A stretch of DNA of 64,000 nucleotides, taken from assembly GCA_947629675.1 (NCBI GenBank), contig CANREM010000009.1, forward strand, positions 1-64,000, given 5' to 3'. Source of the stretch: an uncultured Clostridia bacterium. GTDB lineage: Bacteria > Bacillota > Clostridia > Christensenellales > Borkfalkiaceae. The notes beneath the pieces were generated by a model. That model saw only the letters and a list, made by a program, of their open reading frames with translations. It was not told the DNA's origin and did no database searches. This document shows, piece after piece, positions 1 to 64,000 of the stretch. How positions within the stretch are numbered: the first letter of the stretch is position 1; every line of letters starts with the position of its first letter. The translations under genes were made by a program, and so were the position numbers.

Positions 1-40
1 GAGTTCCTTTGTCATCCTTATCGGCAAAGCCTTCTATGAA

Positions 41-67
41 CCCCCGGACTATCCGGGGGTTTTCTTT
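41..67 (+). terminator. Rho-independent terminator of an off-window gene
   Basis: An 8-bp G/C-rich stem (CCCCCGGA / TCCGGGGG, 3-nt loop) is followed by TTTTCTTT on the plus strand. It should end a plus-strand gene lying to the left of the window. Only about 12 possible codons of that gene are visible (one frame stops at 37-39), too few to identify it. Confidence 0.75.
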
Positions 68-70
68 ATA

Positions 71-106
71 CAAAAAATGAGGGGGCGGAGCAAAGGCTCC
101 GTCCCC
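71..106 (-). terminator. Terminator after the 24-codon gene
   Basis: Read on the minus strand, an 11-bp stem (one G-T pair, AAAG/CTTT loop) starts directly after the TGA of the small gene at 107-181 and is followed by ATTTTTTG. The ABC exporter operon probably ends here. Confidence 0.75.
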
Positions 107-181
107 TCATTTCTGCAATAGCCGCCGAAGATACGCTTCGTATTCCTCGTCGGTGAGTTTTTTGACTTTCTTCTTCGCCAT
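107..181 (-). CDS. 24-residue basic peptide, conserved-looking small ORF
   Basis: This gene is too short for the ORF track. It encodes 24 residues, beginning MAKKKVKKLTDEEYEAYL and ending in a basic tail. The ATG is preceded by GAGGTG at about 7 nt, one of the clearest ribosome binding sites in this part of the window, and the stop abuts a strong terminator. Lysine-rich N-terminus, then an acidic/aromatic helix-like stretch, then RR: likely a cytoplasmic amphipathic peptide. It lies 49 bp downstream of the ABC exporter gene and is probably its last co-transcribed member. Function unknown. Confidence 0.6.
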   Translation of the reverse strand: MAKKKVKKLTDEEYEAYLRRLLQK

Positions 182-230
182 ACTTCACCTCGCAAAGCTT
201 TGCAATGAGTATGGGCGGGTCTCCCCCTTT

Positions 231-3200
231 TTATTCCGTTCGAAGAGCAATGACAGGATCCTTCTTGGCTGCGGCCTGAGCGGGGATCAGCCCCGAGATG
301 AGCGTCAAGACGACGCTGACACAGATCATGACGAAAGCCGCGAGCGGGGCAAGGGTAGCCATGCCCGCGATCCCCGTGTATTTGAAGAGGACCGCGCTGA
401 TGATCCCGCTGAAGATATAGGCGACGATGACGCCGAAGATGCCCGATGTGAGGCCGATCATAAAGGTCTCGGCATTGAAGAGGTTGCGGATATCCATCTT
501 CCTTGCGCCCAAACTTCGAAGGACACCGATCTCTTTGATGCGTTCGACGACAGAGACGTAGGTGATGATGCCGATCATGACGGAGGAGACGATGAGCGAA
601 ATGGCCGTAAACGCCACGAGGACATAGGAGATGAGGTTGAAGATGGTCTCGACCATGCTCATGATCATGCCCATCTGGTCGGTGTAGGTGATGTTCTCGT
701 AGAGCGGCTTTTGCTCATCGGGATGCTCTGCGTTCCAAGCCCTGATCTCCTCGTTGCGCGAATCGACGGTGTCGTTCCATTCATCGAGATAGTCCTTGAT
801 GTGCTGTTTTCCCTCAAATCCCGTCGGATAGATGGAAAGTTCGGAAATTTCTTCGCTTCCGCCGAGCGCGTGCAGGACGGTATTTTCGTCGAAGGCGATG
901 GGCATGCCTTGGAAACTGTAATGCTCTTCAAGATGTTCTGCGGGACAGAGATAAAAATGCAACCCCGTCCCGACAAAGTCGGGAGCAATATAGAGGAGAT
1001 ATTTGTCGATATTTCCCTTTTCGTTCATGAGCCACGACATAATGCCGTTCGGGTTCGTCTGTGCGTGCTCAATGTTATTCTTGATGTAACTGTCGATCGT
1101 CGCTTCGGGGAAGTTGAGTCCCTCTTCGAGACAGCCGTAGGAAAGCCCCTCTTTGAGACGCAGAATGGCCGTGATCTTGAAGTCGATACCCTGCTCATCA
1201 TTTACGTCTTGTAGCGCATCGGTATAGTCTGTTTCGGAAAGTTCGCCTTCGCGTTTATCACTATATTCTCCGCGCACATATTCAAACGGATATTTCCCAT
1301 TAAGTATATCGGTCGGAGCGTGATAATCGGGATTTGCCTTGTAGAGCGCGTCGCTGTAGTAGAGAACATAGTTTTGTTCGAGAATGCGGTCGAAGGCAAG
1401 GCGTTTTTTTGCCTCTTCGGGGGTGAGATCTTCTTCTCCCTCGACGGCGGTCTTGCTCGTCTTGGCGACCGTCTCCATGTCCCCGGCGGCCTGCGCGTCG
1501 CGGAAGAGGTCGAGGAACTGCTCCTCATCGAGGAAACCGAGCTGCACGAGGGTCAGGTCGATGACGTCGTTGTTAGGCCCGATGACCATGACGGCCTCGT
1601 GTTCGTTTGTAGGAAGGTATCCGCCCTCGTTGACGATATCATACTGCGAACGAACATAATCCGCAAAGGTGTCATCGTTAAAATCCGATGTGCCGGGCAT
1701 CTTGTTGATGACGTCGGTGAAGTAGTGTACGAATTGAAGAAGGTTAGAATATTGGTCGGCCTCCTCCATCAGCTCATCGATCAGATACGCTTTGAGAGCT
1801 TCGACGGAGAAATAGCGCGTGACGAATATGTCTCTGCTGAAATTAAAGGACTGCTTTCCGTCTGTGGTTTTTAGGGAGATCGCTTCGACGGCATCGCCCT
1901 TTGTGCGTGTTCCCGAAGCATAGAGAGTCTTCTCTTCTCCCGAACCCATATATAGCTCGATCGTGCCTTCCTGTATATAGGAAATATAACTTCCCGTAGT
2001 CTGTGTGGATGGCACCTCGGGATCAGAGGGATCTGCAAGAGACATGATCCATGTTCCCTCTGTTTTGCTCGAGTCTACGACTTGCTGCTTTGCGGATCTC
2101 AATTCGAGCGAGTTGCTCTCGTCATATTCTCCGTTATTTGAAAAATAGAATTTCCCTTTGTTGGTCGTCTGCATCGGCGTGAAGAGGGCGTCGGCGAGGT
2201 TGAAACCGTAGCCGTATTGTACCGCGGCATAATCCTCGGGGTTCTTCTCCATGCCATCCTTGATATATTCGAGATACTCGGGCGTGACCTTGTTTTGGAT
2301 CGCCATGCCCTGCGCAAGGCCGGTGAGGAAGGAGTTGATATACACCTTGTCGCCGAGCTTCTTGAGATCGGGCATCTCCTGCGGGGACATGATGCCGTTC
2401 ATGACGGCGGAGAGATCGAAGGTGCTCTCGGAGATCTCGAGGGGATAGGCAGAGAGCATATCCTCCTCTGTCTTGCGGATGTAGTTGCCGAAGCCGTTGG
2501 AAAGGGCCAGCACGAGGCAGACGCTGATGATGCCGATGCTTCCGCCGATGGAGGTGATGATCGTCCTCCCCTTCTTGGTGAGAAGGTTGCGGAAGGAAAG
2601 GGAAAGCGAGGTGAAAAAGCCCATTTTGGCGCGAGCCTTCTTCTCCTTCTTCGGCTTGGCCGCGGGAATATTTTCGGGTGAGCTTTCCGAGGAGACTTCG
2701 CCAATCACAGGTGTTTCCTGAGGCTGTATCTCGGACATGGTAGCCACATTTTCCGTCTCATCCTCTCCGTGATAGGGATTGGAATCGGATTCCACTTCGC
2801 CGTCTTTCAGTCGTACGATACGGGAGGCATAGTCCTCGGCGAGTTCGGGATTATGGGTGACCATGATGACAAGCCGCTCTCCCGAGATCTCACGGATGAG
2901 GTCCATAATGGCGACGCTCGTCTTACTGTCAAGGGCACCCGTCGGTTCGTCGGCGAGCAGGATATCGGGGTCATTGACAAGGGCACGGGCGATCGCGACG
3001 CGCTGCATCTGTCCGCCCGAGAGCTGGTTGGGGCGTTTGGAAAGCTCGTTTCCAAGTCCGACGCGCTCCAAAGCCTCCTTTGCGCGCCGCTTCCTCTCCT
3101 CCTTGCCGACGCCCGCGATCGTGAGGGCAAGTTCGACATTGGAAAGCACTGTCTGGTGCGGGATGAGGTTATAGGTCTGGAAAATGAAGCCTATGCGGTG

Positions 3201-3446
3201 ATTGCGGTAGACGTCCCAATCCCGGTCCTTGAAGTCCTTCGTGGACTTCCCCATGATCTCGAGATCGCCCGAGGTGTAGTGGTCGAGGCCTCCGATGATG
3301 TTGAGCAGCGTCGTCTTTCCGCAGCCGCTTGCCCCGAGGATGCAGACGAATTCGTTCTTGCGGAATTCGAGGGAGATCCCCTTCAAGGCATGCACATAGC
3401 TCGAGGCGACCTTGTAGTCCTTGGTGATATTGGTGAGTTTTAACAT
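231..3446 (-). CDS. Fused ABC transporter, ATPase plus MacB/FtsX-type permease
   Basis: This 1,071-residue protein joins an ATP-binding domain (about residues 1-225) to an FtsX-like permease. The ATPase shows Walker [10 protein letters not shown] (38-46), signature LSGGQ (142-146) and Walker B ILLADEP (162-168). A charged linker precedes one membrane helix near residue 300. A large extracytoplasmic domain of roughly 600 residues follows, then three C-terminal helices and the family-typical ending near PVIALRTE. This is the MacB/LolCDE-like 'mechanotransmission' architecture, which usually exports peptides, antibiotics or lipoproteins or signals across the membrane rather than pumping through a channel. 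The substrate cannot be read from sequence. It lies 47 bp behind a marR gene and is probably controlled by it; the start is supported by GGAAGAG upstream. Confidence 0.88.
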
Positions 3447-3493
3447 CCTATCTCTTCCTTCTTTTTTTCTTGTCGATCAAAATCAATATTCTC

Positions 3494-3970
3494 TCATTGA
3501 TCGATCTTCTCTTTCTTTTCGGGAGCGACGGCTACCTTGCGGGCACGGCCGAGCGCGGCGGAAAATTCCTCATAATCCGCGATGAGTTTTTGCACCTTCG
3601 CCTCGCCGAGTTCTTCGACGACGGCCTCGATGATGGTGTTTGCCTGTTTGCACTGTTCCTCGAAGATCGCCATGGAACGGTCGGAGAGGCGGATATAGGC
3701 GATCTTTCTATCGTCGGGTGCGGCGGTGCGCTTGACGACGTCCCGCTGTTCGAGCTTTGTGACGACCTGCGAGACGGCCGAACGGGTGATCCCGAGACGG
3801 CGTGCAAGTTCGGAGGAGATGATGCTTCTCCCCTCTTTCCCCTCCATCACGATCTCACGGATGAGACGGAATTCCGTCTTGGAGAGCTTTGCGGCATCCG
3901 AGAAAAGATCGAGGCTCTCCATATCCTTGATGATCTTGAACAATTTTACAAGATATTCGTTTGTTTCCAC
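3494..3970 (-). CDS. MarR-family transcriptional regulator
   Basis: A 158-residue winged-helix protein. The central region carries the MarR pattern: a helix-turn-helix around 'ELARRLGITRSAVSQVVTKL' followed by the wing 'DDRKIAYIRLSD'. The flanking helices would form the dimer. The start codon is GTG (CAC at 3968-3970), with AAGGGG about 9 nt upstream. It is first in an operon with the ABC exporter, and an inverted repeat overlaps its own promoter, so it probably represses itself and the exporter until a ligand binds. The ligand is unknown. Confidence 0.88.
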   Translation of the reverse strand: METNEYLVKLFKIIKDMESLDLFSDAAKLSKTEFRLIREIVMEGKEGRSIISSELARRLGITRSAVSQVVTKLEQRDVVKRTAAPDDRKIAYIRLSDRSMAIFEEQCKQANTIIEAVVEELGEAKVQKLIADYEEFSAALGRARKVAVAPEKKEKIDQ

Positions 3971-3982
3971 AAGAATTATCCC

Positions 3983-4032
3983 CTTTGTATCATACTAAAC
4001 ATTATTATACAAAGCGAACATTCAAATGTCAA
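3983..4032 (-). promoter_or_regulatory. marR-exporter promoter with probable MarR operator
   Basis: Minus strand: -35 TTGACA (4027-4032), 17-nt spacer, -10 TATAAT (4004-4009), a perfect sigma-A consensus. A perfect 8-bp inverted repeat, CTTTGTAT ... ATACAAAG (arms 3983-3990 and 4007-4014, 16 nt apart), overlaps the -10 and start region, as expected of an autoregulatory MarR operator. Confidence 0.75.
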
Positions 4033-4069
4033 ATGAATGAAACAAAAAATTGCAAAAAATCTAAAATAA

Positions 4070-5194
4070 TTATATGCCGCCTTCGGGCTTTTTGCCAAAG
4101 TAGGTGAGAAGGCTGCATTTCAGGTTCGCATTGAAGAGATAGCGGCGTTTATCCGCCCGTCCGAAGGCCTCTTCCGCGCCCTCATAGGAGGTGACAAAGT
4201 ACGCGCTCCAATCGGGGAGAGCGTGAAACGCGGCTGCAAAATTTCGGTAGAGGAAAAAAAGATCGACGCTCTTTATCCGCTCCCCGTAGGGCGGGTTGGA
4301 AATGAGGACGCCGTAGCGTTCTTGAAGAGAGAGGTCTTTCACATCCCGTACGGAGAAGGTGATGTCCTGCAGGACGCCCGCGCGGCGGGCATGCTCCCGC
4401 GCGGTCTCCACCGCCTTCGGGGAGATGTCGGAAGCGTAGATCGGGGCGATCGGACCGTGATATTCCCCCTCCCGCGCCTCTTCACGGATGGGCGGCAGGA
4501 GACTCTTTTGCACGCACTTCCAACTTTCAAAGTCAAATTTCCTGTCCCGTCCCGGGGCGATATTTCTCGCATAGAGGGCGGCCTCGATGGGAATGGTCCC
4601 GCTCCCCGAGAAGGGGTCGGCGAAGGCTTTATTCCTCCGATATAGGGAATCTTCGATGATGGCGGCAGCCGTGGTCTCGCGCAAGGGAGCCTCGCCCGTA
4701 AGGACGCGATAGCCGCGCCTGTGAAGGCCGTCGCCCGAGGTATCGAGGGTGATCTGCACCTCGTCCTCAAAGAGGGAGACGCCGACGATGGCCCGCTCTC
4801 CCCTTTCGTCGAAGGTGCGTACGTGCAGCCTTTCGCGAAGGCGGGAGAGGATCGCCTTTTTGACGACGCCGCCCGCAGCCTTGACGGCGGCGAGCTTGCT
4901 CTTTACGCTCTTTCCGTCGATGAGAATGCGGGCGTGCGGGGTGAGAAATTCCTCCCACGGAAGAGAAAAGACGCCCTCAAAGAGTGCGTCGAAAGTCTCG
5001 GCGTGAAAACTGCCGATAAGGATGAGAACGCGCTCGCCCGCACGCAAAAATACGTTGAGTTTTGCAACGTCCTCCCAGCTGCCCGAAAGGGCGATGCGAC
5101 CGCGAATGGCGGGGGCATGTCCGAAACCAAGGCGTTCTATTTCACGTTTTGCCGCCGCTTCGATACCGCTTGCGACGGGGATCAGAAGTTTCAT
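4070..5194 (-). CDS. THUMP-domain class I rRNA methyltransferase (RlmL N-half / YpsC-like)
   Basis: A protein of about 374 residues. The first ~150 residues match a THUMP RNA-binding module. The rest is a Rossmann methyltransferase of the UPF0020 type, with a SAM site around 'DPFSGSGTIPIEAALYA' and the catalytic motif NPPYGER. Family members place m2G on 23S rRNA; this is the single-domain form, without the second (RlmK) methylase. The ORF track starts at GTG 5197; the adjacent ATG at 5194 is preferred, although neither has a good ribosome binding site. It sits 16 bp behind the CNNM/HlyC gene and is probably translated from the same message. Confidence 0.82.
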   Translation of the reverse strand: MKLLIPVASGIEAAAKREIERLGFGHAPAIRGRIALSGSWEDVAKLNVFLRAGERVLILIGSFHAETFDALFEGVFSLPWEEFLTPHARILIDGKSVKSKLAAVKAAGGVVKKAILSRLRERLHVRTFDERGERAIVGVSLFEDEVQITLDTSGDGLHRRGYRVLTGEAPLRETTAAAIIEDSLYRRNKAFADPFSGSGTIPIEAALYARNIAPGRDRKFDFESWKCVQKSLLPPIREEAREGEYHGPIAPIYASDISPKAVETAREHARRAGVLQDITFSVRDVKDLSLQERYGVLISNPPYGERIKSVDLFFLYRNFAAAFHALPDWSAYFVTSYEGAEEAFGRADKRRYLFNANLKCSLLTYFGKKPEGGI

Positions 5195-5210
5195 CACTTT
5201 GTCTTAAAAT

Positions 5211-6278
5211 TCATTCTTCCGTCTCGTCCACCGCCTCGGGATCGACGGGCTCCGGCTCGGGAATGAAGGGCTTCAAAGGGGAGGTCACGGGCGTTAAGTC
5301 GTACTTGTCGTCGACGTCGCCCAAAAGCTCCTCGATGATGTCCTCCCGCGTGATGAGGCCGAGCGCGTTCCCCTCCGAGCCGACGATCACCATGTGTTCG
5401 CGGCGGGATTGCATCCATTCCATGAGGTCGGCGACCTTCTCGTCCGTCTGCGTGAAGGAGACGGGACGCACGATATTGTCGAAATCACGACGCTTGGCGA
5501 GGAGATTTTCGTAGAAATCCGCGCGATAAAGGATGCCGATGATATTCTGCCGCGTCCCCTTATAGATGGGAAGGCGGGAGAAATTCGTCTCGCGGAAGAT
5601 CTTGAAGAGGAGATGAGAATCGTCGCGGATCTCCGCCATGACCACCCGGTCGAGAGGGATCATGCAGGAGCCGACGTGCAGTTCGTCGTAACGGAGCGTC
5701 TTGGTGATGAGATCGTGTTCCGTCTCGTTGATGGTCCCCTCCTCACGAACGTCGGAGACGAGCATCTTGAACTCTTCCTCGGTGATCTTCTTTTTCTTCT
5801 TATTGAGTCCGAAGACGAGGAAGATGAGCTGTTTCCACCACGAAAAGAGGTAGTTGAAGGGGGTGCAGATGTAGTAGCACACGAGGAGCGGATAGGCGAT
5901 GAAGCAGGCGAACCGCTCGGGATTTTCCTTTGCGAGCGTCTTGGGAGTGATCTCGCCGAAGATGAGGACCGCCACGGTCAAAACGATCGTGGAGATCGTC
6001 GGGCCAAGCTCCCCGCCCAATAAACGTGTAAAAAGTATCGTCGCGAGCGTTGCCGCGGCGATGTTTACGATATTATTCCCGATGAGGAGGGTGGTGAGTA
6101 CTTTGTTGTAATCCTCGCTCAATTTGAGCGCGACGCGCGCAGACTTGCGTTTTTGCGCAAAGCGTCGCATGCGGACCGTACTGAAGCTGGTGTATGCCGT
6201 CTCCGTCGCCGAGAAAAACCCGGAAAGGATCACAAGCACGAGAATTGCGACCAATAGCCCTATGTCGCCGCCATCCAT
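5211..6278 (-). CDS. CNNM/HlyC-type membrane protein (DUF21 + CBS pair)
   Basis: A 355-residue protein with about four hydrophobic segments in its first ~180 residues (DUF21/CNNM fold), followed by a CBS pair at about 200-320 ('GSCMIPLDRVV', 'MVIVGSEGNALGLITREDI') and a short acidic tail. The C-terminal CorC_HlyC domain seen in many ~430-residue homologues is absent. Related proteins act in Mg2+/Co2+ efflux or homeostasis; the historical 'hemolysin' label is not supported. GGAGG lies upstream of the ATG and a sigma-A promoter at 6322-6350. Confidence 0.85.
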   Translation of the reverse strand: MDGGDIGLLVAILVLVILSGFFSATETAYTSFSTVRMRRFAQKRKSARVALKLSEDYNKVLTTLLIGNNIVNIAAATLATILFTRLLGGELGPTISTIVLTVAVLIFGEITPKTLAKENPERFACFIAYPLLVCYYICTPFNYLFSWWKQLIFLVFGLNKKKKKITEEEFKMLVSDVREEGTINETEHDLITKTLRYDELHVGSCMIPLDRVVMAEIRDDSHLLFKIFRETNFSRLPIYKGTRQNIIGILYRADFYENLLAKRRDFDNIVRPVSFTQTDEKVADLMEWMQSRREHMVIVGSEGNALGLITREDIIEELLGDVDDKYDLTPVTSPLKPFIPEPEPVDPEAVDETEE

Positions 6279-6321
6279 AAAAAAATTTTCCTCCGTCGCG
6301 GCAATTGCGCCGCGTATTCCT

Positions 6322-6350
6322 ATTATACTATATTATGTGACAAATTACAA
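6322..6350 (-). promoter_or_regulatory. Sigma-A promoter of the CNNM/HlyC gene
   Basis: Minus strand: -35 TTGTAA (6345-6350), 17 nt, -10 TATAAT (6322-6327), placed about 44 bp before the start codon. Confidence 0.7.
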
Positions 6351-6359
6351 GATGATTTG

Positions 6360-6389
6360 AAAAAATATTTGCAAATGCCCCTTATTTGC
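6360..6389 (-). terminator. Weak terminator overlapping the end of the reductase gene
   Basis: A 6-bp stem GCAAAT/ATTTGC on the minus strand begins within the last codons of the reductase gene and is followed shortly by TTTTTT. The stem is short, so termination is probably partial. Confidence 0.4.
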
Positions 6390-7242
6390 CCAAATTGTTG
6401 AGATATGCCTTCACGGAGTGCGCTGCGACGCAGCCCTCCCCCGCGGCCTTCGCGTATTGATACGGCCTTCCCGTGATGTCACCTGCGGCGAACAGCCCCG
6501 CGAGGTTGGTAGAGAGGTCGCGCGCGACTTTCACATGCGCACCCTCTGTCTCGAGTCCGCCGACGAGTGCCCCGGGCGGAGCGGAATTCTTGAGGAAAAA
6601 GACGCCGTCCACGGGGAGCGTTCCCTCCTTCGTCACGACGCGCTCGACACGCTGATTTCCCTCTATCGCAAGCGGGATGTCTTTGCGCACTTCGATGTTT
6701 TCCCCTTGAAGATCTGAACCCTCATAGAGACAAAAGGCATATACCATGTCCGCGAAACGAGCCAAAAAATGCACTTCTTCCTCGAATGCGGGAGAGGAGA
6801 TGACGGCCGCGATCCGCTTCCCCTTATAGAGCGCGCCGTCGCACACGGCACAGTAGCTCACGCCGCGGCCCAAAAAATCTCTTTCCCCTTTGAGTTGCCC
6901 CTTTGTCTCCACGCCCGTGGCCAAAATCACCGCTCTTGCTTCGAAAGTTTTCTCTCCGGCGGTGAGAAGAAATTTGCTCCCCGCGGCATAGATGCCGTCA
7001 ACGCGGCAGGGGGTGAGAAGAACTTCCTCTCTTTCCCTTTGCGCCTCAAGGGCTGCAAAAAAGTCTTTGCCCCGCCCGGAAACTCCGGGAAAATTGGTGA
7101 CCTTCTCGGCACAAGCGAGCTTTTCGCCGAACGCGCTCGCGCCCAGCCAGAGATAGTCCAGGAGCAGATTTTTCGAGGTGAGAGCCGCGGTGTAGCCCGC
7201 GATCCCTCCGCCGACGACGGCGACATCAAATGTGTGTTCCAT
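6382..7242 (-). CDS. Thioredoxin-reductase-like FAD/NAD(P)H disulfide oxidoreductase
   Basis: A 286-residue flavoprotein with an N-terminal FAD fingerprint (VVGGGIAGYTA, about residues 9-19), the redox-active pair in CAVCDG (about residue 133) and the C-terminal FAD motif 'GLFAAGDITG'. This is the low-molecular-weight thioredoxin reductase plan (usual length ~310), reducing a thioredoxin-like partner with NAD(P)H. The second nucleotide motif expected between the CxxC and the C-terminus is divergent: 'VISSPAFEEEVHF' stands where GGGDSA is usual. The cofactor or partner may therefore differ from canonical TrxB. It lies 36 bp behind the PHP gene, with AAGGGGG ahead of the ATG, so it is probably part of the tsaD operon. 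Confidence 0.8.
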   Translation of the reverse strand: MEHTFDVAVVGGGIAGYTAALTSKNLLLDYLWLGASAFGEKLACAEKVTNFPGVSGRGKDFFAALEAQREREEVLLTPCRVDGIYAAGSKFLLTAGEKTFEARAVILATGVETKGQLKGERDFLGRGVSYCAVCDGALYKGKRIAAVISSPAFEEEVHFLARFADMVYAFCLYEGSDLQGENIEVRKDIPLAIEGNQRVERVVTKEGTLPVDGVFFLKNSAPPGALVGGLETEGAHVKVARDLSTNLAGLFAAGDITGRPYQYAKAAGEGCVAAHSVKAYLNNLGK

Positions 7243-7278
7243 GGTGATAGTTTCCCCCTTTCGCGCCTGTTTTAATTT

Positions 7279-7956
7279 TCAGGCAAAGATATTTTTCAGG
7301 GTGAAGATCTCCCCTTCGCCCCGCCTCACGCGGGAAATAAAGTCCTGCACGGAGGTAAGCCTTGACGGAAATTGCATGCCCGAGAGGACGGGCTGATCCT
7401 TGGCATGGCAGTCCGAGCCGCCCGTCATGCACTTCCCGCACCCTTCGGCATATTCACGCGCAAGGGCGTTGGAAAGGGGCGAACGGGCGGAATTCATGAC
7501 CTCGATCCCCTCGGCGGACGGAACTATGCGGAATCCGTCTGCCCGCTCCGCATCGCGGAAGGGGTGGGCGTGAACAGCCAAAATTCCCCTCTCTTTGCAG
7601 TAGCGGCAGAGAGCGTCGAGGTCCATATCGAGAATGCCCTCCTCCAAAAGAAGCATCTCCTCATCGAAGCCGTAGAGGAGAATGTCCGTACCGCGGTCTG
7701 AAAATTCCAGCCCGAAGAAAACCTGCAGACGGCCTTCGGCGTACGCCTTCACTGCGCGGTAGCCCTCCGTGAAGGCATGAATGCGTTCCCTGTAGGGAAG
7801 GTCGCGCCCGACCGTGGTGTTGCCGTTCAGAAAATGATCGGTGACAAAAAGCCCCGCATAGCCGTTTTTCTCATACAGTTCTACCGCGTCCTTTGGGGAA
7901 AGACGGGAACAGGCACTCGTCGCCTTGATATGGCAATGCGTATCGTAGCGGAACAT
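7279..7956 (-). CDS. PHP-domain metal-dependent phosphoesterase
   Basis: A 225-residue protein with the PHP metal-site motifs in order: DTHCH near the N-terminus, TDH at about residue 40, an acidic LEFS, HAHP in the middle, and GSDCH near the C-terminus. PHP domains are trinuclear-metal phosphoesterases; the substrate is unknown. The ORF track carries a 108-codon upstream extension that is antisense/overlap translation of tsaD. The start was set at 7956, where GGGAGG lies 6 nt before the ATG. Eleven bases separate it from tsaD. Confidence 0.82.
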   Translation of the reverse strand: MFRYDTHCHIKATSACSRLSPKDAVELYEKNGYAGLFVTDHFLNGNTTVGRDLPYRERIHAFTEGYRAVKAYAEGRLQVFFGLEFSDRGTDILLYGFDEEMLLLEEGILDMDLDALCRYCKERGILAVHAHPFRDAERADGFRIVPSAEGIEVMNSARSPLSNALAREYAEGCGKCMTGGSDCHAKDQPVLSGMQFPSRLTSVQDFISRVRRGEGEIFTLKNIFA

Positions 7957-7967
7957 ATTGCCTCCCT

Positions 7968-8984
7968 TCAGCGGAGCGGGATGCTCGCCGCAGCGTTCAG
8001 AGTGAGCGGAGAGAAATTCCCCGCGCGGTACTGGATGAGTCCCTCTGCGGCGATCATTGCGGCATTGTCGGTACAGCGTTTTTTTGTGGGAAGGACGAGC
8101 TTCAATCCCGCCTTCTCGCAGGCCTTTGTAAGCGACTCGCGCAGGTACCCGTTGGCGATGACGCCGCCCCCCGCCGTCACGGTATCGACCCCTCTCTCCC
8201 GCGCCGCCTCCACCGCCTTTTCGACGAGGATGTCGAGGGCGGCATGCTGGAAGGAACAGGCGAGGTCCGCCTTGCTCCATGAGACCCCCTTCTGCGACAT
8301 GGTATGGGCGTAATTGATGACATGCGTCTTGAGACCGCTGTATGAAAAGTCGTAGCCGCCCTGTCCCTTGAGCATCTTCGGCATGGGGATGATGTTCTTC
8401 CCTTCGCGGGCCAATACTTCGACATGCGGGCCTCCGGGGTATGGAAGCCCCAGAATGCGGGCGACTTTATCGAACGCTTCCCCCGCCGCGTCGTCCTTCG
8501 TCCCTCCCAAAACTTCGAACTCCGTCTCCGTCTTGGTGTAGAGAATGGCGGTGTGCCCGCCGCTCGCAAGCAGGGTGATAAAGGGCGGCTTCAGGTTTTC
8601 GTCCTCGAGATAACTCGCGGCGAGGTGCCCGCGGATGTGGTTGACGCCGATGAGCGGGATCTTCAGACTATATGCAAGCCCCTTTGCAAAGGATAGCCCG
8701 ACGAGGAGCGCGCCCAAAAGTCCCGCCCCGTAGGTGACGGCGACGGCGTCGAGATCCTCCTTTTTGACGTCTGCGGAAATCAGGGCGCGAGAGACCACTT
8801 CGCCGATGGCGTCGGTATGGGCGCGGGAGGCGATCTCGGGCACTACCCCGCCGTACTTCGCCTGAATGGAGGCGGAAGAGATGATCTCGTCCGATAAAAG
8901 CGTGCGGCCGCGGATGACCGCTGCCGCCGTTTCGTCACAGGACGATTCTATTCCCAAAATCAAAGGTTGCTTCATGATGTTCAT
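7968..8984 (-). CDS. tsaD: tRNA N6-adenosine threonylcarbamoyltransferase TsaD
   Basis: A 338-residue Kae1/TsaD protein. Visible are the N-terminal 'GIESSCDET' ATPase-fold motif, the metal-binding HIRGH (HxxxH), 'ASGGHT', and a late 'GGVIANGYLRE' followed by 'CTDNAAMIA'. TsaD transfers the threonylcarbamoyl group to A37 of ANN-reading tRNAs together with TsaB and TsaE, which are not in this window. An alternative start at Met4 exists; neither start has an obvious ribosome binding site. It begins 13 bp after the prfB stop codon, so coupling to prfB is likely. Confidence 0.95.
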   Translation of the reverse strand: MNIMKQPLILGIESSCDETAAAVIRGRTLLSDEIISSASIQAKYGGVVPEIASRAHTDAIGEVVSRALISADVKKEDLDAVAVTYGAGLLGALLVGLSFAKGLAYSLKIPLIGVNHIRGHLAASYLEDENLKPPFITLLASGGHTAILYTKTETEFEVLGGTKDDAAGEAFDKVARILGLPYPGGPHVEVLAREGKNIIPMPKMLKGQGGYDFSYSGLKTHVINYAHTMSQKGVSWSKADLACSFQHAALDILVEKAVEAARERGVDTVTAGGGVIANGYLRESLTKACEKAGLKLVLPTKKRCTDNAAMIAAEGLIQYRAGNFSPLTLNAAASIPLR

Positions 8985-8997
8985 TTGCGTAAAGGCA

Positions 8998-10095
8998 TCA
9001 GGTCTTTTTGAGATAATCGACGATAAAGCCCTGAATGTTGCCGTCCATGACGGCCTGCACGTCGCCCACTTCGTAGCCCGTCCTGTGATCCTTCACCATC
9101 GTGTAGGGACAGAATACATAGGAGCGGATCTGGGAGCCCCATTCGATCTTCTTGGTCTCCCCCTTCAGGGCGGCCTCGGCGGCCATGCGCTCCTCGATCT
9201 GTCTTTCGAGAAGTTTAGAGCGAAGATACTTGAACGCCATCTCCTTGTTCTGGAGTTGGCTGCGCTCGTTCTGACAGGTGACGACGATGCCCGTCGGGAA
9301 GTGCGTGATGCGAATGGCGGTCTCCGTCTTGTTGACCTTCTGTCCGCCTGCGCCCGAGGAGCGGTAGACGTCGATGCGGATGTCCTCGTCCTTGATCTCG
9401 ATCTCTGCGTCGTCGTCCACTTCGGGCATGACCTCCAAAGAGGCGAAGGAGGTCTGACGGCGTTTGTTCGCGTCGAAGGGCGAGATGCGCACGAGGCGGT
9501 GTACGCCGATCTCGGCCTTCAGGTAGCCGTAGGCGTTCTCCCCCTCCACTTTGAAATCCACGGATTTCAATCCGGCGGCGTCGCCCGGAAGGCGGTCGAT
9601 CTCCGTGACCTTATATCCGCTGCGCTCCGCATAACGGCAATACATGCGGTAGAGCATGGAGACCCAATCGCATGCCTCTGTCCCGCCCGCGCCCGCATGG
9701 ATGGAGAGGAGGGCGTTGGAACTGTCGTACTTGCCGCGAAGAAGGGCGCGGACACGCATGTCCTCGATGTCCTCTTCCGCCTCGCGCATCATGCGTTCGA
9801 GTTCGGGAACAAGGGCTTCCTCCTCCGTCTCCTCGATGAGGTCGATAATCTCGCCCGCATCGTCGAGGGCCTTGCGGCATTTCTCATAGGCAGCGATCTT
9901 TGCCTCGTTGGAAGAGATCTCCCGCCCGATCTTCGCCGAACGCTCTAAGTCCTGCCAAACGGCGGGGTCCTGCTGTTCCTCGCGAAGGTTCTTCACTGCC
10001 TCGTAGCGATGGTCGATGTCGAGGGCGTACTTTGCCTCGCCGAGGGTCTCTTCGAGGGATTTGATTTTCAGTCTATAGTCGTCTGCTTTGAACAT
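8998..10095 (-). CDS. prfB: Peptide chain release factor 2
   Basis: 365 residues, the normal RF2 length. The GGQ motif (SGAGGQKVNK) that triggers peptidyl-tRNA hydrolysis and the RF2-type stop-recognition tripeptide SPF (VRISPFD) are both present, so it reads UGA and UAA. The ORF track's 37-residue N-terminal extension is translation of an intergenic repeat. The start was set at 10095 (MFKADDYR) by homology, although no strong ribosome binding site precedes it. The programmed +1 frameshift near codon 25 that regulates RF2 in many bacteria is absent: the frame is open throughout. It lies downstream of secA, the common Bacillota order, but a repeat element separates them. Confidence 0.95.
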   Translation of the reverse strand: MFKADDYRLKIKSLEETLGEAKYALDIDHRYEAVKNLREEQQDPAVWQDLERSAKIGREISSNEAKIAAYEKCRKALDDAGEIIDLIEETEEEALVPELERMMREAEEDIEDMRVRALLRGKYDSSNALLSIHAGAGGTEACDWVSMLYRMYCRYAERSGYKVTEIDRLPGDAAGLKSVDFKVEGENAYGYLKAEIGVHRLVRISPFDANKRRQTSFASLEVMPEVDDDAEIEIKDEDIRIDVYRSSGAGGQKVNKTETAIRITHFPTGIVVTCQNERSQLQNKEMAFKYLRSKLLERQIEERMAAEAALKGETKKIEWGSQIRSYVFCPYTMVKDHRTGYEVGDVQAVMDGNIQGFIVDYLKKT

Positions 10096-10128
10096 ACTCG
10101 GTTGTTGGTAGAGCCTTGATATTGATGT

Positions 10129-10205
10129 GGGGAAAACGGACTTCGTACTTCGGGATCCTTCGACTTCGGCTTCGCCTCCGCTCAGGATGACGCGGGTAGC
10201 CGACA
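10129..10205. repeat. Mosaic intergenic repeat, copy with an 'empty' GCT/CAG site
   Basis: Contains the family link GGACTTCGTA, a GGATCC-led hairpin and AGGATGACGCGGG. The sequence runs through ...CCTCCGCT directly into CAGGATGACG (junction 10182/10183), whereas the copy at 62,2xx carries a 50-bp insert at exactly that point. In the other orientation the element reads as the type of repeat often mistranslated as 'ILSGGEAEVEGS'. Confidence 0.8.
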
Positions 10206-10238
10206 CGGCTTATTGACCCGCCTTTCGGTTACCGTTAA

Positions 10239-10352
10239 AATGCGTAGAAGCAAGCAAGGCAAGGAGAAGGAGCATTTCCGCAGGGAGCGTACTTTCGTAC
10301 GTGACCAAGGAAAGCGCATCTTCGACGAAGCATTGCGCCGCTTATACGCATT
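10239..10352. repeat. Long imperfect hairpin downstream of secA
   Basis: About 114 bp bounded by inverted ends: AATGCGTAGAAGC and GCTTATACGCATT, 12 of 13 complementary. It contains a perfect inner hairpin CGTAC-TTTC-GTACG and further partial pairing between the arms. It lies between the secA stop codon and the prfB leader. It could be a transcript-end structure or a miniature repeat; no coding potential was seen. Confidence 0.5.
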
Positions 10353-10364
10353 TCGTTCGTTATA

Positions 10365-13337
10365 TCAGAATGGTTTCCCGTGGCACTTCTTGTATTTCAA
10401 TCCGCTCCCGCAGGGGCAGGGGTCATTGGGACCGACCTTCTTCGCTTTCTTCATGGTGGCGGGATTGAACTTCTCGTTGCCGCTCGTCTTGAGGGAGGCG
10501 ACATCCACATGGGCAGGTGCGTCTACGCCGGAGAGCGGAACTTCCTCGGGGCGCACCATGGCAGGATTTGAGACGGGTCCGACCGGTGCAGGCTGCACCG
10601 GCTGTGCAGGCTGTGCGGGCGCGGGCGTCTCTGCGGGAACGGGTGCAGGGCGGGAAGGTGCGGAGGGATAGATGCGCTGTGCGGGACGGCGGGGCGTAGC
10701 CTCCACCTTGGCGCGGAGAAGCATCTCGATGGTGCGGCTCTGGATGCGTTCGATCATCTCGTCGAACATCGCAAGCCCCTCTTGCTTGTAGGCGATGACG
10801 GGGTCGATCTGCCCCGTTGCCCTCAGGCCTATCCCCTTGCGGAGCTGGTCCATCGCGTCGATGTGGTCGATCCATTCGCGATCGACGAAGCGCAGAAGGA
10901 CGTTGCGCTCGATTGCGCCGAAGTCAAAATTCGCATTCGGATTGTTCTCGAGAACATGTGCCTTGAGGTCGGCGATCTTCTGCTCATACGCTTCCTCCAC
11001 CTTCTTGGAGATGCGGGAGAGTGCGACGTCTAAATCCCATTTTTCCAACTTCTCGCGGGTCACATAATTCGTCCCCTCGGGAAGAAGGCCGTTTTCAAGG
11101 GCCTTGTTGAGGTCCTCCTCGCTCCACTTCTCGGGCATATCGTCGATGTTGACCGCACTGCGGACGACATCTGCGACATAGTCGGGAATGTACTTCAGAA
11201 CTTGTTCATGCACATCTTCGCCCTTTAAGACCTTCATGCGCTCGGCATACATGATCTTGCGCTGTGTGTTCATGACATCGTCGTATTGGAGGACGTTCTT
11301 GCGGATGCCGAAGTTCCTGCCCTCAATCTGTTTCTGTGCGTATTCGATGAGGCGGGAGAGAAGTCTGCTCTCGAGGCATTCGTCCTCCTCCATCTTGCTG
11401 CGCGCATAGATCCCCTTCATGCGTTCTCCGCCGAAGCGTTTCATGAGGTCGTCCTCCAAAGAGAGGAAGAATACGGAAGCACCAATGTCGCCCTGACGGC
11501 CGGAACGGCCGCGGAGCTGGTTATCGATACGGCGGCTCTCGTGCCGCTCGGTACCGATGATGCAGAGGCCGCCCGCCTCAATGACCTGTTTCTTCTCTTC
11601 GTCTGTCTTGGCCTTATATTCGCTGTAGAGCTTATTGTAACGGTCGCGGACGACCTGCGTCTCCTCGTCCACTTCTGCATAGCTCGTCGCAAGCTCGATG
11701 ACCTCGTGTTCGACGCCCTCCTCGCGCAGACGCTTCTTTGCGAGATATTCGGGGTTGCCGCCGAGCAGGATATCCGTACCGCGGCCCGCCATGTTGGTGG
11801 AGATGGTGACCGCACCGTAGCGGCCTGCCTGTGCAACGATCTCTGCCTCGCGCTCGTGGTTTTTCGCGTTGAGGATGTTATGCTGAACGCCGTTCCTTCT
11901 CAAGAGCCTTGAGATCTCCTCCGACTTCTCGACGGAGACGGTACCCACGAGGACGGGCTGGCCCTTCTCGTGCCGCTCGACGATCTCGCGGACGATGGCC
12001 TTCTTCTTCCCTTCCTCGGTCGCAAAGATCTTGTCGTGCTGATCGATCCTCGCGACGGGACGGTTGGTGGGGATCTCGACGACGTCAAGGGAATAGATCG
12101 TGCGGAACTCGCCCTCCTCCGTCTTTGCGGTACCCGTCATGCCCGAGAGCTTGCGGTAGAGACGGAAGTAGTTCTGGAAGGTGATGGTCGCGAACGTCTT
12201 GTTCTCCTCGCGGATCTTCACACCCTCCTTCGCCTCGATGGCCTGATGCAGACCGTCCGAGTATCTTCTGCCGATCATGAGACGGCCCGTGAACTCGTCC
12301 ACGATGATGATCTCGCCGTCGTGTATAATGTATTCCTCATTGAGGTGGAAGAGCTTGTGCGCCTTCAGGGCCTGTTGGATGTGATGGTTGAGGGAGGCGT
12401 TCGCAACGTCTGCGACATTTTCGATATTGAAATACTTTTCCGCCTTCTCTGCACCGTACTCGGTGAGATGCACCTGCTTATCCTTGCGCTCGATGACATA
12501 GTCCCACTCGCGCGCTTCGGCAAGGGCAAGTTTGCGCTCCGCGCTCCCCTTATTCTTGCGGCTCTCGTTTTCCGCTTCCTTCAGATCGTCGTCAAAACCG
12601 CCCGTGAGCGTGCGGACGAATTTATCCACGCGCTCATACAGTTCGGAGGACTGTTCCCCCCTTCCCGAAATAATGAGCGGCGTCCTCGCCTCATCGATGA
12701 GGATGGAGTCGACCTCGTCGACGATGGCGAAATTGAGTTCGCGCTGGACCATGAGACGAAGATCGGGCTTCAGATTGTCGCGCAGATAGTCGAAGCCGAA
12801 CTCGTTGTTTGTCCCATAGGTGATGTCGGAATTATACGCCTGACGCTTCAGATCGTCGTCCATACCGGGGACGACGACGCCGACCGTGAGACCCATGAAT
12901 TTGTGGACCTTGCCCATCCATTCCGCGTCGCGGCGGGCGAGGTAGTCGTTGACGGTGACGATGTGGACCCCCCTTCCCGAAAGTGCCTCGAGGTAGGCGG
13001 GAAGAGTGGCGACGAGCGTCTTTCCTTCACCCGTTTTCATCTCGGCGATACGGCCCTGGAAGAGGCAGATACCGCCGACGATCTGCACGTGGAAGTGCTT
13101 CATGCCGAGGACACGCCAGCTCGCTTCCCGAAGGGCTGCGAAAGCGTCATAGAGGATATCGTCGAGCGTCTCGCCTGCGGCGAGGCGATCCTTCAGAACT
13201 TGCGTCTGAGAGGAAAGCTCTTTGTCGCTCATCGCGCTGTACTTTGGTTCAAGCTCCTCCACTTTCAGAGCCATCTTGTTGAGCTTTTTCAGGCTCCTGC
13301 GGCTGTCGCTGTTTTTGATGTATGATATAAGACCCAT
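10365..13337 (-). CDS. secA: Preprotein translocase ATPase SecA
   Basis: 990 residues, slightly longer than the ~840-900 usual in Bacillota. It has the DEAD-motor Walker A 'MKTGEGKTLVATLPAYL', the B motif VDEVDSILIDEA, 'GTNNEFGFDYLRDN', the helicase C half 'ISTNMAGRGTDI' and 'GRSGRQGD', and a C-terminal SEC-C zinc finger CPCGSGLKYKKCH. A Pro/Ala-rich linker of ~50 residues (PAPVPAETPAPAQPAQPVQP) before the zinc finger accounts for much of the extra length. It drives proteins through SecYEG, which would be required for the giant surface protein here. It has its own promoter. Confidence 0.97.
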   Translation of the reverse strand: MGLISYIKNSDSRRSLKKLNKMALKVEELEPKYSAMSDKELSSQTQVLKDRLAAGETLDDILYDAFAALREASWRVLGMKHFHVQIVGGICLFQGRIAEMKTGEGKTLVATLPAYLEALSGRGVHIVTVNDYLARRDAEWMGKVHKFMGLTVGVVVPGMDDDLKRQAYNSDITYGTNNEFGFDYLRDNLKPDLRLMVQRELNFAIVDEVDSILIDEARTPLIISGRGEQSSELYERVDKFVRTLTGGFDDDLKEAENESRKNKGSAERKLALAEAREWDYVIERKDKQVHLTEYGAEKAEKYFNIENVADVANASLNHHIQQALKAHKLFHLNEEYIIHDGEIIIVDEFTGRLMIGRRYSDGLHQAIEAKEGVKIREENKTFATITFQNYFRLYRKLSGMTGTAKTEEGEFRTIYSLDVVEIPTNRPVARIDQHDKIFATEEGKKKAIVREIVERHEKGQPVLVGTVSVEKSEEISRLLRRNGVQHNILNAKNHEREAEIVAQAGRYGAVTISTNMAGRGTDILLGGNPEYLAKKRLREEGVEHEVIELATSYAEVDEETQVVRDRYNKLYSEYKAKTDEEKKQVIEAGGLCIIGTERHESRRIDNQLRGRSGRQGDIGASVFFLSLEDDLMKRFGGERMKGIYARSKMEEDECLESRLLSRLIEYAQKQIEGRNFGIRKNVLQYDDVMNTQRKIMYAERMKVLKGEDVHEQVLKYIPDYVADVVRSAVNIDDMPEKWSEEDLNKALENGLLPEGTNYVTREKLEKWDLDVALSRISKKVEEAYEQKIADLKAHVLENNPNANFDFGAIERNVLLRFVDREWIDHIDAMDQLRKGIGLRATGQIDPVIAYKQEGLAMFDEMIERIQSRTIEMLLRAKVEATPRRPAQRIYPSAPSRPAPVPAETPAPAQPAQPVQPAPVGPVSNPAMVRPEEVPLSGVDAPAHVDVASLKTSGNEKFNPATMKKAKKVGPNDPCPCGSGLKYKKCHGKPF

Positions 13338-13384
13338 GGATATATCTCCGTTTGCATGCGTAGCACGCCGAAATTTCTCCTTTT

Positions 13385-13412
13385 ATTCTACACTATTTTT
13401 TGGGAAATTCAA
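13385..13412 (-). promoter_or_regulatory. secA promoter
   Basis: Minus strand -35 TTGAAT (13407-13412), 16 nt, -10 TAGAAT (13385-13390), about 48 bp before the secA ATG. Confidence 0.65.
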
Positions 13413-13493
13413 AGCGTTTTTCAAGAGATTTCCATATTTTGTCCCGCGCGCGGGAAGAAAACTTTGTGTGAAATTTGTAAAAAAAGGAGATTT

Positions 13494-13555
13494 GCGGACG
13501 AATAGACGTCCGCCATCCATAGAATGCGCCCCCGTCCGCGGGAGAGGACGGGGGC
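13494..13555. terminator. Two hairpins between secA promoter and the deoC-like gene
   Basis: Hairpin A (GCGGACG / CGTCCGC, about 13494-13514) and hairpin B (GCCCCCGTCC / GGACGGGGGC, 13528-13555) lie downstream of the deoC-like gene. Read on the minus strand, hairpin A is followed after a short gap by a run of seven Ts. They probably end the deoC-like transcript, but neither has the T-tract directly attached. Confidence 0.4.
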
Positions 13556-13564
13556 ACAAAAAAT

Positions 13565-14341
13565 TTATTTCGTTTCTTCTTCCGAAGTGCTTTGCGGCAT
13601 GAGGGGGACCGTCCCGATGTGGGAGGCCTCCTCCCGCGCCATGCGATACATCTCCTCTGCGATCTCTTCGGCACACGCCGTCGTGATAAGTCCGGCTCCC
13701 GCCTTCAGAAGGGAACGCATCTGCTCGGCGTTCTCGACATGGGAGGCGTCCACGCGCAGTTTCCCCGCGCTCACGCGGAGGGCGCGCAGGACGAGTGCGA
13801 CCTCTCCCCTTACGCATACGCCGTCCGCCCCTCCCTCGCATGCGGCACGCGTTCCGAGCGCGACCTCTTCCTCCGTAAAGGAGCGGTCCTCCAAGGAGAG
13901 GATGACGGAAAGTTTCCTCGCCGCCCGCTTGACCCTCTTCACCTCCCGCCTGAGATAGCTGAGATCCCCCGCTTTCAATGCGGAGCCGCAGGGAAAGAGG
14001 CGGATCTCCTTCGCCCCCTGCGAAATACATTTTCTTGCCTCATACTTTTTGACGGAAGGAAGCGTCTCCCCCGTCCCCCCGATGCAGGCGATGACATAGC
14101 TCTCGCTCCCCGCGAGGTACTTTTTCGCGGAGGCAGCAAGCACGGGCGGGACAAGTACCCCGTAAGAAAAGAGCCTTCTTACGCAACTGCACGCGCCCTT
14201 GAGCGTTCCCCGGCTTGCCTCGTGCGATGCGTCAACGATGACCTTATGCAGGGAGACGGCGATCTCCGCCTCCCGCCTCGTGCGTTTGAATTCCCCGTAC
14301 TCCGCGGCCTCCGCCGCCGAAAGAAAAGTTCCGTTTTCCAT
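13565..14341 (-). CDS. DeoC-family protein lacking the aldolase catalytic residues
   Basis: 258 residues, recognisable as a deoxyribose-phosphate aldolase homologue from 'IGGTGETLPSVKKYEARKC', 'GAKEI' and 'LKAGDLSYLRREV', which align with the DeoC pattern IGFP-G---T--K--EA and LKSGD---V---I. The catalytic positions are missing. The EID Asp is Arg (EIRLF), the Schiff-base KTSTGF segment is replaced by VCVRGE, and the later KASGG is replaced by RVDASH. A real aldolase would need the Schiff-base Lys, so this is probably a non-catalytic or differently acting paralogue. It is divergently oriented from the small membrane protein at 14395. Confidence 0.75.
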   Translation of the reverse strand: MENGTFLSAAEAAEYGEFKRTRREAEIAVSLHKVIVDASHEASRGTLKGACSCVRRLFSYGVLVPPVLAASAKKYLAGSESYVIACIGGTGETLPSVKKYEARKCISQGAKEIRLFPCGSALKAGDLSYLRREVKRVKRAARKLSVILSLEDRSFTEEEVALGTRAACEGGADGVCVRGEVALVLRALRVSAGKLRVDASHVENAEQMRSLLKAGAGLITTACAEEIAEEMYRMAREEASHIGTVPLMPQSTSEEETK

Positions 14342-14394
14342 ATACGCGCATCTTTCCCGAAAATGCGGGAAATTATTCGTAAACTTACCAAGTT

Positions 14395-14667
14395 ATGACA
14401 ACGCAGACCCGCTATCATGGAGACATGCTCCTCTCTGTTCAAGGCACGGGTGCCGTCGCGGTCCTCGTCATCCTCTTCATCTGTATCGTCGTCGTATATG
14501 TGGGAAAGCTCGCCTACCTCGGCTACCGCACGCGCGCAAAAAAACTCCCTCCCGACCCGCCGAAACCGGCCGAGCCAGAAAAAGAACCCGTCTACTATAT
14601 CGTGGAGAAAAAGAAAAAGCGCGTGAGATCGGAATATTCCGAGCCAAAGCGCATCTCCTTCAAATGA
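14395..14667 (+). CDS. Small single-pass membrane protein, hypothetical
   Basis: 90 residues: a short lead, one membrane helix (about residues 17-42, 'GAVAVLVILFICIVVVYVG'), then a Pro-rich linker and a strongly basic C-terminus (EKKKKR). This suggests a membrane anchor with a cytoplasmic tail. The start is uncertain: Met1 at 14395 lacks a ribosome binding site, and an in-frame ATG at 14425 has GGAG only 2 nt upstream. The strong terminator directly after the stop supports a real plus-strand gene. Function unknown. Confidence 0.6.
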   Translation: MTTQTRYHGDMLLSVQGTGAVAVLVILFICIVVVYVGKLAYLGYRTRAKKLPPDPPKPAEPEKEPVYYIVEKKKKRVRSEYSEPKRISFK

Positions 14668-14675
14668 GAGAACCG

Positions 14676-14711
14676 AAAGGGACGCACCCACGCGGGGTGC
14701 GTCCCTTTTTT
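14676..14711 (+). terminator. Strong terminator after the small membrane protein
   Basis: A 14-bp stem, AAAGGGACGCACCC / GGGTGCGTCCCTTT, ends in six Ts on the plus strand. It also lies just downstream of rsfS (minus strand) and may work weakly in that direction. Confidence 0.85.
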
Positions 14712-14718
14712 GCATCTC

Positions 14719-15069
14719 TCAATCCTCGTATTTTTCGACGTTCCTTCCCGAATCCCAGAGGCGTTCGAGATAGTAGAAGAGCCTCGACTCCTCGTTGAAG
14801 ATGTGTACGACGACGTCGCCGTAGTCGAGGACGCCCCAGCGGCCCTCCCGCAGACCCTCCGTACGGACGGGCGAGAGGTCGTAGTTTTTCTTGAGAGCCT
14901 CCTCCAGATTGTCGCCGAGCGACTTCACCTGCGTGGATGACTTTCCGCTCGCGATGACGAAGTAACTGCACACCACCGTCTGTTCGTCCACACGGATGAT
15001 GACGATGTCCTCCGCCTTCTTATCCGACAAGGCCTTTGCCGCCGCTCTCGCAAGTTCGTAACTTTCCAT
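14719..15069 (-). CDS. rsfS: Ribosomal silencing factor RsfS
   Basis: 116 residues, the normal length. The RsfS signature is visible: 'ADIVIIRVDEQT'-like strand, 'YFVIASGKSSTQVKSL', 'EGLREGRWGVLDYGDVVVHI' and the C-terminal 'YYLERLW'. RsfS binds L14 on the 50S subunit and blocks subunit joining during starvation. Its position next to nadD-yqeK is the conserved Bacillota arrangement. AAGGGGGAT precedes the ATG. Confidence 0.93.
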   Translation of the reverse strand: MESYELARAAAKALSDKKAEDIVIIRVDEQTVVCSYFVIASGKSSTQVKSLGDNLEEALKKNYDLSPVRTEGLREGRWGVLDYGDVVVHIFNEESRLFYYLERLWDSGRNVEKYED

Positions 15070-15154
15070 AAAAATCCCCCTTGTTGAATTTTTTGTATAC
15101 TATGATCGGGATTTTGAGAACTATTATGTCACGCATAGTACTCTGCAACCCGCA

Positions 15155-16285
15155 TCATTCCTTGTTTTTTACCCCTCTGATCCAAACATATGCCTCTTCG
15201 GTGAGGGGATAGACGGGCGTGCCCTTCGACTTCAGATAATCGATCTGAAGAGCCAAACTTCCCAAAAGGCATTCGTCGAGGTCGTGCCGAAACATCTCGC
15301 GGAGTTTTTCGATACCCGCGAATTCGCGTCTGCTCTCGAGCAGGTCTGCAAGGTAGATGAGCTTCTCAAGTTCTCCCATCCCAGCTCTTCCGCTCGTGTG
15401 AAAACGGATGGCATTCAAGATCTCTTCGTCCGAAATTTTCAGATAGTTCTCGGCGATGTACGCCCCCGTATATTGGTGCAGAACGGGCGCGGGCACTCCC
15501 TTGGGAGGATCGAAGCCGAGAAGAAGTTCATCTCCGAGCGGGACGCTCTTTCCGCAGTCGTGGACGGCCGCCGCGATGAGGGCCTTTCTCTCGGGAATGT
15601 GCAGGCTCCTTGCCCGCGCTGTGGCCATCTTGGCGACGCGCAGGCTGTGCGCACGGCGTCTTTGGCTCTCCAATGCGAGCGCGGCGGGAATGCAAGGCTC
15701 CTTATAGAGGCCCATCTTTTGGATGTACTGATAGACGGCGCGGGGGATCGCTTTCGGGCGGATGCCGAAGGCAAGCTCGGTGCGCACGGCCGTTGAAGAG
15801 ACATCCTTCCCAACAAACGGTATCTCGACAAAGTCCACCCCGAAGGTCTCGCGGAAACGGATATGCGCCTCTTTTGCGACGCGCTCCCCCCTTCCGACGA
15901 CGGCGAGGGTGACATGCTGTAGAATGTCCGTCGGCCGCTTCCATGTGTAGAAGTCCTCGAGCATGTCCGCGCCGATGAGGAAGAACCGCTCGGCATCCGG
16001 ATACTCATCGGCAAAGTGGCGGCAGGTGAGATAGGTGTAACTCGTACCCCCCATTCTCAGTTCGAAGTCGCTCACCTCCGCCCTCTTCTCCCGGCGAAAG
16101 GCGATTGCACACATGGAGAGGCGATGCTCCGCACTCACGTCCGACCCCTGCAACTTGTGCGGCGGCACATATGCGGGGACGATAAAGAGCTTCTCGGGAT
16201 GCAGGAATTTGACCGCCGCCCTTGCAAGACGCACATGTTCTTTGTGAACGGGGTCGAAGGAACCCCCGAAGATCGCGATCTTCAT
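15155..16285 (-). CDS. nadD: Fused NadD (nicotinate-nucleotide adenylyltransferase) - YqeK HD phosphohydrolase
   Basis: 376 residues. Residues 1-~190 are NadD, with the nucleotidyltransferase motif GGSFDPVHKEH and the late 'ISSTAVR'-like site (here 'DVSSTAVRTEL'). NadD makes deamido-NAD from NaMN and ATP. Residues ~205-376 are a YqeK-type HD domain (HSLRVAKMA ... HDCGK ... 'RFHTSG'), which in the family hydrolyses Ap4A. The two are usually separate adjacent genes; here they are one frame with a short linker. The promoter's -10 ends 6 nt before the ATG, suggesting a leaderless mRNA. rsfS follows. Confidence 0.92.
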   Translation of the reverse strand: MKIAIFGGSFDPVHKEHVRLARAAVKFLHPEKLFIVPAYVPPHKLQGSDVSAEHRLSMCAIAFRREKRAEVSDFELRMGGTSYTYLTCRHFADEYPDAERFFLIGADMLEDFYTWKRPTDILQHVTLAVVGRGERVAKEAHIRFRETFGVDFVEIPFVGKDVSSTAVRTELAFGIRPKAIPRAVYQYIQKMGLYKEPCIPAALALESQRRRAHSLRVAKMATARARSLHIPERKALIAAAVHDCGKSVPLGDELLLGFDPPKGVPAPVLHQYTGAYIAENYLKISDEEILNAIRFHTSGRAGMGELEKLIYLADLLESRREFAGIEKLREMFRHDLDECLLGSLALQIDYLKSKGTPVYPLTEEAYVWIRGVKNKE

Positions 16286-16291
16286 GCAACC

Positions 16292-16320
16292 ATTATACTA
16301 TACTTCTTGCTGCATTGCAA
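16292..16320 (-). promoter_or_regulatory. nadD-yqeK promoter, predicted leaderless start
   Basis: Minus strand -35 TTGCAA (16315-16320), 17 nt, -10 TATAAT (16292-16297). Transcription should begin at about 16285, the A of the nadD ATG, leaving no room for a ribosome binding site. Confidence 0.75.
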
Positions 16321-16354
16321 GTTTAATTTTTCGTATTTTGTCAAAAATCTGCAT

Positions 16355-17113
16355 ATGAGAAAACTCTATCCCCCACTTATTTTTGACGTCCTCTTCTATG
16401 CGACCGCGGCGTGGTTTCTTTCCGTCGGGATATTGCGCTATTTCCGCGCCGCGACATGGGTCGTCTTTCTCTCTGCCACCCTCATCGCCCTCGCCGTCCT
16501 CGGCGTGAGTTTTGTGATCATTTTGCACGGACATCGAAAGAGGACGCTTTCACGGGCGGAACGGGAGAAAAGGGAAAAGCTTCTCCTGCACCTTGCCCTC
16601 GAGAAGGAGGAAAACGTAAAGGCCTCCCTCCTTCGCGCCTATCTGGCGGATGGAAAAGAGGCAAAAACAGAGGATGATCTCCTCATCGTGGAGGGGGAAC
16701 CGCTCGTTCCTATCTTCACGATGCAGCCCCTCTCGGCGGACACGGCGGCGAGCGTTCTGAAGAGCTTCGGCACCTCCACCTTTGTCCTCGCATGCAACGC
16801 CCTCACCATGGAGGCGGAAAAACTGCTCTCCTCCTTCGGACGGAAGGCTGTGACGGGCGATGAGATCTTTTCCCTCTTTGAGCGGACGGGGACAACGCCC
16901 GAAAAGCTCATCTGCGGCGAGATCCCCCGCCCCAAGTTCAAAGCGAGGATGCGGCGCGTTTTCTCCAAAAAAAATGCGCGCCCGTTCTTTACGGGCGGCA
17001 TCCTTCTTCTCATCATGAGCCTATTCGCCATCTTTCCCCTGTACTATCTCATCTCGGGAAGTATTTTGCTCCTTCTCTCCGTGTTCATCCGCATGCTCGG
17101 CTATGCCTCATAA
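16355..17113 (+). CDS. Hypothetical membrane protein, four helices
   Basis: 252 residues. Two membrane helices lie near the N-terminus (about 8-52), a soluble charged region of ~130 residues follows, and two more helices are at the C-terminus (about 208-250). The ORF track's upstream 113 codons are antisense to nadD; the start was placed at the ATG (MRKLYPP) after nadD's promoter region. No clear ribosome binding site is visible. The last 13 bp overlap the end of the convergent nnrD gene. No family recognised. Confidence 0.7.
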   Translation: MRKLYPPLIFDVLFYATAAWFLSVGILRYFRAATWVVFLSATLIALAVLGVSFVIILHGHRKRTLSRAEREKREKLLLHLALEKEENVKASLLRAYLADGKEAKTEDDLLIVEGEPLVPIFTMQPLSADTAASVLKSFGTSTFVLACNALTMEAEKLLSSFGRKAVTGDEIFSLFERTGTTPEKLICGEIPRPKFKARMRRVFSKKNARPFFTGGILLLIMSLFAIFPLYYLISGSILLLLSVFIRMLGYAS

Positions 17114-18012
17114 AGCCCCTTGATCGCCGCGGGAATGCGGGAAGTGACGTCCGTCGCATCGGGAGAGTATTCCCCCATGTCGAGGGCGGCGATCTCCCCC
17201 GCACGGCCTAGGACATAGCAGGAAGCAACGGCCGCCTCGAAGGGGGCAAGCCCGCGGGCAACGGTCCCGGCGAGGAAGCCCGAGAGCGCGTCTCCGCTTC
17301 CCCCCTTTGCAAGTGCGGGCGAGCCCGTCATATTGAGCACCACCCGTTTGCCGTCGGTGATGACGGTGCGATGATCTTTCAGGACGACGGTCACGCCGTA
17401 TTCCTCCGCAAATGCCCTCGCATAGGCGATGGGATCGGACAGGATCTCATAGATCGACCTGCCCGAAATGCGGGAAAACTCCTTGGGATGCGGGGTGACG
17501 ACAACGGAGCATCCCCGTCCTTTGAGAAGGCCATGCATCTTTTCCGCCGAAAGCGTATTGAGGGCGTCCGCATCGAGGACGAGGGTGCCGTTTTCATACG
17601 TCTTGAGAAGGGTCTCGAGCGTCTCCTTCGTGGCGGGGGTCATACCCGCTCCCATGCCGAAGGCGATCGCACTATCGGAAAGCGGCTCTCCCGCGTAGAA
17701 ATTCACGATGCACGCGGGATATTTTGCGGAAAAAACCGTGCGGCGCATCTCGTCCGTCTCACGGCTGTCCGTGTGCGGGAGAAAGAGCTTTGTATAGCCT
17801 GCGCCAGAGCGAAGTGCCGCGCCGACCGCCATAAGCGGTGCACCGAACGATCCCTCCCCCGCGAGAATGGCGACCGAGCCGCAGTCCCCCTTGTTGAGGG
17901 TTTCCCTGCGCGGGGGAAAGAGGGCGGCGATATCCCCGTCCTCAAAGACGGCGACAGGCCCGTCCTCAAATCTTTCTTCCAAGGCTTCTCTGTAATTTTT
18001 TGCGTATTTCAT
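17101..18012 (-). CDS. nnrD: ADP-dependent NAD(P)H-hydrate dehydratase, stand-alone NnrD domain
   Basis: 303 residues with the ribokinase-like YjeF C-terminal domain: 'KGDCGSVAILAGEGSFGAP', 'VLDADALNTL', 'VVTPHPKEFSRI' and the active-site GGSGDALSGFLAG. NnrD repairs damaged hydrated NAD(P)H. The NnrE epimerase domain that is usually fused N-terminally is absent; only a ~35-residue lead precedes the dehydratase. It is the last gene of the operon led by the UDP-sugar pyrophosphorylase, 9 bp after birA. Confidence 0.9.
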   Translation of the reverse strand: MKYAKNYREALEERFEDGPVAVFEDGDIAALFPPRRETLNKGDCGSVAILAGEGSFGAPLMAVGAALRSGAGYTKLFLPHTDSRETDEMRRTVFSAKYPACIVNFYAGEPLSDSAIAFGMGAGMTPATKETLETLLKTYENGTLVLDADALNTLSAEKMHGLLKGRGCSVVVTPHPKEFSRISGRSIYEILSDPIAYARAFAEEYGVTVVLKDHRTVITDGKRVVLNMTGSPALAKGGSGDALSGFLAGTVARGLAPFEAAVASCYVLGRAGEIAALDMGEYSPDATDVTSRIPAAIKGLYEA

Positions 18013-18021
18013 ATTGACCTC

Positions 18022-18702
18022 TCAAATATTCAGATCGATCTCTGCGGAGGAGAGAGCGCGGACATGCCCCCCCTCTGTGATCTCCAGCCGTCCGTCCCCG
18101 AGGATGCGCTCGGCTACGGCGGAATACGACTTTCCGCCCTCCGTGACGCGCACTTCCCTTCCCAAAAAGCGGACGAAGGAGAGATATTCCGGAAGATCGC
18201 TCTCCCGCGTAAAGCTGTCGATGAGGATGGGGCGGACTTCCTCGGGACGCAAATTTTTTCCCGCCGCCTCCGAGAGGGAGATCGCGATCCCGCCGAGGGC
18301 GGAGACGTCGTTGGCGACATTCAGCCCGATCCCGACAATGCTGCAAGAGATGTTCTCCCCAAATAGAGCATTCTCGATGAGGATGCCTGCAAGTTTTTTC
18401 CCCTTTGCAAAGACGTCGTTGGGCCACTTTACAGATGGCTCCGCGCCGAAATGCTTCGCCGTCCTGCAGACGGAGACGGCTGCATGCGCCATGATGCGGA
18501 ACGCCTCCGAGGCAGGGAAATCTCTGTAAAAGTTCAAAAAAGAGCAATATACGCCCCCCCTTTCCGAGAGGAAGCTCCTGCCCTTCGTCCCCCTTCCCTC
18601 CGTCTGGCGGGCGGCGCAGACTGCGACATCCTCTCCGAGCGGGAGAAATTTTTTGATGTATTCGTTGGTGGAGGAAGTTTCCTCAAGAAAAATTGTCCTC
18701 AT
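18022..18702 (-). CDS. birA: Biotin--[acetyl-CoA carboxylase] ligase (class I, no DNA-binding domain)
   Basis: 226 residues. The BirA catalytic signature GRGTKGRSFLS is followed by 'VKWPNDVFAKGKKLAGILIE' with the biotin-contacting Lys, and 'GIGLNV'. The helix-turn-helix found in repressor-type BirA is missing, so it should only attach biotin to carrier proteins such as AccB. It overlaps recX by 20 bp, implying translational coupling. Confidence 0.93.
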   Translation of the reverse strand: MRTIFLEETSSTNEYIKKFLPLGEDVAVCAARQTEGRGTKGRSFLSERGGVYCSFLNFYRDFPASEAFRIMAHAAVSVCRTAKHFGAEPSVKWPNDVFAKGKKLAGILIENALFGENISCSIVGIGLNVANDVSALGGIAISLSEAAGKNLRPEEVRPILIDSFTRESDLPEYLSFVRFLGREVRVTEGGKSYSAVAERILGDGRLEITEGGHVRALSSAEIDLNI

Positions 18703-19306
18703 CGCGGACCCCCTTCAGAACTTCCCTCACCGTATCCCCGTCAAACCCCTTTGAAAGAAGATGGGAATAGGCCTTACGGTATGTCTTTGGATCGGCAAGG
18801 TCCTTTCCGCGGAGATACTTTTCGAGGACGGCCTTCGCGCTCTCCTCCTCCCCTTCAATTCCTTTGAGGGCGGCTGATATTTCCTCATCGCCGATCCCCT
18901 TTCTCCTCAGTTCCAATGCAATGAGACGGGCACCCTTGCGGCTCTTTACACCCTCTGCATAGCGGGCGGCGTACTCTTTGTCGTCAAGGTAGCCATACCC
19001 CTTCATCTTCCCGATGACATAGGAGATGATCTCTTCGAGATACCCTTTTCCCCGCAAAAAATCGCGCATCTCTCTCTCCGTTTTCATGGAATGGGAGATG
19101 TGCGTGAGTGCCTTGTCGAGAGCGGTAAGTTTCTCGCTCTCGAATTGCATGCGGGAAAGTTCTTCTGGGGTGATCGTCATCCCCGCCATCAAACGGTTCT
19201 GCATGGCTGTCTCGAGCTTCATGCCGCAGAAAAATCTTCCGTCGATCGCGATATTCACGCGGGACTTGTCCTTCTTTTGGGGAGTGATGGATGTGATCTC
19301 GGGCAC
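18683..19306 (-). CDS. recX: RecX-family regulatory protein
   Basis: 207 residues. Three helical repeats are visible in order, e.g. 'ALDKALTHISHSMKTEREM', 'GYLDDKEYAARYAEGVKSRK' and 'KTYRKAYSHLLSKGFDGDTV'. RecX modulates RecA filament growth; recA is not in this window. The start is GTG, with GGAG 7 nt upstream; that ribosome binding site overlaps the stop of the preceding gene (4-bp gap). Confidence 0.88.
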   Translation of the reverse strand: MPEITSITPQKKDKSRVNIAIDGRFFCGMKLETAMQNRLMAGMTITPEELSRMQFESEKLTALDKALTHISHSMKTEREMRDFLRGKGYLEEIISYVIGKMKGYGYLDDKEYAARYAEGVKSRKGARLIALELRRKGIGDEEISAALKGIEGEEESAKAVLEKYLRGKDLADPKTYRKAYSHLLSKGFDGDTVREVLKGVRDEDNFS

Positions 19307-19310
19307 AGTG

Positions 19311-20435
19311 CTACTCCACGCCGTTTTGCGGCCAGGTGCGGTTCTCTTTGAACCACTCGGTGTCCTTTAAGATCGTGCTGTTGTTGCTCCCCGTGACAGT
19401 GACGCCCTCAGAGGAAGAGGTCACGGTGATGTTGCCGTTCATGGAGGCATAGCCCGACGTCTTCTTGTTTACTTTATCGATGCCCGTGGACATGGTGGTC
19501 ACGTAGATGTTCTTGGTGTACTTCGCCACGCGGTCGATAAAGGCCTGCGAAGGGAAAGTGTTCTCGTCTGTTTTGGAGTATTCATAGGACCCCGCACAGC
19601 AGCAGACACACACGATCTCGGGGGTGATTTTGGAGAGCAAGACGTCGTTGGATGAAGTGGGACTTCCGTGATGACCTCCCTTGAAGAGCTTCACGTGAGG
19701 AAGGGAATTGCTCTCGGCGAGGCTCTTCTCCCCCGCCTCTTCGAGATCTCCCGTAAAAAGGAAACGATTTTCCCCATGCGTCAGAAGCAGGCAGACGGAG
19801 TAGTTATTCTCATCGGAGGACTTGTTCTCGTAGAATTTTTGATAGAGGATCTCGAAGGAAACGCCCTCGGAAAGCGCGTAGCTGCGCTCGGCACCGTTTG
19901 TACGGTTCCAACAATCGAGAGCGGTGTAATGCACCGCGCCCGCGGTAACGGAAACTTCCTCGTCGCGGGCGGCCTCATAGTCCTTCGAAACTTGCGAAGT
20001 GGTGTTCTTGAGGGCATAGTCGATGATCGTCTTGCATTCGAAATTCGCAAAAATACCATCTGTGCCGCTGTTTCCCACGAATGCCGCGATGTGGTCCTCG
20101 TGGGCATGTGTTGCGATGACATATTCGAGAATTCCGTCCGTGCAATACTGCTTGATGTAGGGAACGAGGGTCGCCGCGGAGCCGCGCTTGGAACCCGCGT
20201 CGATCAGCATTTCGGTGTCCCCCACCTTGATGAGGGTGCAATCCCCTGCGTTGCCGTTGCCGAGTTCGGGGAAGCGGATGATGAGTTCTCCCGAGACGAT
20301 CTCTTCCTCTTTCTTCTCCTTCTTATAGACAAAGAAATACCAGAATGCCCCCGCGGCGAGCGCGAGGATAATTACGATCGCAACGGTGATGAAAAATGCC
20401 CGCGCGCCCTTCTTTTTTGCCTTATTTTTTGCCAT
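19311..20435 (-). CDS. Membrane-anchored metallo-beta-lactamase-fold hydrolase (ComEC C-domain-like)
   Basis: 374 residues: a basic N-terminus, one membrane helix (about 11-35) and an extracytoplasmic MBL domain. Metal motif HAHEDH (about residue 110), 'FTGDLEEAGE' and KGGHHGS match the ComEC/Rec2 hydrolase-type branch. Homologues of this branch cleave nucleic acids or phosphoesters outside the cell. It starts at the base next to the stop of the UDP-sugar pyrophosphorylase gene and lies upstream of recX. The link to DNA uptake is only suggestive. Confidence 0.82.
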   Translation of the reverse strand: MAKNKAKKKGARAFFITVAIVIILALAAGAFWYFFVYKKEKKEEEIVSGELIIRFPELGNGNAGDCTLIKVGDTEMLIDAGSKRGSAATLVPYIKQYCTDGILEYVIATHAHEDHIAAFVGNSGTDGIFANFECKTIIDYALKNTTSQVSKDYEAARDEEVSVTAGAVHYTALDCWNRTNGAERSYALSEGVSFEILYQKFYENKSSDENNYSVCLLLTHGENRFLFTGDLEEAGEKSLAESNSLPHVKLFKGGHHGSPTSSNDVLLSKITPEIVCVCCCAGSYEYSKTDENTFPSQAFIDRVAKYTKNIYVTTMSTGIDKVNKKTSGYASMNGNITVTSSSEGVTVTGSNNSTILKDTEWFKENRTWPQNGVE

Positions 20436-21638
20436 TTACAGTTTTCCTTTCAGCCAAAGCATGCGTCTTGCGGAGGAGACGCTGTCCCTTCCGCGCTTGT
20501 TTTTTACGGGAGCAAATTCCTCGCCTCGGATGACTTCGAATGGGAGACAGGCACCCGAGAGCCGTACCATGTCCAAGATCAGCGTCTCATATTTGTATCC
20601 ATTGGGTTTTTTGGGGTGGATGGTCTGTCCGTTTTCTCCAAGGTATGGAATGACCTTTTTGACGGCGTGAATGGGGATCTTTGCAGTGGAGATCTCGTCG
20701 AGGAGACGGGCGGAAAAGAGATAGTTGAGCGTCATGCCGAAGCGGTAGAGAAGCTCTCCCCCCTTCCCGCGTGCCTTGGCGAGCTTCTCGGGAAGTTCGT
20801 AATACTCTATGACGGAGGGCGTTCCGTCCTCAAGACAGAGGACGCCGACGCGCTCTTTCCACCTTCTCTTTTTGACATACTTGGCCCCGCAGGGTGCCCC
20901 CGAGAGAATGGTCGCTCCGACAAAGGCGGGATCCGCGATCTTCTGCAGGACATTGTCTACGCCGAATACATTGTACCACTCGACATCGGGAAAATCCTTT
21001 GCGATGCCTGCTCTCTTCAGAGAGGAGAACCATCCGCCGTTCCCGTTGGGGGAGAGGGCGAGCTTGCCCTTTGCCTCCAAAAGAATTTTTCCGTCAAAAT
21101 CGGTGCAGGGATACATCTCCTGCACGAAGAAACGGACGTAATCCTTCGGATAGCCGAAATAGGCGTGCTGCTGCAAAAATTCCCGCGTTTCGCGATCGTT
21201 CTTCTCGCTCGTCATGATGAGGAGGGGAACAAAAGCTCCGCATTTTTCACATACCGAAAGAAGATTCTCGATGAGAAGTTCGAAGATGTAGCGCGGACGC
21301 CGCTTCGTGCCCATGTTGAAGGTGCCCTTCGGACCGTCAAAGCCGAGCCGCGTGCCCTGTCCTCCCGCGAGAAGGACTGCAGCGACTTTTCCCGCGCGGA
21401 TAGCGGACATGCCTGCGGCGGTGTATTCGTCCAGCCGGCTTTGAATGGCGTCTGCGGACAGCCCTTCGATGGGCGAGATCTTCCCCCTTTGCGCAGCCGT
21501 CCTTCCGCACGCCTCACATGAAGTGAGATCGACAAGAGAAAGTTCGGAAAGATAAGCCTCCCGCTCTTCCTCCGTGAGGCCTTCCGTATTGAGAAGATGC
21601 TCCTGCCCTGAGGCCCTGAGCCGCTCTGTGAGGTCCAT
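20436..21638 (-). CDS. UDP-N-acetylglucosamine/UDP-hexose pyrophosphorylase family (UAP/UGP)
   Basis: 400 residues of the eukaryote-like UDPGP family, not the GlmU family. The uridylyl-binding motif AVLLAGGQGTRLGFDGPKG lies at about residue 100. 'VDNVLQKIADPAFVG', the Lys-rich 'KYVKKRRWKERVGVL' and 'YELPEKLA' follow. It should form UDP-sugar from UTP and a sugar-1-phosphate; whether GlcNAc or glucose is used cannot be decided here. It is first in the operon (pyrophosphorylase - MBL - recX - birA - nnrD), with GGGGGAT before the ATG. Confidence 0.85.
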   Translation of the reverse strand: MDLTERLRASGQEHLLNTEGLTEEEREAYLSELSLVDLTSCEACGRTAAQRGKISPIEGLSADAIQSRLDEYTAAGMSAIRAGKVAAVLLAGGQGTRLGFDGPKGTFNMGTKRRPRYIFELLIENLLSVCEKCGAFVPLLIMTSEKNDRETREFLQQHAYFGYPKDYVRFFVQEMYPCTDFDGKILLEAKGKLALSPNGNGGWFSSLKRAGIAKDFPDVEWYNVFGVDNVLQKIADPAFVGATILSGAPCGAKYVKKRRWKERVGVLCLEDGTPSVIEYYELPEKLAKARGKGGELLYRFGMTLNYLFSARLLDEISTAKIPIHAVKKVIPYLGENGQTIHPKKPNGYKYETLILDMVRLSGACLPFEVIRGEEFAPVKNKRGRDSVSSARRMLWLKGKL

Positions 21639-21667
21639 AGCATCCCCCTTGCATTCAGTCTATTCAT

Positions 21668-21708
21668 ATTATAAAAAAATGCGGCGGGATTGTCAATGCC
21701 CCGCCGCA
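21668..21708 (-). promoter_or_regulatory. Combined terminator and promoter between mscS and the pyrophosphorylase operon
   Basis: Minus strand: a 9-bp stem TGCGGCGGG/CCCGCCGCA followed by ATTTTTTTAT terminates the mscS message. The -35 TTGACA (21691-21696) lies in the loop and the -10 TATAAT (21668-21673) overlaps the end of the T-tract, 17 nt apart. The same ~40 bp therefore serves as terminator and as consensus promoter. Confidence 0.8.
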
Positions 21709-21725
21709 AATTTTCCGCTTTTCGC

Positions 21726-22712
21726 TTACGCCTTCTCCCTTTCGCGGTAGTTGACGACGACCTGCGGGAAGGGAATGTTGATCCCGTTCGCATCGAAGAG
21801 CAGCTTGATCTCCCGCTTCAGATCGCGCTGGACCTGAAAGAAATCCCCCTCCTTGCAATGCGCGCCGAAGAGAAGGTTGACGCTCGAGCTGTCGAGGGCG
21901 TCCACGCCCAAATATTTCGGATCGTCGAGAACAAGCGGAAGGTGCGAGCGAAGCTCTTGCTTGCTCTCCTCAAAGACGCGCTCGACGCGCTTCAAGTCCT
22001 CGCCGTATTCCACGCCGACGGTGACCGTCGGGAAGGAATTGACGCGGCTCTGATTGACGAACACTTTGATCGTACTGTTGTTTGCCACGCGGATATCCCC
22101 CGAGGCGTTGATGAGTTTTGTATTGCGGATACCGATCTCCTGCACCTCGCCGCGCCAACCTTCGATCTGCACGATGTCCCCCACCTGCAGCGTGCCGTCA
22201 CACACGAGAAAGACGCCTGCGACGACGTCGGCGATGAGGCTCTGCATGCCAAGCCCTATGATGAGGGTGAGGACGCCTGCTCCCGCAACGAGAGCGGCGA
22301 CGTTCACGCCCCATGCGGCAAGAATGGCGATCACGCAGACGATCCAGACGACCGCCTTGAAGATACTGTTCACGAGTTTCCCGATCGTCACCCTTCTCGG
22401 AGTTCCCCGAAAGACCCTCTTGATGACGGTGCAAACGATATAGAGGACGAGCAAGGTGAGGAAGAGGATCATGATGCTTGTGACGATCTTCGGAACGATG
22501 CGCAGCACACTGTTGAAAAATGCGATGCCCGTATCATGGGTGGCGAACCAGCCCGTCTCGGAGCGTAGCTCCTTATAGAATACGAACCCGAGTATGGTCA
22601 CGACCGCAAAGATGCCGAGAAAGACAAGCCCGACGATCGTGGATTTTTTGAGCTTGCCCTTTTTGAGCTTTTCAAGGACTTCCTTGGGGGAATTGTTGTT
22701 TTCTTCTGCCAT
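21726..22712 (-). CDS. MscS-family mechanosensitive channel
   Basis: 328 residues. Three membrane segments precede the pore-lining TM3 region ('ILAAWGVNVAALVAGAGVLTLIIGLGMQSLIADV'-like, Ala/Gly-rich), then the beta domain with 'VGDIVQIEGWRGEVQEIGIRNT' and the C-terminal alpha/beta region. These channels release solutes on hypo-osmotic shock. The ORF track's N-terminal 62 residues are translation of an intergenic repeat; the start was moved to 22712, where GGAGG lies 6 nt before the ATG, with a consensus promoter upstream. Confidence 0.92.
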   Translation of the reverse strand: MAEENNNSPKEVLEKLKKGKLKKSTIVGLVFLGIFAVVTILGFVFYKELRSETGWFATHDTGIAFFNSVLRIVPKIVTSIMILFLTLLVLYIVCTVIKRVFRGTPRRVTIGKLVNSIFKAVVWIVCVIAILAAWGVNVAALVAGAGVLTLIIGLGMQSLIADVVAGVFLVCDGTLQVGDIVQIEGWRGEVQEIGIRNTKLINASGDIRVANNSTIKVFVNQSRVNSFPTVTVGVEYGEDLKRVERVFEESKQELRSHLPLVLDDPKYLGVDALDSSSVNLLFGAHCKEGDFFQVQRDLKREIKLLFDANGINIPFPQVVVNYREREKA

Positions 22713-22739
22713 AATATGCCTCCGATGGGTTTTTGCAAC

Positions 22740-22769
22740 ATTATAGAAAAACTTCTCGGCGTTTGTCAA
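22740..22769 (-). promoter_or_regulatory. Promoter of the MscS channel gene
   Basis: Minus strand -35 TTGACA (22764-22769), 18 nt, -10 TATAAT (22740-22745), 28 bp before the ATG. Confidence 0.8.
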
Positions 22770-22802
22770 GCGTTGCACAAAAAAACACAGAAAAGGCAAG
22801 GA

Positions 22803-22912
22803 AATCCCCCTCCTTGCGGAGGGGGAAGTGGCTAATAGTCGGACTTCGTAGTTCGGGATCCTTCGGTCGCTACGCTCCCTCAGGATGACACGGTTCATCT
22901 TCGGACATGGTA
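22803..22912. repeat. Mosaic intergenic repeat ending in a GGACATGGTA motif
   Basis: Contains the C-rich/G-rich hairpin module (CCCCCTCC ... GGAGGGGG), the link GGACTTCGTAG, a GGATCC-led hairpin variant, AGGATGACACGG, and directly after it TCGGACATGGTATGG (motif at 22903-22912). It fills most of the gap between mscS and spoIVA. Confidence 0.75.
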
Positions 22913-22935
22913 TGGCCGTTTTTGGTCAGATGGGA

Positions 22936-24402
22936 CTACAACAGGATGCAGATGACGCCGCCTTTGCCTTCGTTGACGATACGGGTGACCGTCTTGCGCA
23001 TCTTGCGCTGGACGCCCTCCCCCATCGAACGGTTCTTGACGGTCAGCTCCTCGCCGAGCATCTCCTTCAAGGTCCTGCCGAACATGCTCGTATTCCACGC
23101 TTTCTCGGGGTCGCCTTTGAGGTCCTCGTTGATCTTCTTCACGAAGGCCTCGCTCTGTTCGAGAGTGCCGACAGCGGGACGCACTTCCCCGCAGAGATCG
23201 ACGCGGATGATGTGGTAGCTGGGTGCCTCCGCCTGCAAATTCACCCCCACCCGCTTGCTTTTCTTGACGAGGCGCGGTTCGGAGAGGTTCATCTCCACCG
23301 TATCGGGCGGGACGATGCCGTAGCCGTATTCCTTGGCGTCCGCAAACGCCTTGCCCACGCGCTCGTACACTTTTTTGGCCTCGGAGAGGGAGAGAACGTA
23401 GTTCATGAGGGCGCATTCGTCGGAGAGATCCTCGCCGCAACGCTCGCCGAGTACGCGGTAGAACACCCCTTCCCGCGCCTCGATGCGGCACTGTGCGGTC
23501 CCCGTGGCGGCGTCCACCTTGATGGAGACGGGCGGGGTCAAATTTTCGCTCTCCGTGAAGAGGGTGTCGAGGAGGGCGCAGTCGCTCATCTTGCAGATGT
23601 GCGGGGCGACGCTTCTGACTCCCTCCAAAAGTTCGCCGACGATGGGCGTATCCGCATCGAGGACGCGCATCCATTCGGGAATATCGATGTCGATGGAGAC
23701 GACGGGGAATTCATAGAGGATGCGCTCCAAGACGGATGCGGCCTTCTCGGCATCCATCTGCTCGGCATTCGCGGCGATGACAGGGGTCGCATATTTTTCT
23801 TCGAGGGCGGCGCGAAGCTCTTCGGAGGCAGCGGGATCCTTGCAGTTCAAAAAGATGATAAAGGGTTTTTGCGCGGCACGAAGCTCTTCGAACGCCTTCT
23901 CCTCGGCCGCCTCGTACGCACTGCGCGGAATGCCCGTCACCGAGCCGTCCGTCGTCACGAGGATGTCGATGGTGGAGTGGTCGCGTGCGACCCTTCTCGT
24001 CCCCTCCTCTGCGGCTTCCTCGAAGGGGATGGGACCGTCGTTCCAAGGGGTCTTGACGAGGCGGGGCGAACCCTCCTCTTCAAACCCCACCGCCCCTTCG
24101 ACGGGATAGCCGACGCAATCGATGAGACGCACGCGGGCGACGGCGTTGCCCACGGCGATCTCGGCAGCCTGTTCGGGGACAAATTTCGGCTCCGTCGTCA
24201 TGACTGTTCTGCCCGCCGCCGACTGCGGAAGTTCGTCGATGGAACGCTGACGCTTGGAACCGTCGATCCCCGGCAGTACGAGTTCCTCCATAAATTTTTT
24301 GATGAACGTGGATTTGCCCGTGCGCACCGGCCCGACGACTCCGATGAAGATATCTCCGCCCGTACGCCCTGCCACGTCCTCGTAAACACCGAAAGATTTC
24401 AT
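22936..24402 (-). CDS. spoIVA: Stage IV sporulation protein A (SpoIVA)
   Basis: 488 residues, the usual SpoIVA length (~492). It begins 'VYEDVAGRTGGDIFIGVVGP' and has Walker A GPVRTGKSTFIKK, 'ATDGSVTDI'-like text (here TTDGSVTGI), and the conserved C-terminal region ending close to 'GKGGVICILL'. SpoIVA is an ATPase that polymerises on the forespore to form the basement layer of the spore coat. It shows the organism belongs to a sporulating lineage. A possible sigma-E promoter lies upstream. Confidence 0.96.
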   Translation of the reverse strand: MKSFGVYEDVAGRTGGDIFIGVVGPVRTGKSTFIKKFMEELVLPGIDGSKRQRSIDELPQSAAGRTVMTTEPKFVPEQAAEIAVGNAVARVRLIDCVGYPVEGAVGFEEEGSPRLVKTPWNDGPIPFEEAAEEGTRRVARDHSTIDILVTTDGSVTGIPRSAYEAAEEKAFEELRAAQKPFIIFLNCKDPAASEELRAALEEKYATPVIAANAEQMDAEKAASVLERILYEFPVVSIDIDIPEWMRVLDADTPIVGELLEGVRSVAPHICKMSDCALLDTLFTESENLTPPVSIKVDAATGTAQCRIEAREGVFYRVLGERCGEDLSDECALMNYVLSLSEAKKVYERVGKAFADAKEYGYGIVPPDTVEMNLSEPRLVKKSKRVGVNLQAEAPSYHIIRVDLCGEVRPAVGTLEQSEAFVKKINEDLKGDPEKAWNTSMFGRTLKEMLGEELTVKNRSMGEGVQRKMRKTVTRIVNEGKGGVICILL

Positions 24403-24431
24403 GATTGCCTCCGCGAAATTCTTGCTATGTT

Positions 24432-24460
24432 ACGATATGACGGCGCAGGCAAAGTTATGA
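24432..24460 (-). promoter_or_regulatory. Possible sigma-E promoter of spoIVA
   Basis: Minus strand TCATAACT (24453-24460), 13 nt, CATATCGT (24432-24439). This partly fits the sigma-E pattern (-35 with ATA, -10 CATAnnnT, 13-14 nt apart), and spoIVA is a sigma-E gene in Bacillus. No sigma-A-like promoter is visible here. Confidence 0.45.
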
Positions 24461-24574
24461 CAAGAAATAAGCCGCCCTTTTGCACACCTTTCTTTGGGGA
24501 TCCAAAGCAAAAAAAGGAATGCTGTTACTTGGAAGAGGTCAAACAAAAAATTTCACATTGATGATTGAAAATCA

Positions 24575-24604
24575 TTGACTTCAATTCAACGAATGTGGTA
24601 AAAT
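24575..24604 (+). promoter_or_regulatory. Sigma-A promoter of the plus-strand island
   Basis: -35 TTGACT (24575-24580), 18 nt, -10 TAAAAT (24599-24604), followed by AAAGGAG before the ATG at 24635. It likely still drives the downstream ECF/TetR/AKR genes although the first gene is broken. Confidence 0.6.
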
Positions 24605-24634
24605 CAAATAAAAGATTCGAAAGGAGACTGTAAA

Positions 24635-24848
24635 ATGAACGATTTTGTTTTTCAAAACACCACAAAAGTTTATTTCGGAAAAGACCAACTGAAACATCTC
24701 GGTGCGGAATAGACTGCACAACGGCGATCGCCGCGGCAACTTATTACGACGGCGACGCTTGGGATCTGGTAAAAGGTACGGGATATTGCAGGGATTCAAA
24801 CCGCTTACCCCCAAGGACGTGGAAGCGATTTTCAGAATGTGCCTATGA
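24635..24848 (+). pseudogene. Iron-containing alcohol dehydrogenase, internally deleted remnant
   Basis: A good ribosome binding site and ATG start a reading frame 'NDFVFQNTTKVYFGKDQ' typical of the N-terminus of YqhD/butanol-dehydrogenase-like iron ADHs, which stops after 25 codons. The next bases, in another frame, encode 'IAAATYYDGDAWDLVKG', matching a segment normally ~90-110 residues in. After another jump, 'LTPKDVEAIFRMCL' plus a stop matches the extreme C-terminus. About 380 codons have shrunk to ~70 by at least two internal deletions. The family reading rests on pattern recognition of three pieces in the correct order. Confidence 0.75.
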
Positions 24849-24894
24849 TCACATAACCGAAAAATGTAAAAATAAAAATCGGAGGTAATTTACG

Positions 24895-25473
24895 ATGATC
24901 GAACAGGTTCTTGCAAGACACAACTCGGCTCTCCGTGTCAAGATCACGGTAAAAACACTCATTTCGCTCGGAATAATCGCGCTTGCGGTAATTCTTCCGC
25001 AACTTATTCATCTCGCCCTCGGCGCACCCGGCGGCGTAAAATGGTTGCCCATGTATCTGCCGGTCTTACTCGGCGGATGTCTCCTCGGATGGAAATGGGG
25101 TTTGGGCGTGGGGATCCTCTCCCCCCTCATCAGCTTTGCGATAACTGCCCTTGCCGGCGATCCCATGCCTGCTTTGGTTCGTCTGCCTTATATGATCGTC
25201 GAACTTGCGGTCTTTGCGGCGGTTTCGGGACTATTTTCGCAAAGGATCGCCAAAAACGGCTGGATGGCGTTCCCCGCGGTACTCCTTGCCGAGGTCGCGG
25301 GCAGGCTCACCTTCCTCGCCATAGCTGCCATTTTCCAGAGCGTTTCTCCCCTCTCTGCAGAGGTAGTATGGTCGCAGATACAGACGGGACTTTTGGGTAT
25401 GGTTTTGCAAGCCGTCGTCGTCCCCTTCATCGTAATGGGACTGCGCCTGCTCCTTATAAAAGACAAGGAATAA
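24895..25473 (+). CDS. ECF-type transporter S component
   Basis: 192 residues with about five to six membrane helices and short loops, of the substrate-specific subunit type (e.g. 'LPVLLGGCLLGWKWGLGVGI' near the middle). S components bind a vitamin or metal and dock on a shared EcfAA'T module, which is not in this window. The substrate is not readable. GGAGG lies 9 nt before the ATG. It is co-directional with tetR and the aldo/keto reductase. Confidence 0.75.
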   Translation: MIEQVLARHNSALRVKITVKTLISLGIIALAVILPQLIHLALGAPGGVKWLPMYLPVLLGGCLLGWKWGLGVGILSPLISFAITALAGDPMPALVRLPYMIVELAVFAAVSGLFSQRIAKNGWMAFPAVLLAEVAGRLTFLAIAAIFQSVSPLSAEVVWSQIQTGLLGMVLQAVVVPFIVMGLRLLLIKDKE

Positions 25474-25478
25474 AGAGT

Positions 25479-26129
25479 ATGTCTGAAAAAATGACGAACA
25501 GAAAACTTGCCGCTTTGGAGACAAAGAGGAAGCTGTTGGAGACGGCAAAGGTCATCATCCGCGAAAAAGGGCTTGTAAATACCTCGATCGAAGAAATAAC
25601 AAGGGCGTGCGGCGTTGCAAACGGGACGTTTTACACCTATTTCAAGCGCAAGGAGGACGTGGTATTTGCGATAAGCCACGATATGTTTCGTGAGATCTAC
25701 GACAAGGCCCAAAGCTACGACGGACCGTTTATGGATCGGCTGACGTTTTACATGGTCACTTTTTCGGGACATATCGAACGGGACGGACTCAAGCTCTGCC
25801 AGGAATGGGTGCGCAATACCGTAGACCCCGATCTCGTGGGCAGCCCCTACGACAAGGAAAAACTCCGCATGGACAACGATTCCATGCAAGGAATAATAAG
25901 AATGGGCGTAAAGCGGGGCGAACTCAAAGCGGACACGCCGATCGGCGCGATCGCTGACGCCTTGACAGACATCATTTACGGTGAAATGCTCTGTTGGGAT
26001 ATGGCGGGCGGTGCATACAGTTTCGAGGAACGCACCAAAACGTTTTGTGCGATGTTTCTGCCCGCAATGATGAAGCCGTACTTAAACGGCAATGCAGAAT
26101 ATCAAAAAGGAGAGAATGACGATGCGTGA
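25479..26129 (+). CDS. TetR-family transcriptional regulator
   Basis: 216 residues. The N-terminal helix-turn-helix reads 'TSIEEITRACGVANGTFYTY' followed by FKRKEDV, the classic TetR DNA-binding pattern; the rest is an all-helical ligand domain. The ORF track start (25041) is an overlap with the ECF gene. The start was set at 25479, 5 bp after the ECF stop, with AAGGA upstream. It probably controls the island's promoter. Confidence 0.88.
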   Translation: MSEKMTNRKLAALETKRKLLETAKVIIREKGLVNTSIEEITRACGVANGTFYTYFKRKEDVVFAISHDMFREIYDKAQSYDGPFMDRLTFYMVTFSGHIERDGLKLCQEWVRNTVDPDLVGSPYDKEKLRMDNDSMQGIIRMGVKRGELKADTPIGAIADALTDIIYGEMLCWDMAGGAYSFEERTKTFCAMFLPAMMKPYLNGNAEYQKGENDDA

Positions 26130-27267
26130 AATTAAAAAATTGGGATTCGGTCTCATGCGACTGCCGCAAAGAAGCGAAAGCGGTGCCGACATCGACATGG
26201 AACAATTTAAGAAAATGGTAGACCTCTTTCTCGAACGTGGTTTCACCTATTTCGATACGTCCTATGTTTACCACAACGGCGCGTCCGAGACGGCGATCCG
26301 CGAAGCCCTCGTAAAACGTCATCCGAGGAACAGCTTCTTGCTCGTGTCAAAGTTTCCCACGTTCCAAATGCCCGCGGAGGACAGGGTGGAAGCGATTTTC
26401 AATGAACAACTTGAAAAGTGCGGCGTGGAATACTTCGACTACTATCTCTTACACAACCTCAACCGCTATCTCTATCCGAATGAAGTGAAAGCCTGTCACC
26501 TGTTCGACTACATGAAGAAGTGGAAACAACAGGGAAAGATACGCCACATTGCTTTCTCTTACCACGACGACGCGGAGCACCTTGATAATATTCTCACCGA
26601 ACACCCCGAGGTGGACGCCGTGCAGATCGTTTTGAACTATTACGATTGGGAAGAACCGTTCATTCAGTCGAAAAAGTGCTACGAAGTCATCCGCAAACAC
26701 GGCAAACAAGTCATCGTCATGGAACCCGTCAAGGGCGGTGCGCTTGCCCGCGTGCCAACGGGCGCGGAGCATATCCTCAAAGAAATCGACCCATGCGCCT
26801 CTCCCGCGAGCTTTGCCATCCGCTTTTCCGCCTCGCGCGAGGGTGTTCTCGTCGTCCTCTCCGGCATGAGCGATCTTTCACAGGTCGAAGAAAATACGGG
26901 CTTTATGCGGGACTTCAAACCATTGAGCGAGGCGGAAGAGCGCGCCTTAAAAGAAGTGAGATCCGAGTACCAAAAGACATGGAAATATCGTTGCGACAAT
27001 TGGTCGGCACTGGACGACAACGCTTACGGCGTTCCGATTTCGGGCATCATCCGAGCTTATAACAGCATGTTCATTCAGCCCGATCCCTTTTTCAGCGCGG
27101 AACTCAATTACTATAAAAGTTTCCGCTCCGCCTACGATCTTGCCTTTGAAACGGGAGATTACTCCAAAGAGACGGCGAAAATCGGCGGTGCATTCGATGT
27201 GACCGCCGCGCTCAAAGAAGCCGTCAGAACACAGTTTGAAAACAGCTTTCAATCCTATATGGATTGA
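26122..27267 (+). CDS. Aldo/keto reductase whose Fe-S tail has lost its cysteines
   Basis: About 381 residues. The AKR barrel shows the tetrad: Asp and Tyr in 'YFDTSYVY', Lys in 'LVSKFP', His in 'YLLHNLN'. Relatives of this length end in a ferredoxin-like module with CxxCxxC...CP. Here the aligned stretch reads 'KYRCDNWSALDDNAYGVPI', with one Cys only, so a 4Fe-4S cluster is unlikely. It should be an NAD(P)H carbonyl reductase. The ATG at 26122 was chosen (GGAG 9 nt upstream) and overlaps the tetR stop by 8 bp. Confidence 0.82.
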   Translation: MREIKKLGFGLMRLPQRSESGADIDMEQFKKMVDLFLERGFTYFDTSYVYHNGASETAIREALVKRHPRNSFLLVSKFPTFQMPAEDRVEAIFNEQLEKCGVEYFDYYLLHNLNRYLYPNEVKACHLFDYMKKWKQQGKIRHIAFSYHDDAEHLDNILTEHPEVDAVQIVLNYYDWEEPFIQSKKCYEVIRKHGKQVIVMEPVKGGALARVPTGAEHILKEIDPCASPASFAIRFSASREGVLVVLSGMSDLSQVEENTGFMRDFKPLSEAEERALKEVRSEYQKTWKYRCDNWSALDDNAYGVPISGIIRAYNSMFIQPDPFFSAELNYYKSFRSAYDLAFETGDYSKETAKIGGAFDVTAALKEAVRTQFENSFQSYMD

Positions 27268-27303
27268 GCGGTTTGATGAGCAAATCACTGAATAACACCG
27301 TTC

Positions 27304-27334
27304 AAAAAGGCGAGGAAGTATCCTCGCCTTTTTT
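27304..27334. terminator. Bidirectional terminator of the plus-strand island
   Basis: AAAAAGGCGAGGA / TCCTCGCCTTTTTT, 13 bp with a 4-nt loop. It has T-tracts in both directions and sits between convergent genes. Confidence 0.9.
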
Positions 27335-27382
27335 GTGATTTTCTATCGACCCCGCTCTTTTCACAGCGGGAAGTCGTATCCT

Positions 27383-28225
27383 TCAATGCTTGTGTGCATC
27401 GGGGTCGGGATCGCCCTCGGGCGCGGACGCCATATAGGCCTGCAACTGCAAAAAGTAAGGATCTTCGGAGAAATCGCGCGGGCGGATGTATTCCCCTCCC
27501 AATGCCTCGATGGCGAACTTTAGCTCGCGATATTCGAGATAGTTGATGTCCTCCCTGTCGATGACGGCAAGAAGATCGTCGAGGGCGCGGGGATCGCCAT
27601 AGGCCGCAAGTTGCCCCGCACGGATGGGAAGATCGCCGTCGCTCTCGCGGAAGGCGGCAAGAAGCATTTCGAACACATCGTCCGAGGGCTGCTTCACGCG
27701 GGACAAAATGTCGAGCATGAGATCTTTGCGCACGCCCTTTTTGCAGAGCGAAATCGCCCGCTCCTTGACGGCGTCGGCATTTTCTTTGAGCGCGTCGCAG
27801 ACGGCCTCCGCGACGCTCTCGTCCGTCTCTTCCCTTTCAAGAAGAGCAAAGTATGCATCGAAGGCCTCCTCGTTCGCGCCGAGAAGGTTGACGGCTAAAG
27901 TGAGAACGGCGGGATCGTCTCCCCCGAGAAGGGAGAGAAGTGCGGAGGGCGAACGGGAGCCAAGCTCGCGGCAAAGAAAGTCGGAGACGGGCACTCCCTC
28001 CTCCTTATGACGTTTCAGAAGAGAGATGAGTTCCGCGTCCGTCATGGCGGCAAAATAGCCTTTCGGCGTATTCTTTGCGCGCGGGATATAGGTGTCGCCG
28101 AATTCAAGGTAGAGCTTCGGGATGATCTCCTCCCACTCCTCCTCCGTATGTTTGCCGCGCAGCCGCCGCATGTACTCCGCAAGTTTTTCCTCGAAGAGTC
28201 CGTCGAAATCAATGAGTTTGCCCAT
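27383..28225 (-). CDS. HEAT-like helical repeat protein, hypothetical
   Basis: 280 residues, strongly acidic and helical, with repeated ~30-residue helix pairs (e.g. 'DDPAVLTLAVNLLGANEEAF', 'YGDPRALDDLLAVIDRED') resembling HEAT/PBS-lyase repeats. No signal peptide; probably a cytoplasmic scaffold. It begins 7 bp after the TPR-like gene upstream, so it is the last gene of the YesL - methyltransferase - hslO - TPR run. No specific family recognised. Confidence 0.7.
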   Translation of the reverse strand: MGKLIDFDGLFEEKLAEYMRRLRGKHTEEEWEEIIPKLYLEFGDTYIPRAKNTPKGYFAAMTDAELISLLKRHKEEGVPVSDFLCRELGSRSPSALLSLLGGDDPAVLTLAVNLLGANEEAFDAYFALLEREETDESVAEAVCDALKENADAVKERAISLCKKGVRKDLMLDILSRVKQPSDDVFEMLLAAFRESDGDLPIRAGQLAAYGDPRALDDLLAVIDREDINYLEYRELKFAIEALGGEYIRPRDFSEDPYFLQLQAYMASAPEGDPDPDAHKH

Positions 28226-28232
28226 AAGATAC

Positions 28233-29888
28233 CTACATCATAAAATCGAGAATGTGTTCCGCTGTTACTTTATCCGCATCGAACATCTTGCAGACCTCGG
28301 CAAAGGAGCGTTCCCCCTTGCGCATACGCGCCTCGCGGTAGATGGCCGCGGCGAGGGCGTTCCTCTCGTCGAAAAGCTCCCATGCCTCCGCATCGGAGAG
28401 GGCGAAGTAGAGATCCTCCCCCGCGGCACAGATCTTGCGCTCGTATTCCTCGCCGAGCATGGCATATTTGGAATAGACGTCCGCAAAGGCCTCCATGAAC
28501 GCGCCGCCCTTTCTCTTCCCGACCTCGATCTCGTGCATGAAAAATTCCTTATACAGATCGCAGATGACGACGCCGAAGGAGTTGTCCTCGTTGCGGCAGA
28601 CGAGGTCGTGCAGAATGGAGAACTTGACGATCTCATCCCCGTTATGATCCAAAAGGGCGGAACGGATGAGGGCGTCCGCGCGGAAGCGTACCGCGACCTT
28701 TGCGGCGAGCAGCTGTAATTTTCCGTCTCTCCCCTCCATTTCGTCGAAGGCGAGGCGGAAATTCTCCTTGAACTCCTCGCCCTTTGCGGCCTCTCCGCCC
28801 TCCTTTTCGTCCATGGCGTTCAGCTCCAAAAAGTATGCGGCGACGCTCCTGTATTTTTTCTCGGGGAGGCGGTAGAAATAGTTGATCTTCAGTTCCCCGC
28901 CCTCGTCGCGGATAAGGCGCATGCTCTCGAGATAAAAGATGGCGACGGCCTTCCTCGGGAAGAGCAGGGTGAGAAGTTCCAAAGACTCGATCGCAGCATC
29001 TATATCGCCGACATGGTATGCCGCGACGGCGTGGAACCACAGTACGTTCTCGTCGTAGGGAAGCCGAATTTTCAGGATCTCGAGCTTCTCCTTTGCAGAG
29101 GCGTCAAGCCCCGTTTCGCACAGAGCCGTTGCGATGCGGTAGAGGTCGTCCGTGGAATCCGTCTCAAGGGCGGCGAGCCGCTTTGCGATCTCCCTCGCCT
29201 CCTCCGGCCGCTCCTCCGCGCCGAGTACGGCGCAATAGGTGGTGAGTACCTGCACGTTCTCGGGGAATCTTTCGGCGAGATCCCTGCAAGCTTCCTCCGC
29301 CCCCTTCTCGTCCCCCGACATGAGGGTACACATCGCGGCAAGCCCCTGTGCGGAGGGATATTCCTTGCACCCTTCCTCTACCTCCGAAAAGGCGCGCGTT
29401 GCCGCGTCGAGATCCCCTGCGCGCAGATAGGCAAGGCCCTCCGCGATCGCCTCGGGATCGGAGAGCGTCTCCCCCTCCATATGCACGAGACGGAGACGGG
29501 GTTTTGTTTCATGCGGACGGAAGATGTCCTCGAATTCTTCCTCGTCGCCCCCGTCCGAAGAGAGGGCGTGATGATAGAAGATGCCCGATTGCAACTCATT
29601 CCCCATATTCATGAAGCAGACGGCAAGCCCTTCGTAGCCCTCCGCAAAATCCGCTTCGTTGCAGGTGTCGAGGAAGCGGAACCATGCGTCGGCGGCTTGT
29701 GGCCAAAGCTCGAGTGCCTCATAGACGTCGGCATAGGCGGCATAGCCGTCCGCGAGGGGATCGTTCATCTCCTCGCGCTTATTGAGAATTTTGAGCGCGC
29801 CGAAATAGTCCCCCTCGTCAAAGCGTTTTTCCGCACTTTCGAGCAGGAACTCATCGTCAAATCGAAGTCGGCTCGTGTTATTTTTCAT
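28233..29888 (-). CDS. TPR-like repeat protein, hypothetical
   Basis: 551 residues, acidic, built largely of helix pairs of TPR type ('AEKRFDEGDYFGALKILNKR', 'AYADVYEALELWPQAADAWF', 'AYHVGDIDAAIESLELL'). It is probably a cytoplasmic scaffold or co-chaperone. The ORF track's first 40 residues are overlap with hslO. The start was moved to 29888, where AGAGGGG precedes the ATG; it overlaps the hslO end by 11 bp, suggesting coupling. Confidence 0.75.
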   Translation of the reverse strand: MKNNTSRLRFDDEFLLESAEKRFDEGDYFGALKILNKREEMNDPLADGYAAYADVYEALELWPQAADAWFRFLDTCNEADFAEGYEGLAVCFMNMGNELQSGIFYHHALSSDGGDEEEFEDIFRPHETKPRLRLVHMEGETLSDPEAIAEGLAYLRAGDLDAATRAFSEVEEGCKEYPSAQGLAAMCTLMSGDEKGAEEACRDLAERFPENVQVLTTYCAVLGAEERPEEAREIAKRLAALETDSTDDLYRIATALCETGLDASAKEKLEILKIRLPYDENVLWFHAVAAYHVGDIDAAIESLELLTLLFPRKAVAIFYLESMRLIRDEGGELKINYFYRLPEKKYRSVAAYFLELNAMDEKEGGEAAKGEEFKENFRLAFDEMEGRDGKLQLLAAKVAVRFRADALIRSALLDHNGDEIVKFSILHDLVCRNEDNSFGVVICDLYKEFFMHEIEVGKRKGGAFMEAFADVYSKYAMLGEEYERKICAAGEDLYFALSDAEAWELFDERNALAAAIYREARMRKGERSFAEVCKMFDADKVTAEHILDFMM

Positions 29889-30765
29889 GTTTCCCCTCTT
29901 TGGAAAAGATGGTCTCGACGTCCTCTTTCGTGAAATCGTATGCGGTGTTGCAATAATGGCAATATACGGAGATCTTGCCCTGTTCTTTGAGGATCTCCTC
30001 CGCTTCATGCCTCCCCAAAGAGAGGATGAGCGAGGAGATGCGTCTGCGCGAACACCGGCACTTGAAATATGGCTCGCGGACCTCTATGGGCGTCTCGGGA
30101 GAAAGCCCTGCGAGAATGCCTTCCGCGCCCTCCTCTTCGATAAGGAGGGAGATATTCGAATACTTTCCGATCGCCCCTTCGATGAAGGATAGGCACTCCT
30201 CCGAGGCCCCGGGAAGGGGCTGGAAGAAGATGCCGCCCGCGCCGAGACATTTCCCGTCCGTCCCGATCCTGACGCCGAGGGCAAGGGCAGTCGGACGCTG
30301 TTCGCTCGAGAGAAAATAGGCGGAAAAGTCCTCCGCGATCTCCCCCGTAAGCAGCGCGCTCGTTCCCACAAAGGGGATGCCGTCGCCGTCGTCGCGGATG
30401 ACGGTGAGCGTGCCGTGTCTTCCCACAAAGCCGCCCACGTCGAGCTTATGATCTTTCCTCGGAGGAAGAGAAGCATCGGGATGTTCGACAAATCCGCGGA
30501 GGCGGAGCGCGCCGTCTCCCACGGCGCAGATCTTCCCCCCGACGCCGTCCCCGTCGATGGTGACGGAGAGCGAACTTTTTTCCTCTTTGAGCCAGCTGCA
30601 GAGATATGCTGTCGCGGACATGGTACGCCCCAATGCCGCCGCGGCGACGGGAGAGAGGTGATGACGGCGGATGGCTTCGTTGACCACCGCAGTCATATCG
30701 CACACGGCGAGGGAGACTTCCCCGCCGCAGATGAGCGTCTTTAAGAGCTTGCCTTTTTTCTGCAT
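29878..30765 (-). CDS. hslO: Redox-regulated chaperone Hsp33
   Basis: 295 residues. The C-terminal zinc/redox switch CRCSRRR ... CHYC supplies the four cysteines that release zinc and form disulfides on oxidation. The N-terminal domain has 'LGRTMSATAYLCSWLKEE' and 'GFVGRHGTLTVIRD', as in Hsp33. It holds unfolding proteins during oxidative stress. It overlaps the upstream methyltransferase by 25 bp. Confidence 0.95.
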   Translation of the reverse strand: MQKKGKLLKTLICGGEVSLAVCDMTAVVNEAIRRHHLSPVAAAALGRTMSATAYLCSWLKEEKSSLSVTIDGDGVGGKICAVGDGALRLRGFVEHPDASLPPRKDHKLDVGGFVGRHGTLTVIRDDGDGIPFVGTSALLTGEIAEDFSAYFLSSEQRPTALALGVRIGTDGKCLGAGGIFFQPLPGASEECLSFIEGAIGKYSNISLLIEEEGAEGILAGLSPETPIEVREPYFKCRCSRRRISSLILSLGRHEAEEILKEQGKISVYCHYCNTAYDFTKEDVETIFSKEGKHEK

Positions 30766-31496
30766 ATGAAATTCAACCTGTCAGAATTTTGCTTTTCTTC
30801 GCCGAGATGCCCCTCGGTGCGAAGAAGCTCGAACCCCGCCTTTGCGAGCGCGGAGGCGATCTCCTTCTCTTCGTGGATATACTGTGTGTGTTTCTCGTCG
30901 AAGCGGGCAAAGCGGCCGTCTTTTTCTTTGACGAAGATGGTCGCGTCTAGCTCCACGCGGTCCTCATAGAGTTTGGAAAAACAAAGATAGGTCACGTCAT
31001 CGCGGTCGTCGGCGAACATATTATTTGCAACTTTCTCCTTTAGCTTGCGCGGAGAACTCACATCCAACCAGAAGATGCCCTCCTCTTTCAGCGCGGCCGC
31101 CGCATGCGAAAAGGCGGACGAAAGCGCAGAAGTCTGCATATAATTATAGCAGTCGTTGGGGGAGAGGATAAAGTCGTACTTCTCGAAGGAGCGGAAGGTG
31201 CGGGCGTCCGCCTGGAGGAATTTTATCCGAAGGCCCTCCTGTGAGGCGAGCTGTTCCCCCTTGGTGAGCATGGGAAAGGAGATATCCGCTCCCGTCATGG
31301 AGTAGCCGGCCCTTGTGAGAGCGCGGGAGAAAGCCCCGCTGCCGCAACCGAGTTCCAACCCCTTTCTCCCCGCGCCGAGGCGGGCAAGCCCCTCAATAAA
31401 ATACTGCGACCATTTCGGATAGTCGCAGTCGTCGTTCAAGGTTTCGAACCACTCGGCAAGATAGTCGTAGGCGTGCGGCATATCGGATGCCCTCAT
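30741..31496 (-). CDS. Class I SAM-dependent methyltransferase
   Basis: 251 residues. SAM-binding motif I LELGCGSGAF (about residue 48), then 'GADISFPML' and 'QADARTFRSFEKYDFILS'. The family resembles small-molecule methyltransferases of the Methyltransf_25 type; the substrate is unknown. The start shares ATGA with the stop of the YesL-like gene; an in-frame ATG five codons later is an alternative. Confidence 0.85.
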   Translation of the reverse strand: MRASDMPHAYDYLAEWFETLNDDCDYPKWSQYFIEGLARLGAGRKGLELGCGSGAFSRALTRAGYSMTGADISFPMLTKGEQLASQEGLRIKFLQADARTFRSFEKYDFILSPNDCYNYMQTSALSSAFSHAAAALKEEGIFWLDVSSPRKLKEKVANNMFADDRDDVTYLCFSKLYEDRVELDATIFVKEKDGRFARFDEKHTQYIHEEKEIASALAKAGFELLRTEGHLGEEKQNSDRLNFICRKKASS

Positions 31497-32782
31497 CTCT
31501 TTCCGCCCGTCAGAAGTTTGGGCGGTTTGGGCGACTTCTTCTTGCCCTTGCTTTTCTTCTCTTTTGCAAGCTCCGCCTCGCGGATGGCGCGTTCACGCTC
31601 CTCGAAGAGACGGTTATATTCCACATATTGAGGGTCGTTTTTATGCGCCTCGACATATTCGTCGATCTCCCGCTGCATGTTCGTGCGGCTGTCGCGGAGC
31701 TTTTTGAGATCCTCGCGGGAGAACTTTTCGGGGAGGCGGTACAGCCCTGCCCCGTCGTCGAGCGGGCGGAGCGGCCTTGAGGCGAGGTCGGACTTCCCGT
31801 GCGAGAAGATGAGACGCTGGACATCTTCGCGGGCCTCGGAGCTGTCGCGCGGAGCGGCCTTCGTCTCCTCCTTTGCGGCGGGAACTTCGGGCGGGCTGAC
31901 GAATTTATCGAATGCCCAATCCGCATAGTCCATCCAGATGAGGCAGGGATAAGTGAAGCCGAACAGGATAAAGATGAACAGCCCTATGAGGCCGAAAAAT
32001 CCCGATGTGAAGAGAAGGAGGAAGAGCGGCCAAAGAGCGACGGCGGCGAAAAGAAGGGTCTGCGGGAAGGTCCCGAACGTCATCATAAAGGCGTTCTTGA
32101 AGAGTGCCCAAGGGCCGAGTTTATAACTTGTCCCGATGGCGATCATCCAAAGTGAGATGAGGGCAAACAGCCCGACAAAGATGTATCCGAACACTTCGGA
32201 CGCGATGAGCCATCCCGCCGTGGGAAGCCCTTTTGCCACATAATAGCTCGCTATATTCCCCGTATAGCGGGCAAGGAAAAGAATGACGGCGAAGATGAGC
32301 GAGGCCTCGAGAACGCTCCAAATGCCCCGTTTGATACCGCGGAAAAAGTCTTTGAAGATGAAGATCCCGTCCGTGCGGATGAGGTTCCTCGTAAGGTATG
32401 CCCCGCCCGAGATCCCGATGCCGCCGATGATAAGACAGGGAATGAGGAGGGCGAAGAAGATGAGATCGGAGCGGAGAATCATGTATTCGTAGGTCCCCGT
32501 CACGTCGGGCACGATGGGATAGCCCACGCCAAGCCCCGAACCCCAAGGGCCTATCGTCTGCTGTCCGCCGATGCTGATCGTCCTATAGAAAAGTACGACA
32601 AAGAGCGGGAGAAAGAAGAGGAAGATGAGAAGATTCACAAGGATGAGCCTTCCGAATCTCCCCTTGAAGGTCTCCCAAAAGAGACGCACCCGTCCCGATG
32701 CGTGAACGACGCGCTCGATGTCGCCGCTATATTCTTTCCCGACCAGTTGGCGCGAGACATAGCCCCTGCGTTTTTCTGCCAT
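31493..32782 (-). CDS. YesL/DUF624-like multi-pass membrane protein with charged tail
   Basis: 429 residues. About six membrane segments lie between residues 40 and 300 with the DUF624/YesL look, including 'FKGRFGRLILVNLLIFLFFL' and 'LFKNAFMMTFGTFPQTLL'. A long cytoplasmic, highly charged C-terminus of ~120 residues ends in a Lys/Pro-rich stretch. YesL relatives are often found with carbohydrate uptake, but nothing here supports that role. It is first in the operon, with GGAG before the ATG. Confidence 0.7.
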   Translation of the reverse strand: MAEKRRGYVSRQLVGKEYSGDIERVVHASGRVRLFWETFKGRFGRLILVNLLIFLFFLPLFVVLFYRTISIGGQQTIGPWGSGLGVGYPIVPDVTGTYEYMILRSDLIFFALLIPCLIIGGIGISGGAYLTRNLIRTDGIFIFKDFFRGIKRGIWSVLEASLIFAVILFLARYTGNIASYYVAKGLPTAGWLIASEVFGYIFVGLFALISLWMIAIGTSYKLGPWALFKNAFMMTFGTFPQTLLFAAVALWPLFLLLFTSGFFGLIGLFIFILFGFTYPCLIWMDYADWAFDKFVSPPEVPAAKEETKAAPRDSSEAREDVQRLIFSHGKSDLASRPLRPLDDGAGLYRLPEKFSREDLKKLRDSRTNMQREIDEYVEAHKNDPQYVEYNRLFEERERAIREAELAKEKKSKGKKKSPKPPKLLTGGKR

Positions 32783-32836
32783 AGTTTACTCCGCGATAAG
32801 CCGAATTTCGGGTAGTGCTTCTACCCCCTATGTGCC

Positions 32837-32865
32837 ATTATAACACACGGAGAATTTTTTTTCAA
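32837..32865 (-). promoter_or_regulatory. Promoter of the YesL - hslO operon
   Basis: Minus strand -35 TTGAAA (32860-32865), 17 nt, -10 TATAAT (32837-32842), about 55 bp before the ATG. It is back to back with the lysine operon promoter. Confidence 0.75.
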
Positions 32866-32886
32866 TGAAAAAACGGGTGAAAATGA

Positions 32887-32915
32887 TTGATTTTTCTGAT
32901 ATGCTATGGTAAAAT
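32887..32915 (+). promoter_or_regulatory. Promoter of the lysine-riboswitch operon
   Basis: -35 TTGATT (32887-32892), 17 nt, -10 TAAAAT (32910-32915); transcription should start near 32922, just before the aptamer. Confidence 0.75.
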
Positions 32916-32924
32916 CATCTTGCT

Positions 32925-33093
32925 AAAAAGAGGAGCGGCCGAACATGAGTACCGCACGGGAGGGATCTGCAGGAGATTCCGTCGAGCGTACGGGAAAGGG
33001 TATCCCCGCCGAAATGCGCCTTTTCCCTGCGCGGCGCGTTGGGTCTGCGGGAGAATACCCGCCTTCCTGTCACCCGTGGGTGATGCGCTTTTT
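32925..33093 (+). ncRNA. Lysine riboswitch (L-box) aptamer
   Basis: The region upstream of asd carries the L-box landmarks in order: AGAGG-AGCG, then GAGTA, GGGAAAGGG with CCGCCGAA, then TTGGGTCTGCGGGAGAATA (variable-arm consensus UGGGU...), and CTGTCACCC-GTGGGTGA. Ends AAAAAG and CTTTTT can form P1. Genes downstream are asd, dapA and dapB, as expected for lysine feedback. The ORF track's N-terminal extension of asd is translation of this RNA. Confidence 0.9.
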
Positions 33094-33105
33094 CGGCAAA
33101 CTTTC

Positions 33106-33131
33106 CGAGACGGCGCGGCCGCCTCGTTTTT
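33106..33131 (+). terminator. Riboswitch-controlled intrinsic terminator
   Basis: CGAG-A-CGGC / GCCG-C-CTCG with one A-C mismatch and TTTTTATTT, immediately before the asd ribosome binding site. With lysine bound, this hairpin should stop transcription. The competing antiterminator was not worked out. Confidence 0.8.
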
Positions 33132-33145
33132 ATTTGGAGAACGCC

Positions 33146-34228
33146 ATGCAAACTAAAAAATATCGCGTTGGGATCGTCGGCTCGACGGGCACCGTCGGAC
33201 AGAAATTCATCACCCTTTTAGAGGGTCATCCCTGGTTCGAACCCGCCGTCCTTCTCGCGAGCAAAAAGAATGCGGGAAAACGCTATGCGGATGCAATGGA
33301 GGGCCGCTGGGCACAGACTTCCCCCATTCCCGCCTATGCGCGGGACATGATCCTCGAGGACGGGGCAGACATCGCCGCGCTCGAGGGAAGGGTGGACTTT
33401 GTCTTTTGCGCCGTCAATATGGACAAAAATGCGACGGCCGCCCTTGAAGAGGAATATGCCCGCCATGAGATCCCCGTCGTCTCCAACAATTCCGCACACC
33501 GGTTTACGCCCGACGTGCCCATGATCATTCCGGAAGTCAACCCCGAGCACCTCGCCGTCATCCCCTCGCAACGGAAACGGCTGGGCACCAAACGGGGATT
33601 TATCGCCGTCAAGAGCAACTGCTCGCTGCAATCCTATGTTCCCCTCCTGCACCCCCTGCGAGAGTTCGGGCTTGAGAAGGTCGCCGTCTGCACCTATCAG
33701 GCCATCTCGGGGGCGGGCAAGACGTTCGAGACGATGCCCGAGATCGTAGACAGCCTCATCCCCTACATCGGGGGCGAAGAGGAAAAGAGCGAAAAAGAGC
33801 CTCTGAAGGTCTGGGGTAGCGTGGAAGGCGGGACGATCGTCGAGGCGAGAAGCCCGCTCATCACGGCGCAATGCGTGCGCGTGCCCGTTTCGGACGGCCA
33901 CACGGCGGCAGTGTTTGTCTCCTTCCGCAATGCGCCGACAAAGGAGGAGATCTTGTCCGCATGGAAAAATTTCCAAGGGGAACCTCAACGTCTCGCCCTC
34001 CCCTCCGCGCCCAAAGAATTTTTGCACTATTTCGAGGAAGAGGACCGACCGCAGCCGAGGCTCGACAGGATGCGCGAGAGCGGCATGGCAGTGACGGCGG
34101 GAAGGCTGAGGAAGGATGCCGTCTTTGATTGGAAATTCATCGGACTTTCACACAACACTCTGCGGGGTGCGGCGGGCGGAGGAGTTCTCCTTGCCGAACT
34201 TCTCGCCGCAAAGGGTTACTTCGATTGA
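33146..34228 (+). CDS. asd: Aspartate-semialdehyde dehydrogenase
   Basis: 360 residues of the archaeal/fungal-like Asd branch. 'GIVGSTGTVGQKF' binds NADP; 'VKSNCSLQSYV' carries the active-site Cys; 'QAISGAGKTF' follows; and a late 'SDGHTAAVFVSF' supplies the base. It makes aspartate-4-semialdehyde for lysine, DAP and threonine/methionine synthesis. The start was moved from 32945 to 33146, where GGAG lies 7 nt before the ATG. First gene behind the lysine riboswitch. Confidence 0.94.
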   Translation: MQTKKYRVGIVGSTGTVGQKFITLLEGHPWFEPAVLLASKKNAGKRYADAMEGRWAQTSPIPAYARDMILEDGADIAALEGRVDFVFCAVNMDKNATAALEEEYARHEIPVVSNNSAHRFTPDVPMIIPEVNPEHLAVIPSQRKRLGTKRGFIAVKSNCSLQSYVPLLHPLREFGLEKVAVCTYQAISGAGKTFETMPEIVDSLIPYIGGEEEKSEKEPLKVWGSVEGGTIVEARSPLITAQCVRVPVSDGHTAAVFVSFRNAPTKEEILSAWKNFQGEPQRLALPSAPKEFLHYFEEEDRPQPRLDRMRESGMAVTAGRLRKDAVFDWKFIGLSHNTLRGAAGGGVLLAELLAAKGYFD

Positions 34229-34272
34229 GCAAACAAGAGGCGGCCGGCATACTATTAGATGAGGAGATCGAT

Positions 34273-35163
34273 ATGACAGGATTTTTGCATGGATGCGTCA
34301 CCGCAATGGTGACCCCCTTCACCCGCTACGGGATAAACAAAGAGTGCCTCGGCGAGATGATCGACCGCCAGATCGAGAGCGGCGTCAAGGCCCTCTGTTT
34401 CCTCGGTACGACGGGCGAGCCTGCCACCATGTCCGAAAGAGAACGCTCGGAAATACTCTCCTTCGCTCTGAATAAAGTGGCGGGAAGGGCGAAGGTCATC
34501 GTGGGGACGGGGAGCAACTCCACGGCCCAAGCCGCGCTCAATTCCCGCCGCGCGGCGGAGATGGGTGCGGACGGCGTACTCGTCATAACCCCCTATTATA
34601 ATAAGTGTACGCAGGCGGGCCTTGTTTCCCACTACGAAAGGGTGTGTGAGGCGGCCGGGGTTCCCGTAATCGCCTATCATGTGCCCTCGCGCACGGGCGT
34701 TACCATGCTTCCCGAGACGGCGGAAAAACTCGCCCTCCTTTCCAACTTTGCGGGCATCAAGGAGGCGAGCGGCGACATGGCTTTAACATTGGATATCCTG
34801 CGCCGTGTCCGCGGAAAATGCGACGTCTATTCGGGGGAAGATCTTCTCAACTTTCCCATTCTCTGTGCGGGCGGAGCGGGGGTCTTTTCCGTCCTCTCCA
34901 ACGTCGTTCCGAGAGAGGTCTGCGCACTCGTCAAGGCGGTCGACGAACGCAAACTATACACCGCAAACAAGCTCGCCGACAGGCTGTTCCCGCTCACCAA
35001 GGCCCTCTTTTCGGAAGTCAACCCCATTCCCGTCAAGGAGGCGATGAACCTGCTCGGCTTCAACGCGGGCGTGCCGCGCGCCCCTCTTACCCCTTTGGAG
35101 AAGGAACACCGCGACCTTTTGAAGGCAGAAATGTTAAAATTCGGGCTTGAGGTGAAGGCATGA
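34273..35163 (+). CDS. dapA: 4-hydroxy-tetrahydrodipicolinate synthase
   Basis: 296 residues, usual length. 'FLGTTGEPATMSERER', the YYNKCTQ loop, the active-site 'VIAYHVPSRTG' Tyr, and the Schiff-base Lys in 'FAGIKEASGD' are all visible. It condenses pyruvate with aspartate semialdehyde. The start was set at 34273 (GGAG upstream), 44 bp after asd. Its stop overlaps the dapB start by 4 bp. Confidence 0.96.
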   Translation: MTGFLHGCVTAMVTPFTRYGINKECLGEMIDRQIESGVKALCFLGTTGEPATMSERERSEILSFALNKVAGRAKVIVGTGSNSTAQAALNSRRAAEMGADGVLVITPYYNKCTQAGLVSHYERVCEAAGVPVIAYHVPSRTGVTMLPETAEKLALLSNFAGIKEASGDMALTLDILRRVRGKCDVYSGEDLLNFPILCAGGAGVFSVLSNVVPREVCALVKAVDERKLYTANKLADRLFPLTKALFSEVNPIPVKEAMNLLGFNAGVPRAPLTPLEKEHRDLLKAEMLKFGLEVKA

Positions 35164-35915
35164 AACTCATCCTATGCGGCGCGTGCGGAAGAATGGGTAG
35201 CGAGGTGACAAAGCTCTGCGCGGAGCGGGGCGTTGAGATCGTCTGCGGCGTAGATCTCGTGAAAAAACAACTGCCCTATCCCCTCTTTCCCACCTTTGCG
35301 GAGGTGAAGGAGGAGGCGGACGTCATCGTGGATTTCTCCTCGGCGGCGGGGCTTGAGGAGCGGCTCTTGTTTGCAAAAGAGCATCGCCTTCCCATCGTGC
35401 TTGCGGCAACGGGGTATACGGAAGCGGACGAAGAACTTATAAAAGTATTCTCCGGGCGCATCCCCATCTTCAAGACGGGAAATCTTTCCATCGGCGTCAA
35501 CCTTTTGGAACTCCTCGTGAAGAAGGCTGCGGCCGTACTCGGCGAGGACTTTGACATCGAGATCGTCGAGCGGCATCATAGCCAAAAAAAGGACGCTCCC
35601 TCGGGCACCGCGCTCATGCTCGCAAGGGCCGCCGAAGAGGCGCGCGGGAGTGATTTTGAACGTGTCTATGGCAGACATGGTATGGTCGGAGCGCGTCAGA
35701 AGGACGAGATCGGCATCCATTCCGTACGGGGCGGGAACGTCGTCGGAGAGCATGAAGTCGGCTTCTACGGCGAGGACGAGATCGTCACCCTCTCCCATTC
35801 CGCGAGGAGCCGCAGGGTGTTCGCCGTCGGGGCGATCCGCGCAGCAGAGTGGCTCATGCAAAAAGAGGCGGGGCTGTACGACATGAACGCCCTTCTCCGA
35901 GAGATCGCCATGTGA
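35160..35915 (+). CDS. dapB: 4-hydroxy-tetrahydrodipicolinate reductase
   Basis: 251 residues. The N-terminal nucleotide motif GACGRMG and the substrate motif 'EIVERHHSQKKDAPSGTA' with the catalytic His and Lys identify DapB, as does the late 'IGIHSVRGGNVVGEH'. It reduces the DapA product with NAD(P)H. A copy of the GACATGGTA motif lies in frame (RHGMVG) at 35674-35682. An ATGA overlap couples it to dapA. Confidence 0.96.
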   Translation: MKLILCGACGRMGSEVTKLCAERGVEIVCGVDLVKKQLPYPLFPTFAEVKEEADVIVDFSSAAGLEERLLFAKEHRLPIVLAATGYTEADEELIKVFSGRIPIFKTGNLSIGVNLLELLVKKAAAVLGEDFDIEIVERHHSQKKDAPSGTALMLARAAEEARGSDFERVYGRHGMVGARQKDEIGIHSVRGGNVVGEHEVGFYGEDEIVTLSHSARSRRVFAVGAIRAAEWLMQKEAGLYDMNALLREIAM

Positions 35916-35945
35916 CCGAAAGGAAAATTCTTTTTTGAAATTTAC

Positions 35946-35993
35946 AAAATCCGCGCATTATCGCTTGACGAAATACGCGGATTTTACTATACT
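35946..35993 (+). promoter_or_regulatory. dapB hairpin with the tRNA-Thr promoter inside it
   Basis: A perfect 10-bp stem AAAATCCGCG / CGCGGATTTT (35946-35955 and 35976-35985). The loop contains the -35 TTGACG (35965-35970). The -10 TATACT (35988-35993) follows the stem, 17 nt away. The promoter would drive the tRNA region. This is the second terminator-like hairpin with a promoter built in. Confidence 0.7.
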
Positions 35994-36029
35994 GTTTAAG
36001 GAATTGGTGCTAGATGTTAAATCAAGTTT

Positions 36030-36103
36030 GCTGGTGTAGCTACTTCGCGGGCGCAGCTCGCTCGTGCCGCGCTTCGTTGAATAGTGCGCGCGGGGCAGCA
36101 GGT
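36030..36103 (+). pseudogene. tRNA-Thr 5' fragment interrupted by a 54-bp module
   Basis: GCTGGTGTAGCT (36030-36041) equals the first 12 nt of the intact tRNA-Thr. After a 54-bp insert, CAGCAGGT (36096-36103) equals tRNA positions 13-20. The following sequence is unrelated. The 5' flank (GTTAAATCAAGTTT) nearly repeats the flank of the intact gene (GTTAATTTAAGTTT). It lies between the promoter and the intact tRNA, so it must be transcribed in the tRNA leader. Confidence 0.85.
36042..36095 (+). mobile_element. GCT/CAG insert module, copy A (54 bp)
   Basis: Begins ACTTCGC and ends GTGCGCGCGGGG, with an inner GCTCGTGCCGC segment. It separates tRNA positions 12 and 13 exactly (GTAGCT | CAGCAGGT). 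The uninterrupted version is in the intact gene at 36150/36151. No target duplication is visible. It is too short to encode anything. Confidence 0.75.
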
Positions 36104-36138
36104 TTCGCACATCAGTTACAATTCGTTAATTTAAGTTT

Positions 36139-36211
<73 letters not shown>

Positions 36212-36214
<3 letters not shown>

Positions 36215-36252
36215 AAAGGAAATAGAGGCAAAAAGCCTCTCTTTCCTTTTGG
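36212..36252 (+). terminator. Hairpin directly after tRNA-Thr
   Basis: CCAAAAGGAAA-AGAGGC / GCCTCT-TTTCCTTTTGG with one mismatch, starting in the tRNA's CCA. The T-run lies in the 3' arm. It resembles the hairpin at 36577-36618 in sequence (CCAAAGGAA ... GAGGC). Confidence 0.6.
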
Positions 36253-36398
36253 AAATGATAAATCGAGACCGCCGACGAGGACTTACCTCATTAGATGGCT
36301 CCCACAAAAAGACAAAGTATTTTGTGGAAAGAGGAGCTGCCGTTCGCAAAAAGAGCTTTTCGGAAGAAAAGCGTAAATAAGCGGACGTGCGGCGACGA
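36253..36398. other. Non-coding spacer after tRNA-Thr
   Basis: No gene seen. It holds a weak minus-strand resemblance to tRNA-Thr ('GGTAAG...GTCGGCGGTC', about 36264-36290) and a small hairpin near 36353-36372 (AGCTTTTC / GAAAAGC). ORFs listed here look like noise. Confidence 0.4.
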
Positions 36399-36424
36399 GA
36401 CGAGGTCGGCGGTCCGAGTCCGCT
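36399..36424 (+). pseudogene. tRNA-Thr 3' fragment (26 nt)
   Basis: 26 nt identical to tRNA-Thr positions 40-65 (variable region and T arm, including the C55), ending ...GTCCGCT. The intact gene continues CACCAGC; here it breaks into ACTTCGCC, the start of another insert module. Confidence 0.85.
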
Positions 36425-36479
36425 ACTTCGCCTACGGCTCGTGCCGACCTTCGATGACAATCAGAATGTGCGAGCGGGG
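36425..36479 (+). mobile_element. GCT/CAG insert module, copy B (55 bp)
   Basis: Starts ACTTCGCCTACGGCTCGTGCCG and ends GTGCGAGCGGGG, bounded by GCT on the left and CAGGATGACGCGG on the right. It is a diverged copy of the modules at 36042 and 62214. Confidence 0.7.
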
Positions 36480-36545
36480 CAGGATGACGCGGTGGACCAT
36501 GCGGCGAATGCGCCCCACCCCCCTACCCCCCTCCCACGGAGGGGG
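36480..36545. repeat. Mosaic intergenic repeat (tail and C/G-rich hairpin)
   Basis: CAGGATGACGCGGTGG followed by the GCCCCACCCCCCTA-type hairpin module (CCCCCTCCCACGGAGGGGG). Confidence 0.7.
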
Positions 36546-36576
36546 CATGTTAGAGAATGAATTGAAAATGAAGAGC

Positions 36577-36618
36577 CCAAAGGAAGGGGAGAGGCAAACG
36601 CCTCTCCCCTTCCTTTGG
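36577..36618 (-). terminator. Terminator of the giant repeat-protein gene
   Basis: A perfect 18-bp stem with a 6-nt loop (arms CCAAAGGAAGGGGAGAGG and complement) 22 bp past the stop codon; on the minus strand it is followed by GCTCTTCATTTTC. Confidence 0.7.
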
Positions 36619-36639
36619 AGGTTAAACTTCGTTTACTAA

Positions 36640-39600
36640 TTAAACTCCATGTGTAGCAAAGCCTGTCGTTTCTCCTATGAGTGTGCCGTTCCATTTATAT
36701 TGTATATTGACATCACAGCATAGATAGCTCTTTCTATCCCAGCCTTGATTGGATAACGCATCTGTTGTAGCGCGTTCATTGTGTTCATTTACTTTTGTTC
36801 CATTACCTGTTCCACCTTGTTTACCATCGTTGTTCACATAATATGTAAAGGTCATATAGATAGAAATGAGATTGCTTTCCTTTGGCTCTCCAATCAATTC
36901 TCCGCCTGATAATATTTCCACTCTGGCATTATATTTATAACCCCAATCAAATTTCCTACTTGCACTACTTATGCTCACCTTCAATTCACTCAACCACATT
37001 GCATGAGCGCGGATAGGTTCTTCGGATGCCGTGATCTGCAACTTGTCGGGAAGTTTTTCCCACTTGCCGTCCGCATCCTTTGCATACCAGCCGAGGAATT
37101 TGTATGTGACGCCGTTGACCGTTGTTGCGCTGCCATCGGGGACGATGAGCGTGTGTTCGCTCGAATACTCGAAGGAATATTCCATCTTCGCGTCGAACCC
37201 ATAGACGGCGTCTTCGACGGTGATAGTGAAGCCAAGTTCGCTGTAATAGATAATTGTGTCCGGCTTGTACTGCACGATAAACGTTGCGCCGTATTCGCCG
37301 ATGAGTGCCGATTCCTCCGTCCAATAGCCGTTGCGCACTTCCGCTGCCTTCGGAAGATCGGTGGGAACGGCAAAGGTCTGGAGCTGCTTCCCCTCCTCGA
37401 CCGTATAGGACTTGAAGACCACACCGTTGGCGATAAATTCGATCGTGGAATAAGGACGCATCTTCGTCGTATAGGTGAACGACTTGCCGTCTGCGCTTGC
37501 CTTCCAAGCGTCGGAGAATTTGAAGTTGCTCGTGAATGTCACGGGGACGGGATCAAGCACGAAGGCCGGATAGATGTCCGCATTGCCCGTGATCGCCCTG
37601 TGCGGCCATTCGTATTTCCCCTCATTTTGCCGGCTGCCGTCCTGCGGGCAGGCAATCTTATTTTCTGCGGCGAGTTCATCGGCATAGACCGTGTTGTCAA
37701 ACTTGAGGTCGGCAACCGTGATGCCCCAATCGGAGAAGGCACTCATATCGTATCTGCCGTTATACCCCGTGCGCACGTCACTTACCGCCTTAACGACTTC
37801 TCCACCTTCATGATGATAGGTGACAGTGTAGGTTGCCATCGAAACGACATCCCCGCCATAGAACACGATGGAATCGGAACCGTATTTGAATTCCATGCGC
37901 ATGACGACGCCACCGTAGGTCGCACGCTCTGTCCAAACGAACGCGCCGAAAGTGCCGCTGTTCATCCCCGTCTGCGAGAAGCTGCCGACATTTGTGATCG
38001 GATCGCGGGTGACCGTGATATTCTGCTGGCCGCCGGGGGTATCGCTCGTACTGCCATCCCTGTTGAACAATACATAGTAGCCCGTGGTCGTAGGGGTCAT
38101 TTTGACTGCATCATAGATGTCGCCGCTCTTCGAACCGCTCGGAAGGCCGCCTGTGAGGGTGCCGCCGATATTGTACTGCGCACCGCCAAGCATGTTGTTC
38201 GTGTGGAAGCTCGTGATCTTGATATCGATATCCTCGATCCACATGGCGAAGATCTTGACAGTCGCCTGCGTCTTAAGATCGGTGTTGCGGAATCTCTCGA
38301 CATTGGTGATCGCAGTCCAATTCCCTGCATTGTCCTGATACCACCAACCAAGGCGGCGAAGGTCGGAGCGTTCTGTAAGGGTAAGCGTTTCTTCGGTGAT
38401 GTCGTAATCGCCTTCCATCTTCTTGACGGACTTATAGTATCCGTCGATATCGACCCCCATCCTGCCCGTAAAATCGTAGTCGCTATAGAGATGTACTTCG
38501 ACGGAGTTATCGATCCAATTCGCGAAGAGGACGTTCTGCTCATAGAAATCTTTGCTGTCACCCACTCGGAATTTGAAAATTTTACTGATGAGCCAATCGT
38601 TGATGACGGCGGGGTCGATCTTGATGCCCTGACCAAACCGCTCGGTGTAGTAGGCGTCGAAGTCAAATCCGCGCACATCCTCGCTCGCACCGAGGGTGAG
38701 CGGGTGCGGCGTGCCACCATAGACATAGGCATAGGTCTTTCTCCAATAGGAAGTCCCCTGAATGCCCTCGGAATCAAAGTTACCCTTGACTTCCTCAAAC
38801 CCATCGATACGCTTCAAGCTATATTCATGGATGTAGTAAGTGATGCCCGTGTATTTTGCATAGATCGTGTCGCCACCGAATGGCACGGTATAATCTTCGC
38901 TGAAATCCCAAACGCCCGTGTAGCCGTCTCTATTCGGGACCTTCGGAAGATTGGAGAGTTTATCGCCGGGGGTGAAGTCCTTGATCTCCACAACGATATC
39001 TTTCCCGCTTTCGCTGTCCTCCGCCTTGACGACGAAGCGAACATCCACGCCGCGCAGCTTCCAGACAGCATAGAGCGTGAGGTCATCGGAGGTCAGCGGG
39101 ACCTTCGTGTAGTGCGTCGACGTATCCTCCTTGGAGAGAGACCAACCGTTCAGAATATACCCTTCTGTTTCGACGTTGGCAGGAAGGGAAGTATCGCTGT
39201 CGTAGACATACTCGATGACTTTCTCGTAGTGGCCGTCAATGAGTGCAAAACCATCGATCGGCTGATCGCTCACAAGGGTGATGTGATAGGTGTTCGGCTC
39301 CCATATCGCATGGATGGTAACATTGCCTGCGATGGTGTGGCTCCCCTCTACGGCGGGAATATCCCAACCTTTGAAGGTGTAGCCTTCACGAATGGGGTCA
39401 ACAGGGTACTCTACTTTACCGCCAAAGTGCCCCGGTTTTTTTACAGCAGACTGTCCGTTGCCGAGATCGAAGGTGACCGTGTAGTCGATATACTCCCACT
39501 CTGCCCTGTATTCGACGGTAGGCTGATTGTAGAAGTCAAGGCCGCGGTGACTCTCGTTATGGAGCTTTTCGTTGGGGCAACGGAAGCCGATGATCTTTCC

Positions 39601-42600
39601 GACCTTCGTCGTGATATAAGGAAGGTCGATATAATTCTCGGAATCGTACGTCCAATGGAACAACTTGGTGTAAGCGTTCTGCGATGCATCCCACGAATAG
39701 CCCGCCGCCGCGAGTTGCTCCGGTGTGACCCCGTATGCTTCGACATCTTCAGGCTTGATGATGAAAGTAAGATCATAGACGTTGGCCTTCGGCCGGGCGT
39801 ATATGGTCATCTCTGACTTGAAAGCGGAAGTGTCGAAGGGTTCCCATTCGTATGTGTAGCCGTCCAGTGCGAGTTCGGGGTTCTTTTCGAGGAAATTCTT
39901 GATGGACGGATAGGAGAAGTTTGCATACAGTTCCTTCGTTGTGGGATCGAACACGATCTGTTGTTTACCGACTTCCTTGCCACCGAGGGAATAGACGACG
40001 GTCGCGAGTTGCCCCTCGAGATAGGTCGTTTCGAGCCAGTCAACGACTTTGAGTTTGTTCGCCATCGCCTGTTCGAGGATGTCGGCAATGCTCTCCGTCT
40101 TATCGTAGCAACCTTCATCGAATTTATACTCGGGGTTGCGGAGACGAAGGTCGGCATTGATGTTGACAACGCTTGCAATGGAGAAGTTCGGGATATTGAT
40201 GCTGCGAAGGACGCCCTTTTCCACGCCGAGATTGACGGTGATATCTTCGAAGCTATCACTATTGGTAAGCCCCGCGCCATTCAAAATAAGTTCATAGAGA
40301 AGATCCCCCTCCGCCGTTTCGCTCGGCTTATAGGTCGCACTCTTGATATATTTACTCAGAAGGTCGCCGAGATCAGAGGAAGCCGCCGTGCCGCCGCCCG
40401 TGCCGCCGCCAATGCTGCCCATGATAGTGGAAATGAGTTCTTCGCTCAGGTTGAACATGAAGCAGATGTTGTTCATCATGGTCGTAGTATCCTTCGCGAA
40501 GTTGGCAAGCGGCATTGCGCGATAGATGACTTCTTTCGGGATCAAATCCTTTGAGGTGCTGCCGTCGAAATATGTGGACTGCGTTCTGCGCAGATACATC
40601 ATTCCGTCTTTGATCGTGAGATCAAGTACGGTATCGCCTTTAATGATAACACTGCTTCCGGCAAGTCCCGCCAAGACGTTGCGAACGCCCGGATAGGAGA
40701 GTTTCGCATTCAGTGAGATCTGATTGTTTGCATCAAAGTTGACCGTGAGACCCACCACATTGATATTGATCGCCTCAAGTTCGATGCCAATGAGCGATAG
40801 GTCGAGGTGCAGGCTTCCATCGATATAGAACAGATCGTTGCGGACATATTCGTCCGTGCTGCCCGCGATGCCTTGCGTCACTTCGTCGAAGGTCGCCTTG
40901 TGCGTGGCGGTGCGGGCGAGGGCGAGAACGAGTTCGTCGACGCCCTCGATATCGAAGAAGCCCGTAAGATCTGTAGGCTTTTTCTCGGCGGATCCGACAC
41001 GGCTGAATTCGAAGGCGAGGTCGGAGGTCTTGGTGTAGGTCGCGTCGCCCGACTTCTCCTCCTCTTCCGTCGTGATGCCGAGAAGGGTGAGGTAGGAAGT
41101 ATCGCCATCCTTTTCCGACTTGAATTGGAGTTTGACATTGCCGAACTGCACGCCGAAGGCGTCCTCGGGGATCACCACGTTGTTTGCGATCGTGGCCGAA
41201 CTTTCCGTCTCGTCTGTATCCTTCAAGAGCATGTCGAGGATGGTGGGCACGAGGCTGACGCCCAAGCCCTTGAGGCGGGCGACCATGTCCTCATCAAGAA
41301 GGGGCTGGATGAGATATTGGTTGACATAGGTCACGGCGTCCATGCCGAGGATGGATGCCACACCCGAGAGAATGGTGAGGATCTCCTTTGCGGGGGCATA
41401 GAGCTTCAAAGGATTGTAGCCCTCGTTCCCCTCTCCGATCTGGGAGACGGAGACGAAGAAGTCAAGCTCTCCATCCGTCGCGCGTTCGAGATCACAGTCG
41501 GTGATGAAGATGTCGATGTAGAGGTTCTTGGGTGTGGTGTCGACGGGGGAACCGTTGACCATGGTCTGCTGCGTCCCCGCCTTGATGTAGAGATTGAAGT
41601 GCAAGAAGAAGTCCGTATTCACCTCGATGACGTTCTCATCCATGTCGAGCTTGATGGGGAAGGAGCCGCCCGAAGCGTATTGCATGTTGCCAGAGATATC
41701 GTAGACGAGGCCTTCGTTGCCTTCCGTTGTATACATGGCGGTGTTCGTGGACGTCACACTGCCGCCGATCGTGGCGGTGAGGTTGGAAGCGGACATAAGG
41801 GCGACCGCATCGCCCGCATAGCCGAGCATGTCGATGAAATCTCTGAGGTTGTAGAAGTCGCCTGCGATCTCGGGGAAATCTCCCGTGAAAACTGCCGTAT
41901 TCACGGTCGCAGAGAGAGTGGTTTTTGTCTCATCCCCGACGGTAAGCCCGAGGCCGAGGAGGCCGCGATCTTCAAATTTTGTCTCGTCGAAAAGCTCGAT
42001 CGTGAGCTTGCCGAGGGAGAAACCGAAGAGCTTCGTCCTTGCGTTTTCATCCGGTGTGAGGGCAGAGGACACAAGCTGCATGCCACCCATGTTCAGAACT
42101 TCCTTTGCGGAGACGGCCGCCGCCGCTGCATCCTTGCTCCCGCCGAGGAAGCCGATGAGATCATTGAGGACGTCGACGATGCCCTGCAAGCTGCCGACGA
42201 GGTCGTCGCGGCTGAAGGTGCCCGTAATGTTCTTCTTGATGTCGGCGATCGTCGCCTTCACGCGGGCGATGAGACCCTTGACGGCCTCGATGAGGTCGCC
42301 GATATCCGAGAAAGCAAATTCTACGCCGAAGCTACCGACCTTGAGTTTGGCCTTCTCCCCTATGATGAGAAGTTCGAGGTGGATATCGCCGAGCGAGGCC
42401 TTGAGGTAGAACTTCTTGTTTTCTTCCTTCCAGCTGAAGACGCCCTGCTCGATGGCGAGCTTCAATTCTCCGATCGTGAGGTCGCCCGAGAACTCGATTT
42501 CCTGCGCCTCGATGAGATCGACCACGCGCTTCACGATGGGCGTGATATCGTGATAGTCGCCCTCTGCGGGCTTTTCGAGCTGAGGTGCGCGGGTCGTCCC

Positions 42601-45600
42601 GTAGAGGTCGATGTGAAGCCCCGCCTTGTCGGGAAGGTCAAGCATGATCGAACCCTTCTCGATCGTAACAATTACGTCGCCGAGGTTGAAGTTGACGCCG
42701 AACGCTTTCAAAAGATCTGCGGTTGCAATGGTGACGGTGAGGGAATCGCTCTCGTCCACGGCGGCCGCAAGTTCCTCTTTAAGTTCAAACACTTTGCCGA
42801 AGTCAAGGGAAAGCAGTCTTTCGAGGGTATCCATGTCCGCGTCAGAGAGCGCGATCGGCGCGATCCTGCCCCTCGCCTCCTTTTTCGTCTTCTCATCCTT
42901 GATGATACGGATGACTTCGGAGACGTTCGCCATGAGCTTGACGTTTTCGCCCACTTTCACATAGATGAGAACGTCCTTCGTACTCGTTTCCGCGCCCTCT
43001 GTCTGATGCTCTTCGAGTACATAGATGAGGTCGAGGTTGAGGCTGCCATAGATGAGCGTCCCCTGTGCCATCGTGAAGTCCTTCTTGAATTTGAGGCTGA
43101 GGGTAAGAGGTTTACCGCCGATCGTGGCACGGATGTCCGCCTGCAAGGAGTTGGACGCGAGGATGTCCTTCACCATTTCGCCGTACTTTAATACGTCGAT
43201 ATACGTCGGGAGATCTTTGGTGTCTTCATCTGTGAGTGCAGTCTTATCGCTCTTGGAGAGGGAAACTTCGAGGGCGATATCCTTGCCCGAGGCAGAGGCA
43301 TCCGCCGAGACAGAGAAGACATTTTGGGAAATGGAGAGGCCGACGCTCTCGAGAGAGAACTTCTCGCCGAGGAGAGACTTCACCTTTTCGCCGAGGAGGT
43401 CCATGAGCTTTTCACCGCTCAGGGTGAGGGTGAGGACGCCGCCTTCCTCGGTGAGGGAGAAGGTATCGAAGCTCTCGAAGGAGAGCGTTTCCGCCTCGGA
43501 AATGACTGCAACGGCATAGCCGAGGGCAATCGTTTCGGACTTGCCTGCCTCTTTCCCTGTGACTTTTTGGAAGAGGCTCTTCAAAAGATTTAATATATTC
43601 TCCGTCTTTGCCTTGATCTTCACGCCGTCGAGGTCGAGATAGAGCCAGCCTTCCGTGTTGCCCTCTTCGCCTTCTTTCTTTTCATATATGAAGCTAAAGG
43701 TCTTCTCCTCGACGGAGCGATAGTTGAGCGTGATCTCGCCCTTCATGAAGGCGTTGCCCTTGATGACGTCGAGAGAAACATCGATCTTGAGATCGCCCGC
43801 CGAGATCGAGACGCCGATCGCCTTCGCCTCGGAGGAGAAGATGTCCTTCGCCCACTGCACATATTGCAGAACATCGGTGTAGCCCGCCTTCTCCTCGTCG
43901 GTCAGCGCAGTAAAGCCGTCTTTGCTACCCGTCGCAGTGATCGTTGCGCCGAGGACGGAGAGCGTGAGGCCGCCGTTTTGTTCCACTTCGACCGTAATAT
44001 TGCCGAGCTTGATGTCCTTGCCGAGAAGTTTTGCGAGAAGTTCCGTTCCCTTGACGGTGAGCGTGAGGGAATCCGCACCCTCCTTCCTTTCCTCCGCAAG
44101 TTCGAAGTAGTCGTCCAAGTTGAGAGAAAGGATGGTCTCGAGGATGCCGAGGATCTTATTCTTCTGATCCTCGGTGAGAGCGGCCTTAAGCGGTGTGCGG
44201 GCGGAGAGCCTGCGGCCGAGAGGCTCGCTCGAGCTGTTGTTCTTCGAGAATAGCCCCTTGACAAGATCGATAATAGCCTTTGCCTCTGCCTTGATCTTCG
44301 CGCCGTCGAGGTTGAGATAGATATAGCCGTCCTTGTCGTACACAATGCCGAGGGAAATTTTTGTCTCCCCTTTCGTGATGGTGATGTCCGCGCGAACCTG
44401 TGTATTCTTAATATTCTTAACATCGATGAAGAGGTCGCCTGCGATCGCGAAGTCCTTATCACTGTAATTGACTGTGATCTTGATGTAGTCTTGCTTGAAG
44501 ATGTTCACCACGCTGTCCACATAGGTGGAGAGGTCGGTATAGTCCGCTTCGTCCAATGTGATGGTGAGCCGGTCGCTTCTGCCCGAAACGGAGAGGTTCG
44601 CGCCGAGGATGGTAAGGGCAAGGCTATCCCTTTCAAGCTGAACGCCGATGTCGCCGAGCTTGAAGTCGCCGAGGGAGACCTTGAGCTTTTCGAGAAGCTG
44701 TGTGCCGTCCACAAGGATGGTGAGAACGTCTTCTTTTTCGCTCAAAGAGATGAGCTTGTTGAAATCGTCGAAGAGGCCTTCGAAGGCATCATCGGGTATT
44801 GTGATGTCGGAAAGTTCGTCCGTTCCCGAGACGCCGAGGTAACCGAGGATGAGGGCGACTGCCGAGGCGGTATTCGCCTTGAACTTGAAGTCGTCCTTCC
44901 CTTCTTCTCTTGCAAGAGTGAGATAGAGATACCCGTCCTTGTAGATGAGGTCGAGGTGCTTGTTTGCGCCCTTGTAGCCGAGGTTGAGGGCGGCGGTCGC
45001 CGTCTTGCTCTCGGTATCGAAGGAGACCTTCCCTTCGATCGTGAGATCGTTCTTCGCGTAAGAGATCGTGAGGTCGTATGCCTTGTTGCGGAAGAGCTCG
45101 ACGGCAAAGTCGACATACTTCACAAGGTCGATGTAGTCTTCCTTATCAGCAATGCCCTTAAAGTTATCGGTGCCAACTGCGGAAAGGGTTGCATCAATGG
45201 TAAACTTCTCCGCCACAACGGACAGGCCGAGGCTGTCCGTCGCGACTTCGAGCTGAATGCTGTCGAGCTTGAAGTCGGAGCCGAGGAGCTTCATGAGTTT
45301 TTCGCCGTTGACGGCAAGGGCGAGAACGTTGTTTTCGACATTCACGCCGAAGAGGTCTTTCTCGGCAAAGATTGCCGCAAGACGGAGCGCGTGCGCCGAG
45401 GCGGGTTCTTTATTCTTGAGTTTGTCGATGAGGGCCTGGATGTCCTCGATGCTCGCCTTGAGCTTGACGCCGCCAAGTTCGAGATAGAGGGTATTCTTGC
45501 CGTTTTCCTTCTCGTAGTAGAGCGTGAGCGTGAGAGACTTTTCGCCCACTCCCAAAGTGAGCGTGCCGCCCGCAAGGGTGCCGTCCGTCCTGATGTCGAT

Positions 45601-48600
45601 GTCGCCCGAGGCAGAGATCTCCGTCTCCCCCGCCTGCACGGTGAGCTTTTCGATATGGAGCTTCAAAATGTCAGACTTGAAGAGTTTGGAGATGTAGTCG
45701 ATATATTGGAGAATATCGGCGTACCCCGCCTTCTCCTCGTCGGTCAGCGCAGTAAAGCCGGTTTCCGAACCCGTCGCGGTGATCGTTGCGCCGAGGATGG
45801 AGAGCGTGAGACCGCCGTTTTGTTCCACTTCGACCGTAATATTGCCGAGCTTGATGTCCTTGCCGAGAAGTTTTGCGAGAAGTTCCGTTCCCTTGACGGT
45901 GAGCGTGAGGGAATCCGCGCCCTCCTTCCTTTCCTCTGCAAGTTCGAAGTAGTCGTCGAGGTTGAGGGAGAGAATGGTCTCGAGGATGTCGATGAGCTTG
46001 CTCTTCTGGTCCTCGGTGAGAGCGGCCTTAAGCGGCGTGCGGGCAGAGAGCCTGCGGCCGAGAGGCTCGCTCGGGCTGTCGTTCTTCGAGAATAGCCCCT
46101 TGACAAGATCGATAATCGCCTTTGCCTCTGCCTTGATCTTCGCACCGTCGAGGTTGAGATAGATATAGCCGTCCTTGTCGTAGGCGATGCCGAGGGAAAT
46201 TTTTGTCTCCCCTTTCGTGATGGTGATGTCCGCGCGAACCTGTGTATTCTTAATATTCTTAACATCGATGAAGAGGTCGCCTGCGATCGCGAAGTCCTTA
46301 TCACTGTAATTGACTGTGATCTTGATGTAGTCTTGCTTGAAGATGTTCACCACGCTGTCCACATAGGTGGAGAGGTCGGTATAGTCCGCTTCGTCCAATG
46401 TGATGGTGAGCCGGTCGCTTCTGCCCGAAACGGAGAGGTTCGCGCCGAGGATGGTAAGGGCAAGGCTATCCCTTTCAAGCTGAACGCCGATGTCGCCGAG
46501 CTTGAAGTCGCCGAGGGAGACCTTGAGCTTTTCGAGAAGCTGTGTGCCGTCCACAAGGATGGTGAGAACGTCTTCTTTTTCGCTCAAAGAGATGAGCTTG
46601 TTGAAATCGTCGAAGAGGCCTTCGAAGGCATCATCGGGTATTGTGATGTCGGAAAGTTCGTCCGTTCCCGAGACGCCGAGGTAACCGAGGATGAGGGCGA
46701 CTGCCGAGGCGGTATTCGCCTTGAACTTGAAGTCGTCCTTCCCTTCTTCTCTTGCAAGAGTGAGATAGAGATACCCGTCCTTGTAGATGAGGTCGAGGTG
46801 CTTGTTTGCGCCCTTGTAGCCGAGGTTGAGGGCGGCGGTCGCCGTCTTGCTCTCGGTATCGAAGGAGACCTTCCCTTCGATCGTGAGATCGTTCTTCGCG
46901 TAAGAGATCGTGAGGTCGTATGCCTTGTTGCGGAAGAGCTCGACGGCAAAGTCGACATACTTCACAAGGTCGATGTAGTCTTCCTTATCAGCAATGCCCT
47001 TAAAGTTATCGGTGCCAACTGCGGAAAGGGTTGCATCAATGGTAAACTTCTCCGCCACAACGGACAGGCCGAGGCTGTCCGTCGCGACTTCGAGCTGAAT
47101 GCTGTCGAGCTTGAAGTCGGAGCCGAGGAGCTTCATGAGTTTTTCGCCGTTGACGGCAAGGGCGAGAACGTTGTTTTCGACATTCACGCCGAAGAGGTCT
47201 TTCTCGGCAAAGATTGCCGCAAGACGGAGCGCGTGCGCCGCCGCGGGTTCTTTATTCTTGAGTTTGTCGATGAGGGTCTTGATGTCCTCGATGCTCGCCT
47301 TGAGCTTGACGCCGCCAAGTTCGAGATAGAGGGTATTCTTGCCGTTTTCTTTCTCGTAGTAGAGCGTGAGCGTGAGAGACTTTTCGCCCACTCCCAAAGT
47401 GAGCGTGCCGCCCGCGAGAGAGCCGTCCGTCTTGATGTCGATGTCGCCCGAAGCAGAGATCTCCGTCTCCCCTGCCTGCACGGTGAGCTTTTCGATATGG
47501 AGCTGCAAGATTTCAGACTTGAAGAGTTTGGAGATGTAGTCGATATATTGGAGAATATCGGCGTACCCCGCTTTCTCCTCGTCGGTCAGCGCAGTAAAGC
47601 CGTCTTTGCTACCCGTCGCAGTGATCGTTGCGCCGAGGACGGAGAGCGTGAGGCCGCCGTTTTGTTCCACTTCGACCGTAATATTGCCGAGCTTGATGTC
47701 CTTGCCGAGAAGTTTTGCGAGAAGTTCCGTTCCCTTGACGGTGAGCGTGAGGGAATCCGCACCCTCCTTCCTTTCCTCCGCAAGTTCGAAGTAGTCGTCC
47801 AAATTGAGCGAGAGAATGGTCTCGAGGATGTCGAGGATCTTATTCTTCTGCTCCTCCGTGAGCGCGGCCTTAAGCGGCGTGCGGGCAGAGAGCCTGCGGC
47901 CGAGAAGCTCGCCGCTGTCTTGCTCCGAATTGTCATTCTTTGAGAAGAGACCCTTGATGCGGTCGATGATCTGCTGCGCACTTGCCTTGATCTTCGCGCC
48001 ATCGAGGTTCAGATAGATATAGCCGTCCTTGTCGTAGGCGATGCCGAGCTTGATCGATGTCCCATCCTTCTCGATGGTGATGTCCGCACGGGCCTGCTTG
48101 CCCTTGACGTCGATGGAAATCTTGCCATTCACCTTGAACGGATCCGCCTCTTTCCCATAGGCAAGGCTCAAAGTGATGTAGTCCTGTTTGAAAACATTGA
48201 CGACGCTGTCGAGATAGCCCGAGAGGTCGGTGTAACCCGTCTTTTCCTCATCGGTGAGGGTGGAGAGCGTCGCGCCGCTTCCGTTCACTTCGACACTGAG
48301 TCCCTTGACGGAGGCATAGAGGAAGTTTTCTGCGATCTGCAGGTCCACTTCTCCGAGGTCGAGGTCGATGCCGAGTGCCTTCAGAAGGGCGGAACCGTCG
48401 AGAAGGACGGTGAGGATGCGTGCGTCCCCTTCCTCCGTCTCGTGAAGGGTGAGAAGCCCTTCGAGGCTCGTGTCGAGGACTCTGTCAAGCCCCTCTTCCC
48501 AAGTCGCGCCGTCCTCCGAGAGGCCGAGATAGCCCGCGAGAAGGGCGATTGCCCCCGCCGTCTTTGCCTTGAGATGATAGGAATTGCCGAGGGCGAGATA

Positions 48601-51600
48601 GAACCAGCCGTCCTCATAGGCGAAGGAGACCTCTTTCGCCGCCTCTTTATAGATGAGGATGAGACTGCCGCGGGCGAGTTTCTTTGCGGTGTCGAAGGAG
48701 ACGTCGGCGCGGACTTTGAGAGATGTCCCGTTATAGGAAGCCGTGACTTTATAGGTATTGTTGGCAAAGAGATCGAGGAGGTATTTCCCGTAAGTGACGA
48801 TATCGACATACCCCTCTGTGTTCTGCTTTTCGAACGCTTCGCCGCCGCGGACGGAGAGGGCGAGCTTTCCGTCCATGACATGGAGAGAGATGTGCCCTTC
48901 CGTATCCAAAGAAAGTGCCACATCGCCAAGGTCGAAAGAGAGTCCGAGGGCGGAAAGAAGCTGCGTCCCCTTCACCGTGAGGGTGAGGGTACTGTCCGCG
49001 CCGCTTTGCACCTCTGAAAGAGTAAAGAATTCGCCGAGGTCGAAGGAGAGCAATTTTTCGAGGACGGTAAGCCCTTCCTCTTCCTGCGTTTCCACGTCTG
49101 AAGCCCTGCCCCTTACGTTTGCGGGCTTTACTTTTTGGATGAGCGACTTGACAAGGTCCACCGCATCCGTGACGTTCGCCCGAAGTTTGACGCCGTCGAT
49201 GGCGAGATAGATGATGTTCTCTTCCTTCGTCCAAAGAAGGGAGATCGCATGTTCCGTCTTGCTCCCCTCTTTGTTCCGGTAGGCGAGGGTAAGGTCGCCC
49301 TGTGCGGCCGTGCCGTCGAGAAGAATGTCGATGGCACCCTGAAGCGAGATCTTTTCGCCTCCGTCGTAGCTGACGTTGACCGTGAGAGCCTTTGCATTTG
49401 CAAATGCAGCGACCGCGCCGAGGTAATCGGTGATGTCGAGGAACTGCCCGCTCGGCCCCTCGAAAGAGGAACCTGCCGCCGCCGTGAGAACGATCTTGCC
49501 GAGTTTGGCGGTCGCACCCTTCCCATCGACCGCAAGGCGGAGATCGCCGAGGTCGAGAGAGACGCCGAAGAGGGAGAGAAGTTTTCCGCTCGCAACCGTG
49601 ATATGCAGTGCGCCGTCCGATTCCCAAAGTTCGGGGATGAGTTCGGAGAAGTTTGCTCCGAGGAGTGCTTTGATGGCGTCGATCTCCTCGCCGCTGCTGC
49701 CGAGATCAAGGAGACCGCCGAGAAGCTCTGCCCCCTCCTCTACATTCACTTTGAGGCGGATATTATCTACGGCAAGGAAGATCTCCCCGCCTTCGTAGAA
49801 GATGTCCACGTCCTTCTGCTTGTTGCCGGAGATGAGAGAGAGGGTGGCGGCGACATTGAAGGATCTAAGGTCGATGTCCACCCTGCCCGCGATCCCGAGA
49901 CTGCCGATGGGAACATTCACATTGAGGGCAAGGTAGCCGCTTTGATAGATCTCCAGAATGGTCTTTGCATAGGGCACGATCTCGGAGTAGCCGTCGACGG
50001 AATATTCGAAAGCATTGCCCGCCTTGATCTCAGCCGAAACGCCGTCCGCCGTGAGGGTGATGCCTTTCTCTTCGATGGAGAGGGCAATATCGCCGAGGTC
50101 GAAGGAAAGCCCGAGGGCATGAAGAAGATCCGTCCCCGCGACCGTGAGGGTGAGGGTATCCTCCTTTGCGGAGAGCTTGACAAGTTCGGAGAAGTTAAGG
50201 GCGAAGAGGTCCGCAACGATCTTGAGAGCATCGCCGTCCCCGGAGGGGATCTCGACAAATTCCCGGACGAGTCCGATGGCATCCTTTACATTCGCCTTGA
50301 TGCGAAGGCCATCGACCGTGAGATAGAGTTCTCCGTCCGCATAGAGGACTTCGAGCGTTTTCGGAGTACCCATGTACGAGAGGGTGAACGTCCCTTTCGC
50401 GGCGAGTTTCTTCACATCGAGGGTGAGGCCGCCCGTCACGGAGAGCGTTTCGCCCGTGTAGGAGACCTCGGCCGCAAGGTAGCCGCCCGAGACAAGCTCT
50501 GCGATGCGTGCGGCGTAGGGAACGATGTCGGTATATCCTTCGGGCGTGAAGGTGAACGTCTCCCCCTTCTTCAGGGAAACGGTCACGCCGAGCGCGCCCA
50601 AAGAGAGCGTTTCGGGAGCGATCTCGAGGGAGACGTCGCCGAGCGCGAAGTCGATGCCGAGGGCACTCAAAATATTCGTCCCGCGCAGAAGGAGATGCAG
50701 TTTGCTCTCCTCCCCGGTGGCGATGACGTTTTGCGCAAATTCGGAGGAGAGGAGATTTCCGACCACATCCCCTATATCCAACGATAGCCCGCCTTCCGTG
50801 AGCGAGCTGAAATCGAGATATTTCGAAATGAGAGAACCTGCGTCGGAAATGCCCGCACGCAGTTTGATGCCGTCGAGGTCGAGATAGACCGTCCCCTCCT
50901 TATAGGCGAGAGAGACCTTCTTTTCCGCATTGTAAGCGGGGAGCTTCACGGCAATGTCTCCCTTCAAAGCGAACGGGGAGACGGCGATGTCGATGCCGCC
51001 TACGACCTGTACGCCGTGCCCTTCATAGCCGAGATCGGCGTGAAGCGCGGGCGAGGTGAAGAGATCGACAAGGCTTTGGATGTGCGGAACAAGTTCGATA
51101 TAGTCCGCCTTCTCCCCCTCCTTGAGGGCGGGGATGGCCTCGCCGCCGAAGGAGATATCCGCGCCGATCGCAAGCCCGTCGAGGTCGAGCGAGACGGCAG
51201 CATGGTCGAGGGTGACATTCTTTTCCTCGTCCACATTGAAGTAGAAGTCGATGGGGATCTCGTAGCCGAGAAGGGGCAGTCTGGAATGCAGTTCCGCCTT
51301 CCCGTCCTCTGCTTTGAATTCGCCGTTTGCGAGCGCGCCGAGAAGATCGTCGGTGTTGAGTCCGCCGCCCTCTTCCTCTTCTGCCTCCGCCGCAGGCTGT
51401 GCGGGCGTGAGGAGGGAGAGCAGCTCGGAGAGGGAGAGCGAGAGTTTGGCACCGCCGTAACTGATGTATGCCTTCCCCCCTTCCACCCAGAGGTTGAGTG
51501 CCCCAAGCCCGACGCGCGCCTCGATGGCACCGACGTCAAAGGCAGAAAGATCTGTCTTGCTCAGGTCCACAAAGGCGGTCCCCGCTGTCTGCTTTCCGCC

Positions 51601-52782
51601 GATCGAGAGGTCGAGCTTCAGCGTCGTAGGCTCGGCAAGGAGCGGTCCGAACGCGCCCGCCAAGGCATCGAGTGCAGTGATGGGACGTTCGAAATCGGTA
51701 TCGGGAGCCGCATCCATGTAGTGTTGGAAGTATTCTTCGTAGGCGTCGGGATAGGGATTATCCGTCTCGTTGTAAGGCTCGTAAGAATAGGTGGTGGTGC
51801 CGCCGCCCTTGCAGGGAGCCTTGATGGGACCGTATGCCGCGCTGTAATTTTCCTCCACGACCGTCGCATAGGTCACCCAATTTTCATCGAAGTAGTAGGT
51901 GATGTTGAGGGAGGTAAATTCGGGGGCCTCGGGAAGTCCGCCCGTGAAGATCATCTGGTTGATGTAGTAGGCGTTCGCGCCCTTGACGATGGTATTGCCG
52001 TTTGCATCCTTGTCCGTCCAGATGTCCGGATTCATCACAAAATCCGCTCTGTAGAGCGTTCCCCCATCCTGCCGTGCCCGCCTTATGGCCGCCCGTGCGG
52101 CAGCTTTTTCGGGATAATACAATTCGTATTCCTCATCGGTCGCCTCGCGGACGGTGGAGGAAAGCACGGTGTTCGGCTCGATGACGTAGGGGCTGAGTTC
52201 ATATGCGGGAAGGCCGTTTATGGACTTGAACCCATTCTCACCTGAGATCGTCATGTTGCGGTAGGGATCGCCGCTCTGCCAAGGAGTGTCCAATTTATCG
52301 TAGGTGGAGGAGCCGCCCGCAGCCTCACGCCAAAGGACGCGGTCGTTGTCCTTTACATAACAAAATTCCCGCGCGGCATTCACGAGAGAACTTTCCGTGA
52401 TGTCCGCCGAGATGAGCATGCCGTCCTTATAGTACTTGTATGTATGTACGTCCTGTGTGACGACGGTATTCACATATCCCGAATACTCGCCGTACCACTC
52501 CGTCTGCTGGGCGAAAGTCCAATTGAGGCGGCCGAAGATGTCGACGGGATCGTAGCCGCCGGAAGCGGTATAGACCTCCCCCTGTTCCACGGGCGTTATG
52601 ACGGAGCCGTAGGAAAGATCGACGGCATTGCGTTTCGCCTCCTTTGTAAATGCGGCGATGATGCTCCCCGCACCGACGCCCACGGCGACGAGTGCGGAGA
52701 GGACGGCGACGGCCTTCATGCCGCCGCTCCAATGGCCGCTCCTGATCCCTGAATGTTTGACGGGTTTGCTATTATAACGCAT
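36640..52782 (-). CDS. Giant secreted/membrane-anchored repeat protein, about 5,380 residues
   Basis: A single 16.1-kb frame. The start was moved from GTG 52809 to ATG 52782 (AAGGAGG 6 nt upstream). A basic N-terminus and one hydrophobic helix (about 23-45) form a signal peptide or anchor. Residues ~50-690: a unique region, then a first degenerate unit. Residues ~690-3,350: about 14 tandem units of ~180-205 residues, each with the pattern 'LTLTVKGTQLLSALGLSFDL'-GDVALS, a Y-x-DI-x-Y helix, then alternating strands ending 'GYIYLNLDGAKIKA'. Residues ~3,350-4,420: related but divergent beta-rich sequence. Residues ~4,430-5,260: Listeria-Bacteroides (InlB B-type) repeats ('REGYTFKGWD'). Residues ~5,266-5,380: an AT-rich C-terminal cassette. 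No LPxTG or SLH motif was seen. Function unknown. The units vaguely recall LolA/LppX or repeating-beta-groove lipid carriers; adhesin or cell-surface fibre are alternatives. Confidence 0.9.
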   Translation of the reverse strand: MRYNSKPVKHSGIRSGHWSGGMKAVAVLSALVAVGVGAGSIIAAFTKEAKRNAVDLSYGSVITPVEQGEVYTASGGYDPVDIFGRLNWTFAQQTEWYGEYSGYVNTVVTQDVHTYKYYKDGMLISADITESSLVNAAREFCYVKDNDRVLWREAAGGSSTYDKLDTPWQSGDPYRNMTISGENGFKSINGLPAYELSPYVIEPNTVLSSTVREATDEEYELYYPEKAAARAAIRRARQDGGTLYRADFVMNPDIWTDKDANGNTIVKGANAYYINQMIFTGGLPEAPEFTSLNITYYFDENWVTYATVVEENYSAAYGPIKAPCKGGGTTTYSYEPYNETDNPYPDAYEEYFQHYMDAAPDTDFERPITALDALAGAFGPLLAEPTTLKLDLSIGGKQTAGTAFVDLSKTDLSAFDVGAIEARVGLGALNLWVEGGKAYISYGGAKLSLSLSELLSLLTPAQPAAEAEEEEGGGLNTDDLLGALANGEFKAEDGKAELHSRLPLLGYEIPIDFYFNVDEEKNVTLDHAAVSLDLDGLAIGADISFGGEAIPALKEGEKADYIELVPHIQSLVDLFTSPALHADLGYEGHGVQVVGGIDIAVSPFALKGDIAVKLPAYNAEKKVSLAYKEGTVYLDLDGIKLRAGISDAGSLISKYLDFSSLTEGGLSLDIGDVVGNLLSSEFAQNVIATGEESKLHLLLRGTNILSALGIDFALGDVSLEIAPETLSLGALGVTVSLKKGETFTFTPEGYTDIVPYAARIAELVSGGYLAAEVSYTGETLSVTGGLTLDVKKLAAKGTFTLSYMGTPKTLEVLYADGELYLTVDGLRIKANVKDAIGLVREFVEIPSGDGDALKIVADLFALNFSELVKLSAKEDTLTLTVAGTDLLHALGLSFDLGDIALSIEEKGITLTADGVSAEIKAGNAFEYSVDGYSEIVPYAKTILEIYQSGYLALNVNVPIGSLGIAGRVDIDLRSFNVAATLSLISGNKQKDVDIFYEGGEIFLAVDNIRLKVNVEEGAELLGGLLDLGSSGEEIDAIKALLGANFSELIPELWESDGALHITVASGKLLSLFGVSLDLGDLRLAVDGKGATAKLGKIVLTAAAGSSFEGPSGQFLDITDYLGAVAAFANAKALTVNVSYDGGEKISLQGAIDILLDGTAAQGDLTLAYRNKEGSKTEHAISLLWTKEENIIYLAIDGVKLRANVTDAVDLVKSLIQKVKPANVRGRASDVETQEEEGLTVLEKLLSFDLGEFFTLSEVQSGADSTLTLTVKGTQLLSALGLSFDLGDVALSLDTEGHISLHVMDGKLALSVRGGEAFEKQNTEGYVDIVTYGKYLLDLFANNTYKVTASYNGTSLKVRADVSFDTAKKLARGSLILIYKEAAKEVSFAYEDGWFYLALGNSYHLKAKTAGAIALLAGYLGLSEDGATWEEGLDRVLDTSLEGLLTLHETEEGDARILTVLLDGSALLKALGIDLDLGEVDLQIAENFLYASVKGLSVEVNGSGATLSTLTDEEKTGYTDLSGYLDSVVNVFKQDYITLSLAYGKEADPFKVNGKISIDVKGKQARADITIEKDGTSIKLGIAYDKDGYIYLNLDGAKIKASAQQIIDRIKGLFSKNDNSEQDSGELLGRRLSARTPLKAALTEEQKNKILDILETILSLNLDDYFELAEERKEGADSLTLTVKGTELLAKLLGKDIKLGNITVEVEQNGGLTLSVLGATITATGSKDGFTALTDEEKAGYADILQYIDYISKLFKSEILQLHIEKLTVQAGETEISASGDIDIKTDGSLAGGTLTLGVGEKSLTLTLYYEKENGKNTLYLELGGVKLKASIEDIKTLIDKLKNKEPAAAHALRLAAIFAEKDLFGVNVENNVLALAVNGEKLMKLLGSDFKLDSIQLEVATDSLGLSVVAEKFTIDATLSAVGTDNFKGIADKEDYIDLVKYVDFAVELFRNKAYDLTISYAKNDLTIEGKVSFDTESKTATAALNLGYKGANKHLDLIYKDGYLYLTLAREEGKDDFKFKANTASAVALILGYLGVSGTDELSDITIPDDAFEGLFDDFNKLISLSEKEDVLTILVDGTQLLEKLKVSLGDFKLGDIGVQLERDSLALTILGANLSVSGRSDRLTITLDEADYTDLSTYVDSVVNIFKQDYIKITVNYSDKDFAIAGDLFIDVKNIKNTQVRADITITKGETKISLGIAYDKDGYIYLNLDGAKIKAEAKAIIDLVKGLFSKNDSPSEPLGRRLSARTPLKAALTEDQKSKLIDILETILSLNLDDYFELAEERKEGADSLTLTVKGTELLAKLLGKDIKLGNITVEVEQNGGLTLSILGATITATGSETGFTALTDEEKAGYADILQYIDYISKLFKSDILKLHIEKLTVQAGETEISASGDIDIRTDGTLAGGTLTLGVGEKSLTLTLYYEKENGKNTLYLELGGVKLKASIEDIQALIDKLKNKEPASAHALRLAAIFAEKDLFGVNVENNVLALAVNGEKLMKLLGSDFKLDSIQLEVATDSLGLSVVAEKFTIDATLSAVGTDNFKGIADKEDYIDLVKYVDFAVELFRNKAYDLTISYAKNDLTIEGKVSFDTESKTATAALNLGYKGANKHLDLIYKDGYLYLTLAREEGKDDFKFKANTASAVALILGYLGVSGTDELSDITIPDDAFEGLFDDFNKLISLSEKEDVLTILVDGTQLLEKLKVSLGDFKLGDIGVQLERDSLALTILGANLSVSGRSDRLTITLDEADYTDLSTYVDSVVNIFKQDYIKITVNYSDKDFAIAGDLFIDVKNIKNTQVRADITITKGETKISLGIVYDKDGYIYLNLDGAKIKAEAKAIIDLVKGLFSKNNSSSEPLGRRLSARTPLKAALTEDQKNKILGILETILSLNLDDYFELAEERKEGADSLTLTVKGTELLAKLLGKDIKLGNITVEVEQNGGLTLSVLGATITATGSKDGFTALTDEEKAGYTDVLQYVQWAKDIFSSEAKAIGVSISAGDLKIDVSLDVIKGNAFMKGEITLNYRSVEEKTFSFIYEKKEGEEGNTEGWLYLDLDGVKIKAKTENILNLLKSLFQKVTGKEAGKSETIALGYAVAVISEAETLSFESFDTFSLTEEGGVLTLTLSGEKLMDLLGEKVKSLLGEKFSLESVGLSISQNVFSVSADASASGKDIALEVSLSKSDKTALTDEDTKDLPTYIDVLKYGEMVKDILASNSLQADIRATIGGKPLTLSLKFKKDFTMAQGTLIYGSLNLDLIYVLEEHQTEGAETSTKDVLIYVKVGENVKLMANVSEVIRIIKDEKTKKEARGRIAPIALSDADMDTLERLLSLDFGKVFELKEELAAAVDESDSLTVTIATADLLKAFGVNFNLGDVIVTIEKGSIMLDLPDKAGLHIDLYGTTRAPQLEKPAEGDYHDITPIVKRVVDLIEAQEIEFSGDLTIGELKLAIEQGVFSWKEENKKFYLKASLGDIHLELLIIGEKAKLKVGSFGVEFAFSDIGDLIEAVKGLIARVKATIADIKKNITGTFSRDDLVGSLQGIVDVLNDLIGFLGGSKDAAAAAVSAKEVLNMGGMQLVSSALTPDENARTKLFGFSLGKLTIELFDETKFEDRGLLGLGLTVGDETKTTLSATVNTAVFTGDFPEIAGDFYNLRDFIDMLGYAGDAVALMSASNLTATIGGSVTSTNTAMYTTEGNEGLVYDISGNMQYASGGSFPIKLDMDENVIEVNTDFFLHFNLYIKAGTQQTMVNGSPVDTTPKNLYIDIFITDCDLERATDGELDFFVSVSQIGEGNEGYNPLKLYAPAKEILTILSGVASILGMDAVTYVNQYLIQPLLDEDMVARLKGLGVSLVPTILDMLLKDTDETESSATIANNVVIPEDAFGVQFGNVKLQFKSEKDGDTSYLTLLGITTEEEEKSGDATYTKTSDLAFEFSRVGSAEKKPTDLTGFFDIEGVDELVLALARTATHKATFDEVTQGIAGSTDEYVRNDLFYIDGSLHLDLSLIGIELEAININVVGLTVNFDANNQISLNAKLSYPGVRNVLAGLAGSSVIIKGDTVLDLTIKDGMMYLRRTQSTYFDGSTSKDLIPKEVIYRAMPLANFAKDTTTMMNNICFMFNLSEELISTIMGSIGGGTGGGTAASSDLGDLLSKYIKSATYKPSETAEGDLLYELILNGAGLTNSDSFEDITVNLGVEKGVLRSINIPNFSIASVVNINADLRLRNPEYKFDEGCYDKTESIADILEQAMANKLKVVDWLETTYLEGQLATVVYSLGGKEVGKQQIVFDPTTKELYANFSYPSIKNFLEKNPELALDGYTYEWEPFDTSAFKSEMTIYARPKANVYDLTFIIKPEDVEAYGVTPEQLAAAGYSWDASQNAYTKLFHWTYDSENYIDLPYITTKVGKIIGFRCPNEKLHNESHRGLDFYNQPTVEYRAEWEYIDYTVTFDLGNGQSAVKKPGHFGGKVEYPVDPIREGYTFKGWDIPAVEGSHTIAGNVTIHAIWEPNTYHITLVSDQPIDGFALIDGHYEKVIEYVYDSDTSLPANVETEGYILNGWSLSKEDTSTHYTKVPLTSDDLTLYAVWKLRGVDVRFVVKAEDSESGKDIVVEIKDFTPGDKLSNLPKVPNRDGYTGVWDFSEDYTVPFGGDTIYAKYTGITYYIHEYSLKRIDGFEEVKGNFDSEGIQGTSYWRKTYAYVYGGTPHPLTLGASEDVRGFDFDAYYTERFGQGIKIDPAVINDWLISKIFKFRVGDSKDFYEQNVLFANWIDNSVEVHLYSDYDFTGRMGVDIDGYYKSVKKMEGDYDITEETLTLTERSDLRRLGWWYQDNAGNWTAITNVERFRNTDLKTQATVKIFAMWIEDIDIKITSFHTNNMLGGAQYNIGGTLTGGLPSGSKSGDIYDAVKMTPTTTGYYVLFNRDGSTSDTPGGQQNITVTRDPITNVGSFSQTGMNSGTFGAFVWTERATYGGVVMRMEFKYGSDSIVFYGGDVVSMATYTVTYHHEGGEVVKAVSDVRTGYNGRYDMSAFSDWGITVADLKFDNTVYADELAAENKIACPQDGSRQNEGKYEWPHRAITGNADIYPAFVLDPVPVTFTSNFKFSDAWKASADGKSFTYTTKMRPYSTIEFIANGVVFKSYTVEEGKQLQTFAVPTDLPKAAEVRNGYWTEESALIGEYGATFIVQYKPDTIIYYSELGFTITVEDAVYGFDAKMEYSFEYSSEHTLIVPDGSATTVNGVTYKFLGWYAKDADGKWEKLPDKLQITASEEPIRAHAMWLSELKVSISSASRKFDWGYKYNARVEILSGGELIGEPKESNLISIYMTFTYYVNNDGKQGGTGNGTKVNEHNERATTDALSNQGWDRKSYLCCDVNIQYKWNGTLIGETTGFATHGV
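42650..50710 (-). repeat. Coding array of about 14 tandem ~180-205-codon units
   Basis: Counted from the recurring 'L-x-V-x-G-x-x-LL-x-x-LG-x-x-F-x-LGD' core: variants include GTNILSALGIDFALGD, GTDLLHALGLSFDLGD, GSALLKALGIDLDLGE, GTELLAKLLGKDIKLGN (x3), GEKLMKLLGSDFKLDS (x2) and GTQLLEKLKVSLGDFKLGD (x2). N-terminal units are well diverged from each other; the middle ones are nearly identical in blocks of three. Confidence 0.85.
43880..47930 (-). repeat. 1,842-bp nearly identical tandem duplication inside the giant gene
   Basis: Landmarks recur at a constant 1,842-bp offset: ORF shadows at 43902/45744/47586, 44505/46347, 44742/46584 and 45257/47099, and AGGCTCGCTC at 44221/46063. That is 614 codons, i.e. 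three units, present about 2.2 times, with only scattered differences by eye. The frame is kept across both junctions. Confidence 0.9.
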
Positions 52783-52818
52783 TTTGACCCTCCTTCGCAA
52801 AGAAGTCACAACACGATG

Positions 52819-52990
52819 ATGACATGTGTAATATTGGTTTATGACATCATTCTACCAACTTTATGACAGCTTGTCAAGAAAATGACAGAAAAAATTTGAA
52901 ATTTCATAAAAAAATCCACCCTTTAGGGTGGAGAGGAAGTTTTCAGGCAGGTTTTCGGAGGTCACAGGCCCGTATGACAGGACTATGACA
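52819..52990 (-). promoter_or_regulatory. Promoter region of the giant gene with six ATGACA (TGTCAT) hexamers
   Basis: Minus-strand promoter -35 TTGACA (52872-52877), 17 nt, -10 TAGAAT (52849-52854). ATGACA on the plus strand occurs at 52819, 52841, 52863, 52882, 52974 and 52985. The first three are spaced exactly 22 bp, and the fourth is 19 bp further. They flank and overlap the promoter and may be direct-repeat operator sites. Confidence 0.6.
52908..52932 (-). terminator. Terminator of the GH3 gene
   Basis: TCCACCC-TAAA-GGGTGGA followed by TTTTTTTAT on the minus strand, about 50 bp past the GH3 stop. Confidence 0.85.
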
Positions 52991-55334
52991 ATTTTGCAAG
53001 AACTTTTACGATCTCGAGGGCGTTGCGGAAAAGTTCGGCGCGGGTGAGAGCTTCCCTCTTCCCGAGGCCCTTTAAGGGAGAGCCGCCCTGCACTCTTTTT
53101 CCGAGATAGTCCCCGCCCGGCATGAGGACATTGACCCCCGCACGGATGCGGTAGGCGTTGTTTTTCACATGGCGGAATTCGGGGCTTTTGGCGCACTTCA
53201 TCCACCAATCGGTGACGACGCACCCGTCAAAGCCCCACTCGCCGCGAAGGATGCCGCGGACAAGTTCGAAATTATAGTATGCCCAGACACCGTTGATCTT
53301 GTTGTAGGAGGTCATGAGAAAGTCCGGCCTGCCCTCCTTCACGCAGATCTCGAAGGCGTAGAGGTGCAGCTCGCGCAGGGCGCGCTCGGAGAGACGGGAA
53401 TCGTTCCGGCTGCGGTTGAACTCCTGATCGTTGCAGGCGAAGTGTTTGGGACAGGCACAGGTGCCGCCCCTCTTCAGCCCGCGGACGGCCGCAGCGGCCA
53501 TCTTACCCGTGAGGAGCGGGTCCTCGGAAAAGTACTCGAAATTGCGTCCGCAGAGCGGATTTCGCTGGAGGTCCATGGCGGGGGCAAGGAGGACGTTTGA
53601 CCCCCTTTCTTTCATCTCTGTCGCGAGCATGGTATAGACCTCTTCGATGAGGGCGACATCAAAACTGCTCGCAAGCAGGGTGCCGATGGGGATGAGGGAT
53701 GAGGGCGTTTTCAGGCGGACGCCCGAGGGTCCGTCCGTCATCGTGATGCAGGGAACGCCCCGCGCGCGAAGCTCCTTCGTGACGCCGCCCATGACGCCGG
53801 CATTGCCGGACGCGCCCAAGGGGCTGTCCATCCTGAGTGCCCCGTGCGAGAGGTCGAAAAGCTCCTGATTTGTGAGCTGTGCCAAAAATTCTTCTGCGGT
53901 GGCGCGGCTCTCTTTCACATCGGAAAAGGTGACGCCCCGCTCTCCCGAGAAGGGGACCTCAGCGGGAAGGCGGGACAAGATCTCTTTTTTCAAGTCCTTT
54001 CGGGCGGTGCGCACCTCGCGCTTTGCGCCCTCCCCTCCGCATACGGAAAAGGCATATTGGGGTGCACAATTTTCGGAGAGCTGTTCGACGATCTTCTCCT
54101 CTTCGACGTAAAATCCCCCTACCATGTCCGCGATACGCACGTCAGATCCGACATAAATTTCATACCGTCCGCGGCTCATTACGAAGGCGGACTTTTCTTC
54201 GTCATAGACGCAATATGCCCTCTTCGGGATGGGAAGCTTGCCCTCCTCCTCTTCGCCAGGGGAAAGGGTGCACGTCTTTCGGAAGGCGGCAAGGCATCGG
54301 GCGGGACCGTCCGGCACTCTCACATATACCTCGACGACCTCCCGCCCTGCAGTGTTTCCCACATTTTTCACACGGTATTTTACGGCATCCTCCGAGAAGG
54401 ACGCCTTGATCTCAAACTCTGTATAGCTCAGCCCGAAGCCGAAGGGGAAGAGGACGCGCTCCTTCGCGAAACTCTCGAAGTAGCGATAGCCGAGAAAGAT
54501 ATCCTCCTCGTATTCGTTGTAGTCCGCACCTCCGAAGTTCTGCGCGGGGTAGTCCTCGTACGACTTCGCGATACAGGCGGGCAGCTTCCCCGAGGGGGAG
54601 AGCTTGCCGAGGAGAAGGTCGGCCGCGGCATTTCCCGTCTCCATCCCCCCTTGCCAGATGATAAGGACCGCCCCGACGGGAAATTCCTCTATCCACGAAA
54701 GATCGATGATACTGCCGATGTTGAGGAGGACGGCGACGTGCGGAAAGCGCGCCGTGACCTTGCGCAATAGCTCTCTCTCCGCCTTCGTGAGATAGAAACT
54801 CCCCTCGCGCAGTTCGTTCTCGCGATCCTCCCCCGCCGCTCTTCCGAGGACGATGACGGCGGTGTCCGTCTCCCGTTCGGCCGCCGAGAAAATTTCTTCG
54901 GGGACCTCCGCCTCGGGGTAGAAGTAAGGCCAATTCCCCCAGCTTCCCTCGGGGGCGGGGTTTTGCTTTCTCCAATCTTCGTAGAACTTTTTGACACATT
55001 CGACGATGGGGGCTTCCGCCCGCTCGAGGCCCTCGAGGATGCTCACGGCGTAGGGACGGACGACGTCGCCGCCCGAGCCGTACCCCGTGTAAAAGGTATC
55101 CGCCTGCACCCTGCCGAAGAGGGCGAATTTTCCCTTTATGGGGAGCGTGCCGTCGTTTTTGAGGAGAACGGCCCCCTCGGCGGCCGCACGGCGAAGGAGG
55201 GCGGAGATCTCCTCGGGGACGCTCGCGCCCACGGCGAGATGAGCGTTCTCCTTCTGTGAGAGCGCGGATCCCGTGAGTTTGAAAAAGATCCTTGCGGCAA
55301 AATTTTTCAGCCGATCCCTGACCGTCTTTGGCAT
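52983..55334 (-). CDS. Glycoside hydrolase family 3, domain-swapped order
   Basis: 783 residues. The GH3 C-terminal (alpha/beta sandwich) domain comes first ('GAVLLKNDGTLPIKG', about residue 50), then a fibronectin-III-like region (about 330-430). The GH3 TIM barrel comes last, with 'TMTDGPSGVR', 'CPKHFACNDQE' and the nucleophile Asp in 'GFDGCVVTDWW'. This reversed order is known in some Clostridia/Butyrivibrio-type beta-glucosidases. No signal peptide; an intracellular beta-glycosidase is likely. The ORF track's first 50 residues are repeat translation; the start at 55334 has GGGGAGGG upstream and a perfect promoter. Confidence 0.9.
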   Translation of the reverse strand: MPKTVRDRLKNFAARIFFKLTGSALSQKENAHLAVGASVPEEISALLRRAAAEGAVLLKNDGTLPIKGKFALFGRVQADTFYTGYGSGGDVVRPYAVSILEGLERAEAPIVECVKKFYEDWRKQNPAPEGSWGNWPYFYPEAEVPEEIFSAAERETDTAVIVLGRAAGEDRENELREGSFYLTKAERELLRKVTARFPHVAVLLNIGSIIDLSWIEEFPVGAVLIIWQGGMETGNAAADLLLGKLSPSGKLPACIAKSYEDYPAQNFGGADYNEYEEDIFLGYRYFESFAKERVLFPFGFGLSYTEFEIKASFSEDAVKYRVKNVGNTAGREVVEVYVRVPDGPARCLAAFRKTCTLSPGEEEEGKLPIPKRAYCVYDEEKSAFVMSRGRYEIYVGSDVRIADMVGGFYVEEEKIVEQLSENCAPQYAFSVCGGEGAKREVRTARKDLKKEILSRLPAEVPFSGERGVTFSDVKESRATAEEFLAQLTNQELFDLSHGALRMDSPLGASGNAGVMGGVTKELRARGVPCITMTDGPSGVRLKTPSSLIPIGTLLASSFDVALIEEVYTMLATEMKERGSNVLLAPAMDLQRNPLCGRNFEYFSEDPLLTGKMAAAAVRGLKRGGTCACPKHFACNDQEFNRSRNDSRLSERALRELHLYAFEICVKEGRPDFLMTSYNKINGVWAYYNFELVRGILRGEWGFDGCVVTDWWMKCAKSPEFRHVKNNAYRIRAGVNVLMPGGDYLGKRVQGGSPLKGLGKREALTRAELFRNALEIVKVLAKLS

Positions 55335-55358
55335 GCGGTCCCTCCCCGTTTTTTGTAT

Positions 55359-55387
55359 ATTATAGCATGCGGAGGGAGAAGTGTCAA
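55359..55387 (-). promoter_or_regulatory. GH3 promoter (perfect consensus)
   Basis: Minus strand TTGACA (55382-55387), 17 nt, TATAAT (55359-55364), 24 bp before the ATG. Confidence 0.85.
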
Positions 55388-55672
55388 GGGGACTTGCGCC
55401 CACCCCCCTACCCCCCTCCCGCGGAGGGGGGCAACGGACTGCGTATGAGGGGATCCTCTCGGGGCTATGCCCTCGGGATGACACGTAGGGCGGGGAAGGA
55501 TGACGCGGTTAAACGCGGACTGCGTATGAGGGGATCCACTCGGGGTTATGCCCCTCGGGATGACACGTAGGGCGGGGCAGGATGACGTGGTTAAACGCGG
55601 ACTGCGTATGAGGGGATCCTCTCGGGGGTATGCCCCTCGGGATGACACGTAGGGCGGGATGACGCGGGTACC
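55388..55672. repeat. Mosaic repeat cluster, three tandem 81/82-bp units
   Basis: After a C/G-rich hairpin module (about 55400-55431), three units start with GGACTGCGTATGAGGGGATCC at 55436, 55517 and 55599. Each has a GGATCC-hairpin and GATGACACGTAGGGCGGG. No gene; the ORFs listed here are repeat translations. Confidence 0.9.
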
Positions 55673-55692
55673 AAATGTGCTATGAATTTTTC

Positions 55693-55721
55693 TTGCATTT
55701 GAATAAAGTTTATTATATAAT
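55693..55721 (+). promoter_or_regulatory. Promoter of the M18 aminopeptidase gene
   Basis: -35 TTGCAT (55693-55698), 17 nt, -10 TATAAT (55716-55721). Because the -10 overlaps an upstream in-frame ATG (55720), that ATG cannot be the start. Confidence 0.8.
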
Positions 55722-55743
55722 GTTGGAAAAGGAGAAAGCGTTC

Positions 55744-56985
55744 ATGGATCTTTGCGAATTTTTGAGAAGTTCTTACACCGCCTATCATGCGGCGGAAAAC
55801 GCGGCCAAAATGTGCGAAGAAGCGGGCTTTACGCGCCTTCGCGAACAGGAAATATGGAACCTTCAGGACGGCGGGGCGTACTATGTCGTGCGGGGCGGGA
55901 GCATCGTCGCCTTCCGCTTTGCGAAGGGCGGAAAGTTCAGGATCGTCGCCTCGCATAGCGATTCCCCCTGCCTCAAACTCAAGGAAAACGCCGCGTGCTT
56001 TGACGGGACGCATTGCCGCCTCAATGCGGAGGGATACGGCGGAGGACTTTGGTACACCTTCTTCGACCGCCCGCTCGCCCTCGCGGGAAGGGTCATTCGG
56101 GAGAAGGGCGACGCGCTCACAGCCGAACTCTATACGAGTGATTTTCGTATCGTCCTTCCCTCGCTCGCCATTCATCAGAACCGCGAGGCAAACGAAAAGT
56201 TTGCGGTCAATCTTCAGACGGAGCTTGCGCTAGCAGGGCTAAGAGACACCTCTGTCACGGACATGGTAGGCCCGTATTCTGCCTATGACCTCTTTTTGGT
56301 GCCCGCCGAAGAGCCTTTTTCGAGCGGAGCAAACAAAGAATTTCTTACCTCGCCCCGTCTCGACGATCTTATGGGCGTCTATACCTCTGTAAGCTCCCTC
56401 CTTGCGGCAAAACCTTCTTCCGACACCCTCGTTGCCGCCTGTTTCGAGGCGGAGGAGATCGGGAGCGGCACGCAGAGCGGCGCGGGGAGCGACTTTTTGA
56501 GAAACATCCTTGCCCGCATCTCCAATGCGCAAAAGAGAGGCCGCGAAGAGGAGCTTGCCGCATATTCCTCCTCACTTCTTTTCTCCCTCGACAACGCGCA
56601 TGCGGTTCACCCCAATCATCCCGAAAAGAGCGACCCGACCAACCGCGTTGTTCTCGGCGGAGGAGTGGTCCTGAAGGCGCATGCAGGCGGGGCGTACACG
56701 ACGGACGGCATGACTGCCGCCATTGCAAAGAAGATCTTCTCCGGGGCGGGGGTGAAGGTGCAGACCTTCTATAACCGCTCGGACGTAAGGAGCGGCTCCA
56801 CTCTTGGGGCGATCTCCATGAGGGCAGTGAGCATCCCCTCCGTCGATTTGGGGGTGGCCCAGCTCGCGATGCACTCCGCCTCGGAGACGGCAGCATGGAG
56901 CGATATCAAAGAACTTGAAAAGGCCCTCGAGGCGTTCTATCGGGCTGAAATCGAATTTACGGGGAATGAGGCGACGGTGAAGTAA
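55744..56985 (+). CDS. M18-family aminopeptidase
   Basis: 413 residues. Metal-site segments of the M18 family are visible: 'ASHSDSPCLKLK' (first His), 'SPRLDDLMG' (Asp), 'FEAEEIGSGTQSGA' (Glu-Glu pair), 'SLDNAHAVHPNHPEK' and a late His. M18 enzymes are dodecameric zinc aminopeptidases favouring acidic or neutral N-termini. The start was set at 55744 (AAAGGAG upstream), beyond the promoter's -10. Carries an in-frame GGACATGGTA (TDMVG) at 56259-56268. Confidence 0.92.
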   Translation: MDLCEFLRSSYTAYHAAENAAKMCEEAGFTRLREQEIWNLQDGGAYYVVRGGSIVAFRFAKGGKFRIVASHSDSPCLKLKENAACFDGTHCRLNAEGYGGGLWYTFFDRPLALAGRVIREKGDALTAELYTSDFRIVLPSLAIHQNREANEKFAVNLQTELALAGLRDTSVTDMVGPYSAYDLFLVPAEEPFSSGANKEFLTSPRLDDLMGVYTSVSSLLAAKPSSDTLVAACFEAEEIGSGTQSGAGSDFLRNILARISNAQKRGREEELAAYSSSLLFSLDNAHAVHPNHPEKSDPTNRVVLGGGVVLKAHAGGAYTTDGMTAAIAKKIFSGAGVKVQTFYNRSDVRSGSTLGAISMRAVSIPSVDLGVAQLAMHSASETAAWSDIKELEKALEAFYRAEIEFTGNEATVK

Positions 56986-57069
56986 CCCCTTCAGTCTCGG
57001 CTTTGCCTCGACAGCTCCCCACAGGGGCAGCAAGGGGTGTTATCGTTCCCCCATCTCTCGGACATGGTA
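56986..57069. repeat. Intergenic repeat with hairpins and a GGACATGGTA motif
   Basis: CCCCTTCAGTCTCGGCTTTG ... AGCTCCCCACAGGGGCAGCAAGGGG resembles the CCCC...GGGG intergenic repeats common in Clostridia. It is followed by CTCGGACATGGTATGG (motif 57060-57069). Confidence 0.5.
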
Positions 57070-57107
57070 TGGGGGAAATGCATCGGAGTTGAATTTTCAA
57101 AACAGAA

Positions 57108-57148
57108 AACCGCCCGCCGTGCGATGCACGGCGGGCGGTTCTTTTTTT
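57108..57148. terminator. Terminator between convergent M18 and ABC genes
   Basis: A 14-bp perfect stem AACCGCCCGCCGTG/CACGGCGGGCGGTT with CTTTTTTT on the plus side and TTTTCTGTTTT on the minus side. Confidence 0.92.
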
Positions 57149-57151
57149 ACT

Positions 57152-59158
57152 TTATTCAAGCTCGAACGCGCCCGTATAGAGCTGATAATATTTGCCCTTC
57201 TGGGCGATGAGCTGTTCGTGGGTGCCGCGCTCGATGATGCGGCCGTGCTCGAGGACCATGATGACGTTGGAGTTCTTGACGGTGGAAAGCCTGTGGGCGA
57301 TGACGAACACCGTTCTGCCCTCCATGAGTTTATCCATGCCGCGCTGGACGATGGCCTCCGTGCGGGTATCGATGGAGGAGGTCGCCTCGTCCAAGATCAT
57401 GACGGGCGGGTCGGCGACGGCGGCACGGGCGATGGAGAGGAGCTGCCTCTGCCCCTGCGAGAGATTCGCGCCGTTCTGGTGCAGCATCGTGTTGTACCCT
57501 TCGGGAAGGCGGGTGATAAAGTCGTCCGCGCCCGCGAGTTTGGCCGCCGCGATGCACTCCTCATCGGTGGCGTCGAGCTTGCCGTAGCGGATGTTCTCCA
57601 TGACGGTGCCCGTGAAGAGGTTGGTGTCCTGCAAAACCATGCCGATCGCGCGGCGCAGTTCCCCCTTCTTGATCTTATTGACGTTGATGCCGTCGTAGCG
57701 GATCTTGCCGTCGGCGATGTCGTAAAAGCGGGTGAGAAGGTTGGTGATGGTCGTCTTGCCCGCCCCCGTTGCCCCGACAAAGGCGACCTTCTGCCCGGGC
57801 TTAGCATAGAGCGAGATGTCGTGCAAAACGATCTTATCGGGGGTGTAGCCGAAGTCCACTTCGGACATCCGGATGTCCCCTTCGAGCTTGGTGTAGGTGA
57901 CGCTCCCGTCCTCTTTATGCGGATGCCGCCATGCCCATATGCCCGTGCGCTCCTCGCACTCTGTGAGCGTGCCGTCCTCCGCCTCGCGTACGTTGACGAG
58001 AGTGACATAGCCTTCGTCCTCCTCCGGCTTTTCATCGATGAGGGCGAAGATGCGCGCCGAGCCTGCAAGGCCCATGACGACAGAGTTGACCTGGTTGGAG
58101 ACCTGGTTGACATTGTTGGAGAACTGCCGCGTCATCTGCAGGAAGGAGACGATGTTCGCAACGGAGAAGGAACCGGCCTCGACGCCGAGCAGAGTGATGA
58201 CGCCAATGTTATGCACGTGCCCGATGGCGAACACGCAGCCGACGACGGCGATGATGACATAGAGGACGTGCCCGAAGTTGCCGAGGATGGGCATGAGCAT
58301 GTTCGCGTAGCGGTTTGCGCGGTTGGACTGGTCGTAGAGGTGGTCGTTGACCTTGTCGAAGTCGCGCTTTGCGGCCTCCTCATGGCAGAACACTTTGACG
58401 ACCTTCTGTCCGTTCATCATCTCCTCGATGTAGCCCTCCGTCTGCGCAACGGCGCGCTGCTGGCCGAGGAAATATTTCCCCGCGCCGCCGCCCACGACCT
58501 TGGTGATGACGAGGATGACCCCCACGCCGCCGAGGACGATGAGGGCGAGCCAGAAACTATAGTAGAGCATGATGCAGAAGAGCGTTGTGACCATGACGCC
58601 CGAGGTGATGAGTTGCGGGACGCTTTGTGCGATCATCTGGCGGAGCGAATCGATGTCGTTCGTGTAATAACTCATGATATCGCCGTGGCTCATCGTGTCG
58701 AAGTAGCGGATGGGAAGCTCCTGCATCCCGTCGAACATCTGCCCGCGCATCTTCTTCAAAAAGCCCTGCGTGATGATGGCGAGGAGCTGATGATAGACGC
58801 CTGTCGCGATGAGCGAGAGGATATACAGCCCGATGAGGGTGAGCATGTAGCGGGTGATCGCCCCGCCGACGACAAAGGTCGAGTTCTCGAAAGTGATCGT
58901 TCCGCCCCAACCTGCTCCCTGTTCGATCGCCGTGCCGACGACGGAGAACACCCTCTCCATGAAGATGGAGGGAAGGGCGGAGACGATCGCATTGAATACG
59001 ATGCACACGAGGGCCACCGTCATCATCTTGGGATAGAACTTGAAAAGGGCCTTGACGACGCGTTTGAACGTTCCCTTCGGGGCCTTCACATGCCCCTTTG
59101 CGGGCGCATGGCCGCGGCCGGGGCGCGCCATAGACATTTTAGGAGGCATCGTTTTCAC
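57152..59158 (-). CDS. ABC exporter half-transporter, second subunit
   Basis: 668 residues. A six-helix exporter membrane domain (about 35-340) is followed by an ATPase with Walker A GATGAGKTT, Q-loop, signature 'NLSQGQRQLLSIARA' and Walker B 'VMILDEATSSID'. There is an unusual ~45-residue insertion between the domains, rich in acidic residues (near 'VREAEDGTLTECEERTG'), and an extended basic N-terminus. It pairs with the upstream ABC gene, which it overlaps by 20 bp. This is the BmrCD/LmrCD-like heterodimeric drug/peptide exporter arrangement; substrate unknown. GGAGGTG precedes the ATG. Confidence 0.92.
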   Translation of the reverse strand: MKTMPPKMSMARPGRGHAPAKGHVKAPKGTFKRVVKALFKFYPKMMTVALVCIVFNAIVSALPSIFMERVFSVVGTAIEQGAGWGGTITFENSTFVVGGAITRYMLTLIGLYILSLIATGVYHQLLAIITQGFLKKMRGQMFDGMQELPIRYFDTMSHGDIMSYYTNDIDSLRQMIAQSVPQLITSGVMVTTLFCIMLYYSFWLALIVLGGVGVILVITKVVGGGAGKYFLGQQRAVAQTEGYIEEMMNGQKVVKVFCHEEAAKRDFDKVNDHLYDQSNRANRYANMLMPILGNFGHVLYVIIAVVGCVFAIGHVHNIGVITLLGVEAGSFSVANIVSFLQMTRQFSNNVNQVSNQVNSVVMGLAGSARIFALIDEKPEEDEGYVTLVNVREAEDGTLTECEERTGIWAWRHPHKEDGSVTYTKLEGDIRMSEVDFGYTPDKIVLHDISLYAKPGQKVAFVGATGAGKTTITNLLTRFYDIADGKIRYDGINVNKIKKGELRRAIGMVLQDTNLFTGTVMENIRYGKLDATDEECIAAAKLAGADDFITRLPEGYNTMLHQNGANLSQGQRQLLSIARAAVADPPVMILDEATSSIDTRTEAIVQRGMDKLMEGRTVFVIAHRLSTVKNSNVIMVLEHGRIIERGTHEQLIAQKGKYYQLYTGAFELE

Positions 59159-60956
59159 CTCCTTCTTCGCTCAGTTCCCCCATTTCGCCGAGGGAGGAGA
59201 CGGCCTTGCCGCCCTTGTTCTGGGTGGTGTAAACTTCGGTATAGATGGCGTTGGTGCCGAGCAGCTCCTCATGGGTGCCCACGGCGTCTATTTTGCCGTT
59301 CTCCATGATGATGATGCGGTCGGCATCCTCCACGGAAGAGGTGCGCTGGGCGATGATGATCTTGGTGGTCGAAGGGATATATTCGCGCATGGCCTTGCGG
59401 ATGAGGGCGTCGGTGTGCGTATCGACGGCGGAGGTGGAGTCGTCCAAAATCAAGATCTTGGGTTTTTTGAGAAGTGCCCGCGCGATGCAGAGGCGTTGCT
59501 TCTGACCGCCCGAGACATTCGTCCCGCCCTGCTCGATATAGGTGTCGTATTTGTCGGGGAAGCCTTGGATGAACTCGTCCGCCTGTGCGAGACGGCAGGC
59601 CTCCTCCATCTCCTCGTCCGTGGCGTCGGGATCCCCCCAGCGGAGATTCTCCTTTATGGTGCCCGAGAAGAGGACGTTCTTCTGAAGGACGACGGCGACC
59701 TGATTGCGGAGGGCCTCGAGGTCGTACTCTCTCACGTCCCTTCCGCCCACCTTCACGCTCCCCTCCGTCACGTCATAGAGACGGGAGATGAGGTTGACGA
59801 GCGACGTCTTGGAGGAGCCGGTCCCGCCGATGATGCCGATGGTCTCGCCCGAACGGATATGAAGATCGATATGATCGAGGACGTTCTTTTCCGCCGCCAG
59901 AGAATATTTGAAGGAGACGTCGTCGAAGTCGATGGAGCCGTCCTCCACTTCGAGAATGGCATCATCAGGGCTTTTTAAGGTACTCTCCTCGCCGAGGATC
60001 TCGCAGATACGCCTCGCGCTCTCCACCGACATCGCGATCATCGCAAACACCATGGAGAACATCATGAGCGACATCAGGATCTGCATGCCGTAGACGACGA
60101 GCTGGGAGATGCTCCAGACCGTGAGGCCCGTGTTCTTGAAGATGAGGTAGGAGCCGAGGAAGAGTACGGACGAGAGAACGCCGTAAAAGAATACCTGCAT
60201 GACGGGCTGGTTCCATGCGAGGATGCGCTCTGCCTTGGTGAAGTCCACCTGCACGTCTGTTGCGGCGCGGTCGAACTTGCGCTTCTCGAAATCCTCCCGC
60301 ACATAGGATTTCACGACACGGGCACCCGCGATGTTCTCCTGGATGCTCTCGTTGAGGTTATCGTACTTTTTGAACACGCGGTGAAAAAGGGGCATCGCCT
60401 TGCGCATGAGAAGGAAGAGGATGCAGGCAAGAGGCGGAATGACGCCCACGAAGATCCATGCGAGATTCCCCCCCATCACGAACGCCATGACGACGGAGAA
60501 GATCATCATGAGCGGACAGCGGATGGCGGTACGCACGATCATCATGAAGGACATCTGCACGTTCCCGACGTCCGTCGTCATACGGGTGACGAGAGAGGGC
60601 GTGGAGAATTTGTCGATGTTCTCGAAGGAAAATTCCTGCACTTTATAGTAGAGGTCCTTGCGAAGATTTTTCGCAAAGCCCGCCGAGGCCTTCGCACAGA
60701 AGGCACCCGCCAACGCCCCGCATGCAAGGGACGCTATGGACATGGCGACGAGGATCAGCCCGAACTGCCCCACGCCGAGGGTGGACCAGCTCGAACCCGA
60801 ACCCCAAAGCCCGATGCCCGATTCGATCGCCGTGCCCAGCTGGGCAATGACGAACGGAATGAGACATTCGAGAACGACTTCCCCCGTCACAAAGATGGGC
60901 GAAAGGATGGAGGCCGTCTTGTATTCCCGAACGCTCTTTGCCAAAGTTTTGATCAA
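59139..60956 (-). CDS. ABC exporter half-transporter, first subunit
   Basis: 605 residues. Exporter membrane domain (about 15-320), then an ATPase with Walker A GGTGSSKTS, where the usual Gly before Lys is Ser; signature 'NVSGGQKQRLCIARALL'; and Walker B 'ILILDDSTSAVD', with Asp where the catalytic Glu is normal. The degenerate Walker B fits the non-hydrolysing site subunit of a heterodimeric exporter. The start is taken as TTG 60956 because GGAGGTGATTTT lies just upstream; the ORF track began at 60995. Confidence 0.9.
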   Translation of the reverse strand: MIKTLAKSVREYKTASILSPIFVTGEVVLECLIPFVIAQLGTAIESGIGLWGSGSSWSTLGVGQFGLILVAMSIASLACGALAGAFCAKASAGFAKNLRKDLYYKVQEFSFENIDKFSTPSLVTRMTTDVGNVQMSFMMIVRTAIRCPLMMIFSVVMAFVMGGNLAWIFVGVIPPLACILFLLMRKAMPLFHRVFKKYDNLNESIQENIAGARVVKSYVREDFEKRKFDRAATDVQVDFTKAERILAWNQPVMQVFFYGVLSSVLFLGSYLIFKNTGLTVWSISQLVVYGMQILMSLMMFSMVFAMIAMSVESARRICEILGEESTLKSPDDAILEVEDGSIDFDDVSFKYSLAAEKNVLDHIDLHIRSGETIGIIGGTGSSKTSLVNLISRLYDVTEGSVKVGGRDVREYDLEALRNQVAVVLQKNVLFSGTIKENLRWGDPDATDEEMEEACRLAQADEFIQGFPDKYDTYIEQGGTNVSGGQKQRLCIARALLKKPKILILDDSTSAVDTHTDALIRKAMREYIPSTTKIIIAQRTSSVEDADRIIIMENGKIDAVGTHEELLGTNAIYTEVYTTQNKGGKAVSSLGEMGELSEEGGENDAS

Positions 60957-61057
60957 AAAATCACCTCCGTAGCCACAAACAAGGTCAAAACGCAAAAAAA
61001 CATAAATCTCGCGAAGAAATTTACGTTTCCCGTGCTGTTCCTCTTATAATTGTTTTT

Positions 61058-61086
61058 ATATTAACATCTCGCGCGCGAAATGTCAA
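61058..61086 (-). promoter_or_regulatory. Promoter of the ABC exporter pair
   Basis: Minus strand TTGACA (61081-61086), 17 nt, TAATAT (61058-61063). The spacer is palindromic (TCGCGCGCGA, with ACAT/ATGT outside), a possible operator. The leader is ~100 nt. Confidence 0.6.
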
Positions 61087-61205
61087 ACAAAGATGAGAAT
61101 ATATTATATTTTTCACAAAATAAACATCAATGGGGGTTTTTCGGAAAGAAATAAACAGTGGAATGTGAATTTCAAACGAATGGAAAGAGGGAAATCGCGC
61201 ACAGG

Positions 61206-61465
61206 ACAGGATGAGGCGGTTACATGCGGACTTCGTATTAGGGGATCCTCTCGGGGCTACGCCCCTCGGGATGACGCGGTTGACCCGCGCGGTCGCCCCA
61301 CCCCCTTTGATTCCCCCTCCCGAGGGAGGGGGTGACGGACTTCGTAACGGGGGATCCTCTCGGGGCTACGCCCCTCGGGATGACGCGGTTGACCCGCGCG
61401 GTCGCCCCACCCCCTTTGATTCCCCCTCCCGAGGGAGGGGGTGACGGACTTCGTATCGGGGGACG
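61206..61465. repeat. Mosaic repeat cluster, two 109-bp units plus a partial third
   Basis: GGACTTCGTA recurs at 61228, 61337 and 61446 (period exactly 109). Each unit contains GGATCCTCTCGGGGCTACGC-type hairpin, GATGACGCGG, and the CCCCACCCCCTTTGATT / CCCCCTCCCGAGGGAGGGGG module. No gene was seen in the 520-bp gap 60957-61476 apart from the ABC promoter. Confidence 0.92.
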
Positions 61466-61476
61466 TTGATTTTTTA

Positions 61477-61701
61477 TCAGTGGTCCTTCTTGATTTCCAG
61501 AATATCATCGGCGGAACAACCGATGAAGTTGCAAAGTTTGGAGAGGTTCGCAAGCGTGGGCAGCGTTCGGCCCGAGAGATATTGCGAGAGCGACGATGAA
61601 TCGATCCCCAAAGCCCTTGCGATCTCGATCTTCTTTTTCCCGCTGTGTTCGATCTCGAACTTCAAATTTTCACTGATTTTTTCATCTAAAGTTTTATCCA
61701 T
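61477..61701 (-). CDS. Xre/Cro-type DNA-binding protein
   Basis: About 74 residues (start taken at ATG 61701; the ORF track uses GTG 61707). A single helix-turn-helix: 'KKIEIARALGIDSSSLSQYL' then SGRTLPTLANLSKLC. No extra domain, so it is probably a dimeric repressor of the divergent 44-codon gene and perhaps of itself. No strong ribosome binding site. The gene is somewhat AT-richer than its surroundings. Confidence 0.82.
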   Translation of the reverse strand: MDKTLDEKISENLKFEIEHSGKKKIEIARALGIDSSSLSQYLSGRTLPTLANLSKLCNFIGCSADDILEIKKDH

Positions 61702-61734
61702 ACCCACATTTTATTGGGTAATGCTAAAAAATGC

Positions 61735-61780
61735 TTGACATCTGGGTGTCGCCCAGATTATAATTTAAGCAACACTTAAA
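61735..61780 (+). promoter_or_regulatory. Promoter of the 44-codon gene with two inverted repeats
   Basis: -35 TTGACA (61735-61740), 18 nt, -10 TATAAT (61759-61764). The spacer is almost wholly the inverted repeat TCTGGG-TGTCG-CCCAGA (61741-61757). A second repeat TTTAAG-CAACA-CTTAAA (61764-61780) covers the start region. Both have 6-bp arms and a 5-bp gap, with centres 23 bp apart, as expected for paired repressor operators. Confidence 0.8.
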
Positions 61781-61795
61781 TAAACGGAGGAAAAA

Positions 61796-61930
61796 ATGAG
61801 CATAGAACAGCTGCTTGCTCTGCTGCGGGCGGAGCTTGAGGACGATCTCGTCGGAATGGTCTCAGTGGAAAAGAACACACTCATAATCTCTTTTGCAGAT
61901 GGATCGGAACGCAAAATCACTGTCTCGTAA
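61796..61930 (+). CDS. 44-residue protein divergent from Xre gene, hypothetical
   Basis: Not in the ORF track. 44 residues: an N-terminal acidic helix (SIEQLLALLRAELEDD), then two probable strands ('TLIISFADGSERKITVS'). It has GGAGG 6 nt before the ATG, a consensus promoter with operators, and a perfect 15-bp hairpin after the stop, so it is well supported as a gene. The divergent pairing with a lone Xre protein could be a toxin/antitoxin-like or switch module; nothing identifies the function. Confidence 0.78.
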   Translation: MSIEQLLALLRAELEDDLVGMVSVEKNTLIISFADGSERKITVS

Positions 61931-61944
61931 CGCTTTTGTAAGCA

Positions 61945-61983
61945 ACAAGGTCTCCGCAGACAATTTGCCTGCGGAGACCTTGT
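61945..61983 (+). terminator. Hairpin after the 44-codon gene
   Basis: Perfect 15-bp stem ACAAGGTCTCCGCAG / CTGCGGAGACCTTGT, 9-nt loop, followed only by GTTTCGG, so the T-tract is weak. Confidence 0.6.
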
Positions 61984-62361
61984 GTTTCGGACATGGTATG
62001 GTCGTTTCATGTCGGGATGACGCGGTGGGACATCGGACTTCGTAGTTCGGGATGCTTCGAGGATGGGCCGCTATGGACTGCGTATTTTTTTGGTCGGCTC
62101 AGCATGACGCGGTTGACCCCGCGGTCGCCCCACCCCCTTTGATTCCCCCTCCCGAGGGAGGGGGTATTGGACTTCGTATGAGGGGATCCTTCGACTTCGG
62201 CTTCGCCTCCGCTACTTCGCCTGCGGCTCGTGCCGCGCTTAGTAGACAATAGTGCGCGCGGGGCAGAATGACGCGTGGGATAGGCAAGGCGCGGGGCAGA
62301 ATGACGCGGTTACCAGACGCAGAATCGCGTAGCAGATATGCGATTAGCAAGATGAAAACAT
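61984..62361. repeat. Mosaic repeat cluster with GGACATGGTA motif and a filled GCT/CAG site
   Basis: A gene-free 431-bp gap. In order: TCGGACATGGTATGG (motif 61989-61998), GGGATGACGCGG, GGACTTCGTAG links, an 'empty' GGCTCAGCATGACGCGG (about 62096-62112), the CCCCACCCCCTTTGATT hairpin module, GGACTTCGTATGAGGGGATCC, the insert module at 62214-62263, and CAGAATGACGCG twice. ORFs here are repeat translations. Confidence 0.85.
62214..62263 (+). mobile_element. GCT/CAG insert module, copy C (50 bp)
   Basis: ACTTCGCCTGCGGCTCGTGCC ... GTGCGCGCGGGG, located between ...GGCTTCGCCTCCGCT and CAGAATGACGCG. The left 30 nt are identical to the repeat at 10153-10182, where GCT runs directly into CAGGATGACGCG with no insert. 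Confidence 0.75.
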
Positions 62362-63756
62362 TCACCCGCGAGGTTCGGTTAGAAGCAACGGATCCAGCAC
62401 CTCATCCAATTTCTTCTCATCCATTAGCCCTTCACGGAGGACAATGGAGCGGATGCTCTCCCCCGTCTTCAGCGATTCCTTCGCGATCTCGGCGGCCTTC
62501 AGGTAGCCGATGTAGGGATTGAGGGCGGTGACGATGCCGACGCTTCTGTTCACCCACTCTGTGCAGCGTTCGCGATTGGCGACGATGCCGACGATACAGT
62601 TCTCGGAGAGCGTCTTGACCGCTCCCGTGAGCGCGCGGATGCTCTCGAAAAGCTGGTAGAAGATGACGGGTTCGAAGGCATTGAGTTCCAGCTGTCCCGC
62701 CTCGGCCGCCATGGTCACGGTGACGTCGTGCCCGATGACGAGGAATGCGACCTGGTTGACGACTTCGGGAATGACGGGGTTGATCTTGCCCGGCATGATG
62801 GAAGAGCCGTTCTGTTTGGCGGGAAGAATGATCTCGCCGAGGCCCGTGCGGGGGCCGCTCGACATGAGGCGGAGGTCGTTACACATCTTGGAGAGGTTGA
62901 CGGCGAGAGCCTTGAGCGTCCCCGAGACGGCGGCGAAGCCGTCCACGTTCTGGGTGCCGTCGAAGAGGTCGTCGGCGCGCTTTAAGCTCTCCCCCGAGAG
63001 AAGGGAAAGTTCCTCCGTGATGTGGGCAAAGTACGCCTCCCGCGCATTGATCGCCGTCCCGATCGCCGTCGCACCCATATTGATGACGCGCATCTCCTCA
63101 AGAGAATTTTCGATGCGCTCCTTGGAACGGGAAATGGAGGTCGCGAAGGCGTGGAAGGCCTGCCCGAGGCGCATGGGAACTGCGTCCTGAAGCTGCGTTC
63201 TGCCCATTTTGAGGACGCCGTCGAACTCCTTTGCCTTCTTGAGAAGGGCGGTATTGAGGTGGCCGAGTTCGGTGAGAAGTTCGGGCATGAGCGAAAGGAC
63301 GGTGAGCTTGCCCGCCGTGGGGATGACGTCGTTGGTGGACTGCTCCATGTTCACGTCGTCGTTCGGGCTGATGACGGAGTAATCGCCGAGTTTTCCGCCA
63401 AGATGCTCGATGGCGATGTTGGCGATGACTTCGTTCACGTTCATATTGGCGGAGGTGCCCGCCCCGCCCTGCACGGCGTCGATGATGAAGTCTCTCCTGT
63501 GCTTGCCGTGCAAAATTTCGTCGCAGGCCGCGATGATGGCGTCTGCCTTCGTGCCGTCGAGGAGACCGTACGACTTGTTGACGATGGCGGCCGCCTTCTT
63601 GATGAGGACGACGTTCTTCACGAATGCAAATGTGAGACGGGTGCCCGTGATCTCGAAATTTTCCTTGGCGCGGAGCGTCTGAATGCCGTAGTAAGCAGAA
63701 CTGTCGATGGCAAGTTCGCCGACGGAATCGCTCTCTTTCCTGAATTCCTTTTCCAT
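62362..63756 (-). CDS. aspA: Aspartate ammonia-lyase
   Basis: 464 residues of the fumarase/aspartase superfamily. The signature loop reads GSSIMPGKINPVIPEVVNQ, with the aspartase-type 'PVIPEV' instead of fumarase 'PTQCE'. 'TNDVIPTAGKLTVL' and 'GRTQLQDAVPMRLGQ' complete the active site. It converts aspartate to fumarate plus ammonia. The start was moved to 63756 (GGAG upstream); the track's 19 extra residues overlap the promoter. Confidence 0.93.
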   Translation of the reverse strand: MEKEFRKESDSVGELAIDSSAYYGIQTLRAKENFEITGTRLTFAFVKNVVLIKKAAAIVNKSYGLLDGTKADAIIAACDEILHGKHRRDFIIDAVQGGAGTSANMNVNEVIANIAIEHLGGKLGDYSVISPNDDVNMEQSTNDVIPTAGKLTVLSLMPELLTELGHLNTALLKKAKEFDGVLKMGRTQLQDAVPMRLGQAFHAFATSISRSKERIENSLEEMRVINMGATAIGTAINAREAYFAHITEELSLLSGESLKRADDLFDGTQNVDGFAAVSGTLKALAVNLSKMCNDLRLMSSGPRTGLGEIILPAKQNGSSIMPGKINPVIPEVVNQVAFLVIGHDVTVTMAAEAGQLELNAFEPVIFYQLFESIRALTGAVKTLSENCIVGIVANRERCTEWVNRSVGIVTALNPYIGYLKAAEIAKESLKTGESIRSIVLREGLMDEKKLDEVLDPLLLTEPRG

Positions 63757-63798
63757 ATGTTCTCCGTATCTTTTGCCCGAATTTGTTTGGTCGTGAAT

Positions 63799-63827
63799 AT
63801 TATAATCCCCCACGCATCAAATTGCAA
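63799..63827 (-). promoter_or_regulatory. aspA promoter
   Basis: Minus strand TTGCAA (63822-63827), 17 nt, TATAAT (63799-63804), 43 bp before the aspA ATG. Confidence 0.8.
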
Positions 63828-63946
63828 GCATATCTCAATTATTTCAAAGGAAAGATCTTTCCCCCTCCTCCCCCTTTTTTAATTGCCGCCGAAGGAGATG
63901 CATAGAATTTTCAAACGGGCACAAAATAGCGTTGGAGGTATTCGAT

Positions 63947-64000
63947 ATGGAAAAATTCAGAAGCGGTGATACTGTGCCCATGTCCTGCCGGTATAAGGCA
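63947..64000 (+). CDS. Start of a plus-strand gene, truncated by the window
   Basis: TTGGAGG lies 8-9 nt before an ATG followed by 17 open codons to the window edge (begins MEKFRSGDTVPMSCRYKA). The opening FRSGDTVP-x-S resembles small YjzC-type or zinc-ribbon proteins, but too little is visible to name it. Confidence 0.5.
   Translation, partial: MEKFRSGDTVPMSCRYKA

Follow-up and report, generated by a model that had tools for sequence, protein, structure and literature searches.

What is the role of a gene of only 44 codons that faces a lone helix-turn-helix (HTH) gene in a gut Clostridia genome, and what does its neighbor control? The locus lies in the stretch of DNA analysed here (the window: positions 1-64,000 of contig CANREM010000009.1, assembly GCA_947629675.1), from an uncultured Clostridia bacterium (Borkfalkiaceae). 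The genome comprises 1.57 Mb in 37 contigs, of which the window is contig 9, and among public genomes its near relatives are metagenome-assembled ones from rabbit gut, likewise labeled 'uncultured Clostridia bacterium'. Considering the locus together with its relatives, we think it probable that the two genes constitute a self-contained, repressor-locked cassette from which a small cytoplasmic effector protein is expressed. The features are as follows (XRE-A denotes the regulator type of the window).

61227-61444, no strand: dispersed intergenic repeat, two tandem copies on the xre side (third copy at 62117-62190)
61477-61701, minus strand: xre, 74-aa single-HTH Xre/Cro-type repressor (Pfam HTH_3, E 9e-11; relatives 57-86% identical elsewhere)
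61710-61715, minus strand: putative -10 box of xre (TAAAAT on this strand; AATAAAAT kept in most aligned XRE-A loci)
61714-61728, no strand: putative operator O1, TTGGGTAATGCTAAA, overlapping the xre promoter (11/12 to TTRRGYNNNRCYYAA; same position in relatives)
61735-61764, plus strand: small-gene promoter, TTGACA-18-TATAAT (12/12 consensus match)
61740-61758, no strand: putative operator O2, ATCTGGGTGTCGCCCAGAT, in the -35/-10 spacer (centre 61749)
61763-61781, no strand: putative operator O3, ATTTAAGCAACACTTAAAT, near the start point (centre 61772; 12/12 to the consensus)
61784-61789, plus strand: ribosome-binding site with a GGAGG core, read from the sequence
61796-61930, plus strand: 44-codon gene (homologues, purifying selection, AlphaFold2 model)
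61945-61983, plus strand: 3' hairpin, probable terminator lacking a clean T-run (-33 kcal/mol, z -7)

The two genes diverge, with 94 bases between them. The regulator starts at the ATG at 61701 (the GTG at 61707 is an alternative) and carries the HTH_3-type domain of Xre/Cro-C1 regulators (42 bits against PF01381, cut-off 23); a sensory domain is absent. Given the position of its -10 box, the xre mRNA would probably begin at or beside the ATG, i.e. be leaderless. Promoter-like sites matching at least 9/12 are more frequent in the 2.5-kb region than expected (4 versus 1.4). The preliminary description of a tiny gene with a consensus promoter and a strong ribosome-binding site, facing an xre gene, is confirmed. 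Its hairpin terminator fares less well: the hairpin is real, but it lacks a clean T-run and does not appear in the terminator listing of our promoter/terminator scan of the region. Several relatives have both a hairpin and a T-run at the end of the gene.

The preliminary description had also reported two inverted repeats of equal geometry, in the promoter spacer and at the start point. Both are present (TCTGGG-N5-CCCAGA, centre 61749; TTTAAG-N5-CTTAAA, centre 61772), and O1 raises the count of operators to three. Judged from the window by itself, they are no more than mildly improbable (2 palindromes of at least 7/9 versus 0.35 expected from mononucleotide shuffles, P ~0.05), which is what could be said for a chance assembly, in which an ordinary orphan Xre gene would happen to adjoin a spurious ORF and palindromes without meaning. 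What makes them convincing is that the same pattern recurs at fixed positions in most relatives. Across 22 XRE-A loci, TTRRGYNNNRCYYAA is found at -15, +14 and +36/37, counting from the start of the -35 box; most sites match at 10-12 of 12 positions, and there are 61 of them versus 20 expected by shuffling. In several relatives O2 is the mirror image of O1, with the 5' edge of the -35 box as the axis; three divergent XRE-A loci (L016, L076, L017) have only fewer or weaker sites. Thus, operator conservation, which had been set beforehand as a test, holds for position and sequence alike.

A related geometry is seen beyond XRE-A. Among the promoters of all loci, 73/83 match the consensus at 9/12 or better. 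In 28/83, XRE-A loci with mirror-image O1 and O2 among them, the centre of the best inverted repeat falls no more than one base from the 5' edge of the -35 box; the promoters were picked automatically for this count, and close relatives are included in it. Inverted repeats beating all 40 dinucleotide shuffles also number 28/83 (about 2 expected). Many loci with tandem-HTH regulators have a single extended palindrome, with arms of up to 22 bp, that brackets the -35 box, and L081, L082 and L112 are perfect examples of a dyad at its 5' edge; at the ribbon-helix-helix (RHH) locus L018, AGTAGTAT-AAA-ATACTACT lies on the -10 box instead. With its dyad at the 5' edge of the -35 box, the operator gives a simple promoter architecture that is open to testing.

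The 44-codon gene itself belongs to a family. A search with the single protein detected homologues in 17/151 genomes, including the window's own. A first profile (E 0.01) matched 69/398 genomes of the bacterial family, the weakest matches possibly being due to chance, and a wider profile (E 0.001) matched 31/347 genomes of the order. In a 300-genome sample of the phylum the same wider profile recovered the window's own genome alone (0/299 outside the order), and the false-positive rate is therefore low. Ka/Ks is about 0.05-0.2 in close pairs, with most variation at third codon positions; these codon comparisons show purifying selection on the protein that the small gene encodes. Together, the homologues, the Ka/Ks values, the operator conservation and the phylum control leave the chance assembly hardly credible, conservation being already enough to refute it. 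Family members range from 44 to ~100 aa, the longer ones having N-terminal additions. The window's genome contains two further members (C5:43082-43201 and C6:41043-41171), both with long Xre partners. Elsewhere, L077 (G161:C23) packs three copies, all with a divergent Xre gene of their own, into 6.7 kb.

Neither Pfam, NCBIfam, PHROGs nor PADLOC gave a family match for the small protein, and Pfam searches with 45 relatives revealed no common family, only two weak single-member matches. The protein has a pI of 4.3, and its AlphaFold2 model, built from 11 sequences (mean pLDDT 84.7), consists of a helix (3-13) and three strands (19-25, 28-33, 38-42), with no DNA-binding fold. Structure searches with the model yielded no significant match; against viral models the best Foldseek hits (E 0.01) were unnamed small proteins. 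Three candidate affiliations were rejected: an FtsH extracellular-domain-like fold (Foldseek E 0.17-0.31 only; hhalign probability 1.7% versus 14 FtsH sequences), kinship to a YSIRK surface protein or other solved hairpins (only a local F-x-DG hairpin is shared), and a viral origin (searches of phages, plasmids, viral contigs and PHROGs found no relatives). Since the family is missing from these four resources and yet occurs order-wide in gut Clostridia, naming it would make many unannotated genes recognizable.

The small-protein homologues do lie beside Xre genes elsewhere, the second finding that had been set as a test. A DNA-binding gene adjoins the small gene divergently in 80/96 examined loci, with two further cases recognized by eye; in 2/96 an HTH gene is downstream instead, and about one locus in seven has no recognized regulator nearby. 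Among the loci of the order-wide search (L144-L181), the divergent arrangement is found in 31/38. Because homologues are found beside Xre genes and the operators are conserved, the view that xre and the small gene would form a regulated pair is well supported at the level of comparative sequence. From the anatomy and the established knowledge of Xre and CopG repressors, we infer a repressed, autoregulated pair.

The regulators are of several kinds: the window's XRE-A type; other single-HTH Xre types (L003, L004, L070, L079, L102); tandem double-HTH Xre proteins of ~148 aa, which are the majority in the order; and CopG/RHH proteins (L002, L007, L018, L071). They represent non-homologous families (HTH_3, tandem HTH_3, CopG/RHH_5). 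Identity to the window's small protein is ~52-59% beside RHH regulators, compared with 34-57% beside its own Xre type and up to 66% beside other Xre types. The exchange of an RHH for an HTH partner is certain from the fold; that phylogeny forces repeated exchange among the Xre types was also considered and was not significant (44-column tree, AU p 0.13). Seven loci (L102, L148, L163, L166, L168, L173, L177) have a double regulator array, a second Xre gene lying directly behind the first in the same orientation.

This diversity bears on the action of the small protein. Since its model has no DNA-binding fold and the regulator is exchanged for unrelated folds, it is unlikely, as far as the model can tell, to be a Cro-like opponent of Xre. 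Of the 'miniature switch' in the preliminary description, the regulated pair stands; a switch in the sense of two mutually antagonistic proteins appears unlikely. An alternative is that the small protein is an anti-repressor, which binds the neighboring repressor and relieves repression, giving a positive-feedback switch with a logic comparable to that of SinI/SinR or to the modulator roles proposed for small partners of Streptomyces Xre proteins. The constant neighborhood and the single-domain, sensorless repressor fit this model, and the XRE-DUF397 and WhiJ/BldB pairs provide examples of Xre genes whose small partners can have a regulatory role (PMC10364602, PMC10294661). However, HTH and RHH regulators, which are not homologous, both partner the one small-protein family, its helix/hairpin core is conserved whatever the partner, and the same Xre type is retained beside other cargo or none, so that we regard an anti-repressor as unlikely. 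The exchange of non-homologous regulators around one small-protein family favors an effector acting outside the cassette.

The retention of the regulator is clear from the XRE-A loci. XRE-A occurs in 23/151 genomes and, by comparison with the small-protein searches, stands together with the small gene in 14 of them; in six more (G006, G031, G057, G068, G073, G075) no small gene was recognized beside it. The O1/O2 geometry precedes other genes in G108, G090 and G098 (L261, L263 and L267), where two or three perfect TTRRGYNNNRCYYAA operators stand before unrelated cargo, namely genes for a lipoprotein-like product of 263 aa, for a 79-aa protein and for a membrane protein whose tail is rich in cysteine. 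At L257, O1, O2 and the hairpin are kept and the gene between them is missing, whereas two orphan xre loci with no recognizable cargo gene keep O1: L251, where it is perfect and the only operator, and L262, where a stop interrupts xre itself. One small gene with non-homologous repressors, and one repressor type with unrelated genes, mean that the lock is separable from its cargo, and this separation predicts that the job of the small protein is independent of its neighbor.

In three loci (L019/L184, L072/L185, L075) the regulator is absent and the gene is preceded instead by a structured leader RNA with a terminator-like hairpin at its end.

L184:502-701; L185:2011-2185; L075:3358-3566 and 3633-3832; G264:C27:10519-11334: leader RNA, ~200 nt

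This RNA, often in tandem, combines a closing helix (GUUGCGAC/GUCGCAAC) with the hairpin, and matches no known family in Rfam. A pattern search found it in 7/251 genomes of the family. It precedes three small-protein family members and also 'FGH/FIGH' genes, which we take to be SLOG-like and whose start codon comes shortly after the hairpin. It is a candidate cis-regulatory RNA. Elsewhere, an FGHR-motif gene (L032:5474-5911, G034), SLOG-like by eye, is found close to an RHH-small-protein pair. Considering all loci, we tentatively suggest that the helix-plus-three-strand protein may be the constant effector of an unnamed, order-wide class of regulated modules in gut Clostridia, for which single-HTH Xre, tandem-HTH Xre, RHH proteins and, in few loci, the structured leader RNA would be interchangeable locks on one promoter geometry.

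On the observed gene pair, operators, geometry, homologues, regulator exchange and occurrence of XRE-A beside other genes, a scheme of binding, repression, derepression and effector action can be proposed. An Xre dimer would bind the three palindromes of 15-17 bp. By occupying O1 the dimer would control transcription of its own gene from a weak, probably leaderless promoter, and by occupying O2 and O3 it would cover the spacer and the start of the consensus promoter, and so keep the 44-codon gene silent. Once the repressor is lost or inactivated, the strong promoter and ribosome site would drive a burst of 44-aa protein synthesis, presumably from a monocistronic message that ends at the hairpin. 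The protein would then act outside the cassette and not on its own repressor.

The location of the cassette is also variable. In the window it lies between a gene of the fumarase/aspartase family (here aspA) and an ABC exporter, while in at least seven congeners (L023, L026, L027, L029, L031, L035, L036) the XRE-A cassette is downstream of pheT, a gene that we named from its sequence and that is present without the cassette in the window's genome. In the near relative G067, whose flanking proteins are 91-92% identical, the aspA-ABC interval lacks the cassette; the G067 assembly is only 66% complete, so the cassette may sit elsewhere in that genome. Because it is on the pheT side in congeners and between aspA and the ABC exporter here, with the same interval empty in G067, the cassette has moved, or has been gained or lost. 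The earlier idea of an inserted unit is thus upheld in part; its flanking repeats, however, are no proof of element ends, as they belong to a dispersed family (core CGCGGTCGCCCCACCCCCTTTGATTCCCCCTCCCGAGGGAGGGGG) with 32 matches in the window's genome, and neither insertion machinery nor a target duplication was seen at the locus. A base-exact right end at 61984/61985, where homology to G067 resumes, was also rejected, this point being inside what appears to be another dispersed repeat.

How does the cassette compare with known systems? In type II toxin-antitoxin loci whose antitoxin is of the Xre or CopG type (HigA, PezA, CcdA), a small gene likewise adjoins the gene of an Xre or RHH regulator, and that regulator controls its own expression, as we infer here. 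A toxin-antitoxin-like module, in which a harmful small protein is held in check solely by transcriptional silencing, would agree with the strong promoter under tandem operators, the patchy multi-copy distribution, the relocation, and the fact that repressors lacking cargo are frequent in the genus, while entirely uncontrolled cargo seems to be rarer. In the window and its relatives, however, the genes diverge and form no antitoxin-toxin operon; the small protein shows no toxin fold and no Pfam, NCBIfam or PADLOC match, and the weak HigA/PezA/CcdA matches are below cut-off and cover the DNA-binding domain only. Several loci have the small gene without a recognizable regulator, and fourteen XRE-DUF397 pairs, once proposed as toxin-antitoxin systems, did not behave so (PMC10364602). 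We consider such a module improbable.

Like acr-aca operons, the cassette combines a small gene and an HTH regulator with inverted repeats over -35/-10, and its HTH partners are exchangeable; Aca1 and Aca2 are HTH autorepressors that bind inverted repeats in this position (PMC8434428). An anti-defence gene of this kind, encoding a small inhibitor of a host system under an exchangeable autorepressor, is nonetheless very improbable: acr-aca operons are co-directional and borne by phages or mobile elements, whereas the present cassette is divergent, shares no homology with them, is without matches in phages, plasmids, viral contigs or PHROGs, and has chromosomal housekeeping surroundings (pheT, aspA).

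The Streptomyces XRE-DUF397 and whiJ/bldB/abaA clusters comprise many paralogous copies of an Xre gene and a small-protein gene per genome; a toxin-antitoxin function was proposed and not borne out (PMC10364602, PMC10294661). The present family resembles them in having an Xre regulator beside a small protein and multiple copies per genome. It differs in that the Streptomyces small gene is usually downstream of the xre gene, while the window's genes diverge, and in that the Streptomyces protein carries DUF397, while the window's protein has no Pfam match. In the XRE-DUF397 pairs, to our knowledge, the regulator is not replaced by one of another fold. Finally, in lambda-type OR regions related palindromes lie between divergent genes, over the repressor promoter and the opposing promoter. 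The opposing product of the cassette is not, according to its model, a DNA-binding Cro, and the cassette has a single small gene with no lysis or replication genes; the layout is nonetheless similar, with O1 over the xre promoter and O2/O3 over the opposing promoter.
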